DNA from: Roseburia hominis A2-183
GTDB lineage: Bacteria; Bacillota; Clostridia; Lachnospirales; Lachnospiraceae
Direction: 5' to 3'
DNA: 64,000 nt
Assembly: GCF_000225345.1 (NCBI RefSeq)
Contig: NC_015977.1
Coordinates: 1,595,501-1,659,500, forward strand
Shown here: one piece after another, positions 1 to 64,000 of the stretch
Layout of the letters: the number at the start of each line of letters is the position of its first letter
Position numbering within the stretch: the first letter of the stretch is position 1
Program-made: the position numbers and the translations under genes
Notes under the pieces: generated by a model
The model's database searches: none
Told to the model about the DNA's origin: nothing
The model's input: the letters and a program-made list of their open reading frames with translations, nothing else

Positions 1-1029
1 ATGGCAAATTATGCGGTCCTTTTTGTCGGGATATTTTTCTGCATGGTCATGCTGGCGATGGCGGTCGGCATGCCGGATACGCTCAGCTACTATAAGGAGA
101 ACGCCAAGGATCTGATGTTCGCAAAGTATCAGTATGTGCTTGCGTCCTGGGAGGATGAGGACGGCGACATCATCACAACAAAGGAGCCGGGTGCGGAAAA
201 ATTCAGCATGACATCTCTTTTACGGAAGAGTGATACGCTCGACGAGGAGGTATCGGTCTACGGCATCTCCGATGAAAGTCAGTATGTGAAGATCGACGAT
301 CTTAATTATTTAAAAGAGAACGAGGCATATATTTCCGCCTCCTATGCAGACAAATACGATGTCTCTGTGGGCGACGATGTCACACTGGATGAAAAGTACG
401 AGAATCAGCAGTATACCTTCCGGGTGGCGGGCATTTTTGACAAGTCCCAGAGCATTGCCGTATTTCTGCCGATTGAAAATTACCGGGAGGTATTTGAACA
501 GGATGCGGATGCGTTTGGCGGTTATTTCTCGGACACGGAGATTACGGACATTGCGGAGGAAAATATCGCGACGGTAATTACGGAGCAGGACATCACGAAA
601 ATGTGCGATCAGCTGGACCACTCGATGGGATCGTATATGAGTTATTTCCAGATCTTATGCATCCTGCTGTCTGCGGTGTTAATCTATCTTCTCACAAAGA
701 TCATTATTGAGAAGAATGAGACGGCAATTTCCATGACAAAGATCCTGGGCTATGAGAACCGGGAGATTGCTAGCATTTATCTGCTGTCGACCACGATTGT
801 TGTGATCGTGGCGGATGCAATCTGCGTGGTGCTTGGCGCGCTCGTGATGAATGCCGCATGGAAAGTGATCATGTACAGTTACAGCGGATGGTTTTCCTTT
901 GTCATTCTTCCGGCGGGCTATGTGAAAATGTTCGCGTTTGTTCTGATCGGTTATCTGATCGTGATGATGTTTGACTTTATGCGGATCAGAAAAATTCCGA
1001 TGGATCAGGCATTAAAAAATGCCGAGTGA
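1..1029 (+). CDS. ABC transporter permease, FtsX type (5' end outside window)
   Basis: The visible 342 residues look like the C-terminal half of a large FtsX/MacB-type permease. There is one membrane segment at about residues 7-25, an extracytoplasmic domain of about 180 residues, then three segments near 213-235, 252-278 and 300-325. The last two follow the FtsX repeat pattern with the usual 'AISMTKILGY' loop between segments. Such proteins work with an ATPase in export or mechanotransmission, not import. The ATG at base 1 is only the window edge; full-length relatives usually have a matching N-terminal half, so the real start is probably upstream. No ATPase gene is visible here. Confidence 0.75.
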   Translation: MANYAVLFVGIFFCMVMLAMAVGMPDTLSYYKENAKDLMFAKYQYVLASWEDEDGDIITTKEPGAEKFSMTSLLRKSDTLDEEVSVYGISDESQYVKIDDLNYLKENEAYISASYADKYDVSVGDDVTLDEKYENQQYTFRVAGIFDKSQSIAVFLPIENYREVFEQDADAFGGYFSDTEITDIAEENIATVITEQDITKMCDQLDHSMGSYMSYFQILCILLSAVLIYLLTKIIIEKNETAISMTKILGYENREIASIYLLSTTIVVIVADAICVVLGALVMNAAWKVIMYSYSGWFSFVILPAGYVKMFAFVLIGYLIVMMFDFMRIRKIPMDQALKNAE

Positions 1030-1060
1030 GATGCACCACTGGAAAAGAGAGGGATATCTA

Positions 1061-1089
1061 TTGCATAGTTTCCGAAATTCTTCTATAAT
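1061..1089 (+). promoter_or_regulatory. Promoter of the GH105 gene
   Basis: TTGCAT at 1061-1066 and TATAAT at 1084-1089 are separated by 17 bases, a good sigma-A match. The leader then carries a hairpin with GGGGAT (1093-1098) pairing to ATCCCC (1111-1116), shortly before the AAAGGAG ribosome site at 1122-1128. Confidence 0.7.
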
Positions 1090-1134
1090 CAAGGGGATGT
1101 TTTTTGAAAAATCCCCGAGATAAAGGAGCAGAAC

Positions 1135-2271
1135 ATGGACAAAATAGAAACCTATATTGACGAATTGCTGGAGAAGAGTACTCCGGACCGCCCGATCTGG
1201 AATATTGAGAAGATTCTGCAGGGCTTAAAGTCCACCTGGAATTACATAGACGGATGCATGATCAAGGCGATTCTTGAGATGTATGCGATCACAAAAGACG
1301 AGAAATATTTTCGCTTTGCCGACAATTTTATCGACTGCAAGGTCAGAGAGGACGGCTCGATTGAAGGCTATTCGGTAGAAGAGTTAAATATCGACAATGT
1401 CAATGCGGGGAAAACCCTGTTTGAACTCTACGATCTGACCGGAAAAGAAAAATACCGCAAAGCGATTGATCTTGTATACAGCCAGATTGAGCAGATGCCG
1501 CGCACGGCAGAGGGAAATTTCTGGCACAAGAATATTTACCCGAATCAGGTCTGGCTGGACGGACTGTATATGTGTCAGCCGTTTTATATGGAGTATGAGA
1601 CGAGATTTCATGAGAAGAAGAACTACGACGATATTTTCCGCCAGTTTTTCAATGTGGTGGAACATATGCGTGATCCGAAGACCGGACTGTACTATCATGC
1701 CTACGATTCTTCCAGAGAGATGTTCTGGTGTGACAAGGTGACGGGATTAAGCCAGAATTTCTGGCTGAGAGCGCTCGGATGGTATTCCATGGCGCTTCTT
1801 GATACGTTGGACAAGGCGGACGCGTCGGTTGGCGAGCCGTATGAGCGCTTAAAGGGCGTGTTTGTGGATCTGATGGATGCCATGTTAAAGTATCAGGACG
1901 CCAGCGGCATGTGGTATCAGGTTGTGAATTTTGGAGGCATGGAAAAGAATTATCTGGAGACCAGCGGAAGCTCGATCATGGCATACGCGCTGCTTAAGGG
2001 CGTGCGCCTGGGCTTTCTGCCGGAGAACTATCAGACATACGGTGCAAAGGCATTCCACGGCATCTGTGAGAAATATCTCTCTGAGGATGCGGACGGAAGC
2101 CTGCACTTGGACGGCATCTGCTTAGTTGCCGGACTTGGCGGAAAACAGATGCGCTCCGGCACCTACGATTATTATATGTCGGAGCCGGTGGTAAAAGATG
2201 ATGCAAAGGGCGTCGGCCCGTTCCTGCTCGCATACACAGAGATGCGCAGAGCAGGACTGATCGAAGCCTAG
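1135..2271 (+). CDS. GH105 unsaturated rhamnogalacturonyl/glucuronyl hydrolase (YteR-like)
   Basis: A 378-residue cytoplasmic protein without signal peptide, matching the length and repeat architecture of the alpha6/alpha6 barrel family GH105. These enzymes remove the 4,5-unsaturated uronic acid left at oligosaccharide ends by polysaccharide lyases, so they act after uptake of pectin or similar fragments. The family signature is seen as 'VWLDGLYMCQPFY' near residues 139-151; Asp142 is at the place of the catalytic Asp of YteR. 'LGWYSMALLD' and the C-terminal 'GTYDYYMSEPVVKDDAKGVGP' are also typical. It has its own promoter and stands alone, with no lyase or transporter next to it, so the exact substrate is open. 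Confidence 0.88.
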   Translation: MDKIETYIDELLEKSTPDRPIWNIEKILQGLKSTWNYIDGCMIKAILEMYAITKDEKYFRFADNFIDCKVREDGSIEGYSVEELNIDNVNAGKTLFELYDLTGKEKYRKAIDLVYSQIEQMPRTAEGNFWHKNIYPNQVWLDGLYMCQPFYMEYETRFHEKKNYDDIFRQFFNVVEHMRDPKTGLYYHAYDSSREMFWCDKVTGLSQNFWLRALGWYSMALLDTLDKADASVGEPYERLKGVFVDLMDAMLKYQDASGMWYQVVNFGGMEKNYLETSGSSIMAYALLKGVRLGFLPENYQTYGAKAFHGICEKYLSEDADGSLHLDGICLVAGLGGKQMRSGTYDYYMSEPVVKDDAKGVGPFLLAYTEMRRAGLIEA

Positions 2272-2278
2272 GGCGCTT

Positions 2279-4111
2279 TTACTCGATCAGGGTCAGCCCG
2301 GAGATGTCCGGGTGAATGGTCAGAGAATAATTGGTATAGTATACAACAAAGCCGGGCGCGCTGCCGTTCGGCTTTTTTACGTTCTTTTTCTGGAGATAGT
2401 CAATCTCAATCTTGTCGTTGTCCCTGCCTTTGGAATAATAACCGGCGAGTCTTCCGGCTTCCTCAAAGACGCGGTCCGGCAGTTCGTCGTTGCCGGATTT
2501 TACGATGACGTGGGAGCCGGGCATTCCTTTGGCGTGAAACCACCAGTCGTTGCCGGTGGCAAATTTAAACGTCAGTTCCTCGTTCTGGTAATTGTTCTTC
2601 CCGACATAGATGTCATACCCGTCGGAGGAGCGGTAGTGGAACGGCTTGCTCTTACTCTTGGCCTTCTTGTCGGTGCGCTTCCTGCGGATATAGCCGTATT
2701 CGATCAGCTCTTCCTTGATCTGCACGAGATCGTCTTCCGTGAGTGCAATATCGAGCGAGGTTGCGATGCTCTCCAGGTGTTCGATCTCGGCGCGCGTCTC
2801 CGCGGTCAGATCCGTGAGGGCTTCATACGTGCGCTTTAACTTATTGTATTTGTCGAAATATTTCTGGGCATTCGCCTTGGCATCAAGCATCGGGTCGAGC
2901 GGAATTTTGATCATCTCGTTGGTGTAGTAATTGAGCGCCTCCAGTTCCTTTGCGCCCTCCGCAAGTCCATAGCCGTAAGTGTGGATCAGTTCGCCGTAGA
3001 CTTTGTACCTGTCGCGCTTTTCCGTGTCCTTTAACTGCTTTTCCTGCAGCTGGTATTTCTTGCGGTTGCGGTCTAGGGCGGTGGCAACAATCCGGCGCAG
3101 ATCGACGGACTTCTGCCGGATGCGCGTGTAGACGTTGCGTGAGGCGTAATACTGTTCCAGAACCGCTGAGATCGAAGAAAAGTGCTGCATCGTGTATTCG
3201 CTTTCGTTTGCGTCTGCACCGGCAAAACCTGCGTTGCCGGCGGAATCCGTGGCAACAGTAGAATTTGTGGCTTCCACGGCATCATCGCTGCCGACATATT
3301 CGGTCAGACGGAAGCAGGAAAATTCGACCGGCTCCCTGCCGCGGGTGATGATGTTCGGCTCATAGCGGTGCTCTTTTACATCCTCCATCAGCCAGGCAAA
3401 GTTGTGATAGAGATGCTTTTTGGCATCCGGGGTAAGCGAATCCACGGACATGTCGCCGTCGATGGAAGCGCGGTGGCAGATCTCGTTGGCGACGACGGGG
3501 CTGACGCCGGTAAAAGAGGTGTAGAGCGCCTTCGCGATCGGAAGCGGCTTTGTCATGGCGCTGTCCCAAAACGTCTCCTCCGTGACCTCCAACGGATTCA
3601 GACGGTCGTCCTGCGTCGCGGGAATGCAGTAGGTGCGTCCCGGCAGGACCTCGCGCAGCGAACTCATCGCCGCCGATACGTGCTTGATGCTGTCGATGAT
3701 TCTGCCATTTGCATCGCAGAAAATGATATTGCTCCGCTTGCCCATCAGCTCCACAATTAAGGTTTTCTGACACAGATCGCCCATCTCGTCTAAGTGTTCG
3801 ATCTTAAAGTTGATGATGCGCTCCATGTGCGGCTGGCTGATCTCCACGATCCGCCCGTTTGCGATATGCTTGCGCAGAAGCATGCAGAAATTCGGCGCGG
3901 TGAGCGGACTCGGTTTGTTGGCGTCGGTCAGATATAAAAACGGCAGGGAAGCGCTCGCCGACATGGCAAGGCGGTACTGGCCGTTTGATCCTTTTAAGGT
4001 GAAGAGCAGCTCGTCGGTTTCCGGCTGCGCGATTTTGCTGATTTTGGCATTCAGAATCGTGTTGTTTAATTCGTATACTAAATTGGATATGACAAATCCG
4101 TCAAAAGCCAT
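2279..4111 (-). CDS. rqcH: Rqc2/RqcH homologue, ribosome quality control (NFACT protein)
   Basis: A 610-residue NFACT family protein, formerly called fibronectin-binding protein A. RqcH binds stalled 50S subunits and recruits tRNA-Ala to add C-terminal alanine tails that mark the nascent chain for degradation. The NFACT-N domain opens with 'MAFDGFVISNLVYELN' and continues through 'LMGKRSNIIF'. A long coiled coil covers about 320-460, and the NFACT-R domain (former DUF814) contains 'DWWFHAKGMPGSHVIV'. An Ala/Gly/Asn-rich stretch around residues 280-305 looks like a lineage insertion that explains the slightly large size. It is transcribed divergently from pepF; GAAGGAG lies just upstream of the ATG. 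Confidence 0.92.
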   Translation of the reverse strand: MAFDGFVISNLVYELNNTILNAKISKIAQPETDELLFTLKGSNGQYRLAMSASASLPFLYLTDANKPSPLTAPNFCMLLRKHIANGRIVEISQPHMERIINFKIEHLDEMGDLCQKTLIVELMGKRSNIIFCDANGRIIDSIKHVSAAMSSLREVLPGRTYCIPATQDDRLNPLEVTEETFWDSAMTKPLPIAKALYTSFTGVSPVVANEICHRASIDGDMSVDSLTPDAKKHLYHNFAWLMEDVKEHRYEPNIITRGREPVEFSCFRLTEYVGSDDAVEATNSTVATDSAGNAGFAGADANESEYTMQHFSSISAVLEQYYASRNVYTRIRQKSVDLRRIVATALDRNRKKYQLQEKQLKDTEKRDRYKVYGELIHTYGYGLAEGAKELEALNYYTNEMIKIPLDPMLDAKANAQKYFDKYNKLKRTYEALTDLTAETRAEIEHLESIATSLDIALTEDDLVQIKEELIEYGYIRRKRTDKKAKSKSKPFHYRSSDGYDIYVGKNNYQNEELTFKFATGNDWWFHAKGMPGSHVIVKSGNDELPDRVFEEAGRLAGYYSKGRDNDKIEIDYLQKKNVKKPNGSAPGFVVYYTNYSLTIHPDISGLTLIE

Positions 4112-4145
4112 GATGTTTGTACTCCTTCATAAATAATGTGAATCC

Positions 4146-4174
4146 ATTATAGTAGAAAACGCCGCAAAATACAA
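4146..4174 (-). promoter_or_regulatory. Promoter of rqcH
   Basis: On the minus strand TTGTAT (4169-4174) and TATAAT (4146-4151) are 17 bases apart, about 35 bases before the rqcH start. Confidence 0.6.
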
Positions 4175-4216
4175 ATGGAAAGAGGAGGCGGGGAGTTAGA
4201 AAAAACAAACTTGGTC

Positions 4217-4245
4217 TTTACAATTCGGCTTAGGGAAGGTAAATT
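4217..4245 (+). promoter_or_regulatory. Candidate promoter of pepF
   Basis: TTTACA (4217-4222) and TAAATT (4240-4245) are 17 bases apart. The -10 is imperfect, but this is the best pair in the 206-base rqcH-pepF gap. Confidence 0.45.
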
Positions 4246-4317
4246 AAGAGAGGGATTTTATAACCCTTATTTTATGCGGTGCGACCGAAAACGGGGACAC
4301 CGGACAGGAGGTTATCT

Positions 4318-6114
4318 ATGGCAAAAGAATTACCAAAAAGAAGTGAGGTAAAAGAGGAATATACATGGGATGTAAGTGCGATGTATGCTTCTAAAACAGC
4401 ATGGGAGGCAGATCTTAAGGAAGTGGATGCGATCGTTTCTGATCTCGCAAAGTTAGAGGGCAGTGTTATGGCTTCCGCAGAGAAGCTTCTTGCGGCGCTG
4501 GAGCTTGGCGCGCGCGCAGAGCAGAAGATCGATCTGGCGTTTAATTATGCGGAGCGCCTGTTTGACCAGGATCAGAAGAACACCGAGCATCAGGCAATGT
4601 CGCAGAAAATGTACGGTGTTGTGACGGATTATCAGAGCCGCACGGCATTTGTTGTGCCGGAGATTCTGGCAGCCGACAAAGCGACGCTTGCACAGTATTT
4701 TGCTGAAAAAAAGGAACTGGAACTCTACCGCGGACTGGTAGATGAGATCCTGCGCACCAAAGAGCATGTCCTCTCGGCGGAGATGGAAAAACTGGTGGCG
4801 ATGACCGGAGAGATGGCACAGACGCCGGAGCAGGTATATTCCATCATCAACAATGCGGATCTGATCTACCCGGAGATCGAGGATGAAAACGGGGAGAAGG
4901 TGCGCCTTTCCCACGGCAATTTTGTGCCGTTCGAGGAATCGGGCGACCGCCGCGTCAGAAAAGATGCGTTTGAAGCTTTTTACAGCATCTACAAACAGTT
5001 TGCCGGAACGATTGCCGGACTTTACAACGGACAGGTAAAGCAGCAGATTTTCTATGCGAAGGCGAGAAATTATGCGTCTACGCTGGAAGCGGCAGTCGAT
5101 GCGAACAATGTGCCGGTGAAGGTTTACCGCAATCTGGTGGAGACCGTAAATGCCAACATGGACAAGATGCACCGCTATGTAAAGCTGCGCAAGAAGTGCC
5201 TCGGGGTGGACGAACTTCACATGTATGACGTCTACACGCCGATGATCGCGGATGCAGCCAAAAAGGTTTCCTATGATGAGGCGAAGGAGACGGTGCTTAA
5301 GGCGCTCGCACCTCTTGGTGAGGACTACGTTGCAACGGTAAAGGAAGGCTTTGAGAACCGCTGGATCGATGTCTATGAGAACGAGGGGAAGCGGAGCGGT
5401 GCATACTCGGCAGGCGCGTTCGGCACGCACCCGTATGTCCTGTTGAATTATAACGATACGTTAGACAACATGTTTACGCTCGCACACGAGATGGGACATG
5501 CCATGCATTCCTGGTACTCGAATGCAAATCAGCCTTATATTTACTCCCAGTACAAGATTTTCGTGGCGGAGGTTGCCTCTACCTGCAACGAGATCCTTCT
5601 GATGGAGTATCTGCTCGCGAACACGACGGACAAAAAAGAGCGTGCCTACCTGTTAAATCATTATCTCGACAGCTTTAAGGGAACAGTGTACCGCCAGACC
5701 ATGTTCGCGGAGTTCGAGATGAAAAGCAACCAGATGGCGGAAGAGGGCGAAAGCTTAAATGCTGAGAATCTCTGCAAACTCTATTACGAACTGAACCAGA
5801 AGTATTTTGGCGAGGATATGGTCTCCGATCCGCAGATCGCTTATGAGTGGGCAAGAATCCCGCATTTTTACTATAATTTCTATGTATACCAGTATGCGAC
5901 CAGCTTTTCTGCAGCGGTGGCGATCGCGCACGGCATTCTCGAGGAGGGCGCACCGGCAGTGGAGCGCTACAAGAAGTTCCTCTCCGGCGGATGCTCCATG
6001 TCTCCGGTAGATCTGTTAAAACAGGTCGGCATCAATATGGAGGAGCCGAAGCCGATTCAGGATGCACTCGATGTATTCGGAAAAGTGCTCGACGAGATCG
6101 AGACACTGATCTAG
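4318..6114 (+). CDS. pepF: Oligoendopeptidase F (M3 family)
   Basis: A 598-residue cytoplasmic zinc metallopeptidase of the M3B (PepF) group that cuts short peptides of roughly 7-17 residues. The zinc motif HEMGH is seen at about residues 390-394 ('TLAHEMGHAMHSWYS'), followed by the distal Glu in 'VAEVASTCNEILL'. The C-terminal 'FYNFYVYQYATSFSAAVAIA' is typical of the family. The start is placed at ATG 4318 because AGGAGG (4306-4311) sits six bases upstream; an in-frame GTG at 4279 would add 13 residues that do not look conserved. It is a single-gene unit apart from the small HPr-like gene downstream. Confidence 0.95.
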   Translation: MAKELPKRSEVKEEYTWDVSAMYASKTAWEADLKEVDAIVSDLAKLEGSVMASAEKLLAALELGARAEQKIDLAFNYAERLFDQDQKNTEHQAMSQKMYGVVTDYQSRTAFVVPEILAADKATLAQYFAEKKELELYRGLVDEILRTKEHVLSAEMEKLVAMTGEMAQTPEQVYSIINNADLIYPEIEDENGEKVRLSHGNFVPFEESGDRRVRKDAFEAFYSIYKQFAGTIAGLYNGQVKQQIFYAKARNYASTLEAAVDANNVPVKVYRNLVETVNANMDKMHRYVKLRKKCLGVDELHMYDVYTPMIADAAKKVSYDEAKETVLKALAPLGEDYVATVKEGFENRWIDVYENEGKRSGAYSAGAFGTHPYVLLNYNDTLDNMFTLAHEMGHAMHSWYSNANQPYIYSQYKIFVAEVASTCNEILLMEYLLANTTDKKERAYLLNHYLDSFKGTVYRQTMFAEFEMKSNQMAEEGESLNAENLCKLYYELNQKYFGEDMVSDPQIAYEWARIPHFYYNFYVYQYATSFSAAVAIAHGILEEGAPAVERYKKFLSGGCSMSPVDLLKQVGINMEEPKPIQDALDVFGKVLDEIETLI

Positions 6115-6194
6115 CAAAAAGATGTAAATGATTGATTACGGCAGCGGAAAGTCTGGAATACTATACCATAAAAGAAACAGGAGGTATGGTATTC

Positions 6195-6419
6195 GTGAAA
6201 CAGGTAGAAGTGCTGCTGAATGCGCCGGAGCGCGCACTAAGATTCTGCAATATCCTAAGTGCCTGCGAGGGACCGTTTGATCTTGGGCGGGGCAGTTACA
6301 CGGTGGACGGCAAGTCCATTCTGGGAATCTGCACAATGGATCTTACTGTGCCGCTCACACTTTCCATCTATGATGAGACGGAAAATGTGCTGGAAAAAAT
6401 CCGGGAGTTTCTGGTGTAA
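6195..6419 (+). CDS. HPr-like domain protein lacking the phosphorylatable His
   Basis: A 74-residue protein with the fold signature of the second half of HPr: 'YTVDGKSILGICTMDL' followed by 'PLTLSIYDE'. In true HPr the active histidine lies in a GIHARPA-type segment near residue 15; here the region is 'NAPERALRFCNILSACEGP' with no His. The protein is therefore unlikely to carry phosphate between PTS proteins. Related small HPr-like proteins are common in Clostridia with unknown role. GTG 6195 is preferred because it has AGGAGG (6179-6184) at a usable distance; the in-frame ATG at 6186 is only one base from that site. Confidence 0.65.
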   Translation: MKQVEVLLNAPERALRFCNILSACEGPFDLGRGSYTVDGKSILGICTMDLTVPLTLSIYDETENVLEKIREFLV

Positions 6420-6448
6420 ATTCCGGATGCGGCGCAGGGTTTTTCTGT

Positions 6449-6883
6449 CTATAAAAACGGTTTCAGTTCGCATGCGAGCAGTTCTTCCATGCGGATGAGT
6501 TCTTCTGCCTTGCCTCTGGCCTCGCGGTCAGCGGCAAGGTACTGGTTGATGTGCCGCTGCATTGTCTTGGTGCCCATGTGGCAGCCGTCCGTAATCAGAT
6601 CTGCACAGACCCGGTCACTGTCGTCGATGGCAAGTTTTGCGTTCGTTTTGATCCAGGACATGCCCTTGGCGATGACGCCCGGGTCTTTTGTCGTATCGCC
6701 GTATTTCTGCAGCAGAATATGCAGTTCGTTGCCAAGCTGTTCGTGATGGTTTTTGGATGAGATCAGAATCTCACGCAGCTTCTGATCTTTGACATTTTCC
6801 AGAATCTCGCCGATGGAATAGACTGCCATCTGCGTTCCGGCGTTGCACTCGCGCAGCAGATAAATGGTATCTTCGTTAATCAT
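6449..6883 (-). CDS. Ferritin-like helical protein (DUF2383-like)
   Basis: A 144-residue all-helical protein with regular Glu/His pairs ('KNHHEQLGNEL', 'DGCHMGTKTMQRHINQYL') that suggest a four-helix ferritin-like bundle. Proteins of this type occur widely in Clostridia with no fixed role; metal or oxidative-stress functions are guesses. The start has AGGAGACAACT upstream. It is convergent with the HPr-like gene and divergent from nadB, so it is transcribed alone. Confidence 0.6.
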   Translation of the reverse strand: MINEDTIYLLRECNAGTQMAVYSIGEILENVKDQKLREILISSKNHHEQLGNELHILLQKYGDTTKDPGVIAKGMSWIKTNAKLAIDDSDRVCADLITDGCHMGTKTMQRHINQYLAADREARGKAEELIRMEELLACELKPFL

Positions 6884-6964
6884 AGTTGTCTCCTTTTGGG
6901 AACCTGGTCTGAAGCGACGGCATCCCTTTTCGATAATATGTCTTTTTTATTTTGGAATTATACA

Positions 6965-7019
6965 TGACAAATTGTCTGACAAATTGTCTTGACAATTTGT
7001 CATAACAACTGTCTTGTCA
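6965..7019 (+). promoter_or_regulatory. Repeat operator upstream of nadB, likely NiaR site
   Basis: Two exact direct copies of TGACAAATTGTC (6965-6976 and 6977-6988) are followed by an inverted copy, GACAATTTGTC (6991-7001), and a partial TGTCTTGTCA (7010-7019). The last one forms the -35 of the nadB promoter. The operon encodes a NiaR-type regulator, and NiaR is known to repress NAD synthesis genes in Firmicutes, so this is the natural candidate site. That NiaR binds here is inference. Confidence 0.7.
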
Positions 7020-7042
7020 TCTGTAAAGATATGTGCTATACT
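7014..7042 (+). promoter_or_regulatory. Promoter of nadB-nadC-niaR
   Basis: TTGTCA (7014-7019) and TATACT (7037-7042) are 17 bases apart. The -35 lies inside the operator repeats, so a bound regulator would block RNA polymerase. Confidence 0.75.
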
Positions 7043-7100
7043 CGGATGAAATGTGACCGGCGTATCAGATGCCGGGATACGAAAAGAGGGAATAAATAAG

Positions 7101-8315
7101 ATGAGAGATATGTACTATGACGTAGTGATTGCAGGCTGCGGAGTGGCAGGGCTGTATACGGCGCTGCGTCTTGGAAGAGACAAGAAGATTCTGATGCTGT
7201 CCAAAGAAGATCTGGAGAGCTGTGATTCCATGCTGGCACAGGGAGGCATCTGTGTGCTGCATGATGAGAACGATTATGATTCCTATTTTGAGGATACCAT
7301 GCGGGCGGGACATTATGAGAACCGGAAGGAGAGCGTGGATCTCATGATCCGCGGAAGCCGGGCGATCATCGATGATCTGCTTTCCCTCGGGGTCCGTTTT
7401 GCGAAGAATCCGGACGGCACGCTTGCCTACACGAGAGAGGGAGCACATTCCAGACCGAGAATCTGTTTCCATGAGGATATCACCGGCAAGGAGATCACCA
7501 CGACGCTGCTTTCGCATGTGAAAAAATTGACGAATGTGACCATCATGGAATATACTGTAATGACAGATATTCTCGTCGTGAATGATCACTGCTGCGGCAT
7601 GATCGCGAAGACAAGGGACGGCGAGACGCTGCACATCCATGCGCAGGATACGGTCATGGCGACAGGCGGCATCGGCGGTCTGTATGAGCACTCCACGAAT
7701 TTCCCGATTCTGACGGGCGATGCCTGCCGGATTGCGGAGCAGCACGGAGTAGAATTGGAGCACATGGATTATGTGCAGATCCATCCGACCTGTCTCTACA
7801 GCAAAAAGCCGGGCAGAAGCTTTCTGATCTCAGAGTCCGCCAGAGGCGAGGGCGCGATTCTCTTGAATCACAAGGGAGAGCGGTTCGTCAACGAACTGCT
7901 TCCGCGCGATGTCGTGACGAAAGCGATCCGCGAGGAGATGGAAAAAGAGGGTGTCGACCATGAATTCATCTCCTTTGAGAACGTACCGGAGGAGATCATC
8001 AAGGGACATTTCCCACATATTTATGAGAAATGTCTGGAAGAGGGCTATGACATCTTAAAGGAGCCGGCACCGATCGTTCCGGCACAGCACTATTTTATGG
8101 GCGGCGTCCATGTGGATCGCGATTCAGAAACGACTATGCCGCATCTGTATGCGGTCGGGGAGACAAGCTGCAACGGGGTTCACGGGAAGAACCGGCTTGC
8201 CAGCAACAGTCTCCTGGAGAGCCTTGTTTTTGCAAAGCGCGCCGCACAAAAGATCGAACTTACACAGAAAGGAAAAGAAGAACATGAATCCAATTACCAT
8301 GCAGCTTGTTGCTGA
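7101..8315 (+). CDS. nadB: L-aspartate oxidase
   Basis: A 404-residue flavoprotein that oxidises L-aspartate to iminoaspartate, the first step of de novo NAD synthesis. The FAD-binding fold begins 'DVVIAGCGVAGLYTALRLG', and later family motifs include 'MATGGIGGLYEHSTN', 'QIHPTCLYSKKPGRSFLISE' and 'HGKNRLASNSLLESLVF'. It is shorter than the roughly 540-residue proteobacterial NadB because the C-terminal helical domain is missing, a form common in Clostridia. ATG 7101 is chosen over the upstream 7053 start because the AGAGGG site precedes it. It overlaps nadC by 32 bases. nadA, which supplies the next enzyme, is not in the window. Confidence 0.93.
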   Translation: MRDMYYDVVIAGCGVAGLYTALRLGRDKKILMLSKEDLESCDSMLAQGGICVLHDENDYDSYFEDTMRAGHYENRKESVDLMIRGSRAIIDDLLSLGVRFAKNPDGTLAYTREGAHSRPRICFHEDITGKEITTTLLSHVKKLTNVTIMEYTVMTDILVVNDHCCGMIAKTRDGETLHIHAQDTVMATGGIGGLYEHSTNFPILTGDACRIAEQHGVELEHMDYVQIHPTCLYSKKPGRSFLISESARGEGAILLNHKGERFVNELLPRDVVTKAIREEMEKEGVDHEFISFENVPEEIIKGHFPHIYEKCLEEGYDILKEPAPIVPAQHYFMGGVHVDRDSETTMPHLYAVGETSCNGVHGKNRLASNSLLESLVFAKRAAQKIELTQKGKEEHESNYHAACC

Positions 8316-9141
8316 CAAATATATCAAGATGGCGTTAGAGGAGGACATCAACAGTGAGGATGTCTCCACCAACGCCGTGATGCCGGAGTACAAAAAGGGC
8401 GACGTACAGTTGATCTGCAAGGAGGACGGAATCATTGCGGGTTTACAGATTTTCGAGCGTGTGTTCACACTGCTGGATGAAAAGACGCAGGTGGAGTTCT
8501 TCGTGAAGGATGGCGAGAAAGTGAAAAAGGGACAGACCCTTGCGGTTGTGACCGGCGATATCCGGGTACTGCTGTCGGGAGAGCGCACGGCACTCAACTA
8601 TCTGCAGCGCTTAAGCGGCATTGCAACCTACACGCACAGCGTGGCGAAGCTTCTGGAGGGATCGAAGACGAAGCTTTTAGATACCCGCAAAACAACGCCG
8701 GGCATGCGTATTTTTGAAAAATATGCGGTGCGCATCGGCGGCGGATGCAATCACAGATATAATCTGTCGGACGGCGTGCTCTTAAAGGACAATCACATCG
8801 ATGCGGCAGGCGGCGTGAAGGAAGCCGTGGCGGCAGCAAAGGCATATGCACCGTTTGTGCGCAAGATCGAGGTGGAGACAGAGAACCTTGATATGGTAAA
8901 AGAAGCCGTGGAAGCAGGCGCGGATATTATCATGCTCGACAATATGACACCGGAGCAGATGGCGGAAGCGATCCGCGTGATCGACGGACGTGCCGAGACC
9001 GAGTGTTCCGGCAATATCACAAAGGAAAATATTAAGACCATTACATCTCTTGGTGTGGATTACGTGTCCAGCGGCGCGCTGACACATTCTGCGCCGATCC
9101 TGGATATCAGTCTGAAACATTTGCGTGTGCTGGAAGGGTGA
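8284..9141 (+). CDS. nadC: Quinolinate phosphoribosyltransferase
   Basis: A 285-residue enzyme converting quinolinate and PRPP to nicotinate mononucleotide with loss of CO2. The hallmark 'DTRKTTPGMRIFEKYAV', then 'GGGCNHRYNLSDGVLLKDNH' and 'EVETENLDMVKEA' are all present, with an alpha/beta barrel end carrying 'ECSGNITKENI'. Its start lies inside the end of nadB, preceded by AAAGGA, so translation is coupled. The stop overlaps the beginning of niaR. Full length and intact. Confidence 0.96.
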   Translation: MNPITMQLVADKYIKMALEEDINSEDVSTNAVMPEYKKGDVQLICKEDGIIAGLQIFERVFTLLDEKTQVEFFVKDGEKVKKGQTLAVVTGDIRVLLSGERTALNYLQRLSGIATYTHSVAKLLEGSKTKLLDTRKTTPGMRIFEKYAVRIGGGCNHRYNLSDGVLLKDNHIDAAGGVKEAVAAAKAYAPFVRKIEVETENLDMVKEAVEAGADIIMLDNMTPEQMAEAIRVIDGRAETECSGNITKENIKTITSLGVDYVSSGALTHSAPILDISLKHLRVLEG

Positions 9142-9149
9142 GAAAATCT

Positions 9150-9698
9150 ATGGAAAAAGAAATGACCGGTGCGGACAGAAGAAAAAAACTGATCCTTCTG
9201 ATGCGGGAGTCGGAACAGCCGCTCTCCGGGACGCAGCTTGGACAGGTCACGGGGGTGAGCCGGCAGGTCGTGGTGCAGGACATTGCGCTGCTTAGAACAG
9301 AAGGGTATCCGATTGTGTCGACCGCGAAGGGCTATCTGCTCAACGAACCGAAATGTGCGACCCGCGTGCTTAAGGTCTGCCATACCAATGAACAGGTGGA
9401 GGAGGAACTCACGACGATCGTTGATCTGGGCGGTACCGTCTTAAATGTCATGGTGAACCACAGGGTTTACGGGCGCGTGGAAGCGGCGCTCAATATCAGG
9501 AACCGGCGGGATGTGCAGGGCTTTTTAAATGATCTTAGAACCGGAAAATCGGTTCCGCTTTTGAATGTGACTTCCGGCTATCATTTTCACAAGATTTCCG
9601 CGGAAAGCGAAGAAGTGCTCGACGAGATAGAGCATGCACTGCAGAAAAAGGGCTTTCTGGCGGAAGTGATGCCCTACGAGCAGGAGACACATGCCTAA
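9150..9698 (+). CDS. niaR: NiaR-type transcriptional repressor of NAD synthesis
   Basis: A 182-residue protein with an N-terminal winged helix ('GTQLGQVTGVSRQVVVQDIALLR') and a C-terminal 3H domain, named for three conserved histidines that bind metal. Candidates are His in 'VNHRVYGR' and 'GYHFHKI'. NiaR proteins respond to nicotinate and repress NAD synthesis or niacin uptake genes. Its place as third gene of the nad operon behind a repeat operator suggests autoregulation. The start is ATG 9150 with GGAAGGG at 9132-9138; a GTG at 9138 overlapping the nadC stop would add four residues. Confidence 0.88.
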   Translation: MEKEMTGADRRKKLILLMRESEQPLSGTQLGQVTGVSRQVVVQDIALLRTEGYPIVSTAKGYLLNEPKCATRVLKVCHTNEQVEEELTTIVDLGGTVLNVMVNHRVYGRVEAALNIRNRRDVQGFLNDLRTGKSVPLLNVTSGYHFHKISAESEEVLDEIEHALQKKGFLAEVMPYEQETHA

Positions 9699-9722
9699 AT
9701 GGCACGATATGCCGCATGACAC

Positions 9723-9744
9723 GCCGCATGGCATGCCATGCGGC
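9723..9744. repeat. Perfect 22-bp palindrome
   Basis: GCCGCATGGCA (9723-9733) is followed directly by its exact reverse complement (9734-9744). A further GCCGCATG lies at 9711-9718. It sits just after niaR and has no T-run, so it is not a standard terminator. A role as mRNA 3' structure or protein site is open. Confidence 0.6.
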
Positions 9745-9798
9745 ACCTGTATGTCATAGAGAATGGCTGTCATGTCGTAAGGAATCATTTTGCGGCTC

Positions 9799-9836
9799 TT
9801 GACTTCAAACCGGATTCGATTTATAATAAATCGAAT
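9799..9836 (+). promoter_or_regulatory. Promoter of yicC-remA-gmk-rpoZ with palindromic operator
   Basis: TTGACT (9799-9804) and TATAAT (9822-9827) are 17 bases apart. The -10 lies in the middle of a perfect inverted repeat: arms ATTCGATTTAT (9814-9824) and ATAAATCGAAT (9826-9836) around one central base. A regulator bound there would cover the -10. Confidence 0.7.
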
Positions 9837-9871
9837 TAGCATCAGAAGATATCATGTTAGGGAGACAGTGA

Positions 9872-10750
9872 ATGATTAAGAGCATGACCGGTTTCGGGCG
9901 CGCGGAGGTTGCGGATGCAAGCCGCAAGTTTACCGTGGAGATCAAGTCCGTGAATCACCGTTATCTGGATGTGAATATCAAGCTGCCGAAGACGCTGAAT
10001 TTCTTTGAGAGTGCGATCCGCAGTCTGTTAAAGGAATATATCGAGCGCGGCAAGGTGGATGTATTTATATCTTATGAAGATTACACAGAAGAGAATTATT
10101 CGTTAAAATACAATGCGGGGCTTGCAGAGCAGTACATGACCTATCTGAAGGAGATGGCAGAGCAGTTCGGCATCGAGAATGACGTGCGCGTGAGCACGTT
10201 GTCCCGCTATCCGGACGTCTTCGTGATGGAGGAGCAGAGCCCGGATGAGCAGAAGCTTTGGGCGGGATTGGAGCAGGCGCTCCGCCAGGCGGCAGTGCAG
10301 TTTGTGGAGAGCCGTATCAAAGAGGGAGAGCGTCTCAGGGCGGATCTCGTGGAGAAGCTTGACGGCATGATTTCCTATGTGGATTACATTGAGGAGCGCT
10401 CGCCGCAGGTTCTGGAGGAGTACCGCATGCGGCTGGAGAGCAAAGTGCAGGAACTCCTGGGCGACAGACAGCTCGACGATGCAAGAATTGCGGCGGAGAT
10501 TACTATTTTTGCCGACAAGATCTGCGTGGATGAAGAGACGGTGCGTCTCAGAAGCCATATCTTAAGCATGAAGGAGACCCTGCTTGCCGGCGGCGGCATG
10601 GGCAGAAAGCTTGACTTTATTGCGCAGGAGATGAACCGCGAGGCGAACACCATCCTCTCAAAGACGACCGATCTTAAGGTTTCGGACGTCGGCATCAATC
10701 TGAAGACGGACATCGAGAAGGTCCGTGAGCAGATTCAGAACATTGAGTAG
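9872..10750 (+). CDS. YicC/YloC family endoribonuclease
   Basis: A 292-residue protein starting with the family signature 'MIKSMTGFGRAE' and ending with 'DVGINLKTDIEKVREQIQNIE'. YicC of E. coli has been described as an endoribonuclease acting on small RNAs; YloC is the Bacillus counterpart. The region 'EMNREANTILSKT' is also diagnostic. It heads a run with remA, gmk and rpoZ, the same order found around yloC in Bacillus. The start is preceded by GGGAG. Confidence 0.93.
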   Translation: MIKSMTGFGRAEVADASRKFTVEIKSVNHRYLDVNIKLPKTLNFFESAIRSLLKEYIERGKVDVFISYEDYTEENYSLKYNAGLAEQYMTYLKEMAEQFGIENDVRVSTLSRYPDVFVMEEQSPDEQKLWAGLEQALRQAAVQFVESRIKEGERLRADLVEKLDGMISYVDYIEERSPQVLEEYRMRLESKVQELLGDRQLDDARIAAEITIFADKICVDEETVRLRSHILSMKETLLAGGGMGRKLDFIAQEMNREANTILSKTTDLKVSDVGINLKTDIEKVREQIQNIE

Positions 10751-10759
10751 GTGGCGTCC

Positions 10760-11029
10760 ATGGCTGGGTTAATCAACATCGGCTTTGGCAATATGGTCAA
10801 CACCGATAAGATCATAAGCATCATCTCGTCGGATTCCGCTCCGGCAAAGCGGCTGATACAGCGCGGCAAGGAGACGGAGACGTTAATCGATGCGACACAG
10901 GGCAGACGCACCAAGAGTGTGATCTTTACCGAAAATAATAAAATTATATTGTCGGCATTGCAGCCGGAGACACTGGCAGGAAGATTTAACGGCAATACCG
11001 CAGAGGATTATGACGATGCAAAAGAATAA
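10760..11029 (+). CDS. remA: RemA-like regulatory protein (DUF370)
   Basis: An 89-residue protein of the RemA/DUF370 family: 'LINIGFGNMVNTDKIISI' followed by 'DATQGRRTKSVIFTENN'. In Bacillus RemA is a DNA-binding activator of biofilm matrix genes that forms ring-like oligomers; in Clostridia its targets are less known. ATG 10760 is preferred over the GTG at 10751 because AGGTGG lies just upstream and family members begin close to 'LINIGFG'. It lies between yicC and gmk as in Bacillus and overlaps gmk. Confidence 0.9.
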   Translation: MAGLINIGFGNMVNTDKIISIISSDSAPAKRLIQRGKETETLIDATQGRRTKSVIFTENNKIILSALQPETLAGRFNGNTAEDYDDAKE

Positions 11030-11651
11030 AGGAATTTTGACAGTCGTATCGGGGTTTTCCGGTGCGGGAAAAGGTACGATCATGAAGGCGCTCATGCAGG
11101 CACACAGCGAGACCTACGCGCTCTCGATTTCCGCGACGACGCGCGCACCGCGAACCGGGGAGCGCGACGGTATCGAGTATTTTTTCAAGAGCCGCGAAGC
11201 GTTTGAGCAGATGATCGCGGACGATGCGCTTGTGGAATATGCAGAGTATGTGGGCAACTATTACGGCACACCGAAGGCATATGTGGAAGAGCAGCTTGCC
11301 AGGGGCAAGGACGTGATCTTGGAGATTGAGATTCAGGGTGCCTTAAAGGTACGCAGACAGTTTCCGGATGCGCTGCTTTTGTTTGTGACTCCGCCGAGCG
11401 CGGAAGTGTTGAAGAACCGGCTGATCGGCCGTGGAACAGAGACCATGGACGTCATTGAACACCGGCTGGCACGCGCGTTAGAAGAAGCCGAAGGGCTGGA
11501 GGAATACGACTATCTGGTAGTCAACGATGTGCTGGAGGAAGCGGTCAGGGAAGTGCATGAGATCATCCAGAATGAGCACTACCGCGTAGCGCGCAATGCA
11601 GACAAAATCCGTGAAATGAGAAACGAGCTGAAAGGCTTCACGCGTCAGTAA
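11016..11651 (+). CDS. gmk: Guanylate kinase
   Basis: About 211 residues. It phosphorylates GMP to GDP with ATP. The P-loop 'GFSGAGKGT' and the GMP-binding segment 'SATTRAPRTGERDGIEYFF' are intact, as is 'EIEIQGALKVRRQFP'. The ATG at 11016 has CAGAGG at a better distance than the ATG at 11010; either start overlaps the end of remA by 14-20 bases, indicating translational coupling. Confidence 0.96.
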   Translation: MQKNKGILTVVSGFSGAGKGTIMKALMQAHSETYALSISATTRAPRTGERDGIEYFFKSREAFEQMIADDALVEYAEYVGNYYGTPKAYVEEQLARGKDVILEIEIQGALKVRRQFPDALLLFVTPPSAEVLKNRLIGRGTETMDVIEHRLARALEEAEGLEEYDYLVVNDVLEEAVREVHEIIQNEHYRVARNADKIREMRNELKGFTRQ

Positions 11652-11676
11652 CAGGGCGTCAGAAAGGAGATTTATT

Positions 11677-11925
11677 ATGATACATCCATCTTATGTAGAG
11701 TTAATGAAGGTAGTCAACGAGGGCGTAGAGATCGGTGAGGAACCGGTGGTAAACAGCCGCTATTCCCTGGTGATTGCAGCTGCAAAGCGCGCACGCCAGA
11801 TCATCGCCGGAGATGAGCCGATGGCAGATAAAGTCACCTGCCCGAAGCCGTTATCCATTGCCGTGGAAGAACTTTATGAGGGCAAGGTAAAGATTATTCC
11901 GGAGTCACAGTCCGAGGAAGAGTAA
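11677..11925 (+). CDS. rpoZ: RNA polymerase omega subunit
   Basis: An 82-residue omega subunit that helps assembly of beta-prime. The conserved 'NSRYSLVIAAAKRARQI' segment and 'KPLSIAVEELYEGK' are seen. It is the last gene of the yicC-remA-gmk-rpoZ run and is followed by a clear terminator. An AAAGGAG site precedes the ATG. Confidence 0.93.
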   Translation: MIHPSYVELMKVVNEGVEIGEEPVVNSRYSLVIAAAKRARQIIAGDEPMADKVTCPKPLSIAVEELYEGKVKIIPESQSEEE

Positions 11926-11952
11926 TCATTTTTTCAGATAGTTTCAGATGGG

Positions 11953-11981
11953 AAAAGGATGATATGCTTATCATCCTTTTT
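11953..11981 (+). terminator. Rho-independent terminator after rpoZ
   Basis: AAAAGGATGATA (11953-11964), loop TGCT, TATCATCCTTTT (11969-11980) and a further T form a perfect 12-bp stem with a U tail. Confidence 0.88.
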
Positions 11982-12010
11982 GGCGTTAAAATACAATGAT
12001 GGAGACAACG

Positions 12011-13351
12011 ATGAAGTTATTATTTATATCCCTTGGCTGTGACAAGAATCTGGTAGATACGGAATTCATGCTTGGAATGATCCGGGATGCCGGCACATTT
12101 GACGGACAGCCGATCGAGATGACCGATGATGAATATCAGGCGGATATCATCATCATCAACACCTGCTGCTTTATCAACGATGCGAAGGAAGAGAGCATCA
12201 ACACCATTTTGGAGATGGCGGAGCACAAGCGCGATGCAAAGTTAAAGGCGCTGATCGTGACCGGATGCCTGGCGCAGCGCTACAAGGAAGAGATTCGCAA
12301 GGAGATTCCGGAGGTGGATGCGATCCTTGGAACCAATTCCTACGAAGATATCGTGAATGCCATAACGGAGGCGCTGGGCGGCAGGTTCTACGAGAATTTT
12401 GAGACGCTGGAGGGACTGCCGAAGCTTACAGCCAAGCGGAGCGTGACGACGGGCGGACACTTTGCTTACCTAAAGATTGCGGAGGGTTGCAACAAGCGCT
12501 GCACCTACTGCATTATTCCGTATATCCGCGGCAATTACCGCAGTGTTCCGATGGAGGAGCTGGTGGCACAGGCGAAGGAGCTGGTGGCGGCAGGCGCGAA
12601 GGAACTGATTTTAGTGGCGCAGGAGACGACGCTTTACGGCGTGGATCTCTACGGGGAGAAGTCCCTCCACAAGCTGCTGGATGCGTTAAATGAGATTCCG
12701 GGACTGTTCTGGATCCGCATTATGTACTGCTATCCGGAGGAGATCTATGAGGAGCTGATTGACGCCATTGCCCGCAATGAGAAAGTCTGTCACTACCTGG
12801 ATCTGCCGATCCAGCACGCCAACGATACCATGTTAAAGCGGATGGGCAGACGCACCAGCAACGCGGATCTTGTGCGCATTATCACGCATTTGAGAGAGCG
12901 GATTCCGGACATCACGCTCCGGACAACGCTTATCTGCGGATTTCCGGGAGAGACGAAGGAGATGCACGAGGAGCTGATGCAGTTTATCAATGATATGGAG
13001 TTCGACAGACTCGGAGCTTTCACCTACTCTCCGGAGGAGGGAACACCTGCGGCGGAGTTCCCGGATCAGATTGACGAGGAGACGAAGAAAGAGTGGCAGG
13101 CGGATGTCATGGAACTGCAGGAGGAGATCATCTTCGACAAGAACGAGGAGATGAAGGGCAGAGAGCTTTATGTCTTTATCGAAGGAAAAGTGAGCGATGA
13201 GAATGCCTATATCGGCCGCACCTACCGCGATGCGCCGGATGTGGACGGCTACATTTTCATCAACACGGACGAGGAACTGATGACCGGTGATATTGTACGC
13301 GCCAGAGTGACAGGAGCGTACGAGTATGATTTGATAGGAGAATTGTTATGA
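12011..13351 (+). CDS. rimO: Ribosomal protein S12 methylthiotransferase RimO
   Basis: A 446-residue radical-SAM methylthiotransferase that adds a methylthio group to an Asp of ribosomal protein S12. The UPF0004 domain starts 'LLFISLGCDKNLVDTEFM', with cysteines for the second cluster at 'NTCCF' and 'TGCLAQ'. The radical-SAM motif is 'EGCNKRCTYCIIP', and a TRAM domain closes the protein. 'CDKNLVD' separates RimO from MiaB and MtaB. ATG 12011 has GGAGA at 12001-12005. The stop overlaps pgsA as ATGA. Confidence 0.94.
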   Translation: MKLLFISLGCDKNLVDTEFMLGMIRDAGTFDGQPIEMTDDEYQADIIIINTCCFINDAKEESINTILEMAEHKRDAKLKALIVTGCLAQRYKEEIRKEIPEVDAILGTNSYEDIVNAITEALGGRFYENFETLEGLPKLTAKRSVTTGGHFAYLKIAEGCNKRCTYCIIPYIRGNYRSVPMEELVAQAKELVAAGAKELILVAQETTLYGVDLYGEKSLHKLLDALNEIPGLFWIRIMYCYPEEIYEELIDAIARNEKVCHYLDLPIQHANDTMLKRMGRRTSNADLVRIITHLRERIPDITLRTTLICGFPGETKEMHEELMQFINDMEFDRLGAFTYSPEEGTPAAEFPDQIDEETKKEWQADVMELQEEIIFDKNEEMKGRELYVFIEGKVSDENAYIGRTYRDAPDVDGYIFINTDEELMTGDIVRARVTGAYEYDLIGELL

Positions 13352-13890
13352 ATTTACCAAACAAATTAACCATTATGCGTGTAATTTTGATTCCGTTTTT
13401 TGTATTCTTTCTGCTGTCGCCTTATTTCCCGGCATACGGCAACTATATTGCAGTGGCGATCTTTATCGTGGCGAGCCTGACGGATATGCTGGACGGCAAG
13501 ATTGCAAGAAAGTACAATCTTGTGACAAATTTCGGCAAATTTATGGACCCGCTGGCAGATAAACTTCTGGTGTGCTCTGCCATGATCTGTCTGATCGAGC
13601 TTGACCGCCTGGCGGCATGGATTGTGATTGTGATCATTGCGAGAGAATTTATCATCAGCGGTTTCCGTCTGGTGGCATCCGACAACGGGGTTGTGATCGC
13701 AGCAAGCTACTGGGGAAAGTTCAAGACAACGTTCCAGATGCTGATGGTGATCGTTCTGATCCTTGACATCCAGATGCCGTTCTTCCAGATTCTCGGCACC
13801 GTGCTGACGTATGTGGCGCTGATTCTGACCGTGGTATCTCTGATCGATTACATTGTGAAGAACAAAGACGTCTTAAAAGACCAGAAATAG
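13348..13890 (+). CDS. pgsA: CDP-diacylglycerol-glycerol-3-phosphate 3-phosphatidyltransferase
   Basis: A 180-residue membrane enzyme making phosphatidylglycerol phosphate, the precursor of acidic phospholipids. The CDP-alcohol transferase motif is complete: 'MLDGKIARKYNLVTNFGKFM' continuing to DPLADK gives the expected D-G-A-R, G, D and D residues. Four to five membrane segments surround it. It starts in the rimO stop codon (ATGA). Confidence 0.95.
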   Translation: MNLPNKLTIMRVILIPFFVFFLLSPYFPAYGNYIAVAIFIVASLTDMLDGKIARKYNLVTNFGKFMDPLADKLLVCSAMICLIELDRLAAWIVIVIIAREFIISGFRLVASDNGVVIAASYWGKFKTTFQMLMVIVLILDIQMPFFQILGTVLTYVALILTVVSLIDYIVKNKDVLKDQK

Positions 13891-13904
13891 AGAAGGAAGA
13901 AAAG

Positions 13905-14435
13905 ATGGCAGCAGAGGGACAGAACGGCAGCAAGATGCTTGATGAAATGTCGGAGTATCGGATTTTTGAATTGTTAAAAAAATATCATTATACGCTCACG
14001 ACAGCAGAGTCCGCGACCGGCGGGATGATTGCCTCAACGCTTATCAATGTGCCGGGGATCTCCGCATTTTTTACGGAGGGATATGTCACCTATTCAAACG
14101 AAGCGAAGGTGAAGATGATCCATGTGAAGCCGGAGACGATTGAGCGCTACGGCGTTGTGAGTGCCGAGACGGCTGCGGATATGGCGGTATCTGCGGCGCG
14201 GACGGCGGATACGGATGCGGCGCTGTCTGTGACCGGCGTGGCAGGACCGGACGGCGGAACCAGGGAATGTCCGGTCGGGCTTGTCTACATCGGCTGCTGC
14301 CTGCACGGAAGGGTTGTCACGGAACGGCATCTGTTTGCGGGAGACCGGATGCAGGTGCGGAAAAGTGCCACAGATGCGGCGCTTCATTTACTTGCCCGCA
14401 CGATCACAGAGGAGGGAACCATATGCGAATCATAG
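13905..14435 (+). CDS. pncC: CinA C-terminal type amidase, NMN deamidase-like
   Basis: A 176-residue stand-alone version of the CinA C-terminal domain. Such proteins (PncC) hydrolyse nicotinamide mononucleotide to nicotinate mononucleotide and recycle NAD breakdown products. The signature 'TTAESATGGMIASTLINVPG' with the catalytic Ser, 'EGYVTYSNEAKVKMI' and 'SVTGVAGPDGGT' are all present. The N-terminal molybdopterin-like domain of full CinA is missing, which is normal for PncC. It overlaps rsmD by 13 bases. Confidence 0.87.
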   Translation: MAAEGQNGSKMLDEMSEYRIFELLKKYHYTLTTAESATGGMIASTLINVPGISAFFTEGYVTYSNEAKVKMIHVKPETIERYGVVSAETAADMAVSAARTADTDAALSVTGVAGPDGGTRECPVGLVYIGCCLHGRVVTERHLFAGDRMQVRKSATDAALHLLARTITEEGTICES

Positions 14436-14974
14436 CTGGAACGGCGAGAAGCCTGCCGCTTAAGGCACCGGAGGGAATGGATACGAGACCGACCACGGAC
14501 CGGATCAAGGAGACGCTGTTTAATATCATACAGGATGAAGTGCCCGGGGCATATTTCCTGGATCTGTTTGCGGGAAGCGGTCAGATGGGATTGGAGGCAG
14601 TCAGCAGAGGCGCGCGCTATGCGGTGTTTGTCGACAATGGCAAAAAGCCGGCAGCCTGCATCGAGGAGAATATCCGGTTTACGAAGTTTGAACATCAGAC
14701 AAAGCTGTATCCGACGGAAGTGTTGAGCGCGCTGCGCGCCATGGAGGGCAAATATCAGTTTGACCTGATTTTCATGGACCCGCCTTACCGCAAGGGAATG
14801 GAGCAGGAGGTTTTACGGTATCTTGCAGGATCTTCCCTTTTAAAAGAGGACACGGTTCTGATCGTAGAGGCTGCGTTAGATACGGATTTCAGCTATCTGG
14901 ATGAGTATGGAATGACACTTTCACGCCTCAAGATGTACAAGACAAATGAGCACGCATTTATCCGCAGAAAATAG
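14423..14974 (+). CDS. rsmD: 16S rRNA (guanine-966-N2)-methyltransferase
   Basis: A 183-residue SAM-dependent methyltransferase. Motif I '[20 protein letters not shown]' and the catalytic 'FMDPPY' motif are clear, and the N-terminus '[18 protein letters not shown]' with '[15 protein letters not shown]' is diagnostic for RsmD. GGAGGG lies at 14411-14416. It precedes coaD, the order found in Bacillus (ylbH-coaD-ylbJ). Confidence 0.95.
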
Positions 14975-15003
14975 CCGGAGCATGCGAAAAGGAGAAGAAA
15001 CCT

Positions 15004-15489
15004 ATGAAGAGGGCAATATATCCCGGAAGTTTTGATCCGCTTACACTGGGACATCTGGATATGATTAAGAGATCCGCAAAAATCGTGGATGAACTGGTGA
15101 TCGGCGTACTGAATAACAGCGCAAAAAATTCGTTGTTTTCTCTTGACGAACGTGTTAGTATGATAAAAGAGATGACGGAATCCATGCCGAATGTCACGGT
15201 TGCATCTTTTGACGGTCTTTTGGTAGACTATATGAAGGAGATCAACGCGACGATCATAGTGCGTGGGCTTCGGGCTGTGACGGATTTTGAATACGAGCTT
15301 CAGATTGCACAGACGAATCATGTGGAGAATCCGGAAGTGGAGACGATTTTTCTCACGACGAGCCTGCAGTATTCCTATCTGAGTTCCACCATTGTGAAGG
15401 AGTTCGCATCCTACGGAGGCGACATCTCCAAGTTCGTTCCGGCGAGATTCATAGACAGGATCTATGAGAAATATCACATCTCAAAATAA
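15004..15489 (+). CDS. coaD: Phosphopantetheine adenylyltransferase
   Basis: A 161-residue nucleotidyltransferase catalysing the fourth step of coenzyme A synthesis. The T/HxGH motif is '[16 protein letters not shown]', the substrate segment '[17 protein letters not shown]' and the ISSTxxK-type motif '[13 protein letters not shown]' are intact. AAAAGGAGAAG precedes the start. Confidence 0.97.
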
Positions 15490-15499
15490 GGAGAGGCTT

Positions 15500-16126
15500 A
15501 TGGCAAGTAGAATTGAACAGATTATAGAAGAAATCGAGGAGTATATCGATGGCTGCAAGCCGCAGACATTTTCCTCTTCTAAAATTATCGTAAACCGCGA
15601 AGAGATGGAGGAGCTGCTCAACGAACTCCGCATCAAGACACCGGAGGAGATCAAACGCTATCAGAAGATCATAAGCAATAAGGAAGCAATTCTGGCAGAT
15701 GCCCAGGCAAAGGCAGATGCGATCATCGCACAGGCGCAGGTCAAGACGGACGAGCTGGTCAGCGAGCATCAGATCATGCAGCAGGCATATGCGCAGGCGA
15801 ATGAAGTGGTCATGATTGCAACCAAGCAGGCACAGGAGATTCTCGATAATGCAACGAATGACGCCAACAATATCCGTATGGGTGCCATGCAGTATACGGA
15901 TGACATTCTGCGGAATCTGGAGAACACGATCTCACATTCCATGGATGCGGCGAAGGCGCGCCATGATGCTTATGTAAGTTCCCTGCAGGGATTCCTGGAT
16001 GTAGTGACGGCGAACCGTGCCGAGCTTAATCCGACTGCCGAGGAGCCGGAGACCAAGACGACGGATGCGCAGGCATCCCAGGCAGACGGTCCGAAGGTGG
16101 AGATCTCTTCGGATATGCTGGGCTGA
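15500..16126 (+). CDS. Conserved coiled-coil protein between coaD and ylbJ
   Basis: A 208-residue acidic protein, mostly helical. Residues 40-170 form a long alanine/glutamine-rich coiled coil ('ADAQAKADAIIAQAQVKTDE'), like ATP-synthase b subunits or DivIVA tails. There is no signal peptide or membrane segment, and the last 35 residues are disordered. ATG 15500 follows the clear site AAGGAGAGG; the track-long start at 15464 overlaps coaD and lacks such a site. Similar proteins sit next to coaD in many Clostridia, so a cell-envelope or division role is a guess, not shown. Confidence 0.7.
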   Translation: MASRIEQIIEEIEEYIDGCKPQTFSSSKIIVNREEMEELLNELRIKTPEEIKRYQKIISNKEAILADAQAKADAIIAQAQVKTDELVSEHQIMQQAYAQANEVVMIATKQAQEILDNATNDANNIRMGAMQYTDDILRNLENTISHSMDAAKARHDAYVSSLQGFLDVVTANRAELNPTAEEPETKTTDAQASQADGPKVEISSDMLG

Positions 16127-16140
16127 CCGAACGCACTGTC

Positions 16141-17082
16141 TCACAGATGAAAGATCTGTGAGACGAGGCAGGCGAGCAGTCCGCAGCAGGCAGCAAGAAG
16201 CAGCTTTGCGATGCAGTAGTGTTTTATGGAGAGTGGTGTGTCACGGATCATGGAACTTGTCTGGGCGATACCGGACAGTCCGCCGAAGGCGGTATAGACC
16301 ACGGCCAGCACATACTGAACGGACTGCGGCAGACCCGAGTCCGGAAGCATGGCAATCCCGTTTGTGATTTCGACCATTCCTGTAAGGATCAGTGTGAGGA
16401 TATGGGGAACGGGAAGCTTCTGCAGGAGAGAGGCGATCATGGAAAACAGCATAATATACCCACCAAGTCTGGTCAGTGTTTCAAAACCATCCATGATGCC
16501 GGTATCTATGATTTTAAAATTCATTTGAGATCCAGATGCCGGCTGTTTTTGCGCGTGGAACGCGGTGCGGTCTTTTGTGCGGCGTGCGTCTGTAGAGAGC
16601 AGGATACTGCCCAGCAAAAGCGCCGGAAAATACAGGATCAGCAGGGTAACTGCCGACAGATGGGACAGCTTTAACTGGGTGTAGAGGATGAAGCTTGTGA
16701 CAAAGACCGGACTGATGTTGTTGGTAATGATAAATAAAACATCGGCTTCCCGGCGTGTGATTTTTCCGCTTGCAAGCAGGGCGGCGCAGTTTTTGCTCCC
16801 GATCGGAAAGCCGAACAGAAAGCCGCTTAACAGAACAAAAGCCCCGTTGTCGCTGACCGGAATGAGCCGGGATACAAGCGGTGCGGTGATTTTGTTCAGA
16901 TATTGCAGGTAATTTGAGTCCATCAGGATATTGGACAGAATGACAAAGGGGAGCAGCGTCGGAAGAACGCGCGTGTACCATAGAACGAGTCCTACGGATG
17001 CGGCGTTTACGGCATCTTTCGGGGCGGTTAAGATATAGGAAATAAATAATAGCAGACAAAGGAATATCAATTTCTTTTTCAT
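16141..17082 (-). CDS. ylbJ: YlbJ-like integral membrane protein (Gate domain)
   Basis: A 313-residue protein with about eight membrane segments and the nucleoside-recognition (Gate) domain: 'RVLPTLLPFVILSNILM', 'LLSGFLFGFPIGSKNCAALL' and 'TNNISPVFVTSFIL'. In Bacillus ylbJ encodes a sporulation membrane protein made under sigma-E and lies directly after coaD. Here the same neighbourhood is kept but the gene is inverted. A spore-forming ancestor is implied; the substrate, if any, is unknown. Confidence 0.82.
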   Translation of the reverse strand: MKKKLIFLCLLLFISYILTAPKDAVNAASVGLVLWYTRVLPTLLPFVILSNILMDSNYLQYLNKITAPLVSRLIPVSDNGAFVLLSGFLFGFPIGSKNCAALLASGKITRREADVLFIITNNISPVFVTSFILYTQLKLSHLSAVTLLILYFPALLLGSILLSTDARRTKDRTAFHAQKQPASGSQMNFKIIDTGIMDGFETLTRLGGYIMLFSMIASLLQKLPVPHILTLILTGMVEITNGIAMLPDSGLPQSVQYVLAVVYTAFGGLSGIAQTSSMIRDTPLSIKHYCIAKLLLAACCGLLACLVSQIFHL

Positions 17083-17112
17083 ACTAGAATGTATGAAGAA
17101 CAGGAGGATTCT

Positions 17113-18576
17113 ATGAGCAGTTTAAAAGAAATACAGGCATTACAGTTACAGTCGGAGAAAGTGTTTGATTATTTTGAGGAGATCTGTGCGATTCCGCACG
17201 GTTCGAGGAACACAAAGGCCATCAGTGATTATCTGGTTGCGTTTGCTAAAAAGCATGATCTGACCTGGTATCAGGATGAGTCCAACAACGTGGTGATCGT
17301 GCAGGAGGCGACAGCCGGCTATGAGCAGGCAGATACCATCATTCTGCAGGGACATATGGATATGGTATGTGAAAAGGAAAGCGGCTGTGCGATCGATTTT
17401 GAGAAGGACGGTCTGGATCTCTACGTGGACGGAGATTTCTTAAAGGCGAGAGGAACCACGCTGGGCGGCGATGACGGCATTGCTGTTGCCTATGCGCTTG
17501 CCATTATGGATTCGCCGGAGATTGCGCATCCGCGCCTTGAGGTTGTGATCACGGTGGACGAGGAGATCGGAATGCTCGGTGCCGAGGCGATTGATCTGTC
17601 CATGTTAAAGGGACACAAGCTTTTAAATATTGATTCCGATGTGGAGGGTCATTTCCTGACCAGCTGTGCAGGCGGCATGACGGTGGAGACTACGATTCCG
17701 GTTGACCGTATGTCCCAGAACGGACTTGCGGTGACGCTGACGGTGACAGGACTTTGCGGCGGACATTCCGGAAGTGAGATTGACAAAGAGCATGCGAATG
17801 CCAATATGGTCATGGGACGTGTGTTAAAATACGTCTCTGACCGGATGGAACTGGGCGTTGTGACCTTAGAGGGCGGTTTAAAGGACAATGCCATTCCGCG
17901 TGAATGTACGGCAGGTCTGCTGATTCCGGAGGAGAAAAAAGAGGAGCTTACCACCTATATTAAGGAACTTACGGCGGAGCTTAAAAAGGAGTATGCGGTA
18001 TCGGATGCGGGAATAACGATTGACTGTGCTTTCGGAGAGAAGGGGGAGGCATCGATTCTTTCCTATACGGCGATGGCGAGAGTGATTTTTTACCTGCGCC
18101 ATGTGCCGAACGGCGTACAGCATATGAGCACGGTGATGCCGGGGCTGGTGGAGACCTCATTAAATCTTGGCATCTTAAAATTAGAGGATCAGGCGCTTCT
18201 TGCGACATCCTCCGTGCGAAGCAGTGTGTCTTCCCGCAAGGAAGATCTGCGTGACCGTCTGGAGCATATCGCAGAGTTCTTAGGCGGAGAGATTGCCGTA
18301 AGCGGTGATTATCCTGCATGGGAGTATCAGGCGAAGTCCGAGATCCGCGATACCATCAGTGCCGTATATGAGGAGCTGTTCCAGGAGGAGCCAGTATTTG
18401 AGGCAATTCATGCCGGACTGGAGTGTGGTATCCTTTCCGGAAAGATCAAGGAGCTTGACTGTGTATCGTTCGGACCGAACAATTACGATATTCATACGCC
18501 GAAAGAGCGTCTGTCCATCTCCTCGACCGAGAAAGTATGGAAGCTTCTGGTGGCATTTTTAAAAAAATGTAAATAA
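17113..18576 (+). CDS. pepD: Aminoacyl-histidine dipeptidase (M20C)
   Basis: A 487-residue cytosolic zinc dipeptidase of the PepD type, splitting Xaa-His and other dipeptides. Metal ligands are seen in 'LQGHMDMVCE', 'TTLGGDDGIAVA' and 'TVDEEIGMLGA', with 'GGHSGSEID' in the lid domain. The C-terminal 'SFGPNNYDIHTPKERLSI' is also typical. ATG 17113 follows AGGAGG at 17102-17107; the ATG at 17089 would add eight residues. It is divergent from ylbJ. Confidence 0.94.
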   Translation: MSSLKEIQALQLQSEKVFDYFEEICAIPHGSRNTKAISDYLVAFAKKHDLTWYQDESNNVVIVQEATAGYEQADTIILQGHMDMVCEKESGCAIDFEKDGLDLYVDGDFLKARGTTLGGDDGIAVAYALAIMDSPEIAHPRLEVVITVDEEIGMLGAEAIDLSMLKGHKLLNIDSDVEGHFLTSCAGGMTVETTIPVDRMSQNGLAVTLTVTGLCGGHSGSEIDKEHANANMVMGRVLKYVSDRMELGVVTLEGGLKDNAIPRECTAGLLIPEEKKEELTTYIKELTAELKKEYAVSDAGITIDCAFGEKGEASILSYTAMARVIFYLRHVPNGVQHMSTVMPGLVETSLNLGILKLEDQALLATSSVRSSVSSRKEDLRDRLEHIAEFLGGEIAVSGDYPAWEYQAKSEIRDTISAVYEELFQEEPVFEAIHAGLECGILSGKIKELDCVSFGPNNYDIHTPKERLSISSTEKVWKLLVAFLKKCK

Positions 18577-18588
18577 AAAAGGAATGAT

Positions 18589-19449
18589 ATGAATTTCAGA
18601 CATGTCCGTATGCTGCTGTTACTGTTTACCATGATCCTATGGAACGTTCTTTTAAACGCATGGATTCTGGAGAGAACCAGACAGATAAACTGTTTTTCCT
18701 ATGAGACGGCGCTTTACAGTTTCCGGGAACACCGGGTGAGCGGGGAACTGCTTGCCCGGATGCAGGAGGAGGCAGAAGAAAAAGGAATGTCGGAAAAAGA
18801 ACTGCTTGCCGTCTATTTTGCGGAGGATGGAAGCGTCACCGATCCCGGGCAGCTGGCCGTAGAGGCTCTGTATGCAAAACGGTATCAGCCGCAGGCATAT
18901 GCGCGGATCTGCGGCTATCTTTCTGCCGTGTGGGACGATCTGGAACGTTTTCCGGTCGGGACGGTGGCCTCCGACGGGAATGCGGGAGTGAGCTTTGCAG
19001 ACAGCTGGATGCAGAGCAGGAACTTTGGCGGTGAGCGGGGACATGAAGGCTGTGATATTATGGCTTCGGTGAACGAGCGAGGCATCTATCCCATATACAG
19101 CGTATCCGACGGAGTCGTGGAAAATGTGGGATGGCTTCGCCTCGGCGGGTACCGCATCGGCATCCGCAGTCCGTCCGGAGCCTATTTTTATTATGCGCAT
19201 CTGGCGGAGTATGCGAAGGAGTTTGAAGTTGGGGAGACAGTCCTTGCAGGCACCCATCTGGGCTATATGGGGGATACCGGTTACAGCGATATTCCGGGAA
19301 CCACCGGCAACTTTCCGGTGCATCTGCACTTTGGAATCTATATCAACGATGAGAACGGGCAGGAACTTTCCGTAAACCCGTATCCGATGGTGTTATATCT
19401 CTGGGAACAGCAGGGAAAGTACACATTCGGTGAGACAAAGAGACAGTGA
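18589..19449 (+). CDS. Membrane-anchored M23 (LytM-type) metallopeptidase
   Basis: A 286-residue protein with an N-terminal membrane anchor (residues 8-27), so the catalytic part faces the cell wall. The M23 domain spans about 150-270: 'RGHEGCDIMA' supplies the first His and Asp, and 'PVHLHFGIYI' the HxH pair. The active set seems complete, so it is probably a peptidoglycan endopeptidase rather than an inactive activator. It follows pepD by 12 bases and precedes an rsuA-like gene, so it may share their transcript. Confidence 0.85.
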   Translation: MNFRHVRMLLLLFTMILWNVLLNAWILERTRQINCFSYETALYSFREHRVSGELLARMQEEAEEKGMSEKELLAVYFAEDGSVTDPGQLAVEALYAKRYQPQAYARICGYLSAVWDDLERFPVGTVASDGNAGVSFADSWMQSRNFGGERGHEGCDIMASVNERGIYPIYSVSDGVVENVGWLRLGGYRIGIRSPSGAYFYYAHLAEYAKEFEVGETVLAGTHLGYMGDTGYSDIPGTTGNFPVHLHFGIYINDENGQELSVNPYPMVLYLWEQQGKYTFGETKRQ

Positions 19450-19458
19450 GGGAGAAAA

Positions 19459-20196
19459 ATGGCACTTCGTCTGGATAAATATCTGACAGAACTGGGCGCA
19501 GGAACCAGAAGCGAGGTAAAAAAACAGATCAAAGCCGGTCTGGTCACCGTGAACGGAGCGGTTGCAAAAAAGCCGGAACAAAAGGTTGATGAGACGGGCG
19601 ATGAGGTATGCCTGCGCGGGGAGCGCCTGCTCTATACCGCTTTTGAGTATTATCTGTTTCACAAGCCCGCCGGCTGTGTGTCGGCGACACAGGACAATAT
19701 GCACCGCACGGTGATGGATTATCTGAGCGACACCGCAAGAGGAGATCTGTTCCCGGTGGGAAGGCTGGATCTCGACACCGAGGGACTGCTTTTGATCACG
19801 AACGACGGTGCGCTGGCACACGCGCTGCTGTCGCCGTCCCGCCATGTGGCAAAAACATATTACGCCCGGGTGCAGGGCGTGGTGGATGAGACCGATGTCA
19901 ACCTTTTTAAAAACGGGGTTGACATCGGGGAGGAGAAGCCGGTCAGACCGGCAGATCTGGTAATTCTGGGCTGTAAAGCGGATGTGTCAGAGATTACGCT
20001 TACCATCACGGAGGGAAAGTTCCATCAGGTAAAGCGGATGTTTGAGGCGGTCGGGAAAAAGGTACTGTATTTGAAGCGGATTTCCATGGGACCATTGGTG
20101 CTGCCGGAGGATCTTGCACCGGGAGCGTACCGGAAACTGACCGCGGAAGAGCTTGCTGCGTTAAAGAATGAGCAGCCGAAGAGAAATGAGGATTAG
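19459..20196 (+). CDS. RsuA/RluB-family rRNA pseudouridine synthase
   Basis: A 245-residue protein with an N-terminal S4 RNA-binding domain ('RLDKYLTELGAGTRSEVKKQ') and a synthase domain with the catalytic Asp in 'VGRLDLDTEGLLLITNDG'. The length and 'HKPAGCVSATQD' fit RsuA (16S rRNA position 516) better than RluB, but the target cannot be set from sequence alone. It overlaps no gene; ygiQ starts two bases after its stop. Confidence 0.88.
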   Translation: MALRLDKYLTELGAGTRSEVKKQIKAGLVTVNGAVAKKPEQKVDETGDEVCLRGERLLYTAFEYYLFHKPAGCVSATQDNMHRTVMDYLSDTARGDLFPVGRLDLDTEGLLLITNDGALAHALLSPSRHVAKTYYARVQGVVDETDVNLFKNGVDIGEEKPVRPADLVILGCKADVSEITLTITEGKFHQVKRMFEAVGKKVLYLKRISMGPLVLPEDLAPGAYRKLTAEELAALKNEQPKRNED

Positions 20197-20197
20197 A

Positions 20198-22165
20198 ATG
20201 AACAACGGATTTTGGCCAGTCAGCCGTGCGGAGATGGAAGAGCGCGGAATCAAACAGTTTGACTTTGTCTATGTGATCGGGGATGCCTACGTGGATCATC
20301 CTTCGTTCGGTCACGCCATTATCTCAAGACTTCTGGAAGCACACGGCTATTCGGTCGGAATTATCTCGCAGCCGGACTGGAGAGATAAGGAGTCTGTCTG
20401 TATCTTCGGGGAGCCGCGGCTCGGGTTTTTAGTGTCTGCGGGCAATATGGATTCGATGGTGAATCACTATTCGGTGTCCAAGAAAAGGCGCGCGACGGAT
20501 GCGTTTACGCCGGGCGGCGTGATGGGAAAACGGCCGGATTACGCGACCATTGTCTATTGTAATCTGCTCCGGCAGACCTACAAGCACACGCCGATCATTA
20601 TCGGCGGCATTGAGGCCAGCCTGCGCAGACTGGCGCATTATGATTACTGGTCGAACAAGATGAAGCGGTCCATTCTTCTGGATTCCGGGGCGGATCTGAT
20701 CTCCTACGGTATGGGGGAACACAGCATTGTGGAGATTGCGGATGCCTTAAACAGCGGACTGGCGGTCAGCGATATCACATTTATCGACGGCACGGTCTAT
20801 AAGACCAGAAAGCGTGAGGACATCTATGATGCCATAGAGCTTCCGCATTATGAGGAGGTGCTGGCGGACAAGGCGGCATATGCGCGCAGCTTTTATACCC
20901 AGTACTGCAATACCGATCCGTTTGTAGCCAAACGTCTGTTTGAAACGTACGACGGAAAGCTTTTTGTCGTGCAGAATCCGCCGGCGAAGCCGCTGACACA
21001 AAGCGAGATGGATCAGGTCTATGCGCTGCCGTATCAGCGCACGTATCATCCGAGTTACGAAGCGCAGGGCGGGGTTCCTGCAATCGAGGAAGTGCGTTTT
21101 TCTCTGGTCAGCAACCGCGGCTGCTACGGAGGATGCAGTTTCTGTGCGCTTACGTTCCATCAGGGACGGATTATTCAGGTGCGCAGCCACGAGTCCATTC
21201 TGGCGGAGGCGGAGAAGATCGTCTGGGAACCGGACTTTAAGGGATACATCCATGACGTCGGCGGGCCGACGGCCAATTTCCGCGCGCCTGCATGTGACAA
21301 GCAGATGACAAAGGGCGTATGTCCCAACAAGCAGTGCCTGTTTCCGACACCGTGCAAGAACTTAAAGGTGGATCATAAGGATTACCTGAAGCTCTTAAGA
21401 AAGCTACGGGAACTGCCGAATGTGAAAAAGGTGTTCATCCGTTCGGGTATCCGTTTCGATTATCTGATCTACGATGAGGACCGCACCTTCCTCAGAGAAC
21501 TCTGTGAACACCACGTCAGCGGTCAGCTAAAGGTGGCGCCGGAGCATATTTCCGATGCGGTCTTAGAGAAGATGGGCAAACCGCGCGTGGAGGTGTACAA
21601 GCGGTTTGTGAAGGCCTATCAGGATATGAATGAGAAGCTCGGGAAAAAGCAGTATCTGGTGCCGTATCTGATGTCATCCCATCCGGGATCGACGTTGAAG
21701 GAGGCGGTGGAACTCGCCGAATTCTTAAGAGATCTCGGCTATATGCCGGAGCAGGTACAGGATTTTTATCCGACCCCGTCGACCATATCCACCTGCATGT
21801 ACTATACGGGACTTGACCCACGCACGATGCAGCCGGTCTATGTGGCGGTAAACCCCCACGAGAAAGCCATGCAGCGCGCGCTCATCCAGTACCGGAACCC
21901 GAAGAATTACGATCTTGTTGTGGAGGCGTTAACCAAAGCGGGACGGACGGATCTGATCGGCTTTGACAAACACTGTCTGGTACGGCCGCGGGGCATCGGC
22001 TACGGCACAACAAACGCCAAAGACCGCTACGCTGGAGGTGACAAGAACCGCCGCACGGCAGGCGGCGGGAATAACCGCGGAAGAGCAAATGCTTCCGAGA
22101 AGAAAAATACGAAAAAGACAATCCGCAATGTTCATCATAAAAAAGCAGGTGCGGGGAAAAAGTAA
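20198..22165 (+). CDS. YgiQ-family radical SAM protein
   Basis: A 655-residue radical-SAM enzyme. The N-terminal domain opens 'FDFVYVIGDAYVDHPSFGHA', the cluster motif is 'NRGCYGGCSFCALTFHQGR', and a Lys/Arg/Gly-rich tail follows residue 610. The family is widespread and conserved, but the reaction is not established. ATG 20198 is chosen because GAGG lies six bases upstream. Its neighbours modify RNA, which hints at, but does not prove, an RNA substrate. Confidence 0.88.
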   Translation: MNNGFWPVSRAEMEERGIKQFDFVYVIGDAYVDHPSFGHAIISRLLEAHGYSVGIISQPDWRDKESVCIFGEPRLGFLVSAGNMDSMVNHYSVSKKRRATDAFTPGGVMGKRPDYATIVYCNLLRQTYKHTPIIIGGIEASLRRLAHYDYWSNKMKRSILLDSGADLISYGMGEHSIVEIADALNSGLAVSDITFIDGTVYKTRKREDIYDAIELPHYEEVLADKAAYARSFYTQYCNTDPFVAKRLFETYDGKLFVVQNPPAKPLTQSEMDQVYALPYQRTYHPSYEAQGGVPAIEEVRFSLVSNRGCYGGCSFCALTFHQGRIIQVRSHESILAEAEKIVWEPDFKGYIHDVGGPTANFRAPACDKQMTKGVCPNKQCLFPTPCKNLKVDHKDYLKLLRKLRELPNVKKVFIRSGIRFDYLIYDEDRTFLRELCEHHVSGQLKVAPEHISDAVLEKMGKPRVEVYKRFVKAYQDMNEKLGKKQYLVPYLMSSHPGSTLKEAVELAEFLRDLGYMPEQVQDFYPTPSTISTCMYYTGLDPRTMQPVYVAVNPHEKAMQRALIQYRNPKNYDLVVEALTKAGRTDLIGFDKHCLVRPRGIGYGTTNAKDRYAGGDKNRRTAGGGNNRGRANASEKKNTKKTIRNVHHKKAGAGKK

Positions 22166-22186
22166 GCGGGCGAATGGAGAGAGACT

Positions 22187-23161
22187 ATGCAGGAATTGCA
22201 CATCGGCGAGAACGACGCGGGACAGCGTTTTGACAAGTATTTAAAAAAGCTTCTGGCAGAGGCTCCCGGCAGTTTTGTCTACAAGATGCTGCGCAAGAAA
22301 AACATTACCTTAAACGGCAAAAAGGCGGACGGCACGGAGAAGCTCTCCTGCGGGGACGAGGTGAAGTTGTTTCTCTCGGACGAGACCTACGAGAAGTTCC
22401 GGGCAAAGTCAAAAACGGTGATGCCAGAAGCTTTCAGTGGTTCAGAAAAGACTTTAAGGCAGCTTAAAGTCCTTTATGAGGATGCGGATATTCTTATCAT
22501 AAACAAGCCGTCCGGCATGCTCTCCCAGAAGGCGAGACCCGAGGATGTTTCCGCCAATGAATATATCTTAAGCTATCTGCTTAGGGAGGGAGCGCTGACC
22601 GAGGAGGAGATGCGCACCTTCCGTCCGTCAGTCTGCAACCGCCTGGACCGGAATACTTCCGGTATTCTGATTGCGGGAAAGACTTTAAAGGGACTTCAGG
22701 AGATGTCTAAGGCATTAAAGGAGCGGACGATCCAGAAGTATTACCGGTGTGTGGTAAAAGGGGAAGTCCTTAGAGAAGATTACTTGAAGGGGTGGCTCGT
22801 TAAGGATGAACGTGAGAATAAAGTTACCGTCAGTACGGTAAAACCCAAAAGTGCGGATGCCGCGCCGATTGAGACAGCGTACCGGCCCATCTGGACGGGC
22901 GGCGGTTACACCGGGCTGGAGGTTCATCTGATCACCGGACGTTCCCATCAGATCCGGGCGCATTTGGCGTCCATCGGACATCCGATCATCGGGGATGTAA
23001 AGTACGGCGACGCCGGCACAAACGAACAGTTCCGCAGACAGTGTAAGGTAAAATCACAGATGCTTCACGCATACCGCATTGTCTTTGCGGACGGGAGAGA
23101 AGTGATCGCGCCCTGCGGCGCAGAGTTCGCGCGCGTGGAAGAGTGGTGTAAGAACCGGTAG
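22187..23161 (+). CDS. RluA-family pseudouridine synthase (RluC/RluD-like)
   Basis: A 324-residue synthase with an N-terminal S4 domain and the catalytic Asp in 'VCNRLDRNTSGILIAGK'. 'GRSHQIRAHLASIGHPIIGD' is the usual RNA-binding motif. Clostridia carry several paralogues of unknown site; another, partial one lies at the window end. A strong terminator follows. Confidence 0.9.
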   Translation: MQELHIGENDAGQRFDKYLKKLLAEAPGSFVYKMLRKKNITLNGKKADGTEKLSCGDEVKLFLSDETYEKFRAKSKTVMPEAFSGSEKTLRQLKVLYEDADILIINKPSGMLSQKARPEDVSANEYILSYLLREGALTEEEMRTFRPSVCNRLDRNTSGILIAGKTLKGLQEMSKALKERTIQKYYRCVVKGEVLREDYLKGWLVKDERENKVTVSTVKPKSADAAPIETAYRPIWTGGGYTGLEVHLITGRSHQIRAHLASIGHPIIGDVKYGDAGTNEQFRRQCKVKSQMLHAYRIVFADGREVIAPCGAEFARVEEWCKNR

Positions 23162-23190
23162 ACAGGTTGTGGCAGAAAGAATTGCAGCAC

Positions 23191-23230
23191 AAAAAATGGA
23201 AGTTCAACCTTAAGCTGAACTTCCATTTTT
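23191..23230 (+). terminator. Rho-independent terminator after the rluA-like gene
   Basis: A stem of AATGGAAGTTCA (23195-23206) with TGAACTTCCATT (23216-23227), extended by A and T runs, has a 9-base loop and a U tail to 23230. The A-run on the 5' side may let it work for the opposite repressor gene too. Confidence 0.85.
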
Positions 23231-23244
23231 GTCGTTTTCGATGA

Positions 23245-23373
23245 AATCTTTCCTGTACGGAAATGGATGTGGCGTCTGACCGCCTCAGATCTTTCCTGTA
23301 CGGAAATGGATGTGGCATCTGACCGCCTCAAATCTTTCCTGCACTGGAATTGATGTGGCGCTTGATCGCTTCA
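23245..23373. repeat. Three tandem 43-bp repeats made from the repressor gene's 3' end
   Basis: Copies at 23245-23287, 23288-23330 and 23331-23373 have an exact period of 43. Copies one and two differ at only two positions; the third, which lies inside the DtxR-type gene and encodes its last codons, differs from them at about seven or eight. The two outer copies follow the stop codon of that gene. Because 43 is not a multiple of three they do not extend the protein in frame. Confidence 0.9.
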
Positions 23374-23705
23374 AAGCTTTCCGCACTGACATCGTGCTCG
23401 ATCTTGCACGCATCCTCTGCGGCAACCCGCGGATCAACCCCAAGCATCGTCAGCCAGTTGGATAAGATTGTGTGGCGCTCATAAATTTTTTCCGCGACTT
23501 CAAGTCCGCTTTCCGTCAGATGGATGTATCCTTCCGGGCTGACGGTAATATAACCGTTCTCACGAAGATTCTTCATTGCCACGCTGACGCTTGGCTTCTT
23601 AAAGTTCATCTCATTGGCGATGTCGACAGAGCGCACGTTGCCCAATCTATGATTTAAGACCAGAATCGTTTCCAGGTAATTCTCGTTTGACTCATTCATG
23701 ACCAT
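23328..23705 (-). CDS. DtxR/MntR-family metal-dependent repressor
   Basis: A 125-residue regulator with an N-terminal winged helix ('VRSVDIANEMNFKKPSVSVA') and a dimerisation/metal domain containing 'ERHTILSNWLTMLGVD' and 'DACKIEHDVSAESFEAI'. The Glu, His and Cys ligands match the MntR/IdeR pattern. It has no SH3-like third domain, as in MntR. Which metal it senses and which genes it controls cannot be read here; no metal transporter is adjacent. GGGAGGG precedes the start, and its 3' end is the source of the tandem repeat. Confidence 0.87.
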   Translation of the reverse strand: MVMNESNENYLETILVLNHRLGNVRSVDIANEMNFKKPSVSVAMKNLRENGYITVSPEGYIHLTESGLEVAEKIYERHTILSNWLTMLGVDPRVAAEDACKIEHDVSAESFEAIKRHINSSAGKI

Positions 23706-23770
23706 CTGGCATCCCTCCCATTGCTAACCTTCATTCTAGGATCTTCGGGTAAAACCCCTCTCTGGGTTCA

Positions 23771-23799
23771 AGTATATCATAATTGGAGAGGTTTGACAA
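23771..23799 (-). promoter_or_regulatory. Promoter of the DtxR-type repressor
   Basis: On the minus strand TTGTCA (23794-23799) and TATACT (23771-23776) are 17 bases apart. Confidence 0.7.
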
Positions 23800-23812
23800 A
23801 GGGATATTTTTA

Positions 23813-23841
23813 TTGTGTACCTACTGAGAATTCTATATAAT
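23813..23841 (+). promoter_or_regulatory. Promoter of recU
   Basis: TTGTGT (23813-23818) and TATAAT (23836-23841) are 17 bases apart. The leader to recU is about 70 bases. Confidence 0.6.
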
Positions 23842-23915
23842 AGAGAAAAGAAAAGGATGAAAGATGCATGACGGCAGCTAACTGCCGGTGTGTCAAGAGA
23901 GTATCTGGAGGCAAT

Positions 23916-24449
23916 ATGGCAACTTGGAATTCAAGAGGACTGCGTGGATCAACGCTGGAAGAGTTTATCAACCGTACCAATGAGATTTATCAGGAGAACG
24001 GTCTTGCGCTGATTCAGAAGATTCCCACACCGATCACGCCGATCAATATCGACAAACAGACCAGACATATCACGCTGGCGTATTTTGACCAGAAGAGCAC
24101 GGTGGACTATATCGGTGCCGTACAGGGAATACCGGTCTGTTTTGATGCAAAAGAATGTAATACGGATACCTTTCCACTTGCCAATATTCATGAACATCAG
24201 GTTGCGTTCATGGAGAACTTTGAAAAACAGGGAGGGGTATCTTTTTTCCTGCTCAGTTTTACGAAGCGGGATGAGTTCTACTATCTGCGCCTGGATATGC
24301 TCTTAGAGTTCTGGAAGCGCGCAAAGGAGGGCGGAAGAAAGAGTTTCCGCTATGAGGAACTGGACCCGGAGTATTTCCTGCCGCGGCAGCGTGGCGTTTT
24401 GGTTCCGTATCTGGATGCACTGCAGAAGGATTTGCTGCGCAGGGATTGA
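23916..24449 (+). CDS. recU: Holliday junction resolvase RecU
   Basis: A 177-residue nuclease that cuts Holliday junctions in Firmicutes, replacing RuvC. Family signatures are 'RGLRGSTLEEFINRTNEIY', 'ALIQKIPTPITP' and the nuclease core 'STVDYIGAVQGIPVCFDAKE' with the catalytic D, E and K. 'LANIHEHQVAFMENFEKQGG' follows as expected. ATG 23916 has CTGGAGG a few bases upstream; the 23868 start has none. It ends at the -35 of the his promoter. Confidence 0.93.
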   Translation: MATWNSRGLRGSTLEEFINRTNEIYQENGLALIQKIPTPITPINIDKQTRHITLAYFDQKSTVDYIGAVQGIPVCFDAKECNTDTFPLANIHEHQVAFMENFEKQGGVSFFLLSFTKRDEFYYLRLDMLLEFWKRAKEGGRKSFRYEELDPEYFLPRQRGVLVPYLDALQKDLLRRD

Positions 24450-24474
24450 CAATTATTCTAAGATCTCCTATAAT
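24446..24474 (+). promoter_or_regulatory. Promoter of the histidine operon
   Basis: Perfect TTGACA (24446-24451, overlapping the recU stop) and TATAAT (24469-24474) with a 17-base spacer. A small hairpin, CTTGCTA (24488-24494) with TAGCAAG (24509-24515), lies in the short leader. No T-box or histidine-rich leader peptide was found. Confidence 0.85.
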
Positions 24475-24551
24475 AAACAGAGTTTCACTTGCTATCATGC
24501 TACCATAGTAGCAAGGTAAAGTATAAAAGTATCAGGGAAATGAGGGCGATC

Positions 24552-25739
24552 ATGAAAAGACAGTTATTGCATACGCCGGAAGGTGTGCGGGATATTTATA
24601 ATGATGAGTGTGAGAAGAAAATGCTTCTTCAGGACCAGCTATATCATATATTACGTCTGCACGGTTATCATCCGATTCAGACGCCGACATTTGAGTTTTT
24701 TGATATATTCGGACGGGAGATCGGCACCACGCCGTCGAAGGATCTCTACAAGTTTTTTGACCGGGAAGGCAACACGTTGGTGTTAAGACCGGATATCACG
24801 CCGTCGATTGCACGCTGTGCCGCAAAGTATTTTGGCGAGGAAGAACTTCCGATCCGGCTGTGCTACATGGGGAATACTTTCATCAATAACAGCAGCTATC
24901 AGGGACGACTGAAGGAATGTACACAGCTTGGCGCGGAGCTTTTGGGAGATCCATCAGTGGATGCGGATGCGGAGATGATCTCCATGGTGATTTCCTGCCT
25001 GAAGGCGGCGGGGCTTAAGGAGTTCCAGCTTAGCATCGGACATGCGGATTTCTTCCGGGGACTGATGGAGGCAGCAGGGCTTTTGGAGGAGCAGGAGGAG
25101 GAACTGCGCGAACTCATTTCCAACAAGAACTTTTTCGGTGTGGAGGAGTTCGTGGAGACTTTAAACCTCGAGGAGAACTTAAAGAATCTCTTTGGCATGC
25201 TCGGGAATCTCTACACGGGTTCGGATGAACTTTCTGCCGCAAGGGAATGTGCAGCATCCTATCCCAGGATCTTAAAGGCGATCGGGGATCTGGAGGAACT
25301 TCATAAAATACTGGAAGTCTATGAGGTTTCCCGTTATGTTTCGTTTGAACTTGGAACGATCAGCAACTACCAGTATTACACCGGTATCATATTTGCGGGA
25401 TATACGTTCGGAAGCGGAGAGGCGATTGTAAAGGGAGGCAGATACGACCGGCTCCTCACCTGTTTTGGAAAAGATTCAGCATCCATCGGCTTTGCGTTTG
25501 TGATTGACCAGCTGATGGCTGCACTGCAGAGACAGAAAATTGATGTTCCGGTGGAACGCTGTGTGGAGCTGATGGTCTATAAATCTGCCAAACGGCAGAA
25601 GGCGATTACCGCAGCGGCGACAGCGCGTGCAGTCGGACGCTGTGTGGAGCTGATGTTGTGGGATGAGACGAAGCAAAGGAAAGATTACGAGGATTATGCA
25701 GCTCGCAGCCGGATGACAAACGTGCAGTTTTTCGCGTAG
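24552..25739 (+). CDS. hisZ: ATP phosphoribosyltransferase regulatory subunit
   Basis: A 395-residue HisRS-like protein without the tRNA-binding domain. HisZ joins short-form HisG into an octamer and carries the histidine feedback response. '[19 protein letters not shown]' and '[17 protein letters not shown]' match class II synthetase motifs; '[20 protein letters not shown]' is the typical end. ATG 24552 follows GAGGG. It leads the operon before hisG, the usual order. Confidence 0.93.
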
Positions 25740-25767
25740 AAGGCAGAGAAGGGAGAGACGTTTTAAT

Positions 25768-26430
25768 ATGGAGGATATGAGATATCTGACTTTTGCGCTC
25801 GGCAAAGGCAGACTTGCAAAAAAGACACTGGAACTGTTTGAGAAGATCGGCATTACCTGTGAGGAGATGAAGGATAAGGACACGAGAAAGCTGATTTTCG
25901 TGAATGAGGAGTTAAAGCTTCGTTTTTTCCTTGCCAAGGGACCGGATGTGCCCACTTATGTAGAATACGGCGCCGCGGACATCGGTATTGTCGGGAAGGA
26001 TACCATACTGGAGGAGGGACGCAATATCTACGAAGTCTTGGATCTCGGGTTTGGAAAATGCCGGATGTGCATCTGCGGACCGAAGGATGCGGAAGAGTTG
26101 CTGAAGCACCATGAACTGATCCGTGTTGCAACCAAGTATCCGCACATCGCCAAGGACTATTTTTACAATAAAAAGCATCAGACGGTGGAGATCATCAAGC
26201 TGAACGGTTCCATCGAGCTGGCGCCGATCGTCGGGCTCTCGGAAGTCATCTGCGATATTGTGGAGACCGGCTCGACTCTGCGCGAGAACGGTCTGGTGGT
26301 TCTGGAGGAAGTATGTCCGCTGTCTGCACGGATGGTGGTCAACCAGGTCAGCATGAAGATGGAAAATGAACGGATCACGAAGCTGATCGCGGATTTAAAG
26401 AGAGAGATAGAAAGGAAGGATCTGGCATGA
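25768..26430 (+). CDS. hisG: ATP phosphoribosyltransferase, short form
   Basis: A 220-residue catalytic subunit of the first histidine step, joining ATP and PRPP. '[20 protein letters not shown]', '[16 protein letters not shown]' and the PRPP loop '[14 protein letters not shown]' are intact. The long-form regulatory domain is missing, in line with hisZ next door. Its stop overlaps hisD as ATGA. Confidence 0.96.
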
Positions 26431-27734
26431 GAATCTTAACGTTAACCAAAGAGACACAGCAGAATATACTGGAGAATCTGTTAAAGCGCAGCCCGAACTC
26501 CTACGGGGAGTACGAGGGGCGTGTGAACGCCATCATCGAGGAGGTGCGCGCCAACCGCGACGCGGCTGTTTTTTCCTACACGAAAAAGTTTGACGGTGCC
26601 GACATTGATGCCGGAAATATCCTTGTCACGGAGGAGGAGATCAGGGAAGCCTACGAGAAGGTAGATCCAAAGCTCCTCTCCGTGATCCGCAAGGCACTTG
26701 TCAATATCCGAGACTATCACAGCAGACAGCGCCAGAATTCCTGGTTTGATTCACAGGAATCCGGCATTATCTTAGGACAGAAGGTGACTCCGCTTGCGAG
26801 AGTCGGCGTGTATGTGCCGGGCGGCAAGGCCGTCTACCCGTCGTCGGTGCTCATGAATGTCATTCCGGCAAAAGTGGCGGGTGTGGAGCAGATCATTATG
26901 ACGACACCGCCGGGAGCAGACGGGAAAGTCTATCCGTCCACACTCGTGGCGGCAAAGGAGGCGGGCGTGGACGCCATCTATAAGGTGGGCGGCGCGCAGG
27001 CGATCGCTGCGATGGCGTTCGGAACCGAGAGCATCCCGAAGGTGGACAAGATTGTAGGCCCAGGAAATATCTATGTGGCACTTGCAAAAAAGGCTGTGTT
27101 CGGTTATGTCAGCATCGACTCCATCGCGGGGCCGAGCGAGATCCTTGTCCTTGCGGACGAGACAGCGAATCCGCGTTATGTGGCGGCGGACCTGCTGTCG
27201 CAGGCGGAGCATGACGAGATGGCTTCCGCTATTCTGATTACCACAAGCCGCACGCTTGCCGGGCAGGTGGCGGCTGAGATCGACCGCTTTGTGGAGAAGC
27301 TGTCGAGAAAGGAGATCATCACAAAATCGCTGGAGAATTACGGATACATTCTGGTTGCCGACAGTCTGGACGATGCGATTGCAACGGTCAATGAGATTGC
27401 GTCCGAGCACCTGGAACTTGTGACGAAGAATCCGTTTGAGGTGATGACGAAGATCCGCAACGCCGGAGCAATCTTTATCGGCGAATATTCCTCCGAGCCG
27501 CTCGGCGACTACTTTGCGGGACCGAATCATGTGCTTCCGACCAACGGTACGGCGAAGTTCTTCTCGGCGCTTGGCGTGGATGATTTTATCAAGAAATCCA
27601 GCATCATTTCCTATTCCAGGGAGGCGCTTGAGAATGTATACAAGGACATCATCCAGTTCGCGGAGTGCGAAAAACTCACGGCACACGCCAATTCAATCCG
27701 TGTCCGGTTTGAGGAAAATTCTGAACAAAAGTAA
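26427..27734 (+). CDS. hisD: Histidinol dehydrogenase
   Basis: A 435-residue enzyme carrying out the last two oxidations to histidine. '[20 protein letters not shown]', '[13 protein letters not shown]' and the zinc/active-site segment '[14 protein letters not shown]' are present, with 'GPNHVLPT' near the C-terminus. Full length. It starts in the hisG stop codon, and 64 bases separate it from hisB. Confidence 0.97.
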
Positions 27735-27798
27735 TTCCTTTTTCGTGGAAACCGTAATATAATAAAAGTTGAAGTGTTGGGAAGGAACGGGAGTCAGT

Positions 27799-28386
27799 AT
27801 GAGCAGAACAGCAGATTATGTGCGAAAGACCAAGGAGACAGACATCACGCTCAGTCTGGAACTGGACGGGAGCGGAGTAAGCGAGATCGATACCGGGATC
27901 GGCTTTTTCGATCACATGCTCGAGGGCTTTGCCAGACACGGTTTTTTCGATCTGTCGGTCAAGGCGGAGGGCGATCTGATCGTGGATTGTCATCACACGA
28001 TCGAAGATACCGGAATTGTGCTCGGCAATGCGATCAAAAAGGCGGTCGGGGACAAAAAGGGCATCAAGCGTTACGGAAGCTGTATTCTGCCGATGGACGA
28101 GACACTCGTTTTATGCGCGGTAGATCTCTCCGGACGGCCGTATCTGTCCTTCGACGGTAATTTTACCGTAGAGAGAGTCGGATACATGGACACGGAGATG
28201 GTGAAGGAGTTCTTCTATGCGATCTCCTACACGGCAGGGATGAATCTGCACATCAAGGTGCTGACGCCGGGCAATAACCATCACATGATTGAGGCGATGT
28301 TTAAGGCATTTGCGCGAGCCCTCGACGAGGCGACATCTTATGATCCGCGGATTACGGATATTTTGTCTACGAAGGGCAGTTTATAG
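27799..28386 (+). CDS. hisB: Imidazoleglycerol-phosphate dehydratase
   Basis: A 195-residue monofunctional dehydratase. Metal-binding repeats are seen as '[18 protein letters not shown]', '[14 protein letters not shown]' and '[17 protein letters not shown]'. It lacks the phosphatase domain of enterobacterial HisB, so histidinol-phosphatase must be encoded elsewhere. ATG 27799 is preceded by GGAACGGGAG; the upstream 27769 start is in a poor context. Confidence 0.96.
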
Positions 28387-28403
28387 AAAGGTATTATATT
28401 TTT

Positions 28404-29684
28404 ATGGAACAGAAAAATATCGTTGCAACGATTTACTTAAAGAACGGACAGGCGGTACGGGGGATTGAGGATCACACCCCGCTGGCGGACGTCATCGAGC
28501 TGGCAAAGCTTTACAATGACAACGGAATTGACAAGATTATCATTTTTGATCTCTCTGACGATGATGAGGAGCATGAGAAGAATATTCACACGATCAAGAA
28601 CATCAACCGTAACGTGGAGATCAAGACCTGCGCGGGCGGCAACATCAACCGCCTCGAGGACATCAAAAAGTTTATCTATGCCGGATGCCTTCAGGTCATT
28701 GTCAACGGCGCCAAGGCGAACAGCATCGAGCTTGCCGAGGAGGCGAGCAAGCGTTTCGGAAAAGACCGGATCCTCGTGTCGGTGGAGAATGTGGACTTCG
28801 TGTTCAAACATCAGGCGAAGATGAATGAGAATTTCCATGAACTTCTGGTGTTAAACACCGGTGTTCTGGATGCAATTGAGAATATTACGGATGTTCCGTA
28901 TGTGGTCTATTTTGAGACCTGCGATTACGAGAAGATCATTGAGGTGTTAAAGCGGAGCAACACGCGCGGAATTGCCGGCGGTTTCTTAAACGATCCGAAT
29001 ACCAACATCATGGAGATCAAGTCACAGCTTTCTTCCGCGGGCATCAAGATGGACAATTTTGACCCGGCGTTAAAGTGGGATGATCTGAAAAAGAATTCAG
29101 AAGGCATGGTTCCCGTGATCGTGCAGGATTACCGTACAGATGAGGTGTTAATGCTTGCCTACATGAACGAGGAAGCTTTTTATACCACAATCAATATCGG
29201 TAAGATGACCTATTTCAGCCGGAGCCGTCAGGAACTCTGGACGAAAGGCATGACCTCCGGCCACATCCAGTATGTGAAGTCTTTGACGGCAGACTGCGAT
29301 TATGACACAATCCTCGCGAAGGTATCCCAGGTGGGAGCAGCGTGCCATACCGGCAATCCGACCTGCTTTTTCAACGAGATTGTCAAGAAGGAATATGTGG
29401 AGAAGAATCCGCTTAAGGTACTCGAGGATGTCTATGAGATTATTCTCGACCGCAAGGCACACCCGAAGGAGGGATCTTACACGAATTACCTGTTTGACAA
29501 GGGAATCGATAAGATCTTAAAGAAAGTCGGCGAGGAGGCGACCGAGATTGTGATTGCGGCAAAGAATCCGGATCCGGAAGAGGTAAAATACGAGATCTCG
29601 GATTTCCTGTATCACATGATGGTGCTTATGGCAGAAAGAGGAGTCACATGGGAGGATATCACACAGGAACTTTCCCAGCGGTAA
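28404..29684 (+). CDS. hisIE: HisIE fused to an N-terminal degenerate HisA/HisF-like barrel
   Basis: A 426-residue three-part protein. Residues 215-320 are phosphoribosyl-AMP cyclohydrolase ('[13 protein letters not shown]', '[16 protein letters not shown]', '[13 protein letters not shown]'); 330-426 are phosphoribosyl-ATP pyrophosphatase ('[15 protein letters not shown]'). Both parts look active. Residues 1-210 resemble the HisA/HisF half-barrel repeat ('[20 protein letters not shown]', '[20 protein letters not shown]'), but the first catalytic Asp of HisF ('CLDVKDG') is replaced by Tyr ('TIYLKNG') and the second ('AID') by Glu ('SVE'). A scaffold or regulatory role is more likely than catalysis. 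hisH, hisA, hisF and hisC are not nearby. Confidence 0.88.
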
Positions 29685-30757
29685 AGCCGCCGCGAAAGGT
29701 TTATATGGATGTTCTGCGCGTGATTGCGACGGTGTTTGTGATCTGTGTCCACACCGTCGCGCTCGCGAAGACGACAGCAGCGCCGGGGACGCTGCTTTTT
29801 CGCGTATTGGAAGTCTTTAATTATACGTTTTTGTCCTGCAACCTGTTCTTTGTCATGATCAGCGGCGCATTGCTGCTGCCGGTAAAAGGAGAGCGGTGCA
29901 GGGATTTTTTTGCGCGCCGTTTTATCCGTGTCTTCATCCCACTCGTGGTCTATTACAATCTGTATGTCTGTGCCAAAGAGGGAATCGGACGGCTCGCTCC
30001 GTCGCAGTGGGGACTGATGCTGCAGCGGTTCTTCATCGGACCGCCGGTGGAAGCGCCGCATCTGTGGCTGGTCTATGTCATTATCTGGCTGTATGTGCTC
30101 ACCCCGTTTTTGCGGTATCTGGTGCAGAACATTCCCGATCCGGTCATGAACGGCGTGATGCTTGTGATCTTCCTTCTGAATGCGTATGTCACCTATGTGC
30201 CACTGTTTGGCGTTACGCCGCCTGCGGTACTCTCCGGTATTGTGAATTCGTATGCGGGGGCGTTTCTGCTTGGCTATTATCTCGCGAACCGCGCGGGGAA
30301 GCGGGCAGAGAATTTTTTCCTTGCGGCGGGTCTTGTGTCATATCTGATCACCTGCTATGTGATTCTGTTCCATGGCTGGTATGACGACTATATTTACAAC
30401 AATGCGCCTACGATGATGTTTTATGCCGCCGCCGTGTTTGTGCTCATAAAGCGGCTGGTGCCCTGCGGCAGCAAAGAGAGCCCCTTTGTGCGCGTCATCG
30501 GGAAGTACAGTTATTCGATTCTGCTGATTCACTGGGGCGTGCTCCACTATGCCGTCAAGCAGGTGCTTCACGTCAATGTCCTGTCCGGCGGCATCGTGGG
30601 AGGCTGTCTGCTTGCCGTACTTCTCACGTTTGCACTGTCATTTGTGGGAGCCGTCATTTTGGATCAGACCATCATCCGTTTTTTGACGTTTGCGGTTTCA
30701 AAACTGATCGATGTTCTGCGCACATGTTTTTCCCAAAAATCTCATATAGTATCCTAG
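29648..30757 (+). CDS. Acyltransferase-3 family membrane protein
   Basis: A 369-residue polytopic protein with about ten membrane segments. The family motif is in the first segment: '[20 protein letters not shown]', where the His is the usual catalytic residue. Such proteins O-acetylate cell-wall or exported glycans. It overlaps the end of hisIE by 37 bases and has AGAGGAG just before the ATG, so it probably rides on the his transcript, though a role in histidine synthesis is not expected. Confidence 0.8.
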
Positions 30758-30785
30758 AGCACAGGCGGGATAGGAGAGGTGCAGT

Positions 30786-31088
30786 ATGACAGACTATGTA
30801 GAACGGCGGAGAGCGTATGTCTCACAGGTCCGCAGTTCCTTTGAGACGGTAGCGGATGCGGGAGAGCCTTTTGACAGAGAGGAGCCACAGAGAGGGCGCG
30901 CGGGGGGACAGCTCCGCTTTCTTGTGGCACTGCTGCTGTTTTTGTTCTTTTTTGCATGGGATGACAGTGGAAATACGGTTTGCGGCGTCACTCCGGCGAA
31001 AATGATTGACATGATCGAAGATAATCGGTATGATACAATTTTGCAGGAGTGCGACGCAGTGCTTGCAGAACTTCTGCATACAGAATGA
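30786..31088 (+). CDS. Small single-pass membrane protein, unknown function
   Basis: A 100-residue protein: a charged cytoplasmic N-terminus to about residue 40, one hydrophobic segment 'LRFLVALLLFLFFFAW' (43-58), and a 40-residue outside part ending 'TILQECDAVLAELLHTE'. GGAGAGG lies upstream. I do not recognise a family. It sits between the acyltransferase and the radical-SAM gene, 13 bases before the latter, so it is probably co-transcribed with it. Its ATG context and spacing favour a real gene. Confidence 0.6.
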   Translation: MTDYVERRRAYVSQVRSSFETVADAGEPFDREEPQRGRAGGQLRFLVALLLFLFFFAWDDSGNTVCGVTPAKMIDMIEDNRYDTILQECDAVLAELLHTE

Positions 31089-31101
31089 AAGGATAAAAGA
31101 A

Positions 31102-32964
31102 ATGACAAAGTTAGCGTTATCCGATGAGATACTGATGAAGATTGATAAGCCGGCGCGCTACATTGGAAACGAGTTGAACAGCGTCTGTAAAAACAAAGAC
31201 GAGGTATCGATTCGTTTTGCCATGTGCTTTCCGGATGTATATGAGATCGGTATGTCCCATCTGGGCATCCAGATTCTCTATGATATGTTTAATAAGAGAG
31301 ACGATGTGTGGTGTGAGCGCGTGTATTCCCCGTGGCCGGATCTGCACAAGATCATGAAGGAGGAGAACATCCCGCTGTTTTGCCTGGAATCACAGGAGCC
31401 GGTGAAGAATATGGATTTTCTTGGAATTACCATCCAGTATGAGATGTGTTATACCAATATTCTCCAGATTCTTGACTTAAGCCAGATTCCGCTGCTTGCC
31501 GCAGACCGTGACGATACCGTTCCGATCGTGATCGGCGGCGGTCCCTGCACCTACAATCCGGAACCAATTGCAGACTTTTTCGATCTGTTTTATATGGGAG
31601 AAGGGGAGGTCGTATATGACCGCATGTTAGATCTCTATCAGGAGATGAAGCGGGCGGGCAGAAGCCGCAGGGAGTTTTTGCATGAGGCGGCAAAGATTCC
31701 GGGAATCTATGTGCCTTCCCTGTATCAGGTGGAATATAAAGAAGACGGAACGATCGCGTCGTTTACACCGGTGGATGAGGAAATCCCGGCGACTGTGACC
31801 AAGCAGCTCGTGATGGATATGACGGATGCGGTCTATCCGGAAAAGCCGGTCGTACCGTTTATCAAAGCCACGCAGGATCGCGTTGTGCTTGAGATTCAGC
31901 GCGGCTGTATCCGCGGCTGCCGTTTCTGCCAGGCGGGAATGGTGTACCGTCCGGTGCGCGAGAAAAATATTGAGCGCCTAAAGGCGCTTGCCACACAGAT
32001 GATTGAGGCGACCGGGTATGAGGAGATCTCACTCAGCTCCTTAAGTTCATCGGACTACAGCTCTCTGGAGGAACTTGTCAATTTCCTGATCGACGAGTGC
32101 AGGGAGCGCAGGGTGAATATTTCGCTTCCGTCGCTCCGCATCGATGCGTTTTCACTGGATGTCATGAGCAAGGTGCAGGACATCAAAAAGAGCAGCCTGA
32201 CATTCGCACCGGAGGCGGGATCACAGCGCCTGCGCGACGTCATCAACAAGGGACTGACGGAGGAGGTCATCTTAAACGGCGCCCAGATGGCGTTTGAGGG
32301 CGGCTGGAATAAGGTCAAGTTCTACTTTATGCTGGGACTTCCGACCGAGACAGAGGCGGATATGCGGGCGATCGCGGAGCTTGCCAATGAGACGGCGGCA
32401 CGCTATTATGACACCGTTCCCAAGGAGAAGCGGAACGGCAGATGCCAGATCACGATCAGTACCTCCTTTTTCGTCCCGAAGCCGTTTACACCGTTCCAGT
32501 GGGCAAGAATGTACCCGCCGGAGGATTACATCGGACGTGCAAAAGTGGTCAACGACACGGTCAAGGAACAGTTAAACAAAAAGAGCATTAAATACAACTG
32601 GCATGAGGCGGATGTGACGGTCTTAGAGGGCGTATTGGCGCGCGGCGACCGGAAAATCGGACAGGCTATCTTAAAGGTTTATGAAAAGGGTGGCATTTTT
32701 GATGCATGGTCCGAATATTTTGACTATCAGAGATGGCTGGACGCCTTTGCGGAGTGCGGCATTGATCCCGATTTTTACACGATGCGCGAGCGTTCCATGG
32801 ACGAGATTTTCCCATGGGATTTTATCGATACCGGCGTGACCAAGGAATTTTTAAAGCGTGAGTGGAACAATGCCATGAAAGAGACCGTGACGCCGAACTG
32901 CCGGATGCGCTGTTCGGGCTGCGGTGTGAAGAAGTTCGGAGGAGGTGTCTGCTATGAAAATTAG
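31102..32964 (+). CDS. Radical SAM protein, TIGR03960-type
   Basis: A 620-residue protein with a B12-binding-like N-terminal domain and the cluster motif 'RGCIRGCRFCQAGMVYRP'. 'SLSSSDYSSLEELV' and 'TFAPEAGSQRLRDVINKG' are characteristic. The C-terminal cysteines 'CRMRCSGCGVKKFGGG' may hold another metal. It is regularly paired with a DUF2344 protein and RNase G before rplU in Clostridia; a role in RNA modification or processing is suspected but unproven. ATG 31102 has AAAGGAT upstream, so the longer start at 31030 is not used. Confidence 0.87.
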   Translation: MTKLALSDEILMKIDKPARYIGNELNSVCKNKDEVSIRFAMCFPDVYEIGMSHLGIQILYDMFNKRDDVWCERVYSPWPDLHKIMKEENIPLFCLESQEPVKNMDFLGITIQYEMCYTNILQILDLSQIPLLAADRDDTVPIVIGGGPCTYNPEPIADFFDLFYMGEGEVVYDRMLDLYQEMKRAGRSRREFLHEAAKIPGIYVPSLYQVEYKEDGTIASFTPVDEEIPATVTKQLVMDMTDAVYPEKPVVPFIKATQDRVVLEIQRGCIRGCRFCQAGMVYRPVREKNIERLKALATQMIEATGYEEISLSSLSSSDYSSLEELVNFLIDECRERRVNISLPSLRIDAFSLDVMSKVQDIKKSSLTFAPEAGSQRLRDVINKGLTEEVILNGAQMAFEGGWNKVKFYFMLGLPTETEADMRAIAELANETAARYYDTVPKEKRNGRCQITISTSFFVPKPFTPFQWARMYPPEDYIGRAKVVNDTVKEQLNKKSIKYNWHEADVTVLEGVLARGDRKIGQAILKVYEKGGIFDAWSEYFDYQRWLDAFAECGIDPDFYTMRERSMDEIFPWDFIDTGVTKEFLKREWNNAMKETVTPNCRMRCSGCGVKKFGGGVCYEN

Positions 32965-33670
32965 AATCCGTTTCCGCAAGTACGGTGTGATGAAGTTTAT
33001 CGGACATCTCGATGTGATGCGGTACTTCCAGAAGGCAATGCGCAGAGCACACATTGACATCTGCTATTCGGAGGGATTTTCCCCGCACCAGATCATGTCG
33101 TTTGCTGCGCCGCTCGGCGTGGGCATTACGAGCGACGGCGAGTATATGGACATTGAAGTGCACACGAGTGCATCCACGGAGGAATCCCTCCGGGCGTTAA
33201 ACGGCGTCATGGTGGAGGGCGTGGAGTGCACCGGTTATGTGAAACTTCCGGATCAGGCAAAGACGGCAATGTCGATCGTTGCCGCCGCAGATTATGATCT
33301 GTATTTTAAGGAAGGGTATGCGGCACCGGTTTCTGTTTCGGCGTTTGCTGACGGTATCCGCGATTTCTTTGAGAAACCGGATGAGGTTCTCATCACCAAG
33401 CAGACGAAAAAGAGCGAGCGCGTGCTGGATATCAAACCGCTCATCTACGGCTTTCAGGTGACGGACCGCGGCGGCGTGCCGTCCTTCTATCTGAAGCTTT
33501 CCACCGGAAGTACGGATAATCTGAAGCCGGAGCTGGTGCTTGAGGCGCTGTTTTTACACATGGGACTTACCTATGATCCCAATGCGATTCAGATTCACAG
33601 GAAGGATGTCTATGCGTCCGACGGGGATGATTTTGTGTCCTTAGGCGCGATGGGAGAAGTAATCGAATGA
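32954..33670 (+). CDS. DUF2344 / TIGR03936 protein
   Basis: A 238-residue protein beginning 'KIRIRFRKYGVMKFIGHLDV' with 'ICYSEGFSPHQIMSFAAPLG', the DUF2344 signature. In some genomes it is fused to the preceding radical-SAM protein, which supports a joint function. It overlaps that gene by 11 bases and rng by 4. GGAGG lies at 32941-32945. Confidence 0.88.
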   Translation: MKIRIRFRKYGVMKFIGHLDVMRYFQKAMRRAHIDICYSEGFSPHQIMSFAAPLGVGITSDGEYMDIEVHTSASTEESLRALNGVMVEGVECTGYVKLPDQAKTAMSIVAAADYDLYFKEGYAAPVSVSAFADGIRDFFEKPDEVLITKQTKKSERVLDIKPLIYGFQVTDRGGVPSFYLKLSTGSTDNLKPELVLEALFLHMGLTYDPNAIQIHRKDVYASDGDDFVSLGAMGEVIE

Positions 33671-34923
33671 ACCGTTACATGATAACGCGAGAGAAGATAA
33701 AAGGGCAGGAATATCTGATTTCTGCCCTTTATGATGAGAAAAAACATATGATTGAGGTATTGCCGGAGGCGGCGGGGGAGACATCACTGCTCGGCAATAT
33801 CTATGTCGGAAAAGTCGAGAACATTGTCACCAATCTAAATGCCGCGTTTGTCAAGATAGCGCCGGATATACGGTGCTATCTGCCGCTGTCCGATGTGAAG
33901 AATCCCGTTTTTACCAGAAAGCTGTCGCAGACAAAGGCGCTTGCGGCGGGCGATGAACTTCTGGTACAGGTCTCGCGCGAGGCGCTTAAGACAAAAGATC
34001 CCGCGGTGACGACAAACCTGACGATCGCGGGAACCTATGCCGTCTTAACTTCCGGAAACCGGAAGAAGAGCGTCTCATCAAAGGTAAAGGGGGAGGCCAG
34101 AGAGCGTCTGGTGAAGCTTGTAGAGCAGACGGCAGGGGAGTACGGCGTGATTCTCCGCACCAATGCCGCAGAGGCTTCCGATGAGACGGTTCTGCTTGAA
34201 CTGGAAGTGCTTTCGGAGCGCTATGAGACGATGGCGGAGGCGGCGGCACACAAGAACTGTTACACGCTTGTATACAGGGAGGAAGCGGGATGGCTGCGCC
34301 ATATCAGAGACCTGCGGAAGGACGATCTGGAAGAGATTGTGACAGATGACCGCGGAATGTTCGAGGATATCTGCAGTGCCTGCCGGATCCATAAGCAGGC
34401 GCTTACGACGGGAGGAAGCGTGCCCGTGCCGGTGGACGATGTAATGACGGCGGATGGAATCCGGATCCGTTATTACAAGGATCCGGCGCTCTCCCTTGGA
34501 GCACTCTACAGTGTCCGGTCGGAGCTGAAAAATGCATTGAGTGAGCGCGTATGGTTAAAATCCGGTGCCTATCTGGTCATTCAGCCGACGGAGGCTCTGA
34601 CGGTGGTGGATGTCAACACCGGAAAGAATGTGGCAAAAAAGGAGATGCAGGAGAACTTTCTGCGCGTGAACAAGGAAGCGGCAGAGGAGATTGCCAGACA
34701 ACTGCGGCTGCGGAATCTCTCGGGAATGGTTCTGGTGGATTTTATAAATCTGACATCAAAATCCGCGGAAGAGGAACTGCTTAAGACATTCCGGGCGGCA
34801 CTGCAAAAAGATCCGGTTCCGGCGCAGCTTATCGATATGACCGCACTCGGTCTGGTCGAGGTGACCCGCAAAAAAATAAAAAGACCGCTGCATGAGATTT
34901 TTCCGGACGGTCTGGGATTCTAA
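33667..34923 (+). CDS. rng: Ribonuclease E/G family protein
   Basis: A 418-residue endoribonuclease of the RNase G size. An S1-like region opens the protein ('GNIYVGKVENIVTNLNAAFV'), and the catalytic metal Asp residues are seen in 'LTVVDVNTGKN' and 'MVLVDFINL'. 'LGLVEVTRKK' precedes the end; the Zn-link cysteines of RNase E are not obvious. It processes rRNA or mRNA. It starts in the stop codon of the DUF2344 gene and ends in a strong terminator, which separates it from the accessory block. Confidence 0.92.
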   Translation: MNRYMITREKIKGQEYLISALYDEKKHMIEVLPEAAGETSLLGNIYVGKVENIVTNLNAAFVKIAPDIRCYLPLSDVKNPVFTRKLSQTKALAAGDELLVQVSREALKTKDPAVTTNLTIAGTYAVLTSGNRKKSVSSKVKGEARERLVKLVEQTAGEYGVILRTNAAEASDETVLLELEVLSERYETMAEAAAHKNCYTLVYREEAGWLRHIRDLRKDDLEEIVTDDRGMFEDICSACRIHKQALTTGGSVPVPVDDVMTADGIRIRYYKDPALSLGALYSVRSELKNALSERVWLKSGAYLVIQPTEALTVVDVNTGKNVAKKEMQENFLRVNKEAAEEIARQLRLRNLSGMVLVDFINLTSKSAEEELLKTFRAALQKDPVPAQLIDMTALGLVEVTRKKIKRPLHEIFPDGLGF

Positions 34924-34961
34924 AAAAAAAGATACCTTTCAAAAAAAAGGTATCTTTTTTT
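34922..34961 (+). terminator. Rho-independent terminator after rng
   Basis: A-run then GATACCTTT (34931-34939), loop, AAAGGTATC (34946-34954) and a T-run. The symmetric A and T tracts make it usable from both sides. Confidence 0.88.
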
Positions 34962-35012
34962 GTGCCTGTTTTTTTCCTTAGAATAATAAAAAAATGAAAG
35001 GAAACTTGCAGG

Positions 35013-40869
<5,857 letters not shown>

Positions 40870-40870
<1 letters not shown>

Positions 40871-40906
40871 AAAAATGATACCTTTTTAAAATTTGGATCA
40901 TTTTTT
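40870..40906 (+). terminator. Terminator or attenuator between phosphorylase and binding-protein genes
   Basis: AAAAAATGATACC (40870-40882) pairs with GGATCATTTTTT (40895-40906) with one bulged A and a 12-base loop, ending in a T-run. A TATAAT follows at 40924-40929 without a clear -35, so the binding protein may be made both by readthrough and from its own start. Confidence 0.7.
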
Positions 40907-40977
40907 GAGGAAATGAAAGCATCTATAATGCAAGTATCAAAACAACAGAGATGTTGAAATAAAAGGAGGATATTTTT

Positions 40978-42393
40978 ATGAATTGGAAAAAAGCAGTATC
41001 CGTCATGCTCGTTGGCATTATGGCATTATCAATGACCGCATGCGGCGATTCGGGAGAAACAAGCACAGATGCAGCTTCTGGTGGGGGAAGTACCGCAGAA
41101 TCTACGGAGGGTGCAGGCACGTCCGCTTCCGGCGATGATAAGCTGGTGGTATGGACACTCTCAAATGACCTGATCGACTTTGGTGAGCGCTTTGAAGAGC
41201 AGACCGGAGTTGCCGTTGACACGGTTGTCATTGAGCCTGCAAACTATCCGACCAAGGTGCAGACAGCGCTTTTGGGCGGCGAGAGCGAACCGGATATTAT
41301 CGTAGGCGAGCCGAAGATGCTGGAGGATTTTTACGACGCAGGATTTTTTGAGGATCTGAATCAGGCACCGTACAACGCACAGGACTATGCAGATCAGATC
41401 GTTGATTATGTATGGAAAGTCGGACAGGATTCCGAGGGCATCCAGAGAGCCATTTCCTATCAGATCACCCCGGCAGGTATCTATTACAGAAGAGATATTG
41501 CCAAGGAAGTATTCGGAACGGATGATCCGGATGAGGTCGGCAAATTATTTAAGGATTACCCGACTATTCTGGATACCGCGCAGAAGTTGAAGGACGCGGG
41601 ATACCGTATTTTCTCCTCAGACGCAGAGATGGGCGTATTTTCCGGTGATTCCGCATGGGTGGTTGACGGTGTCTTAAATGTAGACCAGGCAAGATTTGAT
41701 TACATGGATCTTTGTGTGGATCTGTATCAGAAGGATCTCACCGCATATGCCAACCAGTGGTCCACGCCGTGGTATCAGGCAATGGCGGGAGAGGTTCCGA
41801 TCTTAACCGCAGATATCCAGAATTACGCGGATGATTCTGTCAACGTATGGGATGCAACAGAGTTTGCAGAGGCAACCAAGGGCATGGACACCACGACGGT
41901 CTTCGCGTTCGGACTGCCGTCCTGGGGCGTACTTACCATGAGAGATAATGTCGGCGACACCTCCGGTTTGTGGGGCGTCTGCAAGGGACCTTCCTCCGGA
42001 TTTGACGGTGGTACCTATATCGGTATTTCCTCCCAGTCCAACCGCAAAGATACCGCATGGGAGTTTGTAAAATTCTGTACATTAAATGAAGACACCGCAG
42101 ACTGGTGGATCGATTTCTCCCAGGGCGATACCGTTTCTCTGAAATCCGCGCTTGAGAAGCACAAAGATGATGAAAATGCAATCTACGGCGGTGAGAAACT
42201 GTACCAGTTCTGGTTAGAGCAGGCGAAGGAGATTGATACCTCCAAGGTAACCCGTTACGATCAGGCAATCGGTGATGCATGGGGCAATGCGATCTCTGCG
42301 GTCAAGACAGGACAGATGACCAAGGAAGAGGCAGTGAATGATTTCTATGACACGATTGAATCTACATATCCTGATATCACAGTAAACAGATAA
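40978..42393 (+). CDS. Sugar ABC transporter substrate-binding lipoprotein
   Basis: A 471-residue extracellular binding protein of solute-binding family 1. The signal peptide ends in the lipobox 'LSMTAC' with lipid Cys22, then an Asp/Ser/Gly-rich linker. 'VVWTLSNDLIDFGERFEEQT' and 'ALLGGESEPDIIVGEP' are typical of oligosaccharide binders. It precedes two permeases and follows the phosphorylases, so the probable ligand is the oligosaccharide those enzymes cut. AAAGGAGG lies before the ATG. Confidence 0.92.
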   Translation: MNWKKAVSVMLVGIMALSMTACGDSGETSTDAASGGGSTAESTEGAGTSASGDDKLVVWTLSNDLIDFGERFEEQTGVAVDTVVIEPANYPTKVQTALLGGESEPDIIVGEPKMLEDFYDAGFFEDLNQAPYNAQDYADQIVDYVWKVGQDSEGIQRAISYQITPAGIYYRRDIAKEVFGTDDPDEVGKLFKDYPTILDTAQKLKDAGYRIFSSDAEMGVFSGDSAWVVDGVLNVDQARFDYMDLCVDLYQKDLTAYANQWSTPWYQAMAGEVPILTADIQNYADDSVNVWDATEFAEATKGMDTTTVFAFGLPSWGVLTMRDNVGDTSGLWGVCKGPSSGFDGGTYIGISSQSNRKDTAWEFVKFCTLNEDTADWWIDFSQGDTVSLKSALEKHKDDENAIYGGEKLYQFWLEQAKEIDTSKVTRYDQAIGDAWGNAISAVKTGQMTKEEAVNDFYDTIESTYPDITVNR

Positions 42394-42410
42394 GAGCAGG
42401 GTAACTTGGT

Positions 42411-42473
42411 ATCCTCCCGGACGGCAGCCACAATGTCCCCAAAGGATGTTGTGGCGGTGCCGGAGGGGGAATA
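42411..42473 (+). other. Large stem-loop between binding-protein and permease genes
   Basis: The left arm around 42411-42439 pairs with the right arm 42444-42473; the inner core is GCCACAATGTCC (42427-42438) against GGATGTTGTGGC (42444-42455). No T-run follows, so it is not a terminator. Such structures often protect the abundant binding-protein mRNA from 3' decay. Confidence 0.75.
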
Positions 42474-42498
42474 CAAAATGAGATAGAGGGGATTTCCT

Positions 42499-43434
42499 AT
42501 GGCAAAAACAAATCCGAAAAAAAAGACATCAAACCTCACAAAGTATAACCGGGCAGGCTACTTTTTCGTGGCTCCCTTTGTGATCGTTTTCCTGATTTTC
42601 AGTGTGTACCCGGTATTCCGCACACTCGTTTTAAGCTTTACCGACAGCAAGCTGGCAGGAATGCCGTACCATTTTGTCGGTCTGAAAAATTATACACGCG
42701 TATTTACCGATAAGTTTTTCTGGAGAGCGCTCTGGAATACAATCAGGATCTGGGGCGTTAATATCGTACTACAGTTAGGACTCGCATTTTTGCTGACCGT
42801 TGTGTTCAGTGATATTAAATATAAATTTAAGGGGCTGCCGGTGTTTCGGGCACTGTATTATCTGCCGAACCTGATCGCAGCCACCTCTGTCGCTTTTCTC
42901 TTTAAGACACTGTTAGACTGGAGATACGGTACGTTTAACCAGATCTTAAATTCCGTCTATCAGTTCTTCGGAGTGAACAAGGCGCCGGTAGACTGGCTTG
43001 GAAATTCCGGCACCGCAGGAAGCGTCATCGCAGTCATCAGTGCATGGATGTGGTTTGGCAACTCCTTCATTATGCTGATGGCAGGCGTGCAGGGAATCAA
43101 CAAAGATTACTTTGAAGCCGCAGCGATTGACGGGGCAGGGCGCTGGACGACATTTGGAAAAATCACGCTGCCGCTGTTAAAGCCGATCATGCTTTACGTG
43201 GCAATCACTTCCTTGATCGGAGGACTGCAGATGTTTGACCTGCCGTTCCTTATGTCGGAGAAGACGGCGGCATCCTACAACTCAATTGAGACCGTGGTAA
43301 TGTATCTGTATAAATTTGGTTTCTCGACAGGCACAACACAGACCGGATATGCATCTGCCATTGCATATGCATTGTTCTTAATCATTCTGATTGTATCTGT
43401 GCTGCAGTTAAAATTAGTCAACAAGGAGGATTAG
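42499..43434 (+). CDS. Sugar ABC transporter permease 1 (MalF/UgpA type)
   Basis: A 311-residue protein with six membrane segments and the EAA loop 'YFEAAAIDGAGRWTTFGKIT' that contacts the ATPase. It pairs with the next gene to form the channel. No ATPase gene is present, so the importer probably uses a shared MsmK/UgpC-type ATPase from elsewhere, as is common for this family. Confidence 0.93.
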   Translation: MAKTNPKKKTSNLTKYNRAGYFFVAPFVIVFLIFSVYPVFRTLVLSFTDSKLAGMPYHFVGLKNYTRVFTDKFFWRALWNTIRIWGVNIVLQLGLAFLLTVVFSDIKYKFKGLPVFRALYYLPNLIAATSVAFLFKTLLDWRYGTFNQILNSVYQFFGVNKAPVDWLGNSGTAGSVIAVISAWMWFGNSFIMLMAGVQGINKDYFEAAAIDGAGRWTTFGKITLPLLKPIMLYVAITSLIGGLQMFDLPFLMSEKTAASYNSIETVVMYLYKFGFSTGTTQTGYASAIAYALFLIILIVSVLQLKLVNKED

Positions 43435-43436
43435 TT

Positions 43437-44270
43437 ATGACGACGGGTGATAAGATAAAAAAGAGCGTTATTTATATTCTGCTTGTCCTGCTTGCGGCGG
43501 CGTGCCTGTTCCCGTTTCTTCTGATGATGGTCAACGCGACCAGGGACGGTGTGGAGATTACACATTTCTTTACGCTGATACCGAGCACGCATCTGAAAGA
43601 AAACTGGGAGACCGTATTTAGTTTCTTTAATCTGTTCCGCGGAATGGCAAACAGCTTACTGGTTGCAGTTCCTGCCACACTGCTGACGGCGTATTTCTCG
43701 GCGATGACGGCATATGGACTGGCAATGTATCGATTCCGCGGCAACAAGCTGATCTTTACGGCGATCCTTGTGTTTATGATGATTCCGGGACAGCTCAGCC
43801 TGATCGGTTTTTACAATTTATGTACCAAATTAAAACTGGTAAATTCCTATATCCCGCTGATTGTGCCGGCGGTTGCGGCACCCGGAACGGTGTTTTTCTT
43901 AAGACAGTACATTTTATCGGTGATGCCGCCGGCACTGGTGGAGGCAGCCAGAATCGACGGTGCAAGCGAATTATATTCCTTCCACAGGATTGCGCTTCCG
44001 ATCATGTCTCCTGGTATTGCGACGATGGCGATCATGGCATTTATCGGAAACTGGAACAATTATCTGCTTCCGATGATTATCTTAAACAAAAATGAGAAGT
44101 TTACATTGCCGGTCATGATGGCGACGTTAAAAGCATCGACGGACATTCAGAGAAATCAGGGCGCTATTTATCTGGCGGTGGCAATCTCTGTCATACCGAT
44201 CCTGATTGTGTTCTGTTTCTGCTCGAAATACATTATCAGCAGTATTTCGGCGGGCAGCGTCAAAGAATAA
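43437..44270 (+). CDS. Sugar ABC transporter permease 2 (MalG/UgpE type)
   Basis: A 277-residue partner permease with six membrane segments and the EAA loop 'ALVEAARIDGASELYSFHRI'. It starts two bases after permease 1 ends and closes the import operon at a strong terminator. 'LFPFLLMMVNATRDGVEI' at the N-terminus is typical. Confidence 0.93.
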   Translation: MTTGDKIKKSVIYILLVLLAAACLFPFLLMMVNATRDGVEITHFFTLIPSTHLKENWETVFSFFNLFRGMANSLLVAVPATLLTAYFSAMTAYGLAMYRFRGNKLIFTAILVFMMIPGQLSLIGFYNLCTKLKLVNSYIPLIVPAVAAPGTVFFLRQYILSVMPPALVEAARIDGASELYSFHRIALPIMSPGIATMAIMAFIGNWNNYLLPMIILNKNEKFTLPVMMATLKASTDIQRNQGAIYLAVAISVIPILIVFCFCSKYIISSISAGSVKE

Positions 44271-44314
44271 ACTGCCAGCAGGTTTCAAAACTTTATTTTC
44301 ATAGTTCTCCTCTT

Positions 44315-44355
44315 AAAAAGAGGCACTTTCCGGAAACGGAAAGTGCTTCTTTGCG
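44315..44355 (+). terminator. Rho-independent terminator after the permeases
   Basis: GAGGCACTTTCCG (44320-44332), a GAAA tetraloop and CGGAAAGTGCTTC (44337-44349) make a stem with A-run before and TTT after. Confidence 0.88.
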
Positions 44356-44476
44356 TGCTTTACGCTAGTACAGGGGAGATGGGAAAACGGCTTTTCCTGC
44401 TGGAAATATGCCGGAAAATATTATATGATAGAGACAGGAAAATCTTTGATTTTACGGAGAAAAACGGGGGATTGGA

Positions 44477-46135
44477 ATGGGTGGCAAATATAAAAAACAA
44501 TGGGCGTGTGTGACGCTTTTTTCTCTTATAACAGCGGCGCTGTGCGGTGCCTGCGGGAATGTTATGACCGGCGCTTCCGGAAATGTGCCGGAAACGGAAG
44601 CAGCCGGACAAGTGCAGCCGGACGGGGATCTTCCGGCATGGCAGACGTACGCAGACGATCCGGTGACGCTGGACTGGTATATCAACTACTCCTGGTTTTC
44701 GACGCCGTGGGGCGAGAACCTGGTGTCGCAGACGATCACGGAGGAGACGGGCGTGGATATTCATTTTATCACGCCGCTCGGAAATGAATCCGAGAAACTG
44801 AACGCCCTGATTGCGTCCGACTCGCTGCCGGATTTAATCACGCTCGGATGGTGGGAACCGCAGGTGAGCGAGATGACAGAAAACGGCATGGTCTATGCGC
44901 TCAATGAGCTTGCGGACAGCTATGATCCGTATTTCTGGGAGGTCTCGGACCCGGTGGCCGTGAACTGGTATACCACGGACGACGGCAATATTTACGCCTA
45001 CCCGAACTCCTCCATCACGCCGCAGGATGTAGAGCAGTGCGAGGATTTAAGCAGCAATCAGACCTTTCTGGTGCGCAAGGATATCTACGAGGCGATCGGA
45101 AGCCCGGATATGACAACACCGGAAGGCTTTTGCGCAGCGGTAAAGAAGGCAGCGGAGATGTTTCCGGAAGTAGACGGGGAGCCTCTGATCCCGATCGGTG
45201 CGCACGTGTTCGACAACGAGGGAAATGTCTCCTTTGACAAATACCTGATGAATTTTCTTGCCATTCCGTGGGAGAAAGACGGCGTCTACTATGACCGCTA
45301 TACCGATCCGGAATATTTTCGCTGGCTGAAAGTATTCAGACAGCTGGGAGAGGAAGGTTATCTTGCGAATGATATTTTTGTGGACACCCGGACACAGATG
45401 GAGGAAAAAGTGGCGCAGGGCCGCTACTTCTGCATGCTGTATCAATATTCGGATATGCTGACACAGCAGAAAATTTTATATGCCAATGATCCGGACAGCA
45501 TTTATATGGCGGTGGAAGGTCCGAGAAATGCAAATGGGGACGATCCGCTGCGCCCGACAACCACGATCAACGGGTGGACGGTGACGCTGATTTCCAAGAA
45601 CTGCAAACACCCGGAGCGCGCGATTGCGTTTCTGGATTATCTGATGAGCGAGCACGGGCAGCTTCTCACCTATCTGGGCGTCGAGGGTGTGACTTACGAT
45701 ATAAAGGACGGAAAGCCGGTACTCCGCGATAACATCAAGCAGATTCTGGACACGGACCGCGCAGCTTACGACAGGGAATACGGGGCGGACGATGCCTACT
45801 GGATGCTGCAGGACAATGTGATGCAGCTTCAGTGGAAACAGGAACCATCGCCTGCAACGGCACAGCTGGAGGAATGGGGAAGAAAATATGTCGTATACAA
45901 CGGTCAGTATGATGTGGTATTTGACTCCGGCTCCAAGGAGGCATCGGAGGAGGACAAGATTACAAAGCTCTGGAGCCAGACGCTTCCGGCGCTTCTTATG
46001 GCACCATCGGAGGAGGAGTTTGACACCCTTTTTGAAGAATTTATTGAGAAGCGGGATGAGCTGGGCTATACGGATGTCATGGAGAAGAAGACGGCATATA
46101 TGAACAGCGCCAAAGAGAAGCTTGGCATCCAGTAA
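44477..46135 (+). CDS. Second extracellular solute-binding lipoprotein
   Basis: A 552-residue lipoprotein of the LplA/YtcQ-like binding group. The lipobox is 'LCGAC' with Cys26. The mature part starts 'VTLDWYINYSWFSTPWGENL' and contains 'LIASDSLPDLITLGWWEPQV'. It has no permeases of its own and is followed 18 bases later by a sensor kinase, so it may act as a ligand-presenting partner of the kinase, or serve the importer upstream. A terminator cuts it from the first binding-protein operon; TATGAT at 44424-44429 is a possible -10. Confidence 0.87.
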   Translation: MGGKYKKQWACVTLFSLITAALCGACGNVMTGASGNVPETEAAGQVQPDGDLPAWQTYADDPVTLDWYINYSWFSTPWGENLVSQTITEETGVDIHFITPLGNESEKLNALIASDSLPDLITLGWWEPQVSEMTENGMVYALNELADSYDPYFWEVSDPVAVNWYTTDDGNIYAYPNSSITPQDVEQCEDLSSNQTFLVRKDIYEAIGSPDMTTPEGFCAAVKKAAEMFPEVDGEPLIPIGAHVFDNEGNVSFDKYLMNFLAIPWEKDGVYYDRYTDPEYFRWLKVFRQLGEEGYLANDIFVDTRTQMEEKVAQGRYFCMLYQYSDMLTQQKILYANDPDSIYMAVEGPRNANGDDPLRPTTTINGWTVTLISKNCKHPERAIAFLDYLMSEHGQLLTYLGVEGVTYDIKDGKPVLRDNIKQILDTDRAAYDREYGADDAYWMLQDNVMQLQWKQEPSPATAQLEEWGRKYVVYNGQYDVVFDSGSKEASEEDKITKLWSQTLPALLMAPSEEEFDTLFEEFIEKRDELGYTDVMEKKTAYMNSAKEKLGIQ

Positions 46136-46153
46136 AGAGACGGAGAGTGTTAC

Positions 46154-47962
46154 ATGAATTGGAAAAAACGGTTTGTCAGCCAGAAACTGAATGTAAAGTT
46201 TACCCTTGTGATTATTCTGTTTATGGTGATTCCCATCGGCATTCTTGCCGGCATCCTTTTTTACAATATGGAGAAAAACGTCGTATCGGAGAATACCGGA
46301 TATATGGAGTACACCATGGAGCGCAACAAAGATGCCGTTGCAACCAAGATCAATTCCATCAACATGTCCACACAGTTTTTCCTGAGCGATGAGCCGCTTT
46401 TGGAAATGCTCAAAAGAACGAAGGACGGGGAGACTTTTTCGGCGGAGGAATGGTACAGCTTTAAGAACAGCGATATTGTGTCCCTCGAGCGTCTGGTAAA
46501 CAACAACCCGCTTCTCTACGGCGTGCGTGTGTATGCGTCAAACGACCGGGTACAGGAGATGATGCCGATTCTCTATGCAGCCTCCCGCATGGAAAAGCAG
46601 CCCTGGCAGTCGGAGGAGACTGTTACCGGCTGGCATTACGACTTTAACGATCAGATTTTTAATTCTTACACGATGAGACAGAACCGCAAGATCTTATCGC
46701 TCGTGACGGAGATAAAGGACAGCGATTCCGGGACGCTCGGAATGATCGAGGCGGCTATGACGATGGAAAACATGTTTCCCAGTCTCTACGAGAACATTGA
46801 GGACGAGTGGAGCTGTTTTCTGACAGAGGACGGCGGGTGTTATTTTGGAGAAGGTGACGGGGAGGACGAAAACACAGGACGGCAGGAACTGCTCGCCGAG
46901 ATCATGGCACAGTATACGGCGGACGAGGAAATACAGACCTGCTATCTGAAGCTGCAGGGACAGCATCTGATCGTATCCTACCTTCCCTTGCAGGAATTAA
47001 ACGGAACCCTGCTCTGCGTGAAAAATATTACGTCCAACATTCATCACGTATACCGCATGCGCAACACGTTTGTGGCGGTCATGCTCGTGTTTTTGGTTGT
47101 TCTGACATTTTTTATCAATGCGATCGTAAAACATCTGTTAAAACAGCTGTACGAGATTCTGCGCGCCATCCGGCGCGTGCAGGGCGGAGATCTGGACGTG
47201 GTGATCGAGCACTGCGGACCGGATGAGATGGGAGAGCTGGGAACACAGATCAACAAGATGTTAACGAGGATCAAGCAGCTCATGGACGACAATCTAAAGC
47301 GCGAAATGCTGGTAAAAAATTCAGAGATCCGTGCGCTGCAGAATCAGATTAACGCGCATTTTATCTATAATGTCTTGGAGTCCATCAAGATGATGGCGGA
47401 GATCGACGAGGAGTACGATATTTCGGATGCGGTCACATCCCTCGGGAAGCTCTTACGCTACAGCATGAAGTGGGTATCAGGCAATGTCCTGGTGGAGCAG
47501 GAACTGGAATATATCAAGAATTATATGGCGTTAATCAATCTGCGGTTTGATTACGAGATCTATTTATCACTCAATCTGCCGGAGATTATTTTACAGCAGG
47601 AGATTCCCAAAATGTCGCTGCAGCCGATCGTGGAAAATGCCATCTATCACGGAATCGAGCAGATGGCGGAAGATACCAACATCTACATCAAGGGGCGCGT
47701 GGAAGGAAACGACTGCGTGATTGAAATTACGGATGCCGGGCGCGGCATGACCGAGGAAGAGATGGCACAGCTTCGTCAGAAGATTGCAGGGGAACTGGAT
47801 TCGAGCGGGGGTTCCGGAAACGGAATCGGCTTAAAAAACGTGCAGGACCGGATCCAGATTGCATTTGGCGGGGCGTATGGCATAGAAGTGGCGTCGCAGA
47901 TCGGATGCTATACCAAAATTATCGTCCGCATTCCGATGACGCACAGGGGAGAAGCAGAATGA
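46154..47962 (+). CDS. YesM-type sensor histidine kinase
   Basis: A 602-residue kinase. Membrane segments at about 17-38 and 300-322 enclose an extracellular sensor domain of about 260 residues. A HAMP domain follows ('LLKQLYEILRAIRRVQGGDL'), then the His_kinase region 'ALQNQINAHFIYNVLESIKM' with His402 as phosphosite, and an ATPase domain with 'IVENAIYHGIEQM' and 'GNGIGLKNVQDRI'. This type usually controls sugar uptake in Firmicutes. It is coupled to the regulator by ATGA. Confidence 0.93.
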   Translation: MNWKKRFVSQKLNVKFTLVIILFMVIPIGILAGILFYNMEKNVVSENTGYMEYTMERNKDAVATKINSINMSTQFFLSDEPLLEMLKRTKDGETFSAEEWYSFKNSDIVSLERLVNNNPLLYGVRVYASNDRVQEMMPILYAASRMEKQPWQSEETVTGWHYDFNDQIFNSYTMRQNRKILSLVTEIKDSDSGTLGMIEAAMTMENMFPSLYENIEDEWSCFLTEDGGCYFGEGDGEDENTGRQELLAEIMAQYTADEEIQTCYLKLQGQHLIVSYLPLQELNGTLLCVKNITSNIHHVYRMRNTFVAVMLVFLVVLTFFINAIVKHLLKQLYEILRAIRRVQGGDLDVVIEHCGPDEMGELGTQINKMLTRIKQLMDDNLKREMLVKNSEIRALQNQINAHFIYNVLESIKMMAEIDEEYDISDAVTSLGKLLRYSMKWVSGNVLVEQELEYIKNYMALINLRFDYEIYLSLNLPEIILQQEIPKMSLQPIVENAIYHGIEQMAEDTNIYIKGRVEGNDCVIEITDAGRGMTEEEMAQLRQKIAGELDSSGGSGNGIGLKNVQDRIQIAFGGAYGIEVASQIGCYTKIIVRIPMTHRGEAE

Positions 47963-49461
47963 AGACTGTATTGATTGTTGAGGATGAAAAACTGATCCGG
48001 CAGGGACTCCGCAAGATGATTCAGCGGAGCGGTGTCCCGGTGGAAGTGATTATGGAATGTAACAACGGTGAGACGGCGCTTGAGATTTTAAAAGAGCAGT
48101 CCATCGATGTCATGTTTACGGATATCCGTATGCCAAAGATGGACGGAATCGAGCTGGTGGAGCGCATGCAGGAATGTGAACACATACCGCTCACCGTTGC
48201 GATCAGCGGTTACGATGACTTTAACTATGCGGTGGCGATGATGCACAACGGGGTGCGGGAATATCTGTTAAAACCGATCGAGCGCGAAAAAATCTGCGAC
48301 ATACTTGCCAGGCTGAATCAGGAGATTGAGGAGGGCAGGGAGCAGGAGAAAACGCGCCAGAAGCTCGGACAGCAGCAGATCCGTCATCTGATGCTTCTGG
48401 CAGAGATGCCGGAAGAGGAGCTTACCATGTTGGAGACCCAGTATGACCAGCATTTTATTTTAGATCTGAGCGGAAAGCCGTATGTGGTCTGCTGCAGGAA
48501 CCGGAAAAAAGAGGAGGAATCCTGCCCGAAGGACTGCCTGTTCCTGGGCGATGTCGAGGAAAATGATCTCTTTTTAATCGAGGCGGAAGCACTTTCGGAC
48601 CGTCCGGGGGAATATCCTTTTTTGCAGGAATATACCGGAATCAGCCGGCCGCATCAGGGAATCCGCGAACTGCGCGAGGCATATCTGGAGGCGCGGGAAA
48701 TGCGCAGGTGCGCGTTTTGCACGAACCGCAGTCAGATGCGCTATGGGCAGGAGATGCCGCGTGTCCCACAGAAGCTGGTGCAGGAGGCGTCAAAGCTGGT
48801 TGCAGACGAGATGAAACTGCAGCGGGTGCAGTTACTTGGAACCGACCGCACCGAGGAACTGCAGCACGTCTGGACGCAATTTTTTTACGAGGTAAAGCAT
48901 GGCCGCATCGGTGTCCGGGACTTTGAGGAGTGCATGACGGATTTCCTTACGGAGACGTCAAAAACGTACCGGAATGTGCTGGAGGAAAAAGAAAACTGCG
49001 GGGAGATCAAAGAGATTACAGACCCATTCGGGGAGGATGCAATCGACTGCTACGAACAGAAGGTGCTGGCCTTTGTGACCGGTCTGCAGGCGCAGATTTT
49101 AAGCCAGTTTGACACAAACGGGAATCAGCAGAAAATGAAGCAGGCGGTCGCCTACATTGAAGAACACTATGCCAGTGATCTGAATATGGCGGTTGTCTCT
49201 AATTATCTGTCCATGAATTATTCCCTGTTTTCTTATTCGTTTAAGCAGTATACCGGAAGTAATTTTGTCAATTACTTAAGAGATATCCGCATGAAGGAGG
49301 CAAAGCGGCTGCTCGCAGGAACCGATATGCGCATCGCGGAGATCTCCCAGGCCGTCGGCTATGAGAACGAGAAGCACTTTATGAAACTGTTTAAGGGCTG
49401 CTGCGGTGTTTCGCCGAGCGAATACCGGAGAAATATGGGATTCACCGGAGATGAAAGTTGA
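47959..49461 (+). CDS. YesN-type response regulator with AraC DNA-binding domain
   Basis: A 500-residue regulator. The receiver covers residues 1-120 with acidic residues Glu8/Asp9, phosphosite Asp55 ('DVMFTDIRMPKMDG') and Lys in 'YLLKPI'. A long middle region (130-390) follows. The AraC helix-turn-helix pair lies at about 400-495 ('AVVSNYLSMNYSLFSYSFKQ', 'ISQAVGYENEKHFMKLFK'). The start at 47959 overlaps the kinase stop. It most likely activates the importer and phosphorylase genes upstream. Confidence 0.93.
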   Translation: MKTVLIVEDEKLIRQGLRKMIQRSGVPVEVIMECNNGETALEILKEQSIDVMFTDIRMPKMDGIELVERMQECEHIPLTVAISGYDDFNYAVAMMHNGVREYLLKPIEREKICDILARLNQEIEEGREQEKTRQKLGQQQIRHLMLLAEMPEEELTMLETQYDQHFILDLSGKPYVVCCRNRKKEEESCPKDCLFLGDVEENDLFLIEAEALSDRPGEYPFLQEYTGISRPHQGIRELREAYLEAREMRRCAFCTNRSQMRYGQEMPRVPQKLVQEASKLVADEMKLQRVQLLGTDRTEELQHVWTQFFYEVKHGRIGVRDFEECMTDFLTETSKTYRNVLEEKENCGEIKEITDPFGEDAIDCYEQKVLAFVTGLQAQILSQFDTNGNQQKMKQAVAYIEEHYASDLNMAVVSNYLSMNYSLFSYSFKQYTGSNFVNYLRDIRMKEAKRLLAGTDMRIAEISQAVGYENEKHFMKLFKGCCGVSPSEYRRNMGFTGDES

Positions 49462-49492
49462 ACTGGACTGGTCAAAAATAGTAAAACTGGAC
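49462..49492 (+). promoter_or_regulatory. Direct-repeat operator candidate before the ECF gene
   Basis: ACTGGAC occurs at 49462-49468 and again at 49486-49492, 24 bases apart, with an extra CTGGTC joined to the first (49468-49473). TTGAAC (49458-49463) could be a -35. Such ACTGG-type repeats resemble sites bound by MocR/PdxR regulators of vitamin B6 genes; that link is inference. Confidence 0.45.
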
Positions 49493-49554
49493 ATATTCAT
49501 TCATCCAGAAATGGGGTATCATGGCTCTAACAAAAAAGAAAGAGAGAAAGAGTC

Positions 49555-50100
49555 ATGTCAGAAACCAAAACTATGAGTAGCACAAAAACAACCAGCACAG
49601 AGCAGGTGCGTTTTCTCACCGTCACGGCGATCGGAATCGCACTGGTATATGTATTTACCTGGCTGATTAACATTCGTCTGCCGTTTGCACCGCAGGGCGG
49701 ATTGATTCATCTTGGAAATGTCCCACTGTTTATTTTCGCAATCCTGTTTGGCAAAAAGACGGGAGCCATTGCCGGCGGAGTCGGCATGGGACTGTTTGAT
49801 CTGTTGTCCGGCTGGACGGCATGGGCACCGTTTACCTTTGTGATCGTCGGATGCATGGGATTTGTGATGGGATGGATTACAGAGAAGAAGCAGGGCTTTC
49901 AGTGGTATGTTGTGGCAATGCTTGCTGCCTGCGCGATCAAGATCGGCGGATATTACATCGCAGAGGGAATTATTTACGGCAACTGGATCACACCGGTGAC
50001 ATCGATTCCGGGCAACCTGCTTCAGATCGGAACAGCAGCTGTGATCGTTCTTATCATCATTGCACCGTTAAAGAAAGTAGCTGCAAAACTGTGGAACTAA
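49555..50100 (+). CDS. ECF transporter S component
   Basis: A 181-residue membrane protein with about six segments. 'VRFLTVTAIGIALVYVFTWL', 'APQGGLIHLGNVPLFIFAIL' and 'AGGVGMGLFDLLSGW' are typical of substrate-binding S components of energy-coupling-factor vitamin transporters. The shared EcfA/EcfT module is not nearby. It lies 12 bases before a PLP-dependent aminotransferase, which suggests uptake of a compound handled by that enzyme or of a B6 vitamer. Confidence 0.85.
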   Translation: MSETKTMSSTKTTSTEQVRFLTVTAIGIALVYVFTWLINIRLPFAPQGGLIHLGNVPLFIFAILFGKKTGAIAGGVGMGLFDLLSGWTAWAPFTFVIVGCMGFVMGWITEKKQGFQWYVVAMLAACAIKIGGYYIAEGIIYGNWITPVTSIPGNLLQIGTAAVIVLIIIAPLKKVAAKLWN

Positions 50101-50112
50101 GGAGGCGTTTCC

Positions 50113-51261
50113 ATGTATAAGATTATGACACCGGGACCTACGCAGGTCAAAGAGAATGTCCGCATGGCGCGCAGTTTTCCCTGCACCAATCCGGATCTGG
50201 ATGAAACTTTCGTAGATTTTTATAAGGAGACCTGTGAACTGATCAGCCGCCTGCTGCACACTGGGAATGAGACCCTGATTTTAGGCGGAGAGGGAATTCT
50301 GGGGCTTGAGGCTGCCTGTGCCTCCCTGACGGAACCGGGCGATCCGGTACTGGTGCTGGATAACGGCGTATACGGCAGAGGGTTTGCTGATTTCGTTTCC
50401 ATGTATGGCGGAAAGCCGGTTCTGTATTCCGTGGATGAGAAAAATCCGATTGATCCGGCCGCCCTGGAAGAATATTTAAAGGAACATCACGATTACAAAT
50501 ATGCAACGCTCGTGCACTGCGATACCCCGAGCGGCATGTTAAATGACATCTCTGCGCTTTGTCCGCTTCTGAAAAAATACGGGATACTCACGGTGGTGGA
50601 TTCCGTCTCCGGCATGTTCGGCGAGGATGTGCGCCTGGATGATTTTCAGATTGATCTCCTCTGCGGCGGTTCCCAGAAAGCCGTTTCGGCGCCTCCGGGA
50701 CTGACGTTTGTGACGGTGAGTGATGCGGCATGGGCAGCCATCGATGGCAGAAGTGTACCGATTGCCTCTTTTTATGCAAACCTTAAGGTGTTTGAGGGAT
50801 ATTACGAGAAAAAATGGTTTCCGTACACCATGCCGATCAGTGATATCTACGGACTGCGCGCCGCGTTCGACAATATCGCGGGCGATCCGGATATGCTGGC
50901 GCGTCATGCACGGATCGGTGAGGCATGCAGGGCGGCAGTCCGCGCAGTGGGACTGAACTTACACCTTGCATCCGGTTTCTCCAATACCGTCACGGTGTTT
51001 GACGTCCCGAAAGAGACGACCGCGGATGCCATTTTACAGACCATGCGTCAGAAGCACGGTATCATGCTGGCAGGATCGTTTGACTCCCTAGCGGGGCAGG
51101 TGATCCGTATCGGACACATGGGTAGCAATGCGAACGTGGTGGACATGATCGAGACGTTAGATGCATTGGATGACACCCTGAGGGAACTGAATGTTCCGCT
51201 GAAAGGGCAGCTTCGCATGATCTTTCAGGAGGAAGTGTCCAAAAAGGGGCTGGTACTTTAG
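50113..51261 (+). CDS. PLP-dependent class V aminotransferase
   Basis: A 382-residue fold-type I enzyme of the alanine-glyoxylate / serine-pyruvate aminotransferase group. The opening 'IMTPGPTQVKENVRMA' is diagnostic, 'VVDSVSGMFGEDVRLDDF' holds the PLP Asp, and Lys189 in 'CGGSQKAVSAPPG' should bind PLP. The same family includes pyridoxamine-pyruvate aminotransferase and 2-aminoethylphosphonate transaminase, so the substrate is not settled. GGAGG lies before the ATG. It is convergent with the MATE gene. Confidence 0.86.
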   Translation: MYKIMTPGPTQVKENVRMARSFPCTNPDLDETFVDFYKETCELISRLLHTGNETLILGGEGILGLEAACASLTEPGDPVLVLDNGVYGRGFADFVSMYGGKPVLYSVDEKNPIDPAALEEYLKEHHDYKYATLVHCDTPSGMLNDISALCPLLKKYGILTVVDSVSGMFGEDVRLDDFQIDLLCGGSQKAVSAPPGLTFVTVSDAAWAAIDGRSVPIASFYANLKVFEGYYEKKWFPYTMPISDIYGLRAAFDNIAGDPDMLARHARIGEACRAAVRAVGLNLHLASGFSNTVTVFDVPKETTADAILQTMRQKHGIMLAGSFDSLAGQVIRIGHMGSNANVVDMIETLDALDDTLRELNVPLKGQLRMIFQEEVSKKGLVL

Positions 51262-51384
51262 AGGGCAGTGAATTTTGAAGCGATAAGTAATATGCCAGAA
51301 AACACAGCATGTAGATTTCAGCTGGAACTGCATAGGATACAATTATTTGAAAAAAATGAGAGCATTTCTTCCTGACGGAGGTTT

Positions 51385-51699
51385 GCATCTGATTCCGTGT
51401 CTCTTCCACGTTTGGACTCTCCCGGTGTGTGTCCGACAAGCCACAGACAATGAGCGGACTTTTTAGTGCCCCTAGTGCCACCGCTTCACAGACAATATAA
51501 AACCGCGCGAACCGAAACTCGTTGGCATCTGCTATTGAAAACATGGCAGATGCCAATTCAAACATCGGCTTCGCGCGGTTATGTTTTGCTCAGTGGTGGC
51601 ACAAGGGGCACGCACAAAAGTCCTAAAATTGTCTGTTAGCTTGCGGACACAGTCCGTGGAGTGTTCCAAACTTGGAAAGACACGGATCATCGCAGATGC
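51385..51699. repeat. Giant 315-bp imperfect palindrome
   Basis: The whole stretch folds back on itself about a centre near 51538. Pairs from outside in: GCATCTG (51385-51391) with 51693-51699; TTCCACGTTTGGA (51404-51416) with TCCAAACTTGGAA (51665-51677, one mismatch); GTGTCCG with CGGACAC; CAGACAAT (51444-51451) with ATTGTCTG; GTGCCCC and GTGCCACC with GGTGGCAC and GGGGCAC; AACCGCGCGAA with TTCGCGCGGTT; TTGGCATCTGC with GCAGATGCCAA. It fills the 450-base gap 51262-51711 between two convergent genes; bases 51262-51384 hold nothing I can name. Confidence 0.92.
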
Positions 51700-51711
51700 T
51701 TTTGACAGATG

Positions 51712-53046
51712 TTATTTTCTGCTTCCGACCGCCTTATGGTAGATATAAGCGGCGATGACCGAGGTGACTGCTTCGGTGATCCAGAAAGCATGCCATACTC
51801 CGGTTGGTCCAAAGATACGGCACAATACAAAGGCTGCCGGGATCATGAGAATTACATAGCGGAACAGCGATATGACAAGGGACTGCGTTCCTTTTCCAAG
51901 TCCCTCCAAGGCGCCGGAGGCTGTGACGGACACGGAGGAGATGATAAAGCCTGCGCTAATGATGCGCAGTGCGGTTCCTCCGGCTGCGATCGTCTCGGCA
52001 TTTTCGGTGAACAGTTCCATCAGACCGCGCGATGCCACCAGGCATAAAATTGTGCCGAGCGCCATAATGACAGCACTCATCGCAAGCGTAATCTCATAGA
52101 TCTTTTTCACGCGCTTCTGCTCGCCGGCACCGTAATTATAGCCGATCAGCGGACGCATGCCCTGGACAATGCCGTTTGCCGGAAGATAGAGGAAGGTCTG
52201 TAATTTGTAATAGATTCCCAGAATGACCACATAGATCTGGGAGTAAGCTGCCAGAATACCGTTTAAGACGGATACTAACAGCGATGGCAGGGCAAGATTT
52301 AAGATGGCAGGAACTCCGATCGAGTAGAGACGATGGTCGGTTTCCTTATGAAAAGCAAGGTATTCTTTGCGGATTTTGACCGGGATCGGGCGCTTGTTGT
52401 ACACCGTCAGGTAAAGAAGGAGGGTACACAGCTGACCGATCGCTGTGGCAATCGCTGCGCCGGCGATACCAAGCCTCGGGAAAATTCCGATGCCGAAAAT
52501 CAGGAGCGGGTCTAAGATAATATTAGTAATACTTCCGCACAGCAGGCCGATCATGGATACTTTCATGCGTCCCACGGACTGAAAGATTTTCTCAAAGGAA
52601 AGATTCGCCATGGTGATTGTCGAAAACGCAAATACGATCACCGCGTACTCCATTCCCATCTGATATACCTGCACATCGTTGGTGAACATGTCCAGGAAAG
52701 CCGGCATGATGGAGATGCTTAACACAGTGACGACAACGCCGTGGATGAGTGCCAGAACAAGTCCCTGTGTGGCGGCGCGGTCGGCGCCTTTTTTGTCGCC
52801 TGCTCCGAGAAAATAGGCAATCAGTGCATTGATACCAACGCCGAATCCGATGGCAAGCGCGTTGACAAAATTCTGAATCGGGAAGACGAGGGACAGCGCT
52901 GTCATGGCATTCTCATTGATTCTGGCGACGAACAGACTGTCTACAATATTATAAAGTGCGTTTACCATCATGGATATGACCATCGGAAGCGCCATGGAGG
53001 TAAGCAGCGGCAGGATAGGTTTTTCTTTCATAAATGTTTCGTTCAT
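51712..53046 (-). CDS. MATE family efflux transporter
   Basis: A 444-residue exporter with twelve membrane segments: 'LPLLTSMALPMVISMMVNAL', 'YNIVDSLFVARINENAMTAL' and 'AIGFGVGINALIAYFLGAGD' are standard MATE motifs. It pumps cationic drugs or metabolites with Na+ or H+. Start at 53046 follows AGGAGG; the upstream in-frame ATG would translate the leader. It has its own promoter, a hairpin leader and ends 12 bases from the giant palindrome. Confidence 0.93.
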   Translation of the reverse strand: MNETFMKEKPILPLLTSMALPMVISMMVNALYNIVDSLFVARINENAMTALSLVFPIQNFVNALAIGFGVGINALIAYFLGAGDKKGADRAATQGLVLALIHGVVVTVLSISIMPAFLDMFTNDVQVYQMGMEYAVIVFAFSTITMANLSFEKIFQSVGRMKVSMIGLLCGSITNIILDPLLIFGIGIFPRLGIAGAAIATAIGQLCTLLLYLTVYNKRPIPVKIRKEYLAFHKETDHRLYSIGVPAILNLALPSLLVSVLNGILAAYSQIYVVILGIYYKLQTFLYLPANGIVQGMRPLIGYNYGAGEQKRVKKIYEITLAMSAVIMALGTILCLVASRGLMELFTENAETIAAGGTALRIISAGFIISSVSVTASGALEGLGKGTQSLVISLFRYVILMIPAAFVLCRIFGPTGVWHAFWITEAVTSVIAAYIYHKAVGSRK

Positions 53047-53104
53047 GTGGTATTTCCTCCTATATAATAGTCTGGGTTTATTGTATCCAGGATAAAACAG
53101 AAAA

Positions 53105-53140
53105 CGCCACACAATGACTCAAAAGAATCATTGTGTGGCG
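53105..53140 (-). promoter_or_regulatory. Perfect 13-bp hairpin in the MATE leader, candidate attenuator
   Basis: CGCCACACAATGA (53105-53117) and TCATTGTGTGGCG (53128-53140) pair perfectly around a 10-base loop. In the MATE transcript the hairpin is followed by GTTTTCTGTTTT, a weak U tract. An upstream leader segment, GGTGTGG (complement of 53163-53169), could pair with the CCACAC arm instead, giving a possible switch. Confidence 0.55.
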
Positions 53141-53186
53141 AAAAAAAGTCAGACTTGAAAAGTCCACACCAAGTTTTAGCGAAGAG

Positions 53187-53216
53187 AGTATAGCACGATC
53201 CATAGGAAAAAGTCAA
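53187..53216 (-). promoter_or_regulatory. Promoter of the MATE gene
   Basis: On the minus strand TTGACT (53211-53216) and TATACT (53187-53192) are 18 bases apart, giving a leader of roughly 135 bases. Confidence 0.75.
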
Positions 53217-53246
53217 GAATTTTGGCAAAAAAAGTCAAAAAATCTG

Positions 53247-53275
53247 TTGACGAAACCAAACTGCTATGCTATTAT
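53247..53275 (+). promoter_or_regulatory. Promoter of the rplU operon
   Basis: TTGACG (53247-53252) and TATTAT (53270-53275) are 17 bases apart, with an extended -10 TGC before the -10 box. Divergent from the MATE promoter. Confidence 0.65.
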
Positions 53276-53283
53276 AATCAAGT

Positions 53284-53361
53284 ATGCCGCACAGTGAGGT
53301 CTCAAAGTCCGTCCGGATTGCCCGGGCGACACCACAACTGGCGAGTAATGATAATAGGAGG
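53284..53361 (+). promoter_or_regulatory. Ribosomal protein L21 leader candidate
   Basis: The 80-base leader contains GCCGCACAGTGAGGT, a GTCCGGATTGCCCGGGC hairpin and CACCACAACTGGCGAG before AGGAGG. Position and composition fit the Firmicute L21 leader that lets L21 control its own operon. Recognised from context and memory, not by a covariance search. Confidence 0.6.
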
Positions 53362-53367
53362 TGCCAT

Positions 53368-53673
53368 ATGTACGCAATTATAGCAACAGGTGGTAAACAG
53401 TACAAAGTATCCGAAGGCGATATCATTACCATTGAAAAGCTTGGTAAAGAAGCTGGTGAGAAAGTAACTTTTGATCAGGTTTTAGCTGTATCCGACAACG
53501 GAATTAAGGTTGGTTCTGATGTAGCAAACGCATCTGTAGAGGCTTCCGTTGTAAAAGAGGGAAGATCCAAGAAAGTTATTGTTTACAAGTACAAGAGAAA
53601 GACCGGCTATCACAAGAAGAACGGTCACAGACAGGCGTTTACACAGGTTAAGATCGAGAAGATCAACGCTTAA
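53368..53673 (+). CDS. rplU: 50S ribosomal protein L21
   Basis: A 101-residue ribosomal protein with '[20 protein letters not shown]' and the C-terminal '[20 protein letters not shown]'. AGGAGG at 53356-53361 fixes ATG 53368; the longer open frame from 53284 is the untranslated leader. First gene of the conserved rplU-prp-rpmA-obgE run. Confidence 0.98.
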
Positions 53674-53688
53674 TCCTGGAAGGTTGTT

Positions 53689-54018
53689 ATGACAAAGATA
53701 ACGATTTTCCGCAATCATGACGGTGAGTATTTGGGCTTCGACTGCCTGGGACATGCCGGGTATGCCGATGAAGGCGAGGATATTGTATGTGCGGGAATTT
53801 CTGCACTGGTTATCAATACGATCAATTCCATCGGGCTGTTTACCGACGAACCATGCGAGACGGATGCCGACGAAGACGATGGCGAGATTCGCCTGCGATT
53901 TACTTCACCGGCCGGTCACGATGCCGGATTGCTGATGCAGTCGCTGGTACTTGGCCTGCAGGGAATACAGAATACTTATGGGAATGATTATATCATTCTG
54001 AATTTTAGGGAGGTGTAG
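53689..54018 (+). CDS. prp: Ribosomal-processing cysteine protease Prp
   Basis: A 109-residue protease (formerly YsxB) that removes the N-terminal extension of L27. His22 in 'CLGHAGYADEG' and Cys34 in 'DIVCAGISAL' form the catalytic pair seen in the family. It lies between rplU and rpmA as in other Firmicutes, and the L27 encoded next carries a matching cleavage site. Confidence 0.95.
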   Translation: MTKITIFRNHDGEYLGFDCLGHAGYADEGEDIVCAGISALVINTINSIGLFTDEPCETDADEDDGEIRLRFTSPAGHDAGLLMQSLVLGLQGIQNTYGNDYIILNFREV

Positions 54019-54021
54019 AAC

Positions 54022-54306
54022 ATGATGAATATGAACCTTCAGTTTTTCGCTCATAAAAAGGGAGTTGGTTCTACAAAGAACGGCCGTGACTCTGAGTCTA
54101 AGAGATTAGGCGCTAAGAGAGCAGACGGACAGTTCGTGAAGGCTGGCAACATTTTATACAGACAGCGCGGAACAAAGATTCATCCGGGCGTTAATGTAGG
54201 CATCGGCGGTGATGATACATTATTCGCACTGACAGATGGTATCTTAAGATTCGAGAGAAAAGGAAAAGACAAGAAGCAGGCTTCTGTTTATCCAGTAGCT
54301 GAGTAA
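54022..54306 (+). CDS. rpmA: 50S ribosomal protein L27 with cleavable N-terminus
   Basis: A 94-residue ribosomal protein. The first residues 'MNMNLQFFA' followed by '[20 protein letters not shown]' are the Firmicute extension cut by Prp after FFA. Cleavage exposes the L27 tail that reaches the peptidyl-transferase centre. ATG 54022 or 54025 are both possible; GGGAGGTG precedes them. Confidence 0.98.
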
Positions 54307-54321
54307 TAAGATGCAGAGTGT

Positions 54322-54372
54322 AGACCCGACTATGCAGCGCTTACCTGATGGCAGGCGTCTATAGCCGGGTCT
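54322..54372 (+). terminator. Hairpin after rpmA, probable terminator or processing site
   Basis: AGACCCG plus CTAT (54322-54333) pairs with ATAG plus CGGGTCT (54361-54372), with an inner CCTG/CAGG stem, and TCTTGT follows. The U tract is weak, so partial readthrough into obgE is likely. Confidence 0.6.
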
Positions 54373-54440
54373 TCTTGTATCTGGATTTGTAACCGTTCGG
54401 TAGGTGGCAGCATCTGCTGCCTGAAGTTGAATTGAGGTAG

Positions 54441-55730
<1,290 letters not shown>

Positions 55731-55747
55731 AGAGGAGGAAGCAGGAT

Positions 55748-56044
55748 ATGGAATTGACAAGTAAGCAGCGCGCCTATCTCGGCGGATGTGCAAGCACCTT
55801 AGATCCAATCTTTCAGATCGGCAAGGCAAGCCTGACACCGGAGATTATCCAGGCGCTGGATGAAGCATTAGAAAAACGGGAACTGATTAAGATTTCCGTA
55901 TTAAAGAATTGTGCGGATGATCCGCGGGAGATTGCACAGGTCATCGCAGAGCGCACACATTCTGCTGTTGTAAAAGTTATCGGCAAGAAGATCATCTTAT
56001 TCCGCCAGGCGAAGAAAAACAGCAAGTTTGAACTTCCGGCATGA
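55748..56044 (+). CDS. yhbY: YhbY-like CRM-domain RNA-binding protein
   Basis: A 98-residue CRM-domain protein ('KQRAYLGGCASTLDPIFQIG', 'HSAVVKVIGKKIILFR') that associates with pre-50S particles. It follows obgE and overlaps nadD by an ATGA junction, a conserved arrangement. Confidence 0.93.
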   Translation: MELTSKQRAYLGGCASTLDPIFQIGKASLTPEIIQALDEALEKRELIKISVLKNCADDPREIAQVIAERTHSAVVKVIGKKIILFRQAKKNSKFELPA

Positions 56045-56661
56045 GAAAAATCGGAATTTTAGGCGGCTCGTTTGATCCGATTCATCAGGGACATCTGAAT
56101 ATTGCAAGGAGCGCCTACCGGGAGTTCGCGTTGGACGAGGTGTGGTTCATACCGGCAGGGCACTCTCCGAATAAGGAGGAGGCGGAGATGACACCCGCGC
56201 AGGTGCGCGCGGAAATGACGCAGGCGGCCATCAAAAATGATGCGTCATTTAAGCTTTCACGTATAGAAATAGAGTCTTCCGGGACAAGTTATACGTATAA
56301 GACGCTGCAGCATCTAAAGGAACAGTTCCCGGAGGATCAATTCTTCTTTATCATGGGAGCCGATTCCCTGGACTACTTTGACAAGTGGAGGCATCCGGAG
56401 ATCATCTGTCAGAATGCCACCGTGCTTGCAGCGGTCAGGGATACCTTAGAACTGCCGCAGATTGAGGGAAAAATACGGCGCATCAAGGCGTTGTTTCCGG
56501 CTGAGATCTATCCGCTTGCGGGCGGACGAACCGATGTCTCCTCGACGGCAATCCGCGCACAGATCCGCATGACAGGTGAATGTCCCGCCATGCTCCCGGG
56601 CGAGGTGTGGGAGCTGATCAAACGCTATCATCTGTACGGCGTATCGAATTTGGGAGAATAA
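56041..56661 (+). CDS. nadD: Nicotinate-nucleotide adenylyltransferase
   Basis: A 206-residue enzyme joining nicotinate mononucleotide and ATP to form deamido-NAD, the step after the nadB/nadC pathway. 'GILGGSFDPIHQGHLNIARS' holds the HxGH motif; 'FIMGADSLDYFDKWRHPE' and 'DVSSTAIRAQI' are typical. ATGA overlap with yhbY. Confidence 0.96.
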   Translation: MRKIGILGGSFDPIHQGHLNIARSAYREFALDEVWFIPAGHSPNKEEAEMTPAQVRAEMTQAAIKNDASFKLSRIEIESSGTSYTYKTLQHLKEQFPEDQFFFIMGADSLDYFDKWRHPEIICQNATVLAAVRDTLELPQIEGKIRRIKALFPAEIYPLAGGRTDVSSTAIRAQIRMTGECPAMLPGEVWELIKRYHLYGVSNLGE

Positions 56662-56663
56662 AA

Positions 56664-57251
56664 ATGGAACAGCATGAGATTCGTAAACGATTAAAAAAAG
56701 AGTTGGATAAGGGACGGTATGAGCACACGAAAGGTGTCATGTATACCGCCGGATGTATGGCGATGGCTTATGAGACATCGATCGAGCAGGCGATGCTCGC
56801 AGGTCTGCTCCACGATTGTGCCAAATGTATTCCGGACGATGAGAAGCTTCAGATCTGTGAGGAACATGACATTCCCATCAATGCCGTAGAATATGAGAGC
56901 CCGTTTCTGCTGCATGCCAAGCTGGGAGCTTATCTGGCAGAGACGGTCTATGAAGTAAAAGATCCTGAGATCCTGCACGCCATCAAGGTGCACACAACCG
57001 GCGCGCCGGATATGAGTACGCTCGATAAGATCATCTATATTGCGGATTATATCGAGCCGGGAAGGAACAAGGCCGCAGATCTGCCGAGGGTGCGGAAACT
57101 GGCATTTGAAGATCTGGATGCCTGTATGGCGGAGATTCTCTGCGACACATTGAAATACCGCTCCAGGGTCGGCGGACCGTTAGATCCCTCCACACAGCTT
57201 GCCTATGAATTCTACCGGCAGTACCAGAAGGAACAGACAGATCCGGTTTGA
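56664..57251 (+). CDS. yqeK: YqeK-type HD phosphohydrolase
   Basis: A 195-residue HD-domain protein. Metal ligands lie in 'YEHTKGVMYTA', 'GLLHDCAKCI' and 'IKVHTTGAPDMSTLDKIIYI' with 'ADYIEPGR'. YqeK enzymes split diadenosine tetraphosphate symmetrically to two ADP. ATG 56664 follows GGGAGAAT; the longer frame from 56580 overlaps nadD deeply. Stays between nadD and rsfS as usual. Confidence 0.93.
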   Translation: MEQHEIRKRLKKELDKGRYEHTKGVMYTAGCMAMAYETSIEQAMLAGLLHDCAKCIPDDEKLQICEEHDIPINAVEYESPFLLHAKLGAYLAETVYEVKDPEILHAIKVHTTGAPDMSTLDKIIYIADYIEPGRNKAADLPRVRKLAFEDLDACMAEILCDTLKYRSRVGGPLDPSTQLAYEFYRQYQKEQTDPV

Positions 57252-57300
57252 CGGATTACCTGTTAAAACGAACAAAGAACAGATAGAAAGGAAACATGCA

Positions 57301-57648
57301 ATGACATCACAGGAATATTGTAAAATAGCAGTAGCGGCTTTGGAAGACCGCAAGGCGGAGGATGTTAAGATCATTGATATCCGTGAGATTTCACCGGTTG
57401 CAGATTATTTTGTGATTGCGGACGGAACGAATCAGAATCAGATTCAGGCAATGCGTGATGCCTGCGAAGAGGCATTATACAAAGCGGGACTTAAGACCAA
57501 ACAGATCGAGGGAAATTCCAGTTCTACCTGGATTCTCATGGATTACGGTGACATCATTGTCCATATTTTTTCCAAGGAAGATCGTTTATTCTATGATCTG
57601 GAGCGTATCTGGAGAGACGGAAAGATCGTAGATGTGGCTGATCTGTAA
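57301..57648 (+). CDS. rsfS: Ribosome silencing factor
   Basis: A 115-residue RsfS/Iojap protein that binds L14 and blocks subunit joining in starvation. 'DIREISPVADYFVIADGTNQ', 'WILMDYGDIIVHIFSKEDR' and 'FYDLERIWRDGK' are diagnostic. AAAGGA precedes ATG 57301. The last 11 codons form the first copy of a tandem repeat that continues after the stop. Confidence 0.95.
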   Translation: MTSQEYCKIAVAALEDRKAEDVKIIDIREISPVADYFVIADGTNQNQIQAMRDACEEALYKAGLKTKQIEGNSSSTWILMDYGDIIVHIFSKEDRLFYDLERIWRDGKIVDVADL

Positions 57649-57725
57649 GATTCCGGAGAAATGGAAAGGTCATAGATGCGGCGGATCCGTAAGATTCCGG
57701 AGAGACGGAAAGGTCATAGATGCGT
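57611..57725 (+). repeat. Tandem 44-bp repeats made from the rsfS 3' end
   Basis: Copies start at 57611 (inside rsfS), 57655 and 57699 (partial, ends about 57725), an exact period of 44. The two outer copies share GGTCATAGATGCG against GATCGTAGATGTG in the gene, so the coding copy is the odd one, the same pattern as at 23245-23373. Confidence 0.88.
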
Positions 57726-57747
57726 GTTTTGAACTTAAGAGTGTCGT

Positions 57748-57798
57748 AAAAAGAGTATGCCTCCCTTCTGGCTGACAGGAAAGGGGGCATACTTTTTT
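57748..57798 (+). terminator. Rho-independent terminator after rsfS
   Basis: AGTATGCCTCCCTT (57754-57767) pairs with AAGGGGGCATACT (57781-57793) with one bulge, a 12-base loop, an A-run before and TTTTTT after. Confidence 0.88.
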
Positions 57799-57919
57799 CT
57801 ATATAATAGGAAACTTCGTTCCTGTTACATAGAAAAGCTCCGCAGGGATGTGCACTCGCGCGATGTCGCTAGAGCAACCCGCCGCAGGCGGAGAATCCTG
57901 AAAAGCAGGATTCTTTCTT
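57796..57919 (+). ncRNA. Structured intergenic element with terminator, function unknown
   Basis: The 57649-57968 gap holds, after the repeats and terminator, three nested or adjacent hairpins: TTCTAT...AGGAA with TTCCT...ATAGAA (57797-57836), CTCCGC (57838-57843) with GCGGAG (57887-57892) enclosing GGGATG/CAACCC and TGCACTC/GAGCA, and AGAATCCTG (57892-57900) with CAGGATTCT (57906-57914) ending in TTCTT. It may be a small RNA or a non-coding repeat. No good promoter was found for it. Confidence 0.4.
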
Positions 57920-57968
57920 GTACATTATAATAGGAATCTGCATTTTATTCCAGGAATACCGAACTTCA

Positions 57969-58586
57969 TCAGGAAAGAAAACGGAAAATACCAATGACCT
58001 TTCCGAGAATCTGGCAATCTGGAACAATGATCGGATCCATCGTGTCATTCTCCGGCTGAAGGCGGATATAACCGTCCTCCTTATAAAAGGTCTTAACTGT
58101 AGCGGAATCCTCCACCAGCGCGACGACCATCTCGCCGTTGCGCGCGGTCGACTGCTTCTCAACCAGCACATTGTCTCCGTCGAAGATGCCGACGTTGATC
58201 ATGCTTTCGCCCTTTACCCTCAACATGAACGTCTCCGCGTTCGGGAGAAATTCGGTCGGAATCGGGAAGTAGGTCTCAATGTTCTCGACTGCGAGTAACG
58301 GCTGACCGGCAGCCACATTCCCGAGAATCGGGACATTGACAACCTCGCGTCTGGTGAGGTTAAAGTTATCATCAATGATCTCGATCGCACGCGGCTTCGT
58401 CGGGTCGCGGCGGATGTATCCGTTCTTCTCAAGTGTCTCCAGATGGGAGTGGACGGAGGAGGTAGACTTCAAGTCAACTGCCTCGCAGATCTCACGCACA
58501 GCGGGCGGATATCCCTTATTCAATATCTCCTGTTTAATGTATTCGAGAATCTCTCTCTGCTTCGTGCTGATCTTGCCGTATGCCAT
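57969..58586 (-). CDS. lexA: LexA repressor
   Basis: A 205-residue SOS repressor. The winged helix covers residues 1-70 ('GYPPAVREICEAVDLKSTSS'), the self-cleavage site is Ala-Gly in 'GNVAAGQPLLA', the nucleophile Ser is in 'KGESMINVGIFDGD' and the Lys in 'DSATVKTFYKEDG'. The start is ATG 58586 with AGGAGG at 58594-58599. It faces a yneA-like gene across a shared operator region, as in Bacillus. Confidence 0.97.
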   Translation of the reverse strand: MAYGKISTKQREILEYIKQEILNKGYPPAVREICEAVDLKSTSSVHSHLETLEKNGYIRRDPTKPRAIEIIDDNFNLTRREVVNVPILGNVAAGQPLLAVENIETYFPIPTEFLPNAETFMLRVKGESMINVGIFDGDNVLVEKQSTARNGEMVVALVEDSATVKTFYKEDGYIRLQPENDTMDPIIVPDCQILGKVIGIFRFLS

Positions 58587-58632
58587 GCATATACCTCCTG
58601 TCAATCATTACCAATGCTATTATGTATAATTT

Positions 58633-58661
58633 AGTTTAACACAGCATGCGTAAAAATGCAA
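58633..58661 (-). promoter_or_regulatory. Promoter of lexA
   Basis: On the minus strand TTGCAT (58656-58661) and TAAACT (58633-58638) are 17 bases apart. Confidence 0.65.
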
Positions 58662-58671
58662 ACATATATTC

Positions 58672-58770
58672 CGAAAATTTGTTCGATTTTCTTGTTGACA
58701 AACGGATGTTCTGGTATTATGATAGGAACATAAACAAATGTTCGCAACAAACGTTCGGAATGAACGTTCG
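58672..58770. promoter_or_regulatory. Array of five LexA-like boxes
   Basis: Matches to the Firmicute SOS box (CGAAC-N4-GTTYG) are at 58672-58685 (before lexA), 58699-58712 (overlapping the yneA -35 edge), and 58731-58744, 58744-58757, 58757-58770. The last three all end in GTTCG and are spaced exactly 13 bases. Each fits about 11-12 of 14 positions. GAACAT (58726-58731) and ATGTTC (58738-58743) also form an inverted repeat. Confidence 0.7.
58695..58723 (+). promoter_or_regulatory. Promoter of the yneA-like gene
   Basis: TTGACA (58695-58700) and TATGAT (58718-58723) are 17 bases apart, with a LexA-like box across the spacer. Confidence 0.75.
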
Positions 58771-58794
58771 ATTAACATGACAGGAGGTATTCTT

Positions 58795-59127
58795 ATGAGA
58801 AGCAGAAGAGCAGCGGTAAAGGCGCAGAGACGCACATTCATGTTGGGATTGATGGTTTTAACCGTCATTGTGATCGGTTCTGTCCTGCTGGGAACGATCC
58901 GCACACAGGCGGCTCCTGCAGAACCTTCTTATAAATATTACACAAGCATCCAGATCCAGAAGGGAGATACCCTCTGGAATATCGCAGATGAATATATCAC
59001 AGACGATTACGACAGCATGGACGAATATATGGAGGAGATCTGTGCGATCAATCACATCCTGCCGGGGGACATTCATTCCGGACAGTATCTGACCATCCCG
59101 TATTATTCGGCAGAACATCTCAAGTAA
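58795..59127 (+). CDS. YneA-like LysM membrane protein, SOS division inhibitor candidate
   Basis: A 110-residue protein: basic N-terminus, one membrane segment ('FMLGLMVLTVIVIGSVLLG', 16-34), and an outside LysM domain ('IQIQKGDTLWNIADEYI' to 'GQYLTIPYY'). Size, topology, LysM and position opposite lexA match Bacillus YneA, which halts division during DNA damage. Sequence likeness outside LysM is not judged. AGGAGG at 58782-58787 fixes the start; LexA-like boxes cover the promoter. Confidence 0.82.
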   Translation: MRSRRAAVKAQRRTFMLGLMVLTVIVIGSVLLGTIRTQAAPAEPSYKYYTSIQIQKGDTLWNIADEYITDDYDSMDEYMEEICAINHILPGDIHSGQYLTIPYYSAEHLK

Positions 59128-59159
59128 GATGGTATTTTTTGTGCAGCGTCTCCGGTCGG

Positions 59160-59188
59160 TTGTGTTTTTTGGGTAAGTACGGTATAAT
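59160..59188 (+). promoter_or_regulatory. Promoter of plsC
   Basis: TTGTGT (59160-59165) and TATAAT (59183-59188) are 17 bases apart, about 75 bases before the gene. Confidence 0.65.
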
Positions 59189-59261
59189 GAATTCTGACGA
59201 GCTCATATTGTGCGGGAAGGCAGCACAGAGAATATGAATTACGGAGGATGAGTTATCTCGT

Positions 59262-59999
59262 ATGATAAAGTTTATCTATGTGATTTTAATGAATCTTTTC
59301 AGAGCGCCTTATATGATACCGAAGATGCGCAGGGAGGCGGATCATCCTGAAAAGTATAGTGTAGAGGAGCGCTACGCGCTGGCGCGCCATGTGATTCGCC
59401 TGATGAAGGTAACCGGCGGCATCCACACAAAATCTTACGGCACAGAGCTGCTTCCGACAGAAGGCGGCTACATGATGTATCCGAATCATCAGGGAAAGTA
59501 CGACGCACTCGGCATTATCTACACCCACAGGGAGCCATGTTCGCTTGTGATGGATAAGGCGAAGTCCAATACCATACTGGTTCGTGAATTTGTGGATCTG
59601 CTTCAGGGAAAGCGGCTGGATAAGAAGGATGTCAGACAGGCATTGACGATCATCAATGAGGTATCCGAGGAAGTAAAGCAGGGAAAGCGTTATATTCTGT
59701 TTCCGGAGGGCGGATACGAATTTAACAATAAGAACCATGTGTGTGATTTTAAAGCCGGCAGTTTTAAGATTGCGTTAAAGACAAAGGCACCGATCGTACC
59801 GGTGGCTCTGATTGATTCTTATAAAGTTTTTAACAGCTTTTGTTTGGGATCGGTCACCACGCAGGTACATTATCTGAAACCGATCTTATACGATGAATAT
59901 GGCGGTCTCAAAACGCATGAGATTGCGGATCTGGTGAAGGTACGTATCCAGGAAAAGCTAGATGAAGTTCTTAAGCCAGCAGAAGCTCCGGTCGGATGA
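59262..59999 (+). CDS. plsC: 1-acylglycerol-3-phosphate acyltransferase (PlsC family)
   Basis: A 245-residue membrane-bound acyltransferase making phosphatidic acid. The HX4D motif appears as 'YPNHQGKYDALG', and block III as 'FPEGGYEF'. An N-terminal hydrophobic stretch and 'APIVPVALIDSYKVF' are typical. It is a single-gene unit; its stop lies inside the terminator stem. Confidence 0.88.
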   Translation: MIKFIYVILMNLFRAPYMIPKMRREADHPEKYSVEERYALARHVIRLMKVTGGIHTKSYGTELLPTEGGYMMYPNHQGKYDALGIIYTHREPCSLVMDKAKSNTILVREFVDLLQGKRLDKKDVRQALTIINEVSEEVKQGKRYILFPEGGYEFNNKNHVCDFKAGSFKIALKTKAPIVPVALIDSYKVFNSFCLGSVTTQVHYLKPILYDEYGGLKTHEIADLVKVRIQEKLDEVLKPAEAPVG

Positions 60000-60013
60000 C
60001 TGGAGCTTCTTTG
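59982..60013 (+). terminator. Rho-independent terminator of plsC
   Basis: AGAAGCTCC (59982-59990) pairs with GGAGCTTCT (60003-60011), followed by TT. A second weaker hairpin, AGCTG (60017-60021) with CAGCT (60035-60039) and TTTT, follows at once. Confidence 0.75.
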
Positions 60014-60112
60014 TGAGCTGCTTTTTTTATAAACAGCTTTTTGTTTGTCAGAGTCTTGCCAGAGCCACGGATCTGATAGGACTTAAGGCGATGGATGCAT
60101 CTCCGGGGAACA

Positions 60113-61162
60113 CTAGACATCACGGAGCTTTACATATTTGGCTGCGCTGCGTCGTCGATCATCGTCGATGGCAGCGTAATGCTTCCGCGTCGTGTTGACG
60201 TCCTTATGGCCGAGTACATCCGCGACCAGATAGATATCCCCCGTCTCGCGATAGAGGGAGGTGCCGTAGGTACTGCGCAGTTTGTGCGGTGTAATATGCT
60301 TTAAGCTGGTCACCAGTTTTGCATATTTTTTGACCAGATTTTCGACCGAACGCACGCTGATTCTCCGGTTCTGCAAGGAGAGAAAGAGGGCGTTGATACT
60401 GCCGTCTTCGGCGGTTATTTTCTGGCGCTCAACCATATAAGCGAGAAGTGCTTCGCGTACTTCTTCCCCAAAGTATACAACAACCTCTGCGCCGCCTTTT
60501 CGGTGAATCTTGATGCCGTTATTGCGCATATCCACGTCTTCCAGATCGAGTCCGACACATTCCGAGACACGGATTCCGGTTCCGAGGAGCAGCGTCATAA
60601 GGGCGAGATCTCTTGTCTTTGTGCGGTCGTGATATTTTTGCTGGCGTGGAGTCAGACTTTCACCGGATTCGACTTCGTCTAACAGTCTCGCGACCTCATC
60701 GATATCCAGCCGGATAATATTTTTGTCGTGAATCTTGGGCATGTCCACTTTCACAGCCGGATCATTTTTTATCAGGTCGTTTTTGAAATAGTAGCGGTAA
60801 AAGGAGCGGAGAGAGGCCAGCTTTCGCTTGATACCGCGCTCGTCGTTCGTGTGCTCTACACCGTTTTTTTCGTAATACTTCAGATAGGAGAGATATTCCT
60901 CGATATCCATAGGCGTGAGCTCGTCTAAAAGCGAGAGCGGAATATCCTTTACGGTATAGTTCTGGCAAATGGGATTCACATCGCAGAGATAGTCAAAAAA
61001 ACAGCCGATATCGTAAGCATACGCGATTCTGGTACGCGAGGAAGTGGTTGGCTCAATGCCAATGAAAAACTGTTTGCAGAAATCCGGAAGCTGTTCCAGA
61101 AGCTTGCGCAATTTTACTTCATTTTTTACATTCACATTTTCATAATATGCTTTTTCTTTCAT
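60113..61162 (-). CDS. Tyrosine recombinase, XerC/D-like
   Basis: A 349-residue integrase-family protein with SAM-like N-terminal core-binding domain and catalytic domain. Catalytic residues are Arg in 'LLGTGIRVSECVGLDL', His and Arg in 'HITPHKLRSTYGT', His in 'LGHKDVNTTRKHY' and the Tyr nucleophile in 'RKHYAAID'. It has no flanking att sites or phage genes and is coupled to a TtcA-like gene by a 4-base overlap, so a chromosomal (Xer-type) rather than mobile role is likely. Slightly longer than XerD (about 300). Confidence 0.85.
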   Translation of the reverse strand: MKEKAYYENVNVKNEVKLRKLLEQLPDFCKQFFIGIEPTTSSRTRIAYAYDIGCFFDYLCDVNPICQNYTVKDIPLSLLDELTPMDIEEYLSYLKYYEKNGVEHTNDERGIKRKLASLRSFYRYYFKNDLIKNDPAVKVDMPKIHDKNIIRLDIDEVARLLDEVESGESLTPRQQKYHDRTKTRDLALMTLLLGTGIRVSECVGLDLEDVDMRNNGIKIHRKGGAEVVVYFGEEVREALLAYMVERQKITAEDGSINALFLSLQNRRISVRSVENLVKKYAKLVTSLKHITPHKLRSTYGTSLYRETGDIYLVADVLGHKDVNTTRKHYAAIDDDRRRSAAKYVKLRDV

Positions 61163-61938
61163 AAACGAATTGAATTCTCCTTTTCCTCAGCGACGTCTGT
61201 CTGCCATCCGGGGATATTTCCATGTAATACTGCATGAAAAAGCTGTTTTTTGGCTCCGGGATGATCCAGATTGATCTGTCGGATCAGATTTTTCACGTAA
61301 GCACGCTGTGTGTGCCCGTCTGCAGAACATGGATTGGCGACGACCGGAAGCTTCATCTTATTCCGAAATCCTTTTACTTCCGCTTCAGAGACGTATAGTA
61401 AGGGGCGTATGACCACAAGCTGTGTGCGGTCTAAATGTGTGCTCGGTGGAAACGCATAGAATCTTCCCTCAAAAATCATGGAAAGAAACGCCGTCTCAAT
61501 CACATCATCCATGTGATGTGCGTAGGCAACCTTATTGCATCCTAATTCCAGAGCCGCCTCATTGAGTGCTCCCTTGCGCATTTTGGCGCACAGCGCACAC
61601 GGAGATCCCTTGACTGCTTTGTCCGACACGCTGTCGCCGTGAAACAGGATACGTGCAATCTCTGTTTTTACAATGTGGTACGGTACCTTAAGTTCCTCGC
61701 AGAGCTGATTTATGGGAGTAAGATCAAAAGAATCATATCCCAGATCGACGGTGATTGCCGTGAGTGTGAATTTCTTCGGATAAAAGCGTCTGAGTCCGGC
61801 AAGCGCGTAGAGGAGAGTGAGAGAGTCCTTGCCGCCGGAAATACCGACCGCAATATGATCGCCCTCCTCAATGAGTTTATAATCGTCAACCGCCTGGCGT
61901 GTATAGCTTAAAAGTTTTTTTAATTCCATAGATTGCAT
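61159..61938 (-). CDS. TtcA-like tRNA 2-thiocytidine synthetase
   Basis: A 259-residue PP-loop ATPase. 'GISGGKDSLTLLYAL' is the PP-loop and 'GSPCALCAKMRKGAL' the CxxC pair that holds a cluster or sulfur, as in TtcA. 'AYAHHMDDVIETAFLSM' follows. TtcA thiolates cytidine 32 of some tRNAs; Firmicute homologues are less studied. GAGGTGAT precedes the ATG at 61938; ATG 61929 is an alternative. Confidence 0.85.
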   Translation of the reverse strand: MQSMELKKLLSYTRQAVDDYKLIEEGDHIAVGISGGKDSLTLLYALAGLRRFYPKKFTLTAITVDLGYDSFDLTPINQLCEELKVPYHIVKTEIARILFHGDSVSDKAVKGSPCALCAKMRKGALNEAALELGCNKVAYAHHMDDVIETAFLSMIFEGRFYAFPPSTHLDRTQLVVIRPLLYVSEAEVKGFRNKMKLPVVANPCSADGHTQRAYVKNLIRQINLDHPGAKKQLFHAVLHGNIPGWQTDVAEEKENSIRL

Positions 61939-62045
61939 ATCACCTCGTAACTATTTTATAATAAAATTATCTGTCATGAAATGATCTATCATGAAATGAA
62001 ATTTAGGATCAACGAAGCAAATAATTCAAAAAGGAGATTGATAAA

Positions 62046-62495
62046 ATGAAATTTGTAATACAGCGTGTAACCGAGGCATCCTGCACGGTAGACGGCAATG
62101 TCACCGGCGCAATTCAAAAAGGATTTCTGGTTCTGATCGGAATTGCCGATACCGATACGACTGCAATCGCCGATAAAATGATCAAAAAGCTGTTGGGGCT
62201 TCGTATTTTTGAGGATGCGGACGGAAAAACAAATCTATCGTTGGCGGACGTCGGCGGAAGTCTTTTGCTGATCTCGCAGTTTACCTTATATGCGGACTGC
62301 CGCAAAGGAAACCGTCCTTCCTTTGTCCGTGCCGGGAAGCCCGAAATGGCGAGCCGGATGTATGATTATATTGTCGCACGGTGCAAAGAACAGATTCCAG
62401 ATACCGGCTGCGGTATTTTCGGTGCGGATATGAAGATCTCTCTGTTAAATGACGGCCCGTTTACCATTCTGCTGGATTCCGAAGAGATCTGTTAA
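62046..62495 (+). CDS. dtd: D-aminoacyl-tRNA deacylase
   Basis: A 149-residue enzyme that removes D-amino acids from tRNA. The two hallmark motifs are present: '[20 protein letters not shown]' and '[13 protein letters not shown]'. AAAAAGGAG precedes the start. Bases 61939-62045 before it include an 11-bp direct repeat TCATGAAATGA (61974-61984, 61989-61999). Confidence 0.95.
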
Positions 62496-62682
62496 AACAG
62501 AACCCGTAAAACATCCGGCACAGCGTAAAACAGCTTTATGGTTGTTTTATGGTAGAAACTATTCGTTAAACTTGTGTTTTGCGAATAAATATCTGTATCT
62601 CTACTATAGCACACTGCCGCCCGCATTTCAAGGAATATGTGCGTTTTTCCTGCATTTTGCCGGTGTTTGTTTGCGCAGACAT

Positions 62683-62722
62683 AAAGAGGCGGCACCTTAA
62701 ATCAAATAAGTGCCGCCTCTTT
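62683..62722. terminator. Bidirectional terminator between dtd and the kinase-like gene
   Basis: AAAGAGGCGGCAC (62683-62695) and GTGCCGCCTCTTT (62710-62722) pair perfectly over 13 bp with A and T ends usable in both directions. Confidence 0.85.
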
Positions 62723-62750
62723 GAAACCATTTGAAACCATTTGAAACCAT
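62721..62750. repeat. Three tandem copies of a 10-bp unit
   Basis: TTGAAACCAT occurs at 62721-62730, 62731-62740 and 62741-62750 without a change, at the edge of the terminator and before the kinase-like gene's stop. Confidence 0.9.
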
Positions 62751-62783
62751 TTCGTTCACGTTGTATGATATTAGCCGATGATG

Positions 62784-63413
62784 TTATCTGGATGCATCGA
62801 GGATTTCACGAAACTTTAAGATCATATCAATACAACCGTCAATTCCCAGTTTACCGGAGTCCAATGTCAGATGATAGCTCTGGGAATCACCCCATTTTTT
62901 GCTCGTATAATAGTTATAATAGCTTGCACGCTGCTTATCCTGTTTCTGGATCAGATCCCTGGCTTTGTTTTCCGTAATATTGGCGCGTTGGCTGATAATC
63001 TTAACGCGTTTGTCCATGTCCGCATGAATAAAGATATTGATGCAGTCCGGATTGTCTGATAATGCGTAATCGGCGCATCTTCCAACAATCACGCAGGATT
63101 CCCGCTCTGCAATCTTTTTGATGGTGTCAAACTGCGCCAGGAACACTTTGTGGTTTAAAGGCATATCGAGAAACGGTGCCGAATGATAGCCGTTCAGCGA
63201 ATATGTATCCATGACCAGGGAATACAAAAAGCTGCTGGTCGGTTTCTCATCATGATTCTCGAAAATCTCCTCACAGAAACCGCTTTCCTTTGCCGCCTGC
63301 TGTAACAATTCTTTGTCGTAGAGCTTAATTCCAAGACGTTCCGCAAGCTTTTCGCCGATTTCTCTTCCCCCGCTGCCAAATTCACGACCAATGGTATAGA
63401 TTTTGTTGCCCAT
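62784..63413 (-). CDS. Cytidylate kinase-like protein
   Basis: A 209-residue P-loop protein of the cytidylate-kinase-like (AAA_26) group. The loop is 'REFGSGGREIGEKLAERLG', which lacks the strict GKS/T of true Cmk; 'SCVIVGRCADYALSD' and 'RDLIQKQDKQRASYYNYYTS' are typical of the group. Its substrate is not known. The start is ATG 63413 with an AGGAAAGG site; an in-frame ATG at 63437 would add eight residues. It is convergent with dtd. Confidence 0.82.
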   Translation of the reverse strand: MGNKIYTIGREFGSGGREIGEKLAERLGIKLYDKELLQQAAKESGFCEEIFENHDEKPTSSFLYSLVMDTYSLNGYHSAPFLDMPLNHKVFLAQFDTIKKIAERESCVIVGRCADYALSDNPDCINIFIHADMDKRVKIISQRANITENKARDLIQKQDKQRASYYNYYTSKKWGDSQSYHLTLDSGKLGIDGCIDMILKFREILDASR

Positions 63414-63490
63414 AAAAGATCCCGCCTTTCCTAACATTCTATGAATATATTATAATACATTTTTTTGAAAAACGGAATTATTTTTTGAAA

Positions 63491-64000
63491 TTATCGCAAA
63501 TCTTTTAGAATTTTTTCAAAATATTCTGGAAGAGGCGCCGTAACCTCCATGTACTCTCTGGTTCTCGGATGAATGAAGCCGATCGTCATGGCATGAAGCG
63601 TCTGCCCCTGCAGCTTATAGGGACTTCTTCCGCTGGAATACAGCGTGTCGCCAAGCAGCGGATGACCAATGCTAGCCATGTGCACGCGGATCTGATGGGT
63701 GCGCCCGGTCTCCAGTTTAAACTCCATGTATGTGTACCGCTCAAAGCGTTCCAGAACCTTGTAATGGGTGATGGCAGGCTTGCCGTTTTTCTCATTGATC
63801 GCCATTTTCTTGCGCTCGATGGGATGGCGTCCGATCGGCGCATTGACGGTACCCTCTTCCTCTTTCACCACACCGTATACGATGCCGCGGTAGCGCCGGT
63901 TCACGGAATGTTCCTTGATCTGCTCCGCAATAAAGACATGGCTCTCATCATTTTTGCATACAATCAGTGAACCCGTTGTATCCATATCGATGCGGTGTAC
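63491..64000 (-). CDS. RluA-family pseudouridine synthase (5' end outside window)
   Basis: The frame runs open to the window end and reads V-H-R-I-D-M-D-T-T-G at 64000-63971, so the catalytic Asp is in the HRID motif and the N-terminal part lies beyond the window. The rest shows 'ETGRTHQIRVHMASIGHPLL' and 'LHAMTIGFIHPRT', the RluA pattern. At least 169 residues are visible. The in-frame ATG at 63985 is internal, not the start. Confidence 0.9.
   Translation of the reverse strand, partial: VHRIDMDTTGSLIVCKNDESHVFIAEQIKEHSVNRRYRGIVYGVVKEEEGTVNAPIGRHPIERKKMAINEKNGKPAITHYKVLERFERYTYMEFKLETGRTHQIRVHMASIGHPLLGDTLYSSGRSPYKLQGQTLHAMTIGFIHPRTREYMEVTAPLPEYFEKILKDLR

Follow-up and report, generated by a model that had tools for sequence, protein, structure and literature searches.

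A Dispersed Family of Giant Imperfect Hairpins and Its Placement Between Convergent Genes in Roseburia hominis A2-183

Introduction

In Roseburia hominis A2-183, almost the entire gap between two converging genes can be folded into one long, interrupted hairpin. The question raised by this locus is what such a palindrome represents. A preliminary description, made from the letters alone, had offered a foldback or MITE-like element, a long structured RNA, or a barrier between converging transcripts. Long near-perfect palindromes are generally regarded as unstable in bacteria; in this genome, dozens of long palindromes persist, with both arms co-evolving.

Results and Discussion

The Palindrome and Its Extent

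The window denotes the whole 64-kb stretch of DNA that was analysed, and positions refer to it. The palindrome reported at 51385..51699 proved to be real. RNA folding of this segment yielded −189.3 kcal/mol for the plus strand and −183.4 kcal/mol for the minus strand, corresponding to z-scores of −19.4 and −16.4, respectively, and none of 100 shuffled sequences per strand was equally stable. In a scan allowing arms of up to 350 nt, it was also the only hairpin of the window with a score of at least 30 (46.3; arms of 131 and 135, loop of 49), compared to a maximum of 13 in the single shuffled window used as a control. A chance palindrome was ruled out on these grounds. The features of the locus are as follows.

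50113..51261, plus strand: left convergent neighbour, class V aminotransferase-like (NCBIfam class-V-type families, below curated cut-offs)
~51280..51384, plus strand: remnant of the left outer arm, GCGATAAGTAATAT... as in other copies; the right partner arm is missing
51385..51699, plus strand: palindromic core of the window copy (L009), both arms present (fold, BLAST, hairpin scan, covariance model)
51466..51611, plus strand: conserved apical core of 146 nt, matched end to end by the cross-species covariance model R2
51488..51509, plus strand: 22-mer ACAGACAATATAAAACCGCGCG, found at 72 places in the genome with at most three mismatches
51516..51521, plus strand: left side of a nearly fixed internal loop, AACTCG
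51558..51564, plus strand: right side of this loop, TCAAACA
51712..53112, minus strand: right convergent neighbour, MATE family efflux transporter (NCBIfam, above cut-off)

Genes were called as the longest open frames, without a trained gene finder. Of the two convergent neighbours named previously, the MATE gene was recognised with confidence, while the aminotransferase identity is to be read with the sub-threshold family scores given above. The repeated motifs were located as described: GCATCTG at 51385-51391 and 51525-51531, CAGATGC at 51547-51553 and 51693-51699, and CACAGACAAT twice in the left arm (51442-51451 and 51487-51496).

The extent of 315 bp applies to the paired core, whereas the element itself is longer, its left outer arm having been kept in the window copy. 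The right outer arm has been lost; pairing stops at 51699, and 12 nt lie between this point and where the MATE gene ends. This copy has no outer pairing, and 123 nt separate the left stop codon from the paired part. Its apical core was scored by model R2 at 160.6 bits on the plus strand and 45.1 bits on the minus strand. The palindrome had also been said to carry no open frame of its own. On the minus strand, however, an open frame of 167 codons (51062-51565) crosses the left arm; it is probably a chance frame.

Copies in the Genome

The genome comprises 3,592,125 bases in one contig. BLAST against it yielded 40 scored copies with 84–100% identity, the window copy included, and further queries gave more. 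The core 22-mer occurred at 72 places with up to three mismatches, 50 of them exact, while its reversed control occurred at none. With the cross-species covariance model, 79 distinct places (two of them partial) were found among the matches listed, spread over the whole chromosome at a median spacing of 32 kb. At about 600 nt each, these 79 places would make up an estimated 1.3% of the genome. For analyses of context and alignment, 73 of them were read with their flanks.

The first 40 copies were single hairpins, with lengths of 510–690 nt in 36 cases and an arm identity of 0.72–0.80 in arm alignments. In 39 of the 40, both arms went on pairing beyond the core over a further ~100 nt or more per side, the window copy being the exception. 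A typical copy is thus one imperfect hairpin of ~600 nt with arms of about 250–320 nt. The shared ends of the element lie around GGAAYTGCCGCAATAAGC, and an outer end sequence around GGAAYTGCCGCAATAAGCATA is common to recent copies. In older copies, the outer arms vary by locus yet still pair. Internally deleted derivatives, L084 (about 130 bp) and L085, consist of the outer parts only. No gene was found inside the element in its copies, although the arms of some copies extend into coding sequence. Terminal inverted repeats, the lack of an open frame, multiple copies and intergenic position are traits shared with MITEs.

A general class of giant palindromes was considered and rejected: all 10 hairpins scoring at least 40 in 400 kb of this genome were copies of the family, nine being flagged by motif and the tenth assigned through its coordinates.

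Two further observations concern variants and neighbouring repeats. Ten copies (L059–L061, L069–L072, L074, L075 and L079) have a core longer by ~30 nt, owing to a longer apical part. A second repeat, which consists of ~85-bp units in tandem and contains two small palindromes (GGATTCATATTAGAAGTTCCTGCGGAACTT...GCGCAGAAAGCAGCGC), was seen in L084 (about 1145–1400) and L086 (about 1140–1230), and one inverted copy of it sits within a truncated copy of the giant hairpin.

Relatives in Other Genomes

BLAST with the window copy gave no match in 59 other genomes, and exact 18–20-mer patterns gave none in a search that may not have covered the window's own record. A spaced pattern matched 17 stretches, 16 in Roseburia or other Lachnospiraceae MAGs and one in Arthrospira that was judged to be chance. 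Covariance models, with the source genome counted, detected the element in at least 5 of 62 genomes within the genus, at least 2 of 392 within the order and at least 4 of 397 within the family, each search being run with a capped number of candidates and stricter filters. Relatives beyond the species were thus missed by DNA identity and found by covariance models.

The carriers were G000, G061, G071, G072, G073 and G077 within the genus and, outside the genus but within the family, G403, G593 and G462. Taken together, covariance models and a palindrome survey added eight species of the family to the one in which the element was first seen. The relative in G061, a 266-nt hairpin, came from the survey of 400 kb, in which seven top hits of this genome were a stretch of N, and was confirmed at 60 bits; this genome had scored without a match in the genus search yet carries a relative, so the figure of 5 of 62 is an undercount. 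The copy in G462 (L216; covariance match with E = 1.6e-5) is a 358-nt, nearly perfect hairpin with the family loop at its apex. In alignment A4, comprising 16 chosen sequences, its left half was not correctly aligned, and this copy was inspected by eye. Its outer part consists of about 100 nearly perfectly paired, very GC-rich bases.

Other origins were also considered. A plasmid, phage or viral-contig origin was rejected, as no match was obtained. No Rfam model, those for introns included, reached its gathering score in the window, and seven loci searched at E ≤ 0.1 gave only two matches, both far below the gathering score. A known Rfam family was ruled out on this basis.

Placement Between Convergent Genes

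When gene context was scored for the 73 copies (ORFs of at least 80 aa), 45 were convergent, 24 tandem and 4 divergent. In 464 kb of the same genome, 59 of 405 ORF pairs were convergent (ORFs of at least 100 aa, copy-holding gaps included); the enrichment corresponds to a binomial p of 4e-20, calculated across these differing ORF cut-offs. For 44 of the 45 convergent copies (one was skipped), the median gap was 617 nt and the hairpin covered a median of 97% of it, with at least 80% covered in 41. Median distances between the arm ends and the flanking stop codons were 1 and 5.5 nt. The suggested barrier between converging transcripts agrees with the data as regards placement, since the hairpin fills the convergent gaps of this genome. 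Strand relative to tandem neighbours varied (17 vs 7).

Outside this genome, convergence was weaker. It was observed for 10 of 22 copies in four other genomes of the genus, a count unaffected by locus L107, which is tandem on either strand. In G593, three of four scorable loci (five fetched) were convergent, compared to none of five in G403.

The Base of the Hairpin and Signs of Insertion

The sequences flanking 27 recent copies were compared within and between loci. Complementarity was higher within loci at 1–5, 6–10 and 11–15 nt (p = 0.04, 0.0002 and 0.02, respectively); farther out, the p values were 0.52 at 16–20 nt, 0.05 at 21–30 nt and 0.59 at 31–50 nt. The complementary flanks amount to a base stem that is specific to each locus and comparable in size to a terminator stem. 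A TTTT run lay no more than 18 nt from the right end in 14 of the 27 copies (control 6) and AAAA at the left end in 12 (control 4), with both runs in 6; in another set of 40 copies, each run was present in 12 (controls 3 and 4). Of the traits of an intrinsic terminator, the base stem and the position at gene 3′ ends were observed; the T-run, seen in the 14 of 27 and 12 of 40 copies mentioned, is enriched but by no means general, and the same is true of the A-run. Some older copies, read by eye, have locus-specific outer arms of ~35 bp, above the usual length of a terminator stem.

No sign of target duplication was found in the 27 recent copies: the longest direct repeat averaged 4.67 within and 4.66 between loci (p = 0.52), and in-register repeats of 2–6 bp showed no convincing excess. 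The foldback or MITE-like reading is supported by the dispersed copies and by compensatory pairing across species (described below), but not by the duplication expected of a classical MITE.

The same data bear on the view that the element is neutral, inserting anywhere and surviving only at gene ends, with neither terminator targeting nor function. Such a view has been published for pneumococcal repeats, which are likewise enriched between convergent genes (PMC3049150), and most copies read in other genomes are not between convergent genes. In R. hominis, however, pairing reaches both stop codons, where random insertion would leave unpaired flanks, and the locus-specific base pairs exceed the cross-locus control. 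We regard a purely neutral element as very improbable.

Paired Evolution of the Arms and the Internal Loop

Alignment A1 held 57 of the 73 copies, with the window copy L009, the truncated copies L053, L068, L073, L076 and L078, and the 10 copies with the longer apical loop omitted. Alignment A2 held 29 of 30 non-redundant rows, L051 being left out for its converted apex. Alignment A3 comprised 39 cores from five species, namely 21 of 22 relatives (L113 omitted) and 18 copies from R. hominis; the window copy was not among its rows.

In A3, 95.4% of cells were in standard pairs, and 30 of 38 pairs had changed on both sides. Covariation, scored on a structure derived from the same alignment, reached 0.698, compared to 0.211 after shuffling and at most 0.153 in slid controls. 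On terminal branches within the R. hominis genome, 111 double Watson–Crick changes were counted in core pairs, against about 6.5 expected by a rough estimate that assumes independence. The preliminary description had named two findings that would refute it: arms that are an assembly artefact, and homologous sites that lack copies and compensatory changes. Copies as well as compensatory changes were observed, and relatives occur in independent genomes; an assembly artefact is therefore very unlikely and was rejected.

Between the covarying stems lies an asymmetric internal loop whose left side reads AACTC and whose right side reads TCARACA. It was exact in all 39 sequences of A3 and in 70 of the 73 copies of R. 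hominis, with one base changed in L011 and L045 and the loop lost in L051. Elsewhere, it was seen in G462, in 4 of 5 copies of G403 and in each of the 4 copies of G593 that could be scored; the G061 relative has it with a single base different.

This loop, together with covarying flanking stems in five species and its recognisable form in nine, is what a structured non-coding RNA family could display. Under that explanation, the function would reside in the RNA (processing, protein binding, or 3′-end stability of both mRNAs), the loop would bind a protein, and the repeats would have been dispersed either as genes or through recombination. If selection acted on a single RNA strand, G-U should outnumber A-C among one-sided changes. 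In stems paired in at least 90% of copies, G-U did exceed A-C (54 vs 32, p = 0.023). Over all pairs, however, the two were nearly equal (227 vs 208, p = 0.39), as they were in the cross-species set (33 vs 27 cells), which argues against the RNA reading. The asymmetry was significant at one of four thresholds, two intermediate ones being non-significant, and no RNA strand is therefore claimed. The variable strand relative to tandem neighbours and the Rfam results, with no gathering-score match in the window and two weak matches in seven loci, also speak against this explanation, which appears rather unlikely. Near-equality of G-U and A-C is more readily reconciled with a folded DNA strand than with a single RNA strand; the same holds for RNA made from both strands, as expected for a bidirectional terminator.

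In L051 and L174, one apical arm has been overwritten with the sequence of its partner, and the loop has disappeared. Arm conversion thus happens, and part of the covariation may stem from it. Another explanation relies mainly on replication errors: hairpin-templated copying between arms and into flanks would enlarge the palindromes and keep them perfect without selection for structure, copy number being due to ordinary recombination. Consistent with it are the arm replacements themselves, the near-symmetry of G-U and A-C, the nearly perfectly paired outer bases of the G462 copy, and locus L220 in G593. There, a terminator-like hairpin with a T-run lies on the left, and the right side is an inverted copy with an A-run; since an apparently whole terminator is present in an inverted duplicate, the locus fits inverted copying of a flank, not insertion into a loop. 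Conversion would erase the loop, however, so its persistence, exact or with one base changed in 72 of the 73 copies and present in other genera, argues for selection on the loop. Convergent placement would also be left unexplained. Replication errors as the main explanation are considered quite improbable.

Proposed Origin and Function

The reading we prefer, to which we give an even chance of being correct, is that of a foldback element, MITE-like and non-autonomous, whose folded strand is recognised and which has settled in the terminators of convergent genes, acting there as a bidirectional terminator. Dispersal, single-hairpin architecture, paired evolution, the loop and, in this genome, placement are observations, whereas mobility, an enzyme, folded-strand recognition and termination are inferred. 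Recognition would be by a trans-acting enzyme that reads the bases left unpaired, and nearly invariant, in the folded single strand. The element would enter the loop of an existing intrinsic terminator, whose local stem would become the base of the giant hairpin. Once in place, it may serve as a terminator or insulator for both converging genes, which would help to preserve pairing, and copies would presumably also be corrected arm against arm. No autonomous relative, parent insertion sequence or transposase came to light in the analyses described here.

A broader proposal is held only tentatively and is, on balance, doubtful: a new mobile class that moves as a giant folded strand, is recognised through the AACTC/TCARACA loop and enters terminator loops without target duplication, so that ordinary terminators of convergent genes would be replaced genome-wide by bidirectional barriers of ~600 nt. 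No described element of such size and with such a loop was met, and the family is ranked here as a form of dispersed palindromic repeats, with a real chance of being a class of its own.

The copies constitute a replicated natural experiment on convergent-gene terminators, hairpin-targeted insertion without target duplication, and arm-to-arm conversion. Should the element have an enzyme that recognises it, this would be a recombinase or transposase acting on a folded strand, its recognition loop already known and its target, terminators, predictable.

Comparison with Known Systems

ERIC elements are grouped with the MITE-type repeats, which are multi-copy, intergenic, palindromic and non-coding. 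The present family resembles MITEs, BOX and RUP in being multi-copy, intergenic, non-coding and palindromic or stem-loop-forming, and modular BOX elements reach up to 637 bp (PMC10969869 and PMC3049150). It differs from MITEs in that recent copies lack target duplication and the whole element is one hairpin.

REP/BIME elements with their RAYT are extragenic palindromes that are possibly recognised as a folded single strand. The likeness to them lies in the extragenic palindromes and the difference in size, REPs measuring 20–40 bp (PMC3733652) compared to ~600 nt here. Genes for Y1 transposases were absent from 3 of 7 carriers searched (G061 included) and present in 4 of 7 other genomes, for which the lack of the element is itself uncertain. 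A REP/RAYT system was ruled out, given the size of the hairpin and a Y1_Tnp distribution that does not track the element.

Integron attC sites are likewise imperfect hairpins in which particular bases stay unpaired, and it is the folded strand that is recognised. Pairs of core sites matching an attC-like consensus were found in none of the 73 copies and in one of 73 shuffled sequences; since the R and L core sites are lacking from the copies, attC and integrons were ruled out.

Within the open PMC literature, a description of this element was not found; an unnamed model among the 250 palindromic candidate RNAs of PMC8040213 may correspond to it. The nearest described analogue in behaviour appears to be the pneumococcal SPRITE. 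Like the present element, SPRITE is a dispersed, gene-free, terminator-like hairpin with AAAA/TTTT at its ends; it is overrepresented between convergent genes and close to 3′ ends, and target duplication is not established for it (PMC3049150). As described, the two differ in size and make-up: an 18-bp duplex plus a T-rich tract for the far smaller SPRITE, against ~600 nt with arms of about 250–320 nt and a fixed internal loop here.

Bidirectional intrinsic terminators share the position between convergent genes, the symmetrical stem and the compensatory changes (PMC5381666). In Bacillus cereus, the same source describes compensatory change as proceeding mostly through G-U, which is not the clear pattern in the present element. 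The size of ordinary hairpins at a gene end was read for plsC, the gene adjoining copy L024. A hairpin scoring above 12 and spanning 32–71 nt was found at the plsC 3′ end in 12 of 16 relatives, and a giant hairpin downstream of plsC in none of the 16, five of which have the element elsewhere. The element is about ten times longer than these hairpins, repetitive, and marked by a conserved loop.

At L024 itself, which lies at a plsC/prsA-like junction, the two neighbours are not side by side in relatives having both, and this copy may therefore occupy a rearranged junction. Repeats of such length may mediate inversions.
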